This document shows positions 1 to 64,000 of a DNA stretch of 64,000 nt, in pieces. The translations under genes were made by a program, and so were the position numbers. Source of the DNA: Clytia hemisphaerica (lineage: Eukaryota > Cnidaria > Hydrozoa > Leptothecata > Clytiidae). Each line of letters begins with the position of its first letter. Positions within the stretch are counted from its first letter, which is position 1. The notes below the pieces were generated by a model. The model did no database searches and was not told where the DNA came from. It saw nothing but the letters and a program-made list of their open reading frames with translations. The stretch is taken from assembly GCA_902728285.1 (NCBI GenBank), contig CACVBU010000017.1, positions 881,516-945,515 on the forward strand. Reading direction: 5' to 3'.

Positions 1-130
1 GGGGACGAAATTAAAATCAATTTCTTATTGGGGCTGAACTTCTAGGGTATTTTTCCCACTGTGGACAAACTTTTGCCAAATTTTCCAGAGACAGGGGTGT
101 TATAAGTAAGGATTCGGTGCTTGAATGAGG
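1..130. mobile_element. Partial CCAGTGGGGCTG element at window edge
   Basis: Matches 61105-61225 (AATCAATTTCTTATTGGGGC, TAGGGTATTTTTCCC). Cut by the window edge. Confidence 0.65.
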
Positions 131-330
131 GTACATATCACCTTTTGAAAACAGTGGTTAGCCCTGGGGCAGAGTAAGCAGTGGCGGAAATGTTTAAAGT
201 GTAACCGTTTGTTCCAAACTCTACCACCAGAGACAGCTTTTTTTTGTTTCGAAATGACATAATATGTTTGCAAGCCAAACTGTCGAAGGAGGGTGTTATT
301 AACTGCCAATACCACAATTTCATTTCATAG

Positions 331-2997
331 GTGAAAGACCATTCTTTTACCCTGGTTTCGACAAGAGAAAAATTTGGTCTCTAAGCAACCGACCACCTGT
401 TGATAACGTCATCAAAATGGAAGCCAATTTTATATTATTCCGTGATTATGCTTTAATTAATATCATGATGGTTCAAACTTTGGTCAATATTTATCGAGAA
501 GACAAGAAATTGCCTAATGCAAACACTTTGAGAGATCAATATATCAACCAGGTAAAGTTTTATACAATGTTCAAGTTTTTTATATAAAAACTTCCAAAAT
601 TTTTTAAGCATTTAGATGTTCTTAACTGCATGTTCTTATTTTCACCATTCTTTAAGCATTTTTGTCCATGTTCCTAAGAAATTGGGTATTTTAGAGTATC
701 CAAAGCCTTAAAGTGTTTTTAACTTGTTTGTAACATTTTTGCCATCGAAACCTTATGTTCTTATAGTTTGTTCTTATAAAAAAACATGTATCGGACTTTT
801 CCCATTTATTTCTTCTTCAGCTAAGTGAAGATGCAAATGACGCTATCGAATACGCTGAATTTGTTTTTAAATGGATTAAAGATTTGTACGATGAACGAAG
901 CAAAAATACTTGTAAAGACAGTTTAACATGCAAACCAAAACAAGAGGGTGATATTTTGAGAGGTAATCTTGTTTTTTTGTGTAAACAGTATCTAAAATTA
1001 ATTTTAGGAGAATCTGCTTTTCAATTGACCATTTGAAGCGCGGGGCCACGAATTAGATATTCGCATAATTAGAAATCGCATGCATATTAGTATACTTTAA
1101 AATCATAAGACTATCTTCTTACGTAGTTAGTGCGTTAGTTAATTATTTCGTTCTGTGGCACGCGTCGGCTCATCGTAGAAGTGGTAAAAAGAGGGAAGAG
1201 ATGAAGCAAATAAATCAAATTGACAAAATTTACACCTTTTTCAAAAAACACCATAATCTGAAAAAGTTTTTTGGGGGGCCCAGCCCCCCCCCCCGGTGGC
1301 TACGGCACTGATTATATCAGGGTAAATACAACAAGTCAATATCAGGTGTTTTGGGACAATAAGAAGGAGGCTAAAATTCTTTTTCACACGTTTAACAAAC
1401 AAGGGGTCTCATTAAGGTCAAATAATTCACCGAATGGGGGTGTTTAAATGGGCAGGAAAAACAAAGGCTGACAAGGGCCGCTCAGATGGCACACAACGTC
1501 AAAACGACGTCCATGTGACATTAATAAAGTCCAAATAACGTTTTTTTGAACGTTAAAACAATGTTGTGTACCAGCTGGGCGTAAACCAGACAACGCAAAT
1601 AGTATGATATAAAAACTAACATTTAAATTGCTTTAAATTCATTTAGGTGATTGTGCATGTATTTTTGCGGTCAATTTAAAAGAAAAATGTCACACGCAAA
1701 TTCAGATCAAAACAAGAGGTGGACAAGTGGCACCATTTTCAAGGAAAGACATACCAGATTGGGTCAAATCGAATGATAGAGCGATGAGTTACGTTGCTGA
1801 GATGTTCCTTAATGATGGCTGTAAGTGATTGAGTTACAATTCTTGCAGGTGGTGGTTGGGGGGAAATATTGCTAGTTTAAATTTCATATCACCGAGATTT
1901 TCCATTGTTAAAGCACTTATGCGAAATGAGTACACGTTTTTTCTTTTGATAAGAACATCCAATCGAAGCCTTCGTTCTTAACTTCTTCAGATTTAGGCCT
2001 AAAAGTGTTCTTAACATGTTCTTATTTTCGCCATTTTGTGTGTATTTGTGTGCGTTTTTCTAAGGAAATCGGGTGTTCCTTAGAATCCCCAAAGACTTAA
2101 AATGTTCCAAACATTATGGCCATCGAAACCTTTTGTTCTTATATAATTTGTTCTTATAAAAAACGTGTATATAAGATGGTATTACATACAATGATACATT
2201 TTTACACCTCAATTATGTCTCTAAGGTTTATTATTTAAACAAATGCACTCTATCTCAAAAGGGTCTCAAAAAGGTCATGCAACTTCTTTCTCACAATGGT
2301 TGATTTCAAACCTTTGACGCTTCTAGATTCTGTGGAGGGAACCCTTCGCTCATAAAATCATTTTCTTTTCTTTATTCTAGCCGCCTACCATGATAGATAC
2401 AATGCAAAATTATATCGAGTTTTGTTGGGAAGAGATATGGAAAAGTATTGGCAAAACGAAATCTTGGATCTGATTCCAACATGGAGAGAAATTGCGAATA
2501 AAGGGAAACAAAAGACTGGTATTAGTTCATCAAAGTCTGGAGGCAGTGGATCACGCACTCATGTAAATGTTGGATCTGCAGTTCGCGGAGCTCTTAGCAG
2601 GTTTGGTAGACGAGATATGATCCCCAACTATGGATATTTTGAAAGACGTGATTACCGTCCCATGAGAGATTATGGATATGAAGAAAAATCTATGGGAGAT
2701 TACGAGACTGAAAGAAGCCACATGGAAGATTATGCATCTGCTGAAGAAGGCCCAATGAGAGATTATGGAAATGAAGAAAGTCCCATGAGAGATTACGGAA
2801 CTGCAGAGAGAAGATATGACACAATGAGTCGTTTCGACGAAAATCCTGCGTTCGATAATCTCCGTCATCGTTCAAGATTCCAGCAATCGAATGAGATGAA
2901 AGATTCAATGTTGGATCAACGACCAAACAGATCTGCCAGAGATGATTACCAAGGATATCGTCAACGATACGAAAATTTGTTCAGGTGGGAAAACTGA
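331..2997 (+). CDS. Unrecognised protein, 3' part, with MRDYG repeats (4 exons)
   Basis: I do not recognise this gene. Four exons join in phase: 331-551, 821-962, 1647-1820, 2381-2997, giving 384 codons with the TGA stop. The first exon opens after an acceptor (TTCATAG) and is open upstream of its first Met codon (417), so the true start probably lies before the window, although 417 cannot be excluded. The N-terminal 250 residues look globular and mostly helical with a few Cys. The C-terminal 190 residues are charged and low complexity, with degenerate repeats of about 13-15 residues built on PMRDYGxEE (genomic 2650-2815), rich in Arg, Asp, Tyr, Met and Gly. No signal peptide or membrane segment is visible in the part present. 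AATAAA at 3316-3321 is a possible polyadenylation signal. Exon structure is well supported by phase; function is unknown. Confidence 0.72.
565..797 (-). mobile_element. ATAAGAACA MITE, copy a (decayed end)
   Basis: Family of about 190-260 bp with ends TACACGTTTTTTATAAGAAC. Internal blocks: TTAAGAACATTTTAAGGCTT and CACAAAATGGCGAAAATAAG. Here in reverse orientation in an intron of the first gene. Confidence 0.65.
1480..1579. mobile_element. AACGTTGTGTGCCAGCTGG element, copy 1
   Basis: GATGGCACACAACGTC at the left and ATGTTGTGTACCAGCTGG at the right, AACGT repeats between. Intron of the first gene. Confidence 0.6.
1930..2170 (-). mobile_element. ATAAGAACA MITE, copy b
   Basis: Reverse orientation, ends TACACGTTTTTTCTTTTGAT and complement of ATACACGTTTTTTATAAG. 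Intron of the first gene. Confidence 0.8.
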
Positions 2998-4426
2998 TCA
3001 ACCACTGATCAGTGAAGCTAAGGATACAAGAAGCCGAAAATTTAATGATTTCATTGAACAATTCTAATTGAAATGATAACATTGAAATTTACGATAACAT
3101 TTTACGTAATAATAAGTAAGCATAATTAAAAGATGAATGTCGTGGTCAATTGGCTCCTGCTTATTGCTCCAAACATACTTCTAAGGGGCTTTCTAGTCTA
3201 TCGTTTATAATCTGTTTTATAAGATACTAAAATATCTTCTTAGTTATTTCTTTCTTTTGAAATTAGCTCTAATTTTGTAACCTGTTTTATTTTTGACCCA
3301 TCTTCTTTTAGTTGAAATAAAGTAAATTTGTGCTTTAAAAAAATATTGTTTTTGCTTCGAAAGTTATATCCATTAAAGACTTCAGTCAGAGAGATGATAA
3401 GATAATTATTGGCCTTGACTCTCCAAACACACACTGTGAAAATTAAAGGGGCATAAAAATACTGATGAACTTTGTAAACAAACCGTATGCAGCGGGATAC
3501 AAAATCAAAACAAATGTCACATGTCAAAATAAAATATAAAAACAAATGTGGCTGATTTTGATTGTGTCAATCATTTTACAATTTTGTTTTGGACACGTGA
3601 TTTTAATTGTTCTCTTTAATGACACGTGGTTCGCACAATGTTTACATTTTACTACTTTTATGTCCCTTTAAGAGAATAATAGAAGGGCGTGCATATTTTG
3701 ATATTGGAAAATCTTGAAGAGAATAAAAAAAATTTTGAAAAATGCTAATAATAAAAAATTTTTTTTTGATGTACTATAGAAAGGCTAAATCTCTGATCAC
3801 CATTGTAAAAGAAGAGACCTAAAGTAAGTAGAAGACTCTGCCTTCAATGCAAAAGTTTGACCATTTTAGGTACAATACCCAAGCTAATCGTGTTTCAAAT
3901 TAAAGAAAGAAGAATTGATTTTTCTCACGAGGAAACAAAAAGATGCCTTCTATGGTGCTTAAGTAAGTAAAAGAAATATTAAAAAACTTTCTATAACAAC
4001 TACAACAATTAAAAATAAATTATTCAAAAACAATTAACAATTTAATAAAAAGACTAATAATATTTGCCTAGCACAAATTTGTGTTTATTAACTTTGTAGG
4101 GGAAACCTTCTTAAGGAAAAAGCGTCGAAATTTTAAGGAAAATGACAAAATTTTCCGCGCTTTTCTCCGACGAAAATTTTAACCTAACCCCTTCAACGTA
4201 ACTACAAGCACCGTATTATTTAATACTGTCAGTAGTATGTGGTAGATTTAAAAACATTGATTGAATACTGCATATAAAAATACTTTAATGGTTAGGGCGA
4301 CATAAAATCGAGCCAACCCACCATCATGATAATCTTTGCTTTAAGATTTAGTGAGTGTACTGTTGGTGTAAAGCGAAACAGGATTTCTCGATAGCTCTCT
4401 CAACCCTGTGTTGAAGAAAATGAAAA
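2998..4426. other. Intergenic, convergent 3' ends
   Basis: This is the space between the 3' ends of the upstream + gene and the - strand legumain gene. It is AT-rich and holds candidate poly(A) signals (AATAAA on + at 3316, on - at 4084-4089). No coding exon is supported here. Confidence 0.6.
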
Positions 4427-4432
4427 TTTATT
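4427..4432 (-). promoter_or_regulatory. Possible legumain poly(A) signal overlapping the stop
   Basis: The minus strand reads TAATAAA, so an AATAAA hexamer starts inside the stop codon of the last 19-nt exon. A second AATAAA lies at 4084-4089. Which is used cannot be told from sequence. Confidence 0.35.
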
Positions 4433-7400
4433 ACATACCATCAAAGACCCTGTAAATATTCTCAGTCGATCAACAAAATTTTGAGATGTTTTTCCCTAGA
4501 GCGACATACTACCCTTAAAAAGGAAATATACGATAAAAAGGAAACTTACTCAATCATGTGTAAGCCTTCATCGCAGAGGTTGGATAAAACGTACACGTGA
4601 CGTAATGCATGTTCATACTAAACATAAAAGCAAGATTTATTTTAAATAATAATCAAACCATCGCTACTGATCTCCCTTTTACGATGAACGTACGCAGTGC
4701 ACATATTACGTGGTTAATGATAGACAATCAAACCAACAGAAATGTTGACGAACACGACCAGCGATTTCCTCTAAGCCGGCAATAATTCTGTTTTATGTCT
4801 TTTTTTACGTGTGGCTTGGACATCGCCGTAATCTTATCCTTATCCTCAAAGTATTAGTATTGGAAAGTTAAAATTATACGGATTTTTTAATATGTAGGAG
4901 CCAACAACGTTTGAAACTCATATCGCCCTTCTCCACTGATCAGGCTCATGGTGTCATCTTTATACCGGGTGACCCACGAAAAAGTTCAGACGTTTTCCGA
5001 CGTCTTGAGGCCGACCAAATGTCCCAAAGTGCTTGGAGTTTTGATATTTAGAAAGTAGATATCCTAACTTAAAATTTGAGCTATCACTTTTTAAATTTGA
5101 CCAACTTGTTCTCTCCTTATGAGCTTTTAAAGTCAAAATTCACTTTACGGGAAGTGTAAAAAAACACGTAAAAAAGGGGTATCAAATTTGGTATTTTTAG
5201 ACGTTTTTGATATACAGTTTTTGAAAAAAATCTATGAAAGCGCCAATTTTTATAAAAACTAGTCTTGTTTTAAACAAAAATTACTTTCAAAGGTGTTTTT
5301 ATTAATTATTAAAGTCATAAAACTCGTTAAATAAGTCCATTTGTAAGAGATTTTCTAATTTGATTGCATGAATTTAATACCTCTTTTTTACGTGTTTTTT
5401 ACACTTTTCGAAAAGTGAATTTTGACTTTAAAAGCTCATAAGTAGAGAACAAGTTGGTTAAATTTAAAAAGTGATGGCTCAAATTTTAAGTTAGAATATC
5501 TACTTTTTAAATATCAAAACTCCAAGCACTTTGGGACATTTATTCGGCCTCAAGACGTCGGGAAACGTCTGAACTTTTTCGTGGGTCACCCGGTATAATA
5601 CCCCCCCCCACACGTTTGTTAATTTTTCGACTTTTTCCTTGAAAATATCCCCGTGAGTATTTAAAATCAATACCTTGTTGAAATTGAAACAGTTGGTTCT
5701 AAACTTGGTGACAGCATTTTCATAACATCTCATATTTGTTGGAGTGGCAGGTGTATTAATAATTCGGTGTTGTTTATGTTCATTTGAAACAAGTCTTTCA
5801 ACTACATCTCGTACTGTCGATTTGATGATCTTACGCATCTAGATTGGCAAAAATGAAAGATATTTGTTCAATGAGGGGACATCAGTTTTAGAAACGATCT
5901 CGAGTTTGGTCGAAAATTAGGGTTTCAAAATTAGGGTTTCAAAATTAGGGTTTCAAAATTGTGCTCGTTCTACAGTGCACGAAAGATTTTGTCAAAATTC
6001 AGGAGAAAATGGTTTTGCAATTATTTTACCATTAACTGTTCATTCAGTCTGAAACATCACCCCATTTTATGGATTTTCTCCCAGAGTACCAATCCCCCTG
6101 CTTATTCCGACCCCCCCCCTACAATCAAGCACAAATACCTTATGTTCATCATTGATCATAGTGAGGACTTGGTCTCGTTCTTGTGACGTACGAACTTCAC
6201 GTAATTTGTTGTACATGATGTTCAGAGGAACGTCTGGTGAGGGAATGGCGTCAACCTAATGATTGGGTTGGAAAATTCGTTGATATTATAATGATTAGAG
6301 ATTTTCTTTGTTTTACAGTGTATCTGGAAAAGCAGAACAAATTTTACGAAACTAGATTCCTCAAAAGTCGTTTTTTTTTTAAATCTACCCCTTTTTTGAG
6401 TAAAAGCTCATAATTTTGGAACTAGTGGGTCTACTTTAAAAAGTGTTAGCTAAAATTTTAAGTTAGGATATCTAGTTTTTAAATATCAAAACTCCAAGCA
6501 CTTTGGGACATACGTTCGCCCTTAAGACGTCCGAACTTTTTCGTGGGTCAACCTGTAAGTTCAATTTTTCCGGTCACACTGTAAAACAAAAATATAATTT
6601 ACATATAATGATAATTAAAAAAGGTGATGAATTTTCGGCTATGAAAGTTAACAAACTATGACTACAACTTACAATAGGTACAGGTGTGTAGTGTTTGGTT
6701 GTGTTGTCGAAAGCAATCTCTGAATTTCCTTGGAAATCACCAATTGGTTCTTTGGAGATGTTCTGAATGTATCGAGAAAAAGTATTAAATGTGAAATGAT
6801 CTGTGGATCAATCAATCTTGAAAAGTGAATAGTTTGTGATTAATTTGAAATGAATTTATAAGAGTTAATAAAGCTTTTCCACCGTAGCCGCCAATTGCCG
6901 CGCGGGCATTTTTTGTCCGTTCTACCACCCTAAAACTGCCCCAGTGTTTTTTCACACCTAAAGACAATAGGAAAAAGTGTAAAAAAAGAAAGGATTGGAT
7001 CGAGTTTAGGGTGGTGAATTAAATAATAAAGTGGCACGCGCCTGACCGCACAACTACGGTCGAAAAGGTGTATTCAAAGGGTAGCTATGTTAAAATTGAC
7101 AAACCATATCTCCGAATTGCATGACGTGACTTGTATTGGTTTCTTTCTTGACAACATCAAATTGACTTTCCAATGTTTCTTGTAAAAAGTTAGCCTATCA
7201 GAATTAATATACAAATTATTAACAATCAAGTAAGCCAATATGGTTTTAATCCATTCCATAGATTACAGAAAAGCTCTATTGCATGAGTACAATGCTTTAG
7301 GAAAATCAGAACTGCTATTGAATACACGTTTTTTTATAAGAACAAACTATATAAGAGCATAATATTTCAATGACCGAAACATTCAGAACAAGTTAAGAAC

Positions 7401-10400
7401 ATATTAGACTTTCATAGGAAAATAGGACAAAAATACTCACAAAATAGTGCAAATGAGAACATGCTAGAACATTTTAGACTTAAAACTCAAAAAGTTAAGA
7501 ACATCCGAAAGCTTAAAAATTTCGGATGTTCTTATAAAAAAGCCTGTGGACTAAAACTAGCAACTGTTTCTAATATGTGAAAACTCAAAAGTAATAGCCT
7601 TTTCTTCTGGATATAAGGAAAATGAAATGTAAGTAGGTGACATGAAGACAAAAGATTCAAATTTTACCTTATCAGAATTTTCCATCCATTTGACACTGTA
7701 AACATCACCAAGATATGTTTGTCTTTTCTTGTCATAATAACAAGCATAAGAAGATTCGACTCCATTAGCAGCCGTGGTGGCAAAAACTAGAAAGAAAATG
7801 ATTTATAATTTAAATTCCTTTTCCGTAAAAAAGGTATTGTTTTAAAATAAGTTCATATCATTTGCTTACTCATCAATTTTAAATTACAAAATTTTTCACA
7901 TTGAGTTGCGTGGTGCATTATTGGTTAGAAAGAAGGAAAGAAAAACAATCTTTTGATTATTCAGCACGAAATTGAACACAGTATAGCAATAGGAGACACT
8001 GTCCTGATATGAAATATGTGTCTGATATGAAACGGGAACACTTAACAACCAACGTAGAACTAAAACCTTTAATAGATATCGTTTAACGACGTGCTGTACG
8101 TATTTATCTGGGACTTATTGATATCTTTGTTATTGAGATTTACTTGTTACTATTATGTATACTGTACTGACATTTACAAAAGAATGAATTTTACCGTTGA
8201 TATTAGTAGGAAGTCTGTGACGGTTAAACATTGATCCTGATTCACATGCCTCAATGTACAATACCATCTAAATTAAGAGCAAAATATTTAATGATATAGC
8301 TTTATATTTCAGGGTTTCTACTTTTTAGACTTTACAAATGCCAATACAAATTTAGCTCGATTTGGGCTGTTGCGAGTCAAAAACTGTTTCTGTTAATAAG
8401 TTTACATCAATAAACTATATTTCATACCATTTACTACAATCATGGTCGAAATATATTGAGAATTCCGGTTATTTTAACGTTTTTCAAGATTTTAAGTTTC
8501 GGCGAGAAAGTTGATTTTGGACTATCTTTTTAATTTAATTGAATATTTTACTTTGGGAGGGGCTGGCAGACTTCCAGGCTATATTCTGAGCTTTATTGGA
8601 CTATTTTTGAACTTTTGGGTCCTCAGATTCTAGCATTAGCGAAGTCTAGCGTCAAAACTCAGAGTTAAAACTCTACCCTTCGAACCTACTTTAGAGCACT
8701 TACAAATCGATTGTGGTTTCAAAAATTCCTGGAGAATTTCCCTTTTTTCTCAAATATTATGACCTTGATTCTAGCTTACCTGCTTATATCTTTGTTTTTG
8801 GTTCATGCTAACAAGAGCCTCTTGCAATTGTCTAGCATGAAGCTGAAAGAAAATTATTTTTGATAGTATCACTCTATTGATTAATAATAGTATTAATAAT
8901 CATATCCACTACGTTTTATTTTATAAGAACAAACTACATAAGAACATAAGGCTTCAACGGCCAAAATTTTAAGAACAAGTTAAGAACATTTAAGGCTGTG
9001 TGGGCTCTAAATCACCCAATTTCTTAGAAAAATAGACAAAAATACTCAAAAAATGACGAAAATAAGAACAGGTTAAGGACACCCCAAGGCTTGAAAATTT
9101 TTGGATGTTCTTATAAAAAAAAAAGTGTACAGTAAAATTGCCACCATTTAACTGATCTTAAACGTGAGGACGAGTCAAAAAACAAAAATCGACTTACCTC
9201 GCTATCAGGAAATGCAATGAGGCCTGGTGCACCATGATCAGTGAAAAAGACGAAAATATGGTCATCTGGTCCACTGGAAAATAAAGAAGAAAAGCAATAA
9301 AAATCTATAAAAATATAGGCTAGGAGCAATCTTCTCAATCTTTGTTACAAATAAGAATGAAGAAGGGTAATGACCAACTTTATTAAGTCGACTTCAATCA
9401 ATATTGTATATCACAGCAAAGAAAGGTATCTTTCCCTTAAAGTTTGATTAGAAGTATAAAGGTAGATATGAAAACAATTTTTTTTTCTCTTCATCAGAAA
9501 CAAAACAAACCTGTCGATGACTTTTCCACTTCCTCCTTTAACTTTATCTTTGTTTCCTTGCAAGATATTCAAAAAGTTTTCTGGTGTTACTTCCTAAAGA
9601 AAAATAAAAAAATGTGGTAAAGTCAGCACTGTGAATAATAATGAATTCGAAGCATTTTCTGGCTTTATTTATCATTAATAGGGAGATCTAGCTTGGGGGA
9701 TATACACAATATCTCAAAATTTCTTTGGATTGATAAGGAGTAAAATCTCCTGAAAGATGTGTATGTGTATACACAAAATATATATACTTTAACATCAAAC
9801 TTTTCAAGTCATTTTTCTGATGAAGATTATGGAGGGGGATTTTTTTTGGATTATCATTTGTGTACTATTTCACTTCAAATTGTCAGCTGGTCATGGTTTC
9901 CAAAACACTAGTATTAGGCAAAAAACAGTAAGATCTTTTGTTTGAAAAGGCCCATGGGGAGAATTTCTTACTTCTTTTGTATAATCTTTTGGGACACCTT
10001 CATAAACATCTGGACCATTTGGCTAGAAAGATAAAAAACAATAACCTAAAAAACTTAATGTAATATGTAATGAAGTTACGAAGTGTTGACTTTTCAGGGT
10101 CATTTGATAGAAACATGATAACATGAAAACGTGACTACTGTATGCCTTATTTTGAGACAAAGAACAATAAAAATTTTGACTGGTCATGTGAAATGTGGAT
10201 GTGAAACAAATGACCTTTTGATATTGTTCTTAAGCTAAATTTCTTTTTCTCTTGGATACAATCAAAACTTTGGATTGTTCATGTGACAGAACTATGATAA
10301 TATCATATTACAATAAAAACAAAATGTCAGACAGTGATGAATTATTGATGCTTACCATGTTGATAATTTTTCCTCGGGTTGGATTTCTAAAGCACAGAAA

Positions 10401-12811
10401 ATGGACAAAATACAAAAGTGTTATCAAAAGTACTGAAACAAAACTTGAATTCTTGAACAAAAATATTACACATTTATTGAGTTAGAATACATCATTTTTT
10501 GATTGTATCAAAAATTAAACGTAAAATAATCAGAAAAAAAACCTGCTTGAACCACTTACTCTCTATTGTTAGCAATATCATCATACATCATAACAACAAT
10601 ATTCTCTTCAGGAATTCCATGTTTATTCAAAATTTGATATGCATGGCAAGCATCAGCCTAAGTTTGAAAATAGAGGTAGGAGCTGAGTAATAAAAGGCTA
10701 TAAAACATTGCTTACCTATGTACAGTAAATTTGTCTAATATTGACATCCCTGATTAAATTCTGACACCATTTTTTAGAAAAAGAATTTTTCATCTCTGAC
10801 CACAAAGTAAAGAAAAATAGATTCAACCTTTCTATTATTTTCAGATCTAAAAGAGGGTGTCGAATTAGATGAGGGATGTTGACATCCCACCAAGCTGATA
10901 CCAAGGATAAATTTCCATGATGTAAAATACATACAAAGAATCTCCACACTTGACACACACTGAACCCAAAAGTTCCCTTGCAATCATTAACACTAAGTTG
11001 CAGAGTTTGAGAATGTCAAATAGTCGTTTGGAAGAATGTGACGGCCTTTTAAATAACTAATTACTCCAGCAGAAACATTTTTAGCAATAACTTTACATAA
11101 TTGATTTGTCTTTTACAACACAGCTGTGACCTAGGGACAAGATAATTTATCCTGTTTGTGCTGGCTGAGGGAAAGATCTCCTAAACAACTATTCGCAATG
11201 TCATGATGTTTTAGTCTGGACTGACATGTACTTTCTAGTTTGGCCTGTATGCACTTGTATAAAGCCAAATATGCAAATCAATCTATTCTATTTCAATTAA
11301 AAAAGCAGCCAAATTATAAACAATTTTACACAACATTATGAAACATGAAACGCATGCAAACTTTCTCATGCCCGTCATTAAAATTTTACAACTTTAATAC
11401 GCTTCAAGTCACGTGATAAAAATAATTTGCGCGCTTAGTCTGCCTGGTTTCCCGTTCCTTTTTTATCACAAACACATGCTCTAGGCGCTAAGAGGCCACA
11501 CGCCGTGATGGCCAGTATGGCGGTCACGTTGAATTAAAAAAGAAACTGGGTTTGTTTTATTATTTTTGGTTCACAGTAAAAAGGTCTACTATAAAACTCC
11601 TTGCGTGCAAAATGTTGTTTTGATTTGGATATTTTCGTTGAAAGCATGCTCATTAGTTTTTTAGTGATGACTACCGTGAGAGTGGGTAACTTGCATCAGT
11701 GGAGGCTAACATGCATAGCCCTCAAATGAATGACCCGGCTGGTCATTAAAATAAACTATATTCAGCTCCGCTCACAGCTTTACTCTACCATTTTTGTTTT
11801 TATTTAACTTTGTATTTTAAATGACCAGCCAGGTCATTCATTTGAGGGCTTTGCATGTTAGCGTCCACTGATGCAAGTTACCCACTCTCACGGTACATCG
11901 TTAAAGTTTTCTTTTCAAACATAAGTAATAACACTTCACATTTCTCATATATCAACAATCTCTGTGTGACGTGATAGGGAGAGAACAATATAGTGATTGA
12001 TTGGTAACTTTGGTATGTATTTGTTTATGTTTGATTTTTTATTTTGAAGACCAGCCTATAGCTATGCCATAGCTGTCAACTCTCCCGCATTGAGCGTGAG
12101 ACTCCCACATGTCAACGATTTCTCCCGCATGAAGAAAATTCTGCCAAATCTCCCGCATTTTTGGGATTTTCTCCCGCATCTCCCGCATTTCCAAAAATTT
12201 TCTGATTTTGGAAAAACCAAACGGCAAAATTTCTGGATTTTTAAAGATCGGAACGAAAAATTTCCCAATTTCCTGAAAAAAATTTCTAATAAAATCGGAT
12301 TTTACAAGAAAATTTCCCCGATTTCCCGATTTTCCGATTTTGAAAAATCGGATTATCGGGGAAAATTTTTCCGACTTGGAGCTCTCCCGCATTTTTGTGA
12401 GGCGAAGTTGACAGCTATGGCTATGCAGAGATAACAAGAAGCATGTCGATATTCGACGATTCTATATATACGGTATTCCTATTATCTCTAAAAAAAAAGA
12501 GGGGTGTCGAAATCATTAGACCAACTTACAATAACAAGTGCATGGAAATTTATCTATTATCAAATAATAAGCGCTCATATCAATGATGAGGGAGTCTTTT
12601 AGCACACTTAATTTTCTGGGGCATCCCGAAAACAGTGAATGAGTCAATCAACCCCATCCACAAAACCAGTTTTTTTTTATTTCAATTTTACCTGATGTCT
12701 GTAGTTATACCATCCATTTGAGCCAGCAATTACGAGAGCCCAATGCTTAGACTCCACATTTCGAAGATAAAATAGAGCAATTGAAGCAAATATAATTTGT
12801 GCAGCCTTCAT
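4431..12811 (-). CDS. LGMN: Legumain, asparaginyl endopeptidase (C13), 15 exons
   Basis: Lysosomal Cys protease that cleaves after Asn. Exons (- strand order): 12692-12811, 10560-10657, 10356-10386, 9972-10022, 9511-9593, 9198-9273, 8780-8842, 8195-8267, 7668-7786, 7105-7194, 6673-6762, 6139-6255, 5674-5838, 4550-4617, 4431-4449. Phases add to exactly 421 codons plus stop, close to the usual 430. Residues 1-20 form a signal peptide; the start at MKAAQ was preferred over the upstream in-frame non-ATG extension. Family motifs in order: [20 protein letters not shown] (Asn32), [26 protein letters not shown] (catalytic His141), EACESGS (catalytic Cys182), [25 protein letters not shown], then the C-terminal prodomain with [15 protein letters not shown]. 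All active-site residues are intact. The C-terminus is short (MIEVFDGM). If the donor at 4549 is skipped, a stop follows at once, giving almost the same protein. Confidence 0.95.
4961..5597. mobile_element. TATACCGGGTGACCC foldback, mariner-like ends
   Basis: Ends TATACCGGGTGACCCACGAA and complement, arms about 240 bp. TA at each edge and the CGGGTGACCC...AAAAGTTC end resemble mariner-type elements. It lies in the legumain intron between exons 5674-5838 and 4550-4617. Confidence 0.85.
6405..6557. mobile_element. One-ended copy of the TATACCGGG family
   Basis: Matches the right arm of 4961-5597 (ATATCAAAACTCCAAGCACT, TTTTTCGTGGGTCA). The other end is missing. Legumain intron. Confidence 0.75.
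6869..7072. mobile_element. TACACCTTTTC MITE, copy 1
   Basis: Inverse copy of 41453-41646: CCGTAGCCGCCAATTGCC, TAGGGTGGTGAATTAAATAA, CTACGGTCGAAAAGGTGTA. Legumain intron. Confidence 0.8.
7323..7556 (+). mobile_element. ATAAGAACA MITE, copy c
   Basis: Left end TACACGTTTTTTTATAAGAA, right end GGATGTTCTTATAAAAAAGC. Legumain intron. Confidence 0.8.
8930..9129 (+). mobile_element. ATAAGAACA MITE, copy d
   Basis: Left end TACGTTTTATTTTATAAGAA, right end GTTCTTATAAAAAAAAAAGT. Legumain intron. Confidence 0.8.
10722..10900. mobile_element. GTCTAATGTCGACATCCC MITE, copy 2
   Basis: Diverged copy in legumain intron 1: TTTGTCTAATATTGACATCC on the left, GATGAGGGATGTTGACATCC on the right, shared centre TTCAACCTTTCTAT. 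A solo end is visible at about 12503-12530. Confidence 0.75.
11672..11895. mobile_element. Near-perfect 75-bp-arm palindrome, legumain intron 1
   Basis: Ends TACCGTGAGAGTGGGTAACT and complement; arms run through GCATCAGTGGAGGCTAACAT and CCTCAAATGAATGACC. Loop about 70 bp. Confidence 0.85.
12067..12420. mobile_element. 354-bp element with CTCCCGCAT motifs, CTATG duplication
   Basis: Ends CCATAGCTGTCAACT and complement, flanked by CTATG at 12062-12066 and 12421-12425. The inside repeats TCTCCCGCAT and short GATTTTC/GAAAATC blocks, giving overlapping frames on both strands that are not genes. Legumain intron 1. Confidence 0.7.
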
Positions 12812-13228
12812 TTTGGCGATTTTGGTACTGCAGTTGAGGTTTGACTGTTTGAGTTCTGTCAAGTCAAAAGTCGAAATAAAGTCAGCTGAGTTTTACTTTC
12901 GTTTTCTCTCTCCTGGAAATCATGTGACCTTATTTCATACTTGTTTGAGTACTGTTTCAAACTTGGAAAATTACCGTTGTACTTCAGTAGGTTGAGAATA
13001 GAGATTTTGTTTTTCTGGTTACTAAAAATGGTAGACAAGCTGCGACGGGTAATTTAGTTTCGTTTTCGATTTTTTATATGGTTTTATAAAGAATTTTTGA
13101 CAAAATTTTGAAATTTTGTGAAACTTTGTGGTAATGTAGGAAAGTAGAAAATAGGGGGGAAATAAGAGACGATGCATCCTGGAGTATGATATCGTTTGCC
13201 AACCATGTAATTTAGCACTGTTTAAGTT

Positions 13229-14597
13229 CCAGAACTCCAGACGGTGTCAATCGAACAACTTCGAACAAAAATCGCAATCGAACAAAAATCGCAATCGAAC
13301 GTAATCGAACGCGATCGAATAATTGCGATTCGATTGTCGAACGTAATCGAATCTCAATCGAACAGCCAATTCCTGGGTAATATTCGATTGCGTTCGAGTA
13401 AGGTTAGATTGGTTCGATTGATTGTTGTATGATGTATGTTCGATTGGTTCGATAGACCTTTTTTCAAAGAGGCCACCCTGTTGAATAATTATGTAGTCCA
13501 GCAGAAAAACAATGTTAAAACCATGCATAATTATTACAATATGCATGATACAGTAATTATGCATGGCTTTATCATTGTTTATATGGCTGGACTACATAAT
13601 TATTCAACAGGACGTCCTCTTTGAAAAAAGGTCTATTGATTGTCAATTACATTGGATTAATCTTCGATTTCGTTCGATTATGATTATGTACGATGAGTTT
13701 GATTGCGATTAAATTAAATTGGATCACTCTGTTAGAGCTCCTTAGCGTGGGTGGCCGAGCGCTCAAGTACCATACTAAAGCCAGTTAGCCACACTAGCGT
13801 CCCGCCAAAATACATATCAAAGATTAATGCTGCGAAAGCGCTATATCGTTTACTTGACTCTCAAGCAAAAAAATGCACCGCAAAACTTCTAAAGGGATTC
13901 ATGAAAAAATAACCCGGCGCTTTTTAATGAAATTAACATTTTCAAAAACTTTGAGAAATTGCCTAAAATTTGAGCCATAGATGAAAAAATTTGAGCCAAG
14001 CCAACCTTGAAAACTAATTTGAAGATCAACTTCCCAAGAAAAAGATCTACGGGGGAGGCGGAACCCACCTAGATCCGCGCACTACCGGATAGGCTATCTC
14101 CCGGAAATTTTGCCGGACCTCAAACAATGACCCATTTACATGTGCGTAATTGTTATTACTTTAGCGTATAAACAAGGCCTTAAAAATCGAAGCGCTGTCT
14201 CGGGAATTGAATGACAAATTTTGGTTGGTTGATTTTGGCTGCTGCACGTTTTATTTTGTTTCCAACTTTCAAGTTTTAATTACTATTGTCTTGCGAACTT
14301 GATTCAGGTAACTCTCATCCTTGTTGTTGAAATGTATCCTGTAGATGACTGATGTTTTTTTTTCTGAAAGCTAGATTTCCTAGTGTGACTAACTGAAAGC
14401 GGATAAAATCTAATACAATTGAATCAATCGAATACAATCGAACGTAATCGAAGCAATCGAACAGCAAATCCTGGGTAATATTCGATTGCGATTCGATTGC
14501 GTTCGACAATCGAATTGCAATTATTCAATTGCGTTCAATTGCATTTGATTGATTCGGCGTTCGCTTCGTTCGATTGACACCGTCGTCTGGAGAACTG
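13229..14597. mobile_element. Element rich in CAATCGAAC repeats
   Basis: Inverted ends around CTCCAGACGGTGTCAATCGA (left) and complement of CTCCAGACGACGGTGTCAAT (right). Just inside both ends lie dense short repeats of AATCGAAC/GTTCGATT. A separate MITE (13453-13635) is inserted in the left repeat block. Confidence 0.75.
13453..13635. mobile_element. 183-bp MITE nested in the CAATCGAAC element
   Basis: Ends TAGACCTTTTTTCAAAGAGG and complement, arms about 60 bp through CTGTTGAATAATTATGTAGT. Confidence 0.85.
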
Positions 14598-14752
14598 TTG
14601 CTTATTCTAACTATTTCCTCTTTTTTATCAGGAAAATTAGCACAGCACAGTACGGCATGAAACTTCATATTAAGAGAAAAATCTTGTTTTCGGCTATTCA
14701 TTCCAGTAACTAGACATATTATACTACCTTTTAGAAAAAAAATGGTCATTTA

Positions 14753-15355
14753 AGGGGTCACTCACATATCGATTCTTCCCACGACTAACGTCAAATTGAC
14801 GCGAAGGGGTGGCGCGGGTGGTTTAGAATCTTTGACGCTAAGAAATTTCACCAGAAATATCGATTTTTAATACGTTTATTCCGTGACAAATGTTACTTTC
14901 CATATTTCTTTTCCTCCTTTTACATACCTTAATATTCGTTCGCTTCGCTATTTTACAGAAATTTTAACCAAAACAAACGGCCCCGATGTTAACGTCTCAA
15001 GTTCCTTTTGTTCAGACGGTCCGCACGGCCCTTGAATTTCGCCGACGGTCGGTCTTTTTTTTGTCAAATGCGGCTTTTCTGTTGATTTTGATTATGGAGA
15101 TAATTAATTCCGGCAACTTTCTGAAAAAAGTTTAGAAATTATCTCCATTATTTTTTAAATGTAAACTGCCTAAGCAGCCATAGCAAAATTAAAGATGGCT
15201 GACGAAACAATGATGAAAGTGAAGGAGAAAATTTTCATCGATTTTTGATAATTTTTGAACTTTGACGTTAAGAGGTGGGTGTGGGGGGGGGGAGGTTTTC
15301 AAATTAGCGTCAATTTGATGTAGTCGTGGGAAGAATCGATATGTGAGTGACCCCT
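14753..15355. mobile_element. 603-bp element with AGGGGTCACTCACATATCGA ends
   Basis: Inverted ends of about 35 bp (continuing TTCTTCCCACGACTA). No open frame. Legumain upstream region. Confidence 0.8.
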
Positions 15356-16050
15356 AAACAAACTTGAAAATTGAGTGTGACAGACAGGAAATCTTTTCAA
15401 ACGCGTTTTTTTAGTAAACTCAGTAAGATTAAGCTACAATTAGGGTAGGGCGTCAACAGTCATTTTTGGGGCAAAGTCAAAAAATTCAAGATGTAGTGTT
15501 TTTTATGAAAATTTAACCTATTGTGAGGCATTCTGCGCAATTTGTACGGTCAGAAGTCAAAAATTGGCCGAACCCCCCTGGGGGTACTGATTCGCACTAC
15601 AGGCAAAAATTGGAAAAAATGGCATTTTCTGGCGTTTTTAGGCCTGTAAATATGTCAAAACTATTGCAAATCTTATTTTTTTCATTTGCTGTACTAAACT
15701 TTATGAAGAAACAACAAAATAATCATATTGGGTTGAAAATTGTGCCCATTGGAGCCCTAAACAAGCCGTTTTAAGCCAATTTTGGGTAGTAAAATGCTTT
15801 TTAAGGCCAATTTTGCAAGTTCATAAACTTTAAACTAATTGATTCACACGTCTGAAATTTTCAGAGATGGAAGTCTTCCATAAAGTCTTTAAGAAAAATG
15901 AATTTCAAGTTTTTCACTTTTTTCAAAAATTCATGATGGCGTCTTCAAAAATCGCTTTTTAGCAAAAAAAAATCATATTTATCAAAAAATAGCATTTTTT
16001 AAGGCAAGCTTCTACAAACTGAGTTTAAATGCTGACTGAAATTTTTTTTG

Positions 16051-16740
16051 CAGTGATAGTATTCTGGAGATACTCCAGGGAAATCAAAATCATTTGGGTC
16101 TAGGATGCATCTATGTCCGCCATTATGGAAATAAAATCCCTGCTAAGAGCCATTTTTCAGGCAAAAACCCAAATTTGAACTGAAAAAATCTCTAAATGAC
16201 AATAGACATGGGCCCGAATTTTCTTGCAGTGATAGTATTCTGGAAATACTTCAGGAAAATCAAAATCATCTGGGTTTGGGATTTGGGTATATCCACCATT
16301 TTGGAATTGAAATTCCTGCTAAAACGCAATATTTCAAGCAAAAATCCCATTTTTGACTGAAATGATCTTGAAAATGGCAATAAACATGAACCTAAAATCT
16401 TTTTGCAGTGATAGCCTTCTGGAAATACAGTAGTCCAGGGAAATCAAAATCCTTTGGGTTTAGGATAAGGGTATGTCCACCATTATGGAATTGAAATATG
16501 TGCTAAAACTGACTAAAATGCAACATTTCAAGCAAAAACGCCATTTTTGACTAAAAACTGGCAAAAAATGGCAATAGACATGGACCCAAATTTCTTTGAA
16601 GTGATAGTATTCTGTGAATTCTCCTGGGAAAACAAAATCATTTGAGTCTGGGATTTGTTTACATCCACCATTATGGAAATGAAATCTCTGTTAAAATGCT
16701 ACATATTTCCATCCAATACGTCATAATTGACTAAATATTT
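16051..16740. repeat. Tandem units of 176-193 bp, left arm
   Basis: The landmark CAGTGATAG recurs at 16051, 16227 and 16406, with AAGTGATAG at 16599. Each unit also carries TCCACCATTATGGAA- and AAGCAAAAA-type blocks. Mirror copies lie at about 17000-17760. Confidence 0.85.
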
Positions 16741-18039
16741 TGTATATGTTACATTAAACAAAGAATATAAATTTACAATCCTTTAATTTAGAAATAATAG
16801 TTGAAACAAATTTTTAATTATAGCAAAAATTCTATTCCACTCAACAATTCTTTATAGCCCACATACATTTCCATTCTCAAGACTTGTTCCGTCAAAAAAA
16901 GATTGGATTTTGGCATGAAATATCATATACATTTTAAAACTGGCCTCAATTCAAAAATTGTTGTCCCAGAGACATCTTATACCTAAATAGTTTTTAGCCC
17001 TGGAGTATTTACAGAACAATATCACTGCAAAAAGATTATTGGCCCAAAACTATTGCCATTCTAGAAAAGTTTTTAGTAAAAAATTGGGTTTTTGCTTGAG
17101 ATGTTCCATTTTAGCTAGTTTTAGCAGGAATTTCATTTCCATAATGGTGGATGTAAACAAATCCCAGACTCAAATGCATTTGTTTTCCCAGGAGAATTCA
17201 CAGAATACTATCACTTCAAAGAAATTTGGGTCCATGTCTATTGCCATTTTTGAGCAGTTTTTAGTCAAAAATGGAGTTTTTGCTTGAAATATTGCATTTT
17301 AGCCAGTTTTAGCACATATTTCAATTCCATAATGGCGGACATACCCTTATCCTAAAGCCAAAGAATTTCGATTTCCCTGGAGTATTTCCAGAAGGCTATC
17401 ACTGCAAAAAGATTTGAGGTTCATGTTTATTGCCATTTTTAAGATTTTTCCAGTCAAAAATGGGATTTTTGCTTGAAATATTGCGTTTTAGCAGGAATTT
17501 CAATTCCAAAATGGTGGATATACCCAAATCCCAAACCCAGATGATTTTGATTTTCCTGAAGTATTTCCAGAATACTATCACTGCAAGAAAAATTGGGCCC
17601 ATGTCTATTGTCATTTTAGAGATTTTTTCAGTTCAAATTTGGGTTTTTGCCTGAAAAATGGCTCTTAGCAGGGATTTTATTTCCATAATGGCGGACATAG
17701 ACGCATCCTAGACCCAAATGATTTTGATTTCCCTAGAGTATCTCCAGAATACTATCACTGCATAAAAAATTTCAGTCAGCATTTAAACTCAGTTTGTAGA
17801 AGCTTGCCTTAAAAAATGCTATTTTTTGATAAATATGATTTTTTTTTGCTAAAAAGCAATTTTTGAAGACGCCATCATGAATTTTTGAAAAAAGTGAAAA
17901 ACTTGAAATTCATTTTGCTTAAAGAATTTATTGAAGACTTCCATCTCTGAAAATTTCAGACATGTGATTTAATCAGTTTAAAGTTTATGAACTTGCAAAA
18001 TTGGCTTAAAAAAGCATTTTGCTACCCAAAATTGGCTTA

Positions 18040-18405
18040 TCCCTCGTGGTGCTGGTCACTATGAGGCTGCAGTAGTGAGAAACTAGACACTTTTTAAGGA
18101 TAAAATTATTATATAATGCTAAAACTTTAAAGCTGCATATCTCAACTTCTACAAGCTTTCAGAGGCTCAATGAGGGCTCAAAATGTCGAGTATTGATTGA
18201 ATTTTCAAAATCAAAAAAAAAAAATTTTTTTAATGAGATAAAAGGACCCCCAGCAAAGAATATACCGAAAATGAAACTTTTTTTCAAATTTTTACTAAAA
18301 ATTCCAGTTGCTTTCAACAATTTGTACCTATTTGACTCCAAAATAAGGGTTATAATGATAGTAGAAGTAAAGAGAGATCAATTTCAATTCAAAGAACAAT
18401 TACAG
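18040..18405. mobile_element. 366-bp segment in one arm only, 11-bp flanking repeats
   Basis: The left arm runs without a break where the right arm has an extra 366 bp. The segment is flanked by AAATTGGCTTA at 18029-18039 and 18406-18416. Either it inserted with an 11-bp duplication, or the left arm lost it by deletion between the repeats. Confidence 0.75.
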
Positions 18406-20888
18406 AAATTGGCTTAAAACGGCTTGTTTAGGGCTCCAATGGGCACAATTTTCAACCCAATATGATTATTTGTTTGTTTCTTCATAAAGTTTAGTACAGC
18501 AAATGAAAAAAATAAGATTTGCAATAGTTTTGACATATTTACAGGCCTGAAAAGGCCAGAAAATGCCATTTTTTCCAATTTTTGCCTGTAGTGCGAATCA
18601 GTACCCCCAGGGGGGTTCGGCCAATTTTTGACTTCTGACCTTAAAAATTGCGCAGAATGCCTCACAATAGGTTAAATTTTCTTAAAAAAACACTACATCT
18701 TGAATTTTCTGACTTTGACATTTGACGCCCCACCCTACTACAATCTATATCACATGTTGCTTTATTTGAAAATCTACAGGCCCTCTGGAATTAAAAAAAA
18801 ATAGAAGAAATTGAAATTTTTTGACAAGATGATGAAGAAGATGGATTTTTTCATGTTTAAGTGCAGCATATATACACCATCTGAAAGCTGAGGTTTTCAG
18901 TTTTCTAATTCTAGGCTGCGCCAATAAAATCTGCACACCCCGTCACGCTAAAGACTAGATTTCGTCTGCCATTTTTGATGCTGTCGAAAAATTATTTCTT
19001 TCTGGCGCGGGTAAAGCAGACAATTCTTTGGAAAGGTAATTTTTTGTGTTTCGAACAGTTAGTGTAAAGCACAGGTCACAGGTTACGGAGTTTTTTCAAA
19101 TTGGCGCCGAGATACAGAGGGTGCAAAAAGACGCCTCTAATTACTAATTTTGGCGCCCCTTTGCTCTTTTACACCTTAGTAGATATGGCAGTTTTCGGCC
19201 GAAAAGAGAGAGAAAATATCCAAAAATCTTTGTGCTTACTTCGCTCGTGTCGTCTTTTAAAAAATATTTACTTTTCATAGGGGCCGTCTAAATCATATTC
19301 TTCTAAAATTGCCTCCCCATCAGTTTGCCCAAATTTTTGTTATCCCACCACGCTACTGAAGAGCATCCTTAATTCCATTAATTCACCATTTCCCCAACAA
19401 TATTTAATGTTTCCTTGTTTCTTTTTTAATGACCAATTGATTAGGTGCTACTCAGTTAGAGACGTCAGTGGGTCATTTGCATGCATCAAAGTGGTGCTAA
19501 ATATTTGAGGAAAAATCTTTTTAAAATTTTTTCAAATCTGGTTTAATTTTTCAGGCATTGATCAATACTACTGTATGTTTGATTAGCTTAAATCCAAAAT
19601 GTCAGCAAGTTAGGCTTTATAATATTTTTATGGCTATAGGCTTTATTTTGTACCAAATTTGTGTCCTTTACATGACAAAGCTCTATTTTTGCTTTGCTAG
19701 AACATGTATAAAAACCCAGTGTGGAAACGATGCAAAGTCCACGTTGAATTGGTATTTGATTAAACTGAGGTGCATGCCAAAAGAAGTTCTGTTTGCGGAA
19801 CAGTGCCCGCCGAAAGGTGGGAAAAACTGCAGGGGAGTTTGGGGGAGCTGTAAGCCCCCCTAAACAGGTCCAGGACTGAGCCCTGGTAGGGGTTGAGGGG
19901 GCTAGCCCCTGAAAGCCCTGAGATATTTGATCTTCTCATGCCTAAAAGTTGCTCAAAATTTATAGAAAAAGAGCTTGAATTACTGGAACTTCTAAGAAAG
20001 AAATGTATAAAGTTAAATGAATCATGGCCATGAGCCATATATTTTAGGAATTAATAGGATTAGGGATTAATGTATTAAAAACGCTTTATATTCTATTTAC
20101 ACTCTACGTCGTTATGTAGCGGTCAAGGGGGAGTAAGGTGGATGCGTTTAAACCTGGCGTAATGAAATCGAGCGTTAGAATGGCGATTCTCCTCTCATCT
20201 TGAAAAGCTTTGACTTAAGCCAATATCTTACTTTAAATCTGCTCCTTACGCCATAATGTCAAAAGTAATTACTGCCTCATGCCAAATATATTCGGTGTAC
20301 TGTGGATTCCAGGCTGGAAAACATGCATAAAATGACTTCACTAAAAGAAAAAACATAGAGGGTGAGTAAAAAGCAAGTTTCAGTATAAAAAATGACTGGT
20401 TATGTCTCTGAGAAAAAGTTTAAAAAAAATTGTCACATATAATGGGACATAATAACGTGCAGGAATATATAAATATATAAATATATACACATATAAATAT
20501 ATAACCAAAATATAGGAGGAGTGGTCAATAGATCAACAGGGTATTATAAACATAACAGGAAAACCCAAAAAGTGACAAACAAGAATTTTCTTAAGGTCCA
20601 TTTTTCTTAAAATACTTAAACTTCTTGTTTTAAACAACCATAATGTGTTACTGTGTCATTAAGGACAGATTTCACATCAAAATATTGTTGACAACCAGAA
20701 CTATAACATGGACGAGTGAAATTTTTAAGTACAGGACAACAAACTCTTACCATCCACACAAGATGGTGAAATAGTTATGAAAATTGCAGTTACAGTTTGA
20801 ATTTTGACCTGCTTTTTCCTTTTTTTTTACAGTATCAAATTTAATTTATTATTACACAAGAAAAATTAAAACAAAATTGGCATCAAAA

Positions 20889-23800
20889 ATGGATCCTATG
20901 TTTATAGCAATGAGCTATTTCAGGCGAAGAAAGTTTGATGGATGTATTGAGATTTGTACAAAAATACTCCTGAAAAATCCTTATGATCAAGTAAGAAATT
21001 TCTTTTCAACTGCATTGATGCTTTCACTGCATCTTACTATAACATTCACCCAATTAACAATTTAAAAAGTATAATTTTTTAAGTCCTTTTATAAATAAGG
21101 TCTACACTCTTACTTAAGATGTTTTAAAAATGAATTTATGAACTAATCCAAACTTTATTCCTTATCTCTGAAACTATTTTGAAGTCTAAATTTATTTCCA
21201 TTTTTTATGTCAAAATCTTGGTCCAATAATAAGAATAGATTTATTTTGAAAATCTTTTTTTTGATGAGCCATGAATCATCACTCACCCTTGACTTCAAAC
21301 GAAAATGGTGATTTCACAATCTGAAGTACACTTTCACAGAGGGGGCTGATAATGCCAAGGGATAGGACCGCAAATTGGAATTTTCTTTTTATTCTAGGGT
21401 GCATGGTTATTGAAGACACGAGCTTATACAGAACAGGTTTACGTTGACGAGGTGGAAGTTGATGAAGAAGGAATAGCAGAAATGTTGATGGATGATACCT
21501 CTATTGCACAAGTAGCTCGTAAGAATTTAACAAAAATACTCTTTGGATGCTCTTAGAAATGATCATCAGTGAATGTAAATTGTCTTCAGTAAATGTAAAA
21601 ATGATAGTCATTTCAAGTTGAGGTATCTTCTTTTTCTAAATATCAAAACTCCAAAAAGTTTTGGACATCTGCTTAGTCTTAAGACGTCGAACAATTCTCA
21701 AAATTTATAGAAGTGCGTCAACTGGGAGATACAGTGTGTCCAAAAATAGCTGACAAATTTTTGCTGGCCGTGAATTAATCTTTAATAACACGGGTGTAGA
21801 CCTCACACATTATTTACTTTCTTTATGATATCAGGACCTGGGACATCATTAAAGAAGCCTGCCACAAGCAGTGGGCAAGCACAAGCAATGAGGTTATTAT
21901 TTTTTTATATTGTTTGCTTACCCAATTATGAAATATGTGTCTGATATGAAACGGGAGCATTTAATACGTAAGATTAAAATATTTAATGCCTGTTCTTGAA
22001 GAAAGTGTGGTTTCATGTGACAATAAAATGAGGAAGATTCTTATAACTTGAAACGGAATTAAACGTTTTCTCAACATTTAGCGCTCATTTTCTTAAAAGT
22101 CCTCTATTTTTTTTTCGAGAGCTTTCCAAAGGTATAAGTGGTTAAGATTTTAGCAACTTTGAATTGTCCTCAAATTTTGTTTCCCAAGGGTTTTTCTCTC
22201 AAAAATACATTCTTCTTTCGAATCTGCCAAAAAGGTTCCACTCCGGACATTGTTGTCACGGGTCCTAGAGAATGGCCGCCTACTATTAAAAAAGATCACC
22301 CCCGATAAAGAATAGCCTTAATGTTGGGAGTAAAATCAGTGCTAAACTGATAGCTAAATTTTTCTTTTTGGAAATGGGATGCGTGAAAAACATAAGTCTA
22401 AGGGAAATTATTATATCAGGCTTTATTTTTACCTGTTAACATTTTGTCCTATGCTATTACAATTTTCATTTATTAACTTTCTAGACCAATGTCAAATGCT
22501 GGACGACCACTTAGTGGTTTTGTTCGGCCAGGAACACAAGGCGGACGCCCTGGTACCATGGAACAAGCTATCAAGGCTCCAAGGACAGCTTCAACGGCTA
22601 GGTAACAAGTAGTATTATTTTGATAAATTTAGGATCTTCCTTTAACAGAACTGAGAAGACAATGACACTAAAAGAAGTCAAGGATTTGGAATTCTTACTC
22701 CTGTCCAGGGCGCCTTTAATCAGTAGAAGTTAGGTCAAACCTCACGATTATTCATATCAAAACTCGGTTGCTCATGTTTTTAATTTGTATTGTTTTCTTA
22801 CGAATAATTTCAGCTAAGATGATATCATCTGAGGTGAGTTCAAACTTCACTTCCAAAATATCAAATCAGTTCCGTGTAGTAACATTACCGGGAATGTTAT
22901 CCCAGAATACGTAGGAGCGGGTGCACTTATTATAGCCTTGGCCATTAGCTAGTGTTATTTTCCAATATTGATTTTTTTTCCTGATAGGAACCTAATGGAA
23001 TATTAAAGGTATTGCCATTACCCTTTTAAACCGTTAACTTTCTTGTACTATTTACATATTTTTTCAGACCTGTAACAAGTGCATCAGGAAGATTTGTTCG
23101 GTTGGGTACTGTAAGTTCTTGTTTCAAAAATAGATTTGAAGTATTTGCTATTCTCTCCTCAAACTGATTAATCTTTACTTTACTTTATTAAAATGTTCTT
23201 TGATGCAATTTAAAATATGATGATAAAATTTAATGCATTTCTTTCAGGCATCGATGCTTTCACAGCCAGACGGACCCTTCATCAACCTGTCGAAAATCAA
23301 TTTTTCAAAATATGCACAACGTCCAAACCTTTCAAAGGTAGTCTTAAATTGCGTTTTTATTCATAATGCTTCAGTTTGAGTTTTTGCCAATCATTTAGTT
23401 AGTCCTCAGTGAAATTAAAAACATTTAGCCATTATAAAATCTACATCTGCAGTATTTTTAAGGAGTTTTTTTGACACATATAATTTATATTTTTAATTGA
23501 TGCTTTTTCTCAGGCATTATTCGAATACATCTTTCTCCACGAAAATGACGTCAGAAATGTAAGCTTATTTTAATTTCCATTGAGTTCTAATGTCGTAAAT
23601 CGACTTTTACTTACTATTCCGCCTTTATGAAATTCATAGCTTTGAAGACATTATCTGAAAAGTCGTGGTAAAGATCCGTAATATGCGAGGGTGGTTTTTA
23701 CACTGGTTTTTTAAAACTAACAATAACAGAAAAATTGTGTTTAAATTGAAAAACGTGTGCGGTTATTTAAGGGGCTTTTAATCACCATAATTTTCTTCTA

Positions 23801-26800
23801 GGCATTACAACTAGCAGCGGAAGCAACGGCTGCAGCTGATTTCAAAGATTGGTGGTGGAAAGTTCAGCTTGCCAAATGTTATTACAGGTGTCTAAGATAC
23901 AGTCAACTACCCTTAATTCTAACTAAAACTTCGCTTCCTTCTGCTGAAAAGTCTGGAAAATCGAACTAATACTTAAAACTTAGTAAAAGATTCAAACGAA
24001 GTATTTACCACGCTAATGTTCACGTAAATTGTAACACATGTATCCGTGTATTGTCTGTTTTTACGATACTCTCAGGTCCTTAAACGGCCTTCTCCCCCGC
24101 CTATTACTTTTTTGATTCTTTTCCAACCCCCCTTAGATACAGTCAACCATCGCTTGTTATATTTCGATTCTTTCCCAAGCCCCACCGGACCTATTAGGAC
24201 CCTCCGTTTATAAATTTTTGAAAACATTTTCAACTGTCAAAAGAAAAGTCTCAAAAACCATTTTGCTCTACCAATGCGATTCACCTACCGAATCGATCAA
24301 AATGCTGGCTCGAACTTAGTTTGTTCGACATTTGAATTTAATTCTCTCTTTTTTCTTTTAGGCTTGGTTTATACCGTGATGCTGAGAAACAGCTGAAGTC
24401 AGCTCTCCGTGATGAGGATATAGTGGATACATACCTTTATTTATGTAAAGTTTATGTCAAGTTGGACCAGCCCCTCACCGCTATCGAAGTTTATACTAAG
24501 GTATTAGTGAGGTTAAGTAAATCTGTATAATCACGACGACAAAAATTTAACAGGCTAGTGAGTTTCAACCAATCATTTTTCGTCCGTCGTCGTGATTATC
24601 CTGGTATGCTTAACCTCGGTATTGAGGTGTTCATAGTACAGTATGCAATTTCTCTACTTTAGATACTTAGGGGAACTTATTTTGACGTGGCAGTAATTTT
24701 TTTTCTTCAATTTTGACAAGAACTAATTTTGGCGACCGGCATGGTAAATTGTTTCTTTTTTGCCTAAAATTGATGTGTTTTTTTTATAAATTCGCCAAAA
24801 TCAGTTCTCTCCAAAATAGCGAGGCTATGTCTAAGTTTCCTTTATTTTCATATCGCTCTTTCATTTTAAGCAGATATGGCTGTCTTAGGTATCGAATTAT
24901 TTTCTTTATTTTTGTGTTTAGGGACTTGAGAAATTCCCAAAAGAGACAACACTACTGACAGGTATCGCCAGAATATACGAGGTAATTCATTTTCTACTGT
25001 TTTTTATTGATAATCATTATTTGGTCTTGTCTAGCCCTTATTATTTTACGTAAAACACGTCTGTTTTTTATAAGAACATCCAAAATTCTTGAAGCCTTCG
25101 GATGTTCTTAACTTTTTGAGTTTTAAGAATCAAAAAACCATTTTGTGAATATTTTTGACCATTTTCTTAAGAAATAGGGTGTTTTGAGTCCACAAAGCCA
25201 TAAAATGTTCATAACTTGTTTTTAACATTTTGGCCAGCGAAGCCTTATGTTCTTATATAGTTTGTCCTTACAAAAAAAATGTGTAAAGCATGTCTAATAA
25301 CGAACTAGAATAACTCTCCGCAACTAGTGTTCTTTACCTGAATTTTAATACACGGGTTGCGAAACTATAATAGCAGTGCAATCAAAACATGTGATTACTC
25401 GAAATAGTTCACGTGATTTTATTCCAATATTACTTGGTTTACAACTTATTTAATTCATTAGTATCGATAAATTCGAACCAATCAGAAATAAAGGTCATGT
25501 AACAAGCACATAAAAATTTCGAGTAAAGTGACTCCAAACTTTATTTTTGCAACCTTTGTATTGTTTATTAATTTGTTTAATAACTTTATACTTTGCCAGA
25601 TGCTGAATGATATGACGAATGCGGTGAAATATTACAAACAAGTGTTAGAAAGTGATAACACACATGTCGAAGCTATCTCATGTATCGCCACTAATCATTT
25701 CTATTCCGACCAGCCAGAAGTAGCTCTCAAATTTTTCAGGTCAGCTTTTTCTTTGTTCTTCCTTTTACCATTGATGCGGCATTGGTTGGTATTAAAAGGG
25801 TTGGTTATATGAAAATTTTAGAATTTATCTGATAATATCGTTGATTGCCATTGTTTTTACCAAATGTTTTGGTAATGATAATGCAAATAGCTTTTCATTT
25901 CTTTCTACACAAAATGGTCTATTCCCAAAAATTTTGAGGAGCTCATTTTAAGAGGGTTACCTCGAAAAACCTGGAAACTCCAGGCATCGGTGAATTTTTG
26001 TGAAAAATCTAGGGAGCTTCTTCAAAATAAGCAAAAAACAGGGAGTTTTCTGAAAACTAGGCAAAAAAAAAAAACAGATGAGATAATAAAACTAAAAATT
26101 TCAGGGGAGTCTCTAAAGCACCGACAAAAATCATTAGCGTGTTTAAAAGATATTTAAGATAGTGATTATTTCAGGGATGGGGGTCGGTACTAAAATCTCA
26201 GACATCGTGTTGTTTAGTGACATGGTGGTATACCCAAAAAAATTAAAAATCCTTTTAGCATCATGGGGTACTAAAATACCAAAAAGGTGTATCTAGACAA
26301 AAAATCGAGAACCTTTTAAGTACTTTGGTACTCATTAGTGATTTTTATCTTTTTCAATTTTTTGCAGAATTTATAATGTCTGAGATTTTAGTACCGACCC
26401 TCCTAATTGTTTTTATCAATTTGTTGAGTGACACTCTTTTTTTCGATTCTTTAACTCTAGACGTCTATTACAAATGGGAGTATACAATGCAGAAATCTAT
26501 AATAATCTTGGTTTGTGTTGTTTCTATGCTCAACAATACGATATGTCATTGAACTGCTTTACCAGAGCTCTTTCACTCGCCTCAGACGATAATATGGCAG
26601 ATATTTGGTATAATATAAGTCACGTAGCTATTGTAAGTAAAGTTATGTTGTTTTTGTCTGTTCGATAGTCAAGGCTTCATCAGAAACATCACTGTCTCGA
26701 TGCCCCTTTGGAACTTCAACTTTTTAGGAGGAAGGGGGTTTCACATGGTCTGACAGCGTCTACCCCTATACCAGGCTCGTATTATGCTTAGCTATCTATC

Positions 26801-29800
26801 GTTCTTGAATAATAGTGCCATTGTTAGGTACCAAAAGCCTGCATATGCTTATAAACGTTATGCTTATATAAATAAAACAGGTAGTGTTTCAAGATGGAGT
26901 TCCCAATAATGATGATTTGAATTTTGTTTTTAGTAAGGCACGCATTTACGCATTATTAAGCAATTGTTTATAAGGTGTTTTATTTGAAATCTTTCGCCGT
27001 AAATGCTCAATTTTCGGGCCAGCCCTGGAGTATTCTAGGTCATTTTCTTAAAGATTTTCTTTGACCTGATATTATATCATATTTATGCTTATTGGGGTAA
27101 GGGCTATCGTTTGTCATGCTTAGATTATCTAAAAAACTTTTACTCTACAAGATAGCAAAAGAAAATTGGCAAATTTGAGTTCTCGAGCCTTAGCAACCTG
27201 AAAAAAATGTGTACTCGGTATATTATGTGCAATAGGTAACACACTCCATACTCTTTCGATAGGATATTGGTGATACAAAGTTGGCATACCAATGTTTACG
27301 ATTAACTCTTGCAGCCGACAACGATCATGCTGAAGCTTATAATAATCTCGGTGTTCTTGAGTTGCGCAAAACTTCTCTGGATGGTGTAAGTAAATAAATT
27401 TCACTATGTTTAATATCATAATGTCCTCGGCAATCTCAGTTTTGTTAGCGCCGAGGGGGACAACTTAATGAGATGAAATTACTGAATGTAATAATGAGAT
27501 TTGAGTATGTTTGAAACAAGAAGATTGTCCAAAACTGAACATTACCAAAATCAAAAGAACTGCTAGTCGAAGTACCCTACTACTTTGACTAAACACCCCT
27601 TCGAAGAAACGACCTCCTAAACACCAAATAATCTAATACAGGGCTGTATTCAAAGTAATGTATGAAAAATTTATTAAATTGATGAAATTTCAAATAACTT
27701 CTTCTCAGGCACGAAGTTATTTTCAACAATCAATGAAACTTGCTCCAGGAATGTACGAACCTCATTATAATCTGGCACATATATCAGATAAAGTGAGTTC
27801 TCTATCATATATTCTATTTGACACAAAAATACCAAATAATTCTATTACTGACTCTAAGTGTTTGGTTTTCTATTAGAGGTTCAGCTGGCTTGATAACCTT
27901 AAAAACAATATTATCTGGGACAATGTAACCTTACCGTAACTTGGTCTAATGTCGACATCCCTCGTCTAATTCCGACACCCTTCTTTAAAGACAAGAATAA
28001 TATGAAATCACTGATTGAAAAAGGATAATTCCTCAGTGACCATTAAGCCAAGAAAAACAGTTTCAACCTTTCTATCACTTTCAGCTGGAATTAGAGAAGG
28101 GATGTCGACATTAGACCAAGTTACGGTAACTGATATACATCCTGATACATTAAGACACCCCCTTCTCACAGACCCACTGTTGAAAAATTGGCCAAAATAT
28201 CGTCCTTTTTTTTTCCTCAGTGAAAATATTGAAATAAACCAATCGTCACTGCAAAGTATTATATTTTTCCCATCCCCACTGAATTTTCTGACTTGAAAAC
28301 AATGTAATTTTAAAATCCCAAGCCATAAAGATGTAAAGATGGCGGAGAAAATTCAGGAAAATCTACGAAAACAACCGAATTCAGCATCAATTTACGACCT
28401 TTGCAGCCCATCTGAATGTGTTACAAGTGAAGAAGGAAGATCCAAAGGCACACTTGAATGTAAAAAGTGCAATCGAATCGTACACTACATTTGTTCAAAG
28501 CTCCCCGTCTATCAAATCCAGTTATGTCTAACATACAAATCGAGAGCTTTTGTCTGTCAAAACTGTGTCGTGATCACCCCTGATCTATTGGAACGGGTCA
28601 ATTCATGTGAAACATCAACAGTTTCAGGATTCCGAAAGGAGATAAAAGCTTGCGAAAATATAATGAAAGCCCAGGACGTAGAAATCACTCAACTGAAGTC
28701 CAAAGACGTTAATACAATGATCAGCGAAATAAAGGATAGCTTTGAGACCAGAATGGCAACGATCGAAAAGAAGATGGAAGACATCGTTGAGAAGAAAGGA
28801 GAAAATAGATCACAAAGCTACGCAGCAGTCGCGTCGAGGCAAATCGAGAAAAACATAGAAAACGTACTTCGAAGGGAAAAACAGGAGGAACGACAGATTC
28901 AATCCACGGCGTGCAATCTAATTCTTCATGGTGTTGGCGAATCCACTGAAGATTCAGAGGAGTCAACCAAAATCTACGACGAAGAATATCTAAATGAAAC
29001 AGTCTTACCTAAGAAACTAAGCTTAAGGAATATAAAGATTGAAGAAACTCAAAGAATCGGAAAATTTTCGAAGGAAAAGGAAGATGAAAAACGCTATCGA
29101 CCAATAAGAGTCCGATTTGCAAACGAAGAAGACAAAAATACAGTGTTAAGAGCAATCACTAAAGGAGAAAGATTGCCCTTCCGTGTGACAGAAGATCTTA
29201 CGAACAGTGAAAGGAAGACAATCAAAGAGTGGTGTATGAAAGCCAAAGAAATGAACACGTCACTAAAGGATGCAAACTTTAAATTCAAAGTCAGGGGGAG
29301 CCCTAGGAAAAAACTCTATTTTAAGAAAATTGTAAACCGAACAAAGAGCGGTTCATAGAGGCCCATGTGCTCGCACGGTGGCCTGCGAACTTGTATAGCA
29401 TTATTATTATTATTATTATTATAAAAAGATACGCCAGCGCCTGGCGAACCGGCCGGTCCTCCTGGTCCTTGGGGACCTTCAATCGCTTTTGCTCCCTGCA
29501 AGAGAAAAAGTAGCTTTATCAATTAAATGCACATTAAATTAGGTGTACAAGCTTTCGCCTTGTCAAGCATAAACTTTTTACGAATTGGTTTTAAAGACAT
29601 TTGCTTTCGCAACCTTCACTTTTCCCAGATACATTAAGACGTAAATATCGTCCCCAGTGGAAAATTATACACTAATATTTGTCCTCATTGAAAATAATCA
29701 AATAAACCAATCGTCACTGCAAAGTATTATATTTTTCCCATCCCCGCTGAATTTTCTGACTTGAAAACAATGTAATTTTTAAATCCCAAGCCATAAAAAG

Positions 29801-30115
29801 ATGTGGGAATATTAATCCCCATCGAGTTTCAGTTCGTTTTTTACCTCCACTGGTTGAAAAAATCCTTCCAGGTCTGTGAGAAGGGGATGTCTTGAGGTTC
29901 AAAGTTTTTAAGTGCGCTTGATTTGAGGTGCAAGTTTCTTGTATTTTATTGCCATTTCATTATACACAAACTAAGTAATTAAAATACTTCAAACACAGGT
30001 TGGCGATATACAAACGAGTTACAATTCCATCAAAAAATCATTGGAAAACTTTCCAGATCATGCTGAAGGAAAAACGTTACTAAAGGATCTACAAGCGAAA
30101 CTGGCTGCAATATGA
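20889..30115 (+). CDS. TTC8: TTC8/BBS8, BBSome TPR subunit (15 exons)
   Basis: Subunit of the BBSome coat that moves membrane proteins in cilia. Exons: 20889-20990, 21398-21518, 21835-21892, 22485-22601, 23068-23110, 23248-23337, 23514-23558, 23802-23887, 24362-24500, 24922-24981, 25600-25739, 26461-26632, 27263-27385, 27709-27792, 29999-30115. They sum to 499 codons with TGA, i.e. 498 aa, near the vertebrate length of about 515. Recognised family blocks: MDPMFIAMSYFRRRKFD at the start, a Gly/Pro/Arg-rich linker with GRPGTMEQAI and RTASTAR, SGRFVRLGT, DGPFINLSK, then TPR repeats from about residue 230: DWWWKVQLAKCYYRLGLYR, GIARIYE, DNTHVEAISCI, NHFYSDQPE, NLGLCCFYAQQYDMSL, DHAEAYNNLGVLE, MYEPHYNLAHISD. 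The start was set at the first true ATG. The last intron (2.2 kb) carries a LINE-like ORF and a stray collagen exon. Reading frame is intact throughout. Confidence 0.96.
21615..21740. mobile_element. Decayed one-ended copy of the TATACCGGG family
   Basis: Carries the degraded arm text (AATATCAAAACTCC, TTAAGACGTCGAAC). TTC8 intron 2. Confidence 0.55.
24507..24617. repeat. Short inverted repeat after TTC8 exon 9
   Basis: Arms ATAATCACGACGAC and complement, flanked by GTTAAG and CTTAAC. Begins 6 bp after the donor of exon 9. Confidence 0.7.
24665..24850. mobile_element. Decayed relative of the GGGAACTTATTTTGGCG MITE
   Basis: TTAGGGGAACTTATTTTGAC plus GAACTAATTTTGGCGACCGG. TTC8 intron 9. The right end is not clear. 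Confidence 0.5.
25054..25285 (-). mobile_element. ATAAGAACA MITE, copy e
   Basis: Reverse orientation in TTC8 intron 10; ends ACACGTCTGTTTTTTATAAG and TTACAAAAAAAATGTGTA. Confidence 0.8.
26181..26400. mobile_element. 220-bp MITE, GGGTCGGTACTAAAATCTCA ends
   Basis: 25-bp inverted ends. TTC8 intron 11. A solo end (TACTAAAATCTCAGACATAA) occurs at about 59610. Confidence 0.85.
26757..26890. mobile_element. ATAAGCAT MITE, decayed copy iii
   Basis: Shares CCCTATA, CAGGCTCG, GTGCCATTGTTAGGTACC-like and TATGCTTATAAACGTTATGC text with copy ii. TTC8 intron 12; ends unclear. Confidence 0.6.
27931..28129. mobile_element. GTCTAATGTCGACATCCC MITE, copy 1
   Basis: Inverted ends TTACCGTAACTTGGTCTAAT, arms about 45 bp continuing GTCGACATCCCT. 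TTC8 intron 14. Confidence 0.88.
28232..28333 (+). repeat. Left copy of about 100-bp direct repeat
   Basis: Matches 29700-29804 with two substitutions and a 2-bp indel (shared cores CCAATCGTCACTGCAAAGTA and TGACTTGAAAACAATGTAAT). The two copies bracket the LINE-like ORF and the collagen-exon copy. Confidence 0.85.
28339..29358 (+). CDS. LINE ORF1-like protein in TTC8 last intron
   Basis: Uninterrupted 339-codon frame starting MAEKIQENLRK. Residues about 20-80 hold a PHD-like zinc-binding pattern (CSPSEC, CKKC, HYIC, CQNC). Residues 95-180 are a likely coiled coil. The C-terminal half has the RRM-like layout of L1/CR1-type ORF1 proteins (NLILHGVGES, TQRIGKF, RPIRVRFANEEDK, RVTEDLTNSERK). About 45 nt after the stop there is an (ATT)n tract (29398-29421), a typical 3' tail of some non-LTR elements. 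No reverse transcriptase frame follows, so this is either an ORF1-only non-autonomous element or an internally deleted LINE. It lies inside a TTC8 intron in the sense direction. The open frame suggests a fairly young insertion. Assignment as retroelement ORF1 is by pattern, not by search. Confidence 0.75.
   Translation: MAEKIQENLRKQPNSASIYDLCSPSECVTSEEGRSKGTLECKKCNRIVHYICSKLPVYQIQLCLTYKSRAFVCQNCVVITPDLLERVNSCETSTVSGFRKEIKACENIMKAQDVEITQLKSKDVNTMISEIKDSFETRMATIEKKMEDIVEKKGENRSQSYAAVASRQIEKNIENVLRREKQEERQIQSTACNLILHGVGESTEDSEESTKIYDEEYLNETVLPKKLSLRNIKIEETQRIGKFSKEKEDEKRYRPIRVRFANEEDKNTVLRAITKGERLPFRVTEDLTNSERKTIKEWCMKAKEMNTSLKDANFKFKVRGSPRKKLYFKKIVNRTKSGS
29398..29421. repeat. (ATT)n microsatellite, LINE 3' tail
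   Basis: About eight ATT/TTA units directly after the short 3' untranslated part of the LINE-like ORF. The tail touches the collagen-exon copy, so it marks the insertion junction. Confidence 0.7.
29424..29495 (-). pseudogene. Broken copy of the neighbouring collagen exon
   Basis: On the minus strand an acceptor (TCTCTTGCAG) precedes a frame reading GAKAIEGPQGPGGPAGSPGAG. This matches the Gly-X-Y exon of the collagen-like gene (32023-32175, EAKAIEGPRGPEGPAGPPGTG), including the splice site. The copy breaks off after GVSF where the (ATT)n tail of the LINE-like element begins, so the Cys-containing second half of the exon is lost. It lies antisense in TTC8 intron 14. No partner exons of the duplicate were found nearby. 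Confidence 0.75.
29700..29804 (+). repeat. Right copy of about 100-bp direct repeat
   Basis: Partner of 28232-28333, same orientation, about 97 percent identical by eye. It continues downstream into sequence of the CCCCACTG/CTGTGAGA dispersed repeat family. Confidence 0.85.
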
Positions 30116-30247
30116 AGAGAAGGTTAGAGTAAAATGCTAGTCTAGAACGTTATTTTATGCTAAGCACAAGAGATACTCCACACTAATCAAGGAACTTTCA
30201 AAATGTTACTTAACAATCCAAGTATGGTATTTTAGAATTCATGGTAA

Positions 30248-30735
30248 TACACTCATTTTGTTTTATAAGCATACGATAAATTTCGGCTGAAGCTCACTAT
30301 GTTTAAGTAAAGCTCAATCTTGAGCCTCGACTATGCTTAACCCTATGCTTGGTAAAAAAATTATGAAGGGGGGGGGGGTTAAAATTTTCTCGCATTTTCC
30401 CCTATCTTTAATCTTGAGAGAAATGAAGACTTCTATTGTTTTCGAATGTTTACCATATGATTTCGAATCTTTATAGTGTTGTGTTCATGTTTCAAAAACA
30501 GACTGCTACACTCTCTCTCTTGACTTGGTGCTTTTTGATATTATATAGTATATAGGGATTAATTTGGATTCTGTATAATACAGTACTTCCAGTTTTGATA
30601 TGCATTATACATATTTGTTCTATATATTTTTCTTTGGCTGAGCCTCAAGGTATGCTTAGCATATGCTTAATTTTTCTGGAAATTTGAGCTTCAGCATGCT
30701 TATAAACGTTATGCTTATAAAACAAAATGAGTGTA
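30248..30735. mobile_element. ATAAGCAT MITE, copy i
   Basis: Perfect ends TACACTCATTTTGTTTTATA (continuing AGCATA) and complement; 488 bp. Repeated TATGCTTA motifs inside. 3' flank of TTC8. Confidence 0.85.
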
Positions 30736-31221
30736 AGACCAAATATCGTTTTGGCAGAATAAGAACAATGACTAAAAATACAAGTCACATAATCGTACCC
30801 TAATTTAAAAAACTTGAAATTTTGGTTTGGTGTGATTTTTTTTTTTACTTTCGCGCACAGGGATACAAATTATTTATGCATTTAATGTAAATTTTTAGAA
30901 ATTGTACAGAGAACACAAATTTTAGAGCTATACGGCATGATATGGTTCTTTTTTATTATGAAAAATATAAAATCTTTATGCTACATAGAAAATCTTTTAA
31001 AATACAATATATTTACAACTTGATTTTTTTTCTATATTAAAAATAATCTTGACAAAATTTGAAACAAAAAATGATTTTGGCATCGAAAAAGCTAAATTTA
31101 GCAACTTTTCATTGATAGGTTCGAACTTAGCTGAGATCTTTTTAAGGAAATGCAATAGGATTGATATTTCCGAACCGTAGGTCTTGAAAAATAATTCCCT
31201 TTAAAAAATTATTTAGCTTAA

Positions 31222-31493
31222 GGGAACTTATTTTGGCGGGAACTAATTTTGACGAGCGGCAAAAATCCTGAAAATGTTTAATTTTGGCGAGAACTAATTT
31301 TTGCGATGGATGATTTTTTTTGATTTTGGCGAATGACAGCGTAAATCTGTTCTATTTTGCCTTTTATGAAGCTTTTTTTGTGAACTGAAGAAGTTATCTA
31401 GGCAAAATACCAAAAAATTTAATTTTGGCGAGTGAGCAAAATATTTAATTTTGGCGAATTCACCAAAATTAGTTCCCGCCAAAATAAGTTCCC
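31222..31493. mobile_element. 272-bp MITE with TTAA duplication
   Basis: Ends GGGAACTTATTTTGGCGGGA and complement, TTAA at 31218-31221 and 31494-31497. Internal copies of AATTTTGGCGA. Between TTC8 and the collagen gene. Confidence 0.85.
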
Positions 31494-31511
31494 TTAAGGT
31501 ATATAAAAATA

Positions 31512-34500
31512 CTACGTTGTTTTAGGACACTTCCACGTGTGAATTATACATGAAATGTATAAAGGGTCTTTAGATTTTAAGGCTGGAAGTTCACTGATAC
31601 CAGCGCATCTGCAGAAATATTCTCGTTGACCTTTGACTGAATCGTAATTGCTTTTGAGAACGGCAGCTTGAGCTCCAACATGAGAACACGTGACGGACAT
31701 GATCTTTGTATTCTAAAATGAAAGAATATAAACTCATGATTATCAAAAATTTGACCTGAGATGGAAACATTCTGGTTTGGTTGGAGGATACGGTGCCGAA
31801 GTTTTCCTCTTGTCTTTGAATAGCTCATATTTATCATTTCGACTTTGTTATGAAAAAATGATTACTAAAGTACACGAAACCTCTGTTAATGGTTTTCACA
31901 TGATAGCCAAAAAAGTGTACACCTGAAACGAATGAACTTTATAAAGAGCCTGTCAAAGGTAAAAGGCAACTTTTGGGACATTTCTTAAAAATAAAAATAA
32001 AACATTTGACGAATAAACTCACCTTGTCGTCCGCTACAAATCTTGTATCTGTGAAAGCCACTGTTTTTGATCCAAATGTTTTCTTCTCTTCATATGTACA
32101 TTTACTGAAGTCGCCAGTGCCTGGTGGCCCGGCCGGTCCTTCTGGTCCTCGTGGACCTTCAATCGCTTTTGCTTCCTGCAAGAGGAGATAATTTTTTGAA
32201 AAAGTGGCGATTTATCACCATTATATGGTTCTCTGCTGTAGAGCTTTTTGCAAACGTAAAAACGAAAAAAGCCTGCTTGTGTAGGCAAATTTGATTCGAA
32301 TTTGTCTGATTCTACGATGGTATCGATTTCATTGTCATTAATAGTTTAGTTGTGTTTTAGATTGTTTTTTTATTCATGATAATTCTATATATCTTGAAGG
32401 AGGATTTTCTTACCAATTTTTTGTTGAGTGCTTCAATTTTCTCTTCCAAATCTTTTATCTAAAAAAGTAAAATAAAATGTCTATTATGTTCGGAGCTTTG
32501 CCAAGATCTTCTGATGTGATGAAAGACTTTGTTTACAATCAACCCGTCAACTCTTCCTATGATTGGAACTAAAATATTGGTCCCAGCAGCTAGAAATCAG
32601 TAAATAATACGGATCAGGTCGGGTTAGCGTGGTTCATGGGTATAACCCGGACAGTGAAAGCGACTGTCCCGCTTTGCGCCCAACAACAATTTTACTGACC
32701 AAAAGATTTCCGTCACTTTTGACTGTCCCGCGTCACACCCAAAACGACTTTTTTCGACTGTCCCGCTTCGCACCCAAATCGGAATTATGCCACACCCTTC
32801 CACTATCCCGCTTCGTACCCAAACAAGAATTGAGCCACACCCTTTCACTGTCCCGCTTCGTACACAAATTGGAATTATGCCACACCCTTCCACTGTCCCG
32901 CTTCGTACCCAAATCGGAATTATGCCACACCCTTCCATTTTCCCGCTTCGCACCCAAATCGGAATTATGCCACACCCTTCCACTATCCTGCTTCGTACCC
33001 AAACAAGAATTGAGCCACACCCTTTCACTGTCCCGCTTCGTACACAGATTGGAATTATGCCACACCCTTCCACTGTCCCGTTTCGTACCCAAATCGGAAT
33101 TACGCCACACCCTTCCACTGTCCCGCTTCGTACCCAAATCGGAATTATGCCACACCCTTCCACTGTCCCGTTTCGTACCCAAATCGGAATTACGCCACAC
33201 CCTTCCACTGTCCCGCTTCGTACCCAAATCGGAATTATGCCACACCCTTCCACTGTCCCGCTTCGTACCCAAACAAGAATTGAGCCACACCCTTTCACTG
33301 TCCCGCTTCGTACCAAAATTGGAATTATGCCACACCCTTCCACTGTCCCGTTTCGTACCCAAATAAGAATTGAGCCACACCCTTTCACTGTTCCGCTTCG
33401 CACCCAAATCGGAATTATGCCACAACCTTCCACTGTCCTGCTTTGTACCCAAATTGGAACAGTGCCACACCCTTCACTGTCCCGCTTCGTACCCAAATTG
33501 GAATTATGCCACACCCTTCCATTGTCCCGGTTCGTACCCAAACAAGAATTGAGCCACACCCTTCCACTGTCCTGATTCGTACCCAAATTGGGATTGTGCC
33601 GCACCCTTCCACTGTCCCGCTTTGTACCAAATCTGGAATTATGCCACACCCATCTACTGTCCTGCTTCGTATCCATTGAATAAAAATCAAATAAAACCCT
33701 ATATTTGTGTGAAAATCACATATAGAAAGGGACATAAGTGGCTTCATTTCATCATGGATATTCTTAGCTTTTTTGGGAAAATCATCCTAAAATATTCTTA
33801 CAGTATTCTTAGGTTGGGGTCTTAATTCAGACTGGATTTAACATTTAGTACAAATGTCTAATATGGGGCGCCATTGTGGACAATATTCGAAGCTCGAATT
33901 ATATATGCTAAACTTCATTCCCGTGGTCATTATATATATTCTAAACTTTCAAATATATATATATGTGAAGAAATAAGAATTTCTGTCCAACTATATTCAC
34001 TCAGGATATTTGGGTGGCAGAGCAGCATATATATATGCTGAGTCTAAAAGCAAATTCTCTCTATTCGATGTATGATAAACTCTCAAATGTGATAATGCTA
34101 TGATTTGTTCATCTTTGTTCAGTTTCAAAATATTCACTACATAATGCATTGCGCAGAGTTTTCCCGATTTCCCCGATTTTTACTCGGCCTCCGGGTACTT
34201 TCCGCAAACAAATAAAGATTGTGTCATAGCTATGTGATTAGTAATCAAAAAATAGGGCGGAAGAATTTGAAATCTTTTTATTAAGCATCATTCATGGTTC
34301 AGCCTTCAATCTCACTACACTCACTCAACTTCGACAAAACCACGTTTGCCTTGGCAAGATAGAATTTGCCTACCAAAGTTACAGAACCGATGAAATTTTT
34401 ATGATAAATCGGGAAAATCGGAGAATTATTTCGCGCAATGCATTATGTAATATATTTTTGTAAGACAATCAGCCATTCAAACAAAGATATCTACCAAAAT

Positions 34501-37500
34501 ATAATTTTGAAACTTATAAAGGTCTATTAGATAAATATTAAAAAGTCGAGCATGTTTAGTTCAAACTTAGAATAAACATTTGAGAGTTAAGAATATACAT
34601 GTAAAAAATGACCACGGAAATGGAGTTTAGCATATATAATTCGAGCTTCGGATATTGTCCACAATGGCGCCACATAGTCTAAAGCATAAAATGGTATTTT
34701 TGTGAAAGGAGTGAGCTTTACTTGGGGGTAATTGACGATTAAGAATTAAGAATGCTCTAAAAATGACATTCTTGGCTGAGTAGCAAAATTCCATGATGGT
34801 GATATTCTTTGCATTATTCTTAATTTTTTGGCCATTTTCATCATGAACATTCTTATAAAGTGAATTATTACAAAAAAAGCGTGTATATTGACAAGGAATC
34901 AAAGTTATAGCCTTCAACTAAATGAGGTAAAAACCCGAAGGGCTAGAAGCGAATTTCCTATGTAGGATTTGAAGCTGCTAAATCCTACCTAAATTGTGCG
35001 GCCTTAGTTGGCTCGTCTTGTTTTTATACAAATTCCAGATTGAAAGTGAAGTTTTCTGCTAGATTTTATTAAATATACTTCTCGAAAACAAAGAAAACGC
35101 TAAATTCAATCCGTCGTCAAAAATACAGCGTACGCTTTTTTTGCCCGCAGATTCACTTCTAGCTCTTTTTGCTTTTACATTGATTTAACCTTTCGAGCAT
35201 CTATGGATTTTTTGATAACTTTTGAAATATCTATCTAATAGACCTTTTCATAAATTACGTTACGCACATCACTTGTCTCGTTTTGAATTTATTGCCATGA
35301 TGTTTAACTCTTAGCGGATTTTATTGCAACTACTTCTATTCAAAAAAAAAATCATTTAATGTCTCAAGGAATACAATCACCATGGAAATTGTTTGAATAC
35401 GAGGCAAGTGATATTCTTGACTTGATTTATGAAAAGGTCTATTGACTTTAAATCTTGTAAGTGTGCACGAAATATGAATTGGTATCTCAATCTCGTCCCA
35501 GTGTATTCCATCCTTTAGTTACGTTACTGATATACGCCAGAGAATATTATTATTTAGCGCCATCAGTAAGCATCAAAAGCTGGTAATACGCAGGGAACGA
35601 TGTTGTTAGCATCTTTGATAAAAATTCTGCCATCATTGATTGCCATTGTCGCCTGATGGCGTCATCATTCTTGAAAATACCGAAAGTATTCTTTAACTAG
35701 TCTCACTTTTTTTTCGCTCAAATTTGTAAGATAATTTTGTAAGTTCCACATGACATGTATTTTCTGGGCAAAAGATCAATCGTTTGACACCTGTTGGTTA
35801 ATTGTGCATTTTACAGAACGGCCCAAATATGCTCTTTCTGCCTAAATCAGCCCTAGGATACTGCAATTACTGGTTGGTAAATTTTATTGACTTATTAATT
35901 CTGACAAGTGTTAGGTATTGAGAGTACATATTTGCGGTCAAATTTCAGCAAAATCAGACGAGTTGTTCGTGTAGGTGTTGTTGATGAAAGTGAGTATTTT
36001 AGGTAGAATACGGACCGATCTGTAAAATTGTGCACACTATCTTAGATGGTCAATACTAATAATAATTTAGGAAAACTTTCAAGTTAAAAGTTCCAGTAGT
36101 TTCTGAAATCCAGCAGGCGATAATAACGTGTATTTTACAGACCTTTTTGCAAAGTGCCAAATACTCACGGGAACTAATATATTATGTTACTAATCTCTTT
36201 TCTTTGACAAATCACCCTTCACCCGAAAAGGTCAACCAGTCGAAACATGATTTCAGTCGAGTTTACATTCTGGTCTGTAAATACCAACCAGACAGCCTCC
36301 CCCTCAAAGAAAAAAATACTTACCCTTGTAAAAAAGTGACAAGATGCTCGAACTTCTAGTCGAAGGGCTAAGCAAAGAGTTAACAGTTACTTATCAAATT
36401 TCAACTCACTAATTTTAGTGTTAAAGATAGCACAGAACTATTTTAAAAATCTAGAATTTCCACTTGTTATTATGATGGCACTAATACTTTTGACGATTGG
36501 GTTGAATTGAATCAGTTTTTTTCACAGTAATCTACATTAATTTACGTTACATTGCCCTTCCAAGTGAGTGCGCAGTGAGTTCCCCGATTTTATTGACCAT
36601 TCTCTGACGTGGATTTTGATCACGTGATCAAAGATGATGGGCAAAAAAAATCAATTTCAAAATTCAAAACAAGTCAACTTGCACACCAGGGAGATATTCA
36701 ATTGACATTGATCTAATGGGGGTTTTTTGACGGGGCTTACAGCTAGCTGCCTCACTTATCTAAGAACTGAATGGAACACGGAAGAAGCAGGGTCTCCTCA
36801 AAGAAAATTGTAAGCAAATCGATTCTGGGTCATAAATGAAGATATCTTAAATGTGATATTAATTTTCTCAACTGAGAAACTGAGATTTTTGGGATCTGGG
36901 CACTAGCTTATTTGTTTGATTTGCTAAAATTTGGCCGTTGAACAATTTGAAGGTACTGAAGTTTAACTGAGTGCGTTGCCCTTCTTCGTGTAAAAAACCG
37001 CGGAGTACGTTTTGTTAACTGTCAGCAGTTATTTTGTGCGTTTTTCAAGTCTCTGCGGTGGAAGGTCAGAGCTATTTTAAACCTTTTGAGAAATTGAAAA
37101 TTTTTTCTCTTTGAATTTTATCGAAAGTCTTACCCGGGTTGTGGCCTCCATTATGCTTTAAATGCCTTAACCCTATTCAAACTAGGCTTTTAGGGGCGGT
37201 TCAGAACTAGGGGGGGGGGCTTTTCCTGTACCACCCCTTAACTTTTGATCTAGTGGGCCTTTTTGGATGAAATTTGGCACACAAGATCCTTGTCACGTAA
37301 GGTAACTTTTGACAAAAAATTTTTTTGGTGACGTCACTCATCATGCCCAAAGTGAGCAAAAACCGAAATTTTCCATTGTTCTTATAAAAAGCTATTGTAT
37401 TCTAACAAAGGCTTTAAAAAAAGTTGCCTGAGTTTAAAATGCTTATTTTATCCTAAATATTCAATAAATTACGGTTTAAACGATATATTTGACATTAAAA

Positions 37501-40500
37501 ATAAATTTGTATTGGAAAAGTGTCAATTTTTGTGACACCTTACTGTCAGAAATGTCATCATGCTCAAGGTGTTAAAATATTCAGGTGTCAAATTTTTTTT
37601 TATTTTGAAGAAAAATAAAAGTAAGGAATTTACAGAAAATTTCACGGCAAAAGCTCTATTATTTCAGGAGCTATTACCAATAGTTTGACTTCCGAACAGA
37701 AAGAGCTCCCCCCCCCTAGTACGAATAGGGTTAAATTTGAAATTTTATACCAATCGACGTAAAATTTCACTTAGATTCAAAAAATCTGAAAGAAAAGCAA
37801 AAGTTTCTATATCAAAGTCATCAAAAGCTTTTAAAACTTGGTACTCACTTGTGCAAAAGATCGCGTTTAAATGCATCTACGTGCGTTTATCAGCTAGGCG
37901 CACTTAAACGCCATTTATGTACTCACTACAAAGTGATTTGAATGAAAGAGAGGGAAAAAGAGTTAGGTGCACTTAAACGCGATATAAAAAATCCCTTCAA
38001 TCTCTTCAAATTTCAAAAGGGCTGAATAGTGTTTACACGCGGTGTGTTTGATGATCGCGTCAAAATATCAAAACTTTTTAATATTCGCGTTTAAGTGCGC
38101 CTAACAAAATCAAGGCGTTCATGTGCGTATATGTGCGGCTAAGTGCGCTTAAGTGTGCTTAGTTAATGCGTACTCACTAGAAAGCAAAAATGTGTTCGAC
38201 GCATTTAAGCACAGTTAGACGCACTTGGTACCAAGCTTTAAGCATACGAGTATACTCGTATTTGGCAGCTAATGTGTTAAAATTCGAAATACCTCAACTA
38301 AATGACGTTAGATTATCCACCTCAATGCAATGGTAACTTTCATTGTTCAAAAAGAGTACTCCTATGCAACCATAACTCGATCATGCGCGAGGAACACAAA
38401 TTTGTTCGAGTAAAGGAAATTTCGAGTTATGAAGAAAGGTTTAGAGACATTCGACACTCGACACTCGACTTAAAGAGACTCCACTATACAAAGTTTAGAT
38501 ATGTTCAGACGTTAATAGTTTGTTTTGCTTTGAAACGAAACGTCTCGAAAAGCTGCGTGAACATCAAAATTCGAAACGTCAAGAAACATCAGAAACCGTA
38601 TTCTTTAAAATAACATGAACATATAAACGACTGGACATCCATCTCCTTTGTATTTTTGAAGATATCACTGCTAGCTTCGTTGCCGCCTCGTTAAAGTTAT
38701 AAAACGAAACAATAAATTTAGATAATAAACCTCTTGGCAATACCTTGCTAACAACGTCAAAACTTCGACAAAAGTCCCTGTTGTTCTACTCTTCTCAAGT
38801 CTTTTATCTATATCATGACAAAGATAACAGAGGCAGAATCGTCGTCATCTTGTCAAAATTCCGACTAATGTTCTTAAATTTGGACTCAAAATTATGGAAT
38901 AATTTTAGAGAGTATGGGATTCAAATAATGATAATTTTATGACACAGACTCTCACCTTTGACATACTATGTTTTTCATGTCATAAAAAGAATTATTGGAG
39001 TGACAAAAGTGATTCAAAAGTAAAAACACAGTTTAAATTCTGCATTTCTGCATTGAGAAATGCTGATAAAATATATTGCAAACTTATGATATATAGAATA
39101 ATTCTTCTGTGAATTACAATCAACGTTTAAGCTCTATGAATCCTTTTATCTAAGTAATTCCAAGAAATAAAATTGTGACGGAATATTCTCAGAATTTTTA
39201 TACCAATTTTGAAAAACAGGCGGCAACGAAACTCGCTTCAAATACACAATGGAAGATAGATGTCCAGTCGTTTATATGTTCATGATAATAATAATGATTC
39301 AAGATTGGGTGCGAAGCGGGACAATGGAAGGGTGTGGCGTAATTCTTGTTTGGGTACGAAGCAAGGCAGTGGAAGGGTGTGGCACAGTTCCAAATTTGGG
39401 TACGAAGCGAGACAGTGGAAGGGTGTGGCGTAATTCCGATTTGGGTACGAAACGGGACAGTGGAAGGGTGTGACATAATTCCAATTTGGGTACGAAGCGG
39501 GACAGTGAAAGGGTGTGGCTCAATTCTTGTTTGGGTACGAGGCGGGACAGTGGAAGGATGTGGTATAATTCCGATTTGGGTGCGAAGCAGGACAGTGGAA
39601 GGGTGTGGCGTAATTCGAATTTGGGTACGAAGTGGGACAGTGGAAGGGTGTGGCATAATTCCAATTTGGGTGCGAAGCGGGACAGTGAAAGGGTGTGGCT
39701 CAATTCTTATTTGGGTACGAAGCGGGACAGTGGTAGGGTGTGGCGTAATTCGGATTTGGGTACGAAGCAGGAGAGTGGAAGGGTGTGGCGTAATTCCGAT
39801 TTGGGTACGAAGCGGGACAGTGGAAGGGTGTGGCGTAATTCCGATTTGGGTACGAAGCGGGACAGTGGAATGGTGTGGCATAATTCCGATTTGGGTGCGA
39901 AGCGGGACAGTGAAAGGGTGTGGCTCAATTCCGATTAGGGTACGAAGCGGGACAGTGGAAGGGTGTGGCGTAAATTCGAATTTGGGTACGAAGCGGGACA
40001 GTGGAAGTGTGTGGCATAATACCGATTTGGGTGCGAAGCGGGACAGTGAAAGGGTGTGGCTCAATTCTTATTTGGGTACGAAGCGGGACAGTGGAAGGGT
40101 GTGGCGTAATTCCGATTTGGGTACGAAGCGGGACAGTGGAAGGGTGTGGGGTAATTCCGATTTGGGTACGAAGTGGGACAGTCGACAATCGTCGTCTTGG
40201 GTACGAAGCAGGACAGTCGAAAAAAGTCGTTTTGGGTGTGACGCGGGACAGTCGAAAGTGACGGAAATCTTTTGGTCAGTAAAATTGTTGTTGGGCGCAA
40301 AGCGGGACAGTCGCTTTCACTGTCCGGGTTATACCCATGTACCACGCTAACCCGACCTGATCCAATAATACTTTGTTCCGAAGAAAATTCTTGGTCCCTT
40401 GAAGATCGAATCAGAGTTCCCACCTCATTATTCAAACCTCTCGTCCTCTAAACTTGAAAGTGTTATTTCGAAGAGGATATTTGATATTCGAAGATATTAG

Positions 40501-43031
40501 ATTGAGTTGTTGAAATCCATACTATTTCTGAACGGGAGAAATCGGCTTTGCAATTAACTTTTTAGAGGCTTTATTTACTTGCTCCACTTTTCAAAGTAGT
40601 ATTAAAAGTTCTTCCATCTCAGCGAAGTATAAAGAAATACTTTCCGTCTCAAAATTCAGCATAATTCGCCAAAATTTCAAGAATATTTTAAATCACTGTT
40701 AAAGCGAATTTCTAACATTCAATGGCGTATCATTTTCTCGAACGCCATGGTCCCTTTACATTTAAAATTGTTTCTTTAACCTAGGTCAGTAACTTTGAAT
40801 CTCCTTAAATGGCGAGTTACTTACCACGTGTTCAGTCAGATGAGTGAGATTGTATTTGATGCGATGAACTTCTTCAGCATCCACTTTGTCGTCATGAATG
40901 AGAATTGGATCTCCAGTGCTTGATGTACTCTCTGGTTTCTCTGTTGAATGAAGAATGAAAGATATTTCGTTTGCTTGTTCTAAACCTTTCTTTCAGTAAT
41001 AGTATAGGGTCAGTATTTTGAAAATCTCAAATCTTAACGCTGTCTGTGTGGTACCTTCATCCCCACTCGAAATTCCATGTTTAAAAATTGTACTTCAAAA
41101 CCATCCCATTACGTTTTTTAACCTTGGAACAATAGAATTTCTATCCCGATTAGGATTTCAATTAGATTTCATTAGGAATTTTTATCCCCACTGAGGAAAA
41201 AAGTTCCACCGGGGCTGTGAGACAGGGATGTATCCGATAGCAGATTTGTCTTCGAAATAAGTCAATTTTCGGGAAGGTTGATATCTTGATAGCTTTGACG
41301 AGTTTTTGTAGGTTTATTCATGGTTGTTCTTTTTCATCAATCCTACTTTGTTTGGGCTGTTTAATGACTACCAAGCCAAGGCTACCAATTATTTGTCAAG
41401 AAAAAACAAAGGAGTTGTATTCGTCTGATGAATTTATCCCTATACACCTTTTCAACCGTAGTCGTGTGGTCAGGCTCGTGCCACTTTATTATTTAATTAT
41501 CCCCCTAAACTCGATCCAATCCTTTTTTTTTTACACATTTTTCTATTGTCTATAGGTGCGAAGAAAAGACTGCGACGGTTTTAGGGTGGTAAAGTGGACA
41601 AAAAAATACCCGCGCGGCAATTGGCGGCTACGGTCGAAAAGGTGTATTGTGTTATAAAACGATCAAATTTTGGTTAAGAACGTTTTTACTGTTGTGACAT
41701 TTTCATGACAGCTTAAAATACTTAGATTGGTATCGTTTTAATTGTTTTTTCTTTCCTATCGACCACGAAAACCAGACAGAAATTATAATTCAATCAAATG
41801 ATCATTTCAAAGGCATGACAACTATGAGCGATGAAGTGCTTTGTAACGTGGCTTTGATCATATTATTTTCTCATATGTGCCTCTCTTGTCATTCAAAGTT
41901 AATTTGATTAGAAATTTAAAACCCGAAGAGATTTGAATACAGCTCATCTAAATTTAATAAGGGGATACTATATTATAGATATACCTTGGAAAGAAATTTT
42001 CGCGGAATTTAATTTCGCGGCTTTTTGACAAATCCGTGAAATTAAATTCCGCGAAACTTTCGAATTTTGAGCTGTGAACCGTGAAATAAAATTTGCGGAA
42101 ATTTCTTCCCGCAATTTCTTCTTTTAAGGTATCTCTTTTTATCGGTATTCTAAAATGATTCTAAAATAATAGACGATATCGCGTTTAGATAAATGCAATG
42201 CATTCTGGTTTCTCGGGGACTCTCAAAGGAATTATAATGTCGATTATATAATGATCTGGAATAGATTGTAATTCCCTTGAGGGTCCCCGAGAAACCAGAA
42301 TGCATTGCATTTATCTAAACGCGATATCGTCTATTATTTTCTTTGCCAAAATGGCCCAAAAGAGGTTTCTTAGATGGCGTACTACTTTCAGATTATATAT
42401 AACGTTCACGTGTATATTGCAGAAAGGTTGGTTTAAATTAAAAAGGTTTCATTCTAAATCTTTAGGGACTGAATATTTTCATTATATCATAGCGAGCTAT
42501 TCTTCGATTAAAATTCGATGTTTTTTGAGTTTTGAGAGAACACTTCTTACCTGTTGATGATTTCTGAGCCATCATTGATCCACCGCCATCTCTGCTTAAA
42601 AATGCGAAAATTGCCAACGATACAGCTACCAATGACATAATAAAGACTGCTATCACCAGACATAGTAATGTTCTTCTCCTTTTCGTTCCTTTGACCGTTC
42701 CGGGCGGTATAAGTGCTTCGTCGGATGCATCAGTCTGCGGACGTGGTAATATACCATTCCGGTTATTATCAAGTTTATTACTGATTGGTGCTGTTGATTC
42801 GTATATTAAATTCCGTTTTTTACGAGCGGAATCGATTTTTTCAAGTTCGAAAGCTATATCACCTCTTAGATCTTCAGGTTTTGCGTATTCATGATTTTGA
42901 TTATAAGGTTCGTTTTCACCAAGGTTACTTTGTAACATACTGTAAGGTGAAGGTGTATTCCTATCGTTAGTCTCTTCTGATCCACTTGAGTCACAACGCG
43001 CGGTTAATGGACTTCTATCTAATGTTGACAT
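31512..43031 (-). CDS. Type II membrane collagen-like protein (5 exons)
   Basis: Exons (- order): 42551-43031, 40825-40940, 32414-32458, 32023-32175, 31512-31712; 331 aa plus TAG, phases exact. Residues 1-115 are polar and cytoplasmic-like (Ser, Asn, Glu rich), followed by KGTKRRR and one membrane segment at about 121-145 (TLLCLVIAVFIMSLVAVSLA and on); positive residues on the N side predict type II topology. An extracellular stalk follows with a short heptad stretch (IKDLEEKIEALNKKL), then a very short collagen run of about five Gly-X-Y triplets (EGPRGPEGPAGPPGTG), then a C-terminal domain with Cys residues (KCTYEEKK, SVTCSHVGAQA, YFCRCAG, YISCIIHTWKCP). The layout resembles scavenger-receptor or MARCO-like trimers, but the C-terminal domain is not SRCR. 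I infer a trimeric surface receptor. Intron 2 (8.4 kb) is mostly one foldback transposon. Confidence 0.85.
32755..33675. repeat. 45-bp tandem array, left arm
   Basis: About 20 units with consensus parts TTCGTACCCAAATCGGAATT and ATGCCACACCCTTCCACTGT. Variants alternate ATCGGAATTATGCC with ACAAGAATTGAGCC. Because 45 is a multiple of three, long open frames appear in several phases; they are not genes. Confidence 0.95.
33862..34676. mobile_element. 815-bp foldback with 6-bp duplication GTCTAA
   Basis: Ends TATGGGGCGCCATTGTGGAC and complement of TATGTGGCGCCATTGTGGAC; inverted arms of about 65 bp. GTCTAA lies at 33856-33861 and 34677-34682. It interrupts an element whose uninterrupted relative is at 44795-45091, since both share the text around AAAGCATAAAATG. 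Confidence 0.85.
34138..34449. mobile_element. 312-bp element nested in the 815-bp foldback
   Basis: Inverted ends TACATAATGCATTGCGC, with arms continuing through TTTTCCCGATTT-like sequence. It lies wholly inside 33862-34676. Confidence 0.75.
35239..35441. mobile_element. TAGACC MITE, copy 1
   Basis: Inverted ends TAGACCTTTTCATAAATTAC; internally similar to 61462-61663 (shared CTCGTTTTGAA, ATTGCCATGATG, AATTGTTTGA). TA at both edges fits Tc1/mariner-type insertion. Confidence 0.8.
37171..37730. mobile_element. 560-bp MITE with TTAA duplication
   Basis: Ends CCCTATTCAAACTAGG and complement of CCCTATTCGTACTAGG, flanked on both sides by TTAA (37167-37170, 37731-37734). This is the signature of piggyBac or Kolobok-type insertion. 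Homopolymeric G and C runs sit just inside the ends. Confidence 0.85.
37834..38241. mobile_element. Element with TTAAGTGCGC repeats
   Basis: Imperfect inverted ends (ACTTGGTACTCACTTGTGC against the complement of GACGCACTTGGTACCAAG) enclose several copies in both directions of a GGCGCACTTAAACGC motif. Confidence 0.55.
38613..39287. mobile_element. Foldback abutting the right 45-bp array
   Basis: Ends CATGAACATATAAACGACTG and its complement; arms about 75 bp (also ATCTCC/GGAAGAT and CGTTGCCGCC). Lies at the inner edge of the right array. Confidence 0.75.
39300..40190. repeat. 45-bp tandem array, right arm (inverted)
   Basis: Reverse complement of the left array, about 20 units, again with long artefact frames on both strands. 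Confidence 0.95.
41453..41646. mobile_element. TACACCTTTTC MITE, copy 2
   Basis: Ends TACACCTTTTCAACCGTAG and complement of TACACCTTTTCGACCGTAG. Collagen-gene intron 1. Confidence 0.85.
41985..42130. mobile_element. CGCGAAATTAAATTCCGCG repeat, copy 1
   Basis: Repeated TTCGCGGAATTTAATTTCGC-type blocks in both directions. Other copies at 56780-57010 and 60055-60310. Collagen-gene intron. Confidence 0.7.
42163..42340. mobile_element. 178-bp near-perfect palindrome
   Basis: Arms of about 75 bp beginning AAAATAATAGACGATATCGC; both contain AAATGCAATGCATTCTGGTT. Collagen-gene intron 1, about 210 bp from the donor of the first coding exon. Confidence 0.85.
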
Positions 43032-44794
43032 TCCTTTGATATGGGTTATAAATTAGAATATATTAGTTTGTGATGTTTTTACAATTTTTCTCTTTTTTTT
43101 TGCTGAAATGATAAGATTGATAAATTTAATTTTAGGGCCACAGTACTCCAGGTTCATTTCAATACCAGTTGAATCATGATCATGAAGAAATCGGCCAACT
43201 TTAACTACCGCACTGAAATAATTTTTGTCTATGACAAAACATATCGGAGTGTAACTTAGACAATCAATCCCATGGTCACTCTGATGCGGGGTCATCCATA
43301 TAGTACGTACGCAAAAGTTTTCCAAATATTGGTTACCCCCCTCTTCCTTGTGCGCAGAGAACAATAGAATGACGCCATTTAAACAATAGACGTACGCTTC
43401 TGCTAAGTCCCCTACAGGGGTTGCCTCTACAGGGGTGGTATCCCAATTATGACATTTCACAATTCTAGGCACAAGTCAAGATTCAAGATACGAAGTAGTA
43501 TTAAAAAAAAATTTCTTGAAACACTTCTCTTCCCATCAACCGTCAAGACTGTCAACAAAACCCAAAAAAATTGCGAGCACATTTTTTTAACAGTTAATAA
43601 TTTAGCTTTGTCATCTTGTGATGAATATATCAAACATTATTATGTATGTGATTTCAAAACAAAACTTTTGGCTATGATGTTCTATAAAATGTTAAACCCA
43701 AGAAATGACGAGGAGAGGATATATTTTGTTGACCTTACTCTTGTTATATCCTTAACAATAACAAATAGATCAGATTTCTCAAATAGAGTGACTCTCAAGG
43801 CTTGTCAAGGAGCGTGTTATAACATGTTCCCGTCAAACACAGAGCAAAATAAATCTCTTGCTTCATTTCCACATATAAATAATATCTTATCAAGTTAGTT
43901 AATATTCCTAGAAATTAAAAGCTTGCCATCAACAGGTCCAATGGAACGAATAGAGTAAAGTTCTGCGTAGAAAATCCAAAGAAATCGGAATCGGAAATCG
44001 GAAACGGAATCCAAAGAAGATTTTAAACACCCCTTTATCAACACATTGTTCTTCACAAAACATCTAAACACCCTGTATCAACAGGCAGTATATAAATTCC
44101 ACTGTGTATTTTACTTACCAGCCGTCAAACTTGTCACGAAATTGTTAGTGCTGCTAGCTGCAGTAATGAGTGAAAATTTAGATTGCCTAAAAAATTGCCC
44201 AACTAAAGGTATCAATTCATTTTGACAGGTATGGCATACTATTAATAATACAAAAAGTCTTTCACTAATCAAACCTTCTATAACTAATCTACTAAAGATT
44301 TGAAGAATGAATTTTCTTTAAGTCAGGAACGAGGGAAACAGTAAAAAAATATCGAAACCTGCAAAAAAGCATATCAAATCAAATATGAATGAAAAATAGA
44401 AGTGTTGAGCGAAACATCAAGTGTAAAACATCCGACCTCAAAAAGAGGCTTTTCAAACCAGTATGAAAAAAAAATCAAGTATCGAGAAAAAATATTTTTC
44501 AAGAAATCTTTCGATTGATTTGGAATCTATTTTTTGTAACAAAATATTTTTAGTTTCGACGGAAGAAACATTTTACAAACAAACGTGGTCTCACAATATA
44601 GTATATTTTGAATGAAATGATGAGTAAAGCACTAATTAAAATGGTACGAGATTGCTTTTTTGTTTTGTAACTATGCTTGCAATTGATGCTAATTTACAAA
44701 CGACAAACTGCACGCTAATGTCAAACGAAGTTCTTTTCTTGTAAGAAAAAAGAAGAATAAAGTTATTCATTTTCAAAAATTTCGTTCTCAAAAT

Positions 44795-45091
44795 TACACG
44801 CTTTTTTATGAAATTGGTCTTAATTTTCTAAACTTTTTTCTGGGAAAATCACCCTAAAATAATCTCACGGTATTCTTAGGTTAGGAACGAAATTTACTAA
44901 AGCATAAAATGACATTTTTGTGAAAGTATTGAGCCTTCGAGTCCTTAATGGGGCGGTTATAATTGGCAATTTACAGTTAAAAATGCTCTAGAATAACATT
45001 CTTAGGTTCAGTTTCGTCAGTTGCCAAATTCAATGATGGTGATATTCTAAATTTTTTGCATCACAAATATTCTTATGAATAAAAAGCGTGC
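44795..45091. mobile_element. ATAAGAAT-type MITE
   Basis: Left TACACGCTTTTTTATGAA, right TTCTTATGAATAAAAAGCGT. Same layout as the interrupted relative at about 33740-34889. Confidence 0.7.
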
Positions 45092-46426
45092 AAAGAAGTT
45101 TTCTTATAAAAACGACTAAGTTCTCATGTATCATATTCCCAGTGACTTAAAAATCCTGAAATTTCATCCCTGAAAGAAAAGGGATAATTCAAATTTTTTT
45201 AATTTCGATTCCCAACACTGTAAAGCATGATGGCATTTAATTTAGGAATTGGCAACTTTCAACCTGCCTTAAAAATTCTCACCGGATAATCGATACAGGG
45301 CTGTGTAACATTTAAATCTTTTCAGAGATTCCTTGCGGTCCTATCTTCAGTTTCAAATAGAAAATGACTCGATGTTGCCTTTAATTTGAAAATGAGAAAA
45401 AAAGGTACATAATTTAGAAAAATCCTAGCAAGATCAACAACCGAATTAAAATGCGAAGAACTGATAATCATCATACTAAGAGTTATGTAAGAAATTTTCT
45501 CGATGACAACAAAAATTGGATTTGTCTGAAAATCTCTCTTACAAGACAAATCATTTTCTAAAAGACAATCTTATTAGTATCAAACAGATACAAACTTTGT
45601 CTACCCGATCTGTGCCTGTTTTATAAAAGCATTCTGGGGAGCGTAAAAGTAAGACAGGCTACAAGTCACAAGTAAAGAATCGAGCTATACTAAACAAACT
45701 AGACACAACTTTATACTCAGCAGATGCTAACGTTCATCCAACGTTATTAACCTTTTAAGTGCCAATGTCGTATAATATCAGACATGGGCTATGTAGGAGG
45801 GCGAAGCCCTCCTGTAATGCCCAGTTTGAGTTAGAAATCGTCATTTTTGCATTTTTGGTCTAACTCGTAGGAATTGGATTGGCCCCATGGTCAAGCAAAA
45901 AAAAAGCGAGAAGCCAAAAAGTCAAAAAAATGCAAAAATTTGACAAAAAACCACAACCTTCTAACTCCTTCTAGATCTCAAGATATAAGACTTTCAAGTT
46001 TGAAGTAGCGATTTTCTTTGACGCGTTGCGAACTTTGTAGAACTTTGTATTCCTTTCAATTGATCTTTCCTTGCTTTATGTTGCTATCAATAATATGCTG
46101 ATAATAAAGTCTCTATTACTCGATTTTTATGACTTAGAAATTAATCATCAACCAAAGAAACCACTGATAAATATCAGCTTTCGTCAGATAACTGTCAATT
46201 TCGTTAAAATATAAATGACAAAACTTGAATAATATGTAAAAATATCAAGAAGTTAAAACATAACTATTAGAAAGTTTTTATATGAGGTTTATGAGTGATG
46301 AAGTTTCCAACAGTGATCACTAGGTTGTTTATTGAATAAACTTTCTTTAATTTTCTATAACCCAGTTCCCTCATTCACAATACTATGTTTTATTACTAAA
46401 TCAAGATAAGTCGCTAAGGAAAGACA

Positions 46427-46650
46427 TACACGTTTTCTTATAAGAACAAACTATATAAGAAGATAAGGCTTCGACGGTCAAAATGTTCAGAAAATTTTTT
46501 TGTGCACCCAAAAGACACCCGTTTGGTCAAAATGGTCACAAAATGGTAAAAATAAGAACATTTTAAGAACATTTTTAGGCTTGAAACCCAAAAAGTTAAG
46601 AAAATCTCAAGGCTTCAAAAATTTTGGATGTTCTTATAAAAAAACGTGTA
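46427..46650 (+). mobile_element. ATAAGAACA MITE, copy f (best ends)
   Basis: Ends TACACGTTTTCTTATAAGAA and complement of TACACGTTTTTTTATAAGAA. Intergenic between the collagen gene and UGP2. Confidence 0.85.
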
Positions 46651-47678
46651 TTGCTCTTCGCCACAGTGTAACCACAGTATTAAATCATTTATTTAAGTCT
46701 CTATTCATACCAGCTGAAAAGAGGGAAAGATAGCCTTTTTGTCAATCAAATGAATTAAGTTGTAAATAAATAAAACTGTGGGTATTATGCTAATTATAAA
46801 GAAATGCGAAAGTAATGCCTTTGGGCGAATTAGAAATGAGGTTTGTAAAGGAAAATAGAGCAACAGCATCATTAAAAGGTCATTAATAAGATATATTTCT
46901 CAATTGCTTAATGTTCGGTATTTTATACCAAATTTGAGGAAAATCGTTGTAGGGGGCATGGCGACATTTTTAAATAGTCAGTACTAGTATTTATAAAGTA
47001 AGTCTTCCTAATTAATGCTTAATCTGGCTGAAGTTATGACGGGAGACAAAAAAGGTCCTTAATAAAAGTACAACACACCCATTATGCTTTTAAAAGATAC
47101 GTCAGATTTGTTGAAAAACTGACGTTCAAAGTTTTGTTTATCCTGTTTCACAAATGAGAAAATGTAAATGTGGTAAAGAAGGAGGGAAATCAAATCGAGA
47201 AATGTTTGTACCGCACATACAAAGGCTTACGTTAGGGTCTTAGACAAGCACTTTTAAATCTTTCAATACCCAATCCCAAGGACCACCAGGATGATCGATC
47301 GTATTCTATTCAAATGTTGTATACATTTTCTACCAAAGGTTTTTATTTCTAATCTGAAAGAAATGGATAGAATTAGAAAATAACAATACAGTACTTCTTG
47401 ACTTGAACTACTACATTTTTATACTGTAGGGACATTTCGAGAAAATCTCATGACAAAAGTTGATATACACGCGTCAAAATCATTTGTATAATCTCTCTAA
47501 AGACCTTGTAAATCCATGAATAAACTGTTTTTGAAGACTTTCATATTTTTGCAATGTTATCAGAGAAAGAAAAAGATGTATAGCCAAAGGATCTCCAGGA
47601 CCAAAATTAAAATGCTATAAAAACTGGGCGAAAGTAGACGTTAACAGAAAGACTGATCCATTAATACAAAACACAATT

Positions 47679-47865
47679 TACACTTTATTATAAGAACAAA
47701 CTATGTAAGAACATATAGCTTCGATGACCGAAATATTAAGAATAAGTTAAGAACATTTTTAGGCTTTATATAGACTCCAAAAATCTTTTTTGTTTGGAAC
47801 TCAAAATTTAAGAACATCCGGAGGCTTGAAAAATGTTTTGAATCTTCTTATAAAAAATACGCGTA
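47679..47865 (+). mobile_element. ATAAGAACA MITE, copy g
   Basis: Left end TACACTTTATTATAAGAACA, right end CTTCTTATAAAAAATACGCG. Internally shortened. Intergenic. Confidence 0.75.
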
Positions 47866-48344
47866 ATGGTGCCGACTTAGACTCGGACAAGAAAAAACAC
47901 TTTAAACTATACTATATTACTCTTACTGGAGCAAAGAAAATCTACTCAAAAATATCTTTCATTTAACTTTAAAATGACTGACTTATTTCAATTTCATAAT
48001 TTCTAGAAGAACTGAAAAGAAAAAGAGAAGATTGCGTTTCGAGTGTATTATTTCATCTAAGATACCTATGTACAAACAAGAATTTTTCTATAAAACATGA
48101 ATTCTGTAAATTGTATTCAATCTTACTATTTCAATATAATATATGCTAACATTTTCTAAAAAATAATTTTTTGGTGCTAATAATAATTTATGGAAAGAAA
48201 GTCCAAAATAAGGCAAAAAGGAACTGAAAAAAACGCTAAAACCTGCAGTGTGACAGAAACAGCAAAAAGCAGTCCACAGTTAACATAATTTTCACTCAGC
48301 CCAGTATTATACCTTTCGACCAAGTAAGGTCAGTAAGATATTAA

Positions 48345-48440
48345 CCAGTTGACACACAACGTTGTTTCAACGTTCATCTAACGTTATAATGGACATTATG
48401 AACATTAGATAAACGTCGAAACAACGTTATGTGCCAACTG
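48345..48440. mobile_element. AACGTTGTGTGCCAGCTGG element, copy 2
   Basis: Ends CCAGTTGACACACAACGTTG and complement of CCAGTTGGCACATAACGTTG; about 46-bp arms almost meeting, a strong hairpin. Confidence 0.75.
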
Positions 48441-48828
48441 GGGTACAAAGCAAGTGAAAAAAAGTTGAAATGTTGAAACCATGATACGTGCTCTACCCTC
48501 ACATAAAAATTTGAAACTGTTTCTTTTAATAAAGAAAACACCAAGGATGCTATTTTTTGTCACCTCTTTATGACGTCACGTGTGTATTTAGGGACGGAAT
48601 TTTTTTGACGATACTTTACAACATGTCAACATACGGATGCTGCCAACGTAAATAAAAAAAACATCAAGACCTTCTATGACAACTTTGACGATGGATTTTG
48701 TTGGGATGAGCTGGAGTTTTTACAAGATACTTCACTAATTGGTCATTTAAAGTGATAGAGATGACACGTTCTTTCGTTCTTTCGTTCATTTCGTTAGGTG
48801 AGACTCTTTTGTGAAAATATGAAATACA

Positions 48829-48985
48829 GTCAAATCTCTCTAATTCGAATCTCTTTTATTCAAATCTTTCTATAATTTGAACTTATTACTAGTCCCCTTC
48901 AAGGAGAGACCATCTTACAATACTTTCTACGATTCGAAAAAATTAGATTCCCCTTTTAAATTCGAATTAGCGAGAGTCATGTATT
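48829..48985. mobile_element. Pogo/Tigger-like MITE
   Basis: Ends TACAGTCAAATCTCTCTAAT and complement of TACATGACTCTCGCTAATTC. Related decayed text at 51525-51612 and 52473-52610. Confidence 0.6.
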
Positions 48986-49174
48986 TATAATTTGTCCGCA
49001 TGTATTGAGGGTAAATTGAAGAAAGAAATAGTGCACAAAATTAGGGACTACTACTACTAGGAAGAAAACTATATGCAAAAGGAAATTCTATAAATTCAAA
49101 AAAAAAAATTCATATAAAAAGAAGACAATTCCAAAATATTTCATACCTAAGCTACAGTCATTCCATTAATTGTT

Positions 49175-63335
<14,161 letters not shown>

Positions 63336-64000
63336 CTAGAAGTAATGTGGCAATATCATCCAGTGGAAATGTCGAGCAGCAGGCAAAATACTCAATTTTG
63401 AATCCAGTTTTAACACTGAATATTTAAAATATTTTACTATGTGTCAGCAATATGCCAAAATAATGTAAGATGGACAAAATCAAAATTTTCCGCGCTTTAT
63501 GATAAACAATCTATTAAAATAAACTTTTCATAAGGCATCGAATGAGTCTTGTGAAAAACTAAAAGGCCTTCCATCAGTATTGATTGCTCAAAGCGGTGCT
63601 CAAATTGCCTAAATTGGTGGGAGCTTAATTTCTAATCTGAAACTTGGAATTATACCTTTCAACAGAGCTTGATGCTTCACCTATTTTCTACTGTCTTTTC
63701 TATCAACCTTACCAATAGTGTCCTACTCTAATAGTTTTTAATAGTAGAGAGAGGAGGGCCGAATAAAAAAGGGCAGGGTCCGAAAGTCCGGAGTATGTGA
63801 AAGTTAGCAAGCGAGGCCGAGGGAAAAGGCAAAATATTTCATTTATGTGATCAACATTGGAAACATAGCGAGTTAAATTTTTGAATGACTGCAGTAGTTA
63901 GTTAGTCAGTTAGTAATCAAACCATTAGAAACCGCGCACTATCAGCCTTCATCGAGTGAAAACTCAGCACGACCTAGAGAGTGTTCTTGTTTTTCGCAAT
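63336..64000. other. UGP2 upstream intron, no exon seen
   Basis: Should contain or lead to the UGP2 5' exons. I see no frame matching the N-terminal 80 residues of the family here. Confidence 0.5.

What the first reader, a model, noticed from the sequence alone, without database searches (positions are those of the whole stretch)
32603..40371. 7.75-kb foldback transposon with mirrored 45-bp arrays and an exact 8-bp target duplication
Seen directly: AATAATAC on both sides, 60-bp inverted ends, and two inverted arrays of about 20 units of 45 bp. The array units may be subterminal transposase-binding sites, and the arms could form a hairpin of about 1 kb in the pre-mRNA of the collagen-like gene. 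No transposase is present. I do not know a described family with this end sequence.
Basis: seen in the sequence. Interest (0 to 1): 0.78.

Follow-up and report, generated by a model that had tools for sequence, protein, structure and literature searches.

The report
Foldback Merlin transposon with minisatellite arms
The 7.75-kb structure is a real jumping gene that has lost its own enzyme; relatives with the same end sequence in the same animal genome carry a Merlin-type transposase gene, and the mirrored repeat arrays look like long rows of landing sites for that enzyme.

Summary
A 7,753-bp element (32611-40363) is flanked by an exact 8-bp duplication (AATAATAC), has near-identical terminal ~165 bp, and has mirrored arrays of about 20 x 45-bp units. 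It is not a one-off: the 22-bp tip occurs 226 times in the 417-Mb assembly (0 for the reversed-pattern control). One relative (C508, same 45-bp arms, exact 8-bp duplication) carries a five-exon reading frame scoring as an IS1595-family transposase. 8-bp duplications and 5'-GG tips also fit Merlin. The window copy has no detectable coding sequence, so it is best read as a non-autonomous member moved in trans. Subfamilies keep the tip and the site positions but differ in the repeated motif (45/35-, 34- and 22/23-bp units). In two subfamilies (one element each) the inverted site next to the tip carries that subfamily's own array motif; in the window's subfamily only a gapped, post hoc test supports this. 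That suggests subfamily-specific transposase-binding sites; binding is untested. I found no Merlin foldback in the held literature. New variant of a known kind.

The parts
32603..32610 (.). left target-site duplication AATAATAC
   Evidence: exact match to 40364-40371
40364..40371 (.). right target-site duplication AATAATAC
32611..32632 (+). left tip GGATCAGGTCGGGTTAGCGTGG; types C and D differ from it by one base
   Evidence: 226 genome matches at up to 3 mismatches, control 0; types C and D
40342..40363 (-). right tip
   Evidence: 0 mismatches
32634..32655 (-). tip-proximal inverted unit-like site (CACTGTCCGGGTTATACCCA against unit CACTGTCCCGCTTCGTACCCA)
   Evidence: gapped score reached in 4 of 5000 shuffles; ungapped matrix not significant, 27 of 300
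32663..32684 (+). first direct site ACTGTCCCGCTTTGCGCCCAAC
   Evidence: own-matrix hit at element position 53
32722..32778 (+). two further direct sites 35 bp apart, entering the array
   Evidence: element positions 112 and 147; 35-bp period seen in the right arm at 40162-40257
32753..33675 (+). left 45-bp array, 20.5 copies
33676..39304 (.). subfamily A core without recognisable coding sequence; matched stretches mostly about 80-93% identical in other A copies, 69-74% in the divergent C517 and C169 copies
39305..40182 (-). right 45-bp array, 19.5 copies
40162..40257 (-). 35-bp unit stretch, 2.7 copies, between right array and tip
33862..34676 (.). nested 815-bp element, 6-bp duplication GTCTAA, inverted ends TATGGGGCGCCATTG..., a gap in the matched A copies
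37171..37730 (.). nested piggyBac-like element, TTAA duplication, ends CCCTATTC/GAATAGGG, a gap in the matched A copies
   Evidence: piggyBac assignment recalled from the TTAA/CCC signature

Best explanation
The element is a non-autonomous foldback member of a Merlin-superfamily (IS1595/IS1016-related) cut-and-paste family. Shown: it is flanked by an exact 8-bp duplication, and it shares tip, subterminal domain and 45-bp arrays with elements that carry a Merlin transposase gene (subfamily B). Inferred: that transposase recognises the tip plus a row of 22-bp sites. The row starts with an inverted site at about 24-46 bp, then a direct site at about 53 bp, then two sites 35 bp apart, then the 45-bp array. 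The transposase pairs the two ends, excises the element and reinserts it with an 8-bp stagger. Inferred: arrays lengthen and shorten by unequal exchange or slippage, and the two arms of one element exchange sequence; exchange is supported in some copies, not in this one. The long array would offset the cost of element length by loading many transposase molecules, as proposed for Galileo. In this copy the insertion is old enough for two other transposons to have entered the core.
For: Transposase: the core of C731 hits DDE_Tnp_IS1595 at 7.2e-7. C508 exons with GT-AG borders, joined, score 1.1e-18 with Pfam PF12762 and 2.3e-28, 99.6 bits against a cut-off of 75, with NCBIfam IS1595. C207 shows five matching segments of the same protein in order. 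Link of ends and enzyme: 17 of 33 tip pairs enclose a transposase hit, 0.05 expected (using 100 listed tips of 226 and 74 hits). Same arms, different cores: ends are about equally alike within and between A and B (A-A 0.933, A-B 0.929, B-B 0.921), while the A core found no B copy and the B cores met the A-type loci only in short stretches (matches under 100 bp not shown: L034 about 150-160 bp, L033 127 bp, L010 205 bp outside its element). 8-bp duplications. Sites: 561 units from 12 copies, collected at 31 or more of 45 matches to the consensus, keep positions 1-22, 26-30 and 33-43 mostly at 92-99% (87-88% at positions 8 and 15) with five freely varying positions, 23-25 and 31-32. In C and D the tip-proximal inverted site matches its own matrix above all 300 shuffles; the other matrices are reached by 8-57 of 300. 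Arm exchange: own left and right arrays are closer than re-paired ones, 0 of 10,000.
Against: No transposition, excision or binding was observed. The empty-site search did not complete (nine requests). C161 and C594 lack duplications, and 26 of 100 listed tips have no listed partner. In the window copy the two arrays are not closer to each other than to other copies (rank 4, longest shared run 1 unit); the arm-exchange signal comes from 5 of 12 copies, the other 7 do not show it. In subfamily A the inverted site fails the ungapped matrix test (27 of 300) and passes only with a gap (4 of 5000, a test chosen afterwards); the divergent copy C604 shows no such site. Alignment of A with C beyond the tip is not significant (90 of 500), nor of the 45-bp with the 34-bp unit (127 of 1000).
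Confidence: 0.9

Rival explanations
1. The arrays have no role: they are minisatellites that happened to sit near the tip and expand by slippage and unequal exchange; concerted divergence between subfamilies is ordinary satellite homogenisation.
For: Array length varies from 6 to 63 units among 12 copies; arms homogenise within some elements; Merlin elements with internal tandem repeats are described, with no role given in the passages I saw (PMC8101967).
Against: The inverted site next to the tip, which unequal crossing-over in a direct array cannot easily homogenise, carries the own array motif in C and D. The 22-bp block is the part common to the 35-bp and 45-bp spacings.
Confidence: 0.35
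2. A Mutator-type foldback (Drosophila FB, Tetris, Tm1 kind) with 8-10 bp duplications.
For: Same anatomy; Tetris shows 8-9 bp duplications (PMC4079207, passages read).
Against: The enzyme between the same tips is IS1595/Merlin; no other Pfam family came above its cut-off in the cores examined.
Confidence: 0.02
3. Assembly artefact or inverted segmental duplication rather than a transposon.
For: Inverted repeats are prone to misassembly; the C886 pair lies 158.7 kb apart.
Against: Many copies with different 8-bp duplications and different array lengths.
Confidence: 0.01
4. The main present-day effect is on RNA: the arms form a ~1-kb hairpin in a host intron that feeds editing or small-RNA pathways.
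For: Predicted duplex on the gene strand -1829.8 kcal/mol with 967 of 1063 nt paired; five shuffled pairs of arms gave -557 to -595.
Against: No transcription data; gene model unsupported by Pfam; any foldback would give this.
Confidence: 0.1

Closest known systems
Merlin superfamily (Feschotte 2004, as summarised in PMC8101967, passages read)
   Same: IS1595-type DDE transposase, 8-bp duplications, 5'-GG tip
   Different: Described Merlin TIRs are 24-462 bp (PMC8101967); here the inverted arms with arrays are about 0.4-3 kb, elements mostly 5.8-16.6 kb (32 of 33 pairs), and the repeats form mirrored arms
Galileo (P superfamily, PMC3688188: abstract, discussion and section 2.5 read)
   Same: Long internally repetitive TIRs, tip conserved between families, family-specific inner TIR, further transposase binding sites in the repeats, several subfamilies in one genome
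   Different: THAP/P-type transposase instead of IS1595; binding was shown there by footprint and EMSA, here only inferred
Tetris (PMC4079207, passages read) and FB / Tm1 foldbacks (PMC3169594, listing only)
   Same: Flanking domain, tandem-repeat TIR domain, variable non-coding middle
   Different: Assigned to the Mutator superfamily; for Tetris no autonomous partner was found, here candidates were
MULEs with tandem TIRs (PMC3310237, abstract and section list seen)
   Same: A second end stacked inside the first, as in C207
   Different: Plant Mutator elements; here the inner end belongs to a different array type
Sea-urchin TU foldback elements (recalled; only a mention of sea urchin was seen, PMC4079207)
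   Same: Recalled: modular inverted arms with short tandem repeats and 8-bp duplications
   Different: Not compared by sequence here

Membership tests
Merlin superfamily | transposase with DDE_Tnp_IS1595 domain between the same ends | tested here: met
   Met by relatives, absent in the window copy; window core negative
Merlin superfamily | 8- or 9-bp target-site duplication | tested here: met
   11 of 14 copies 8/8 (one of them with a damaged tip), 1 of 14 7/8, 2 of 14 none
Merlin superfamily | TIR begins 5'-GG | tested here: met
   GGATCAGG at both ends of the window copy and at nearly all ends read
Merlin superfamily | DDE catalytic triad | tested here: met
   QIDES, HSDQW, IESYW read in C508 exons; assignment of the three residues rests on recalled Merlin motifs, supported by near-full domain matches
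Merlin superfamily | TIR length in the described range 24-462 bp | tested here: inconclusive
   Near-identical terminal part of about 165 bp is in range; the whole inverted arm of about 1.07 kb exceeds it. The range is descriptive, from PMC8101967
Foldback class (structural) | long inverted arms made of tandem short repeats around a variable middle domain | tested here: met
   two different cores A and B
Mutator superfamily foldbacks | Mutator-type transposase | tested here: not met
   IS1595 type instead
Galileo / P superfamily | THAP/P-type transposase | tested here: not met
   IS1595 type instead
Galileo-like function | transposase binds sites inside the arm repeats | not testable with these tools
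   needs footprint or EMSA

The most novel reading that the evidence does not exclude
Within one genome a Merlin lineage has repeatedly rewritten its recognition motif. The 22-bp tip and the site positions stay fixed, while the inverted tip-proximal site, the single direct sites and whole minisatellite arms change together in each subfamily, tracking a diverging transposase N-terminus. The long arms would be specificity arrays that let sister transposases tell their own ends apart, and subfamilies can stack one end inside another (C207).
Probability: 0.4. Interest if true: 0.7.

Novelty: new variant of a known kind. Interest (0 to 1): 0.55.

Why it matters
The enzyme behind a foldback element is often unknown; most foldbacks seem to be Mutator, with exceptions (PMC4079207, passage read). 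Here a foldback with mirrored minisatellite arms can be tied to a Merlin transposase with candidate autonomous partners in the same genome. If the sites are bound as inferred, the subfamilies form a ready-made series for testing whether arm repeats give transposase specificity, and how a transposon can change its recognition motif at every site at once.

Tried and rejected
Searching the A core for any gene: none by Pfam in six frames of the window core and six frames of L019 1682-6600, and none by tblastn with the C508 protein (whose query had the last exon misread). Treating the 34-bp and 45-bp units as alignable: not significant. Treating C and A subterminal parts as homologous beyond the tip: not significant. 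Identity of left and right 165-bp ends as a sign of recent insertion: only weakly above re-pairing (0.955 against 0.935, p 0.011), so not used for dating. A giant 158-kb transposon on C886: the A core is split there around core position 3019-3203, so a later large insertion, rearrangement or assembly join in an ordinary copy is likelier; not resolved. Empty site: not completed. One search read the last exon in the wrong phase; the reading (ending YPQ), supported by C207, is used. One search stopped with an error after its duplex part; one search repeated the rest. Target preference: 12 duplications are 73% A+T, only somewhat above the window's own composition, so no preference is claimed.

Not done: organism named, alleles in other individuals, Repbase or Dfam comparison (no such tool), the 126 tips beyond the 100 listed.
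Full report
WHAT IS THERE. The window holds a 7,753-bp element at 32611-40363 flanked by an exact 8-bp duplication, AATAATAC. Its terminal ~165 bp match in inverted orientation at about 98%; then arrays of 45-bp units follow, 20.5 copies on the left and 19.5 on the right, with 592 nt of ungapped 89% complementarity in the best register. Predicted pairing of the arms as RNA is strong on both strands (-1909.6 and -1829.8 kcal/mol; five shuffled pairs -557 to -595). The core has no protein family hit in six frames. It carries two nested elements that appear as gaps in the matched A copies: one at 33862-34676 with a 6-bp duplication, and a piggyBac-like one at 37171-37730 with TTAA.

IT IS A FAMILY. 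A search with the first 158 bp gave 44 matches, with 40 of 94 candidates scored. The 22-bp tip with up to 3 mismatches occurs 226 times, against 0 for the reversed pattern (100 places listed). Adjacent forward/reverse tips in that list form 37 pairs; 33 of them are 1-20 kb apart, 32 of these 5.8-16.6 kb and one 1.3 kb, median 8,982 bp; 26 listed tips have no listed partner. Of 14 copies read at both ends, 11 show 8/8 duplications (one with a damaged left tip), one 7/8 and two none; the short structures C517 and C628 were left out. Array length differs between copies and between arms, from 6 to 63 units in 12 copies.

THE ENZYME. Copies with the same ends fall into A (window-type core) and B (C508, C731, C882, C256). 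The A core found no B copy, and the B cores met A-type loci only in short stretches: about 150-160 bp of L034, 127 bp of L033, and 205 bp of L010 outside its element (matches under 100 bp not shown). In B, six-frame translation of C731 hits DDE_Tnp_IS1595 (7.2e-7, 29.8 bits, cut-off 27). In C508 five exons with plausible GT-AG borders read as one open frame; the joined 309-residue protein scores 1.1e-18 with PF12762 and 2.3e-28 with the IS1595 transposase model, above its cut-off. In the other three B copies the gene is damaged: indels in exon 1 of C731, a truncated exon 1 and a stop in exon 3 of C882, an interruption and a stop in C256. Genome-wide, 74 matches to PF12762 were found at E up to 0.01; 17 lie inside 17 of the 33 tip pairs, against 0.05 expected from their total span. 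The other 57 hits were not assigned; two of them lie within 12 kb of an unpaired tip (C256, C403). Two more subfamilies appear by tip: 20 exact matches of type C and 22 of type D. The one C element fetched (C207, 5,815 bp, exact TCTCGATC duplication) has five segments matching the C508 transposase at 69-86% identity. So the family belongs to the Merlin superfamily, whose described marks are a 5'-GG tip, 8-9 bp duplications and the IS1595 domain (PMC8101967, passages), and the window copy is a non-autonomous member.

THE ARMS. In 561 units from 12 copies, collected at 31 or more of 45 matches to the consensus, positions 1-22, 26-30 and 33-43 are mostly 92-99% conserved (87-88% at positions 8 and 15), while positions 23-25 and 31-32 vary freely. 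Units in one array and in the opposite arm of the same element are similarly close (mean 4.66 and 4.73 differences) and closer than units of different elements (5.30-5.64). Re-pairing arms never reaches the observed closeness in 10,000 trials; C508 and C554 share runs of 7 and 5 identical consecutive units between own arms, while between elements runs are at most 3. This points to sequence exchange between the arms of one element. The signal comes from 5 of 12 copies (C508, C554, C865, C643, C731); the other 7, the window copy among them, do not show it.

SUBFAMILY-SPECIFIC SITES. C207 has mirrored arrays of a different, 34-bp unit (49 and 10.5 copies). The D left arm read on C883 has 22/23-bp units (21.4 copies). 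A and D share spacers beyond the tip (score 62.5, best of 500 shuffles 47); A and C do not align significantly there (90 of 500). A scan with matrices built from arrays finds, at positions 24-28 on the minus strand and 52-57 on the plus strand, sites that match the own array motif in C (both ends of one element) and D (one end); the inverted site exceeds all 300 shuffles with its own matrix, while other matrices are reached by 8-57 of 300. In A the inverted site needs one gap (4 of 5000 shuffles, a test chosen after the ungapped one gave 27 of 300), and the divergent copy C604 shows none. C207 also holds, inside its outer left array, an older tip followed by a D-type 23-bp array: one end stacked in another.

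HOW IT MOST LIKELY WORKS. Cut-and-paste by Merlin transposase supplied in trans by B-type relatives (inferred from shared ends). The repeated 22-bp block is the likely transposase or accessory binding site (inferred, about 0.6). Galileo gives the precedent: long repetitive TIRs with transposase sites found by footprint and sequence, and binding that differs between subfamilies (PMC3688188, abstract, discussion and section 2.5 read). Between C508 and C207 the matched transposase segments differ most in the N-terminal and last exons (69% each) and least in the catalytic exon (86% over an alignment that includes some intron-derived residues); two proteins are too few to prove co-divergence with the motif.

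WHAT IS NEW. A search of the held library for Merlin with foldback found 5 papers, none describing a Merlin foldback by title and start of abstract (the spelling fold-back was not searched); wider searches gave none either (listings only). Tandem repeats inside Merlin elements are described (PMC8101967). New here, as far as these searches go: a Merlin lineage with foldback architecture, kilobase minisatellite arms, candidate autonomous partners and several array types sharing one tip. Novelty is therefore a new variant of a known kind.

Noticed in passing
window 15472-18717: A second, different foldback-like structure: inverted arms at 92-98% (303 of 312 aligned columns identical at the ends) containing 176-188-bp tandem units around a ~420-bp middle.
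   Followed up: partly
window 33862-34676: Nested 815-bp DNA element with inverted ends of about 69 bp and 6-bp duplication GTCTAA.
   Followed up: partly
window 37171-37730: Nested 560-bp piggyBac-like element with TTAA duplication.
   Followed up: partly
G000 C886:44577-203233 (L024, L025): Two arms of one A-type copy with the same 8-bp duplication TCAAATTC lie 158.7 kb apart; the core is split between them. Large insertion, rearrangement or assembly join, unresolved.
   Followed up: partly
L025 1054-3291: Head-to-head inverted arrays of a 31-bp unit (14.6 and 58.5 copies) beside the split core.
   Followed up: no
L040 about 2080-2385: Internal decayed tip plus D-type 23-bp array inside the outer 34-bp arm of C207: stacked ends.
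   Followed up: partly
window 28297-29358: 353-aa open frame with a weak PHD-finger match (0.0077, below cut-off); a similar open frame lies in L029 from 2457 (seen by eye), perhaps a retroelement ORF.
   Followed up: no
L016 and L020/L021 (C161, C594): Copies with both tips but no matching 8-bp duplication, possible products of recombination between elements.
   Followed up: no
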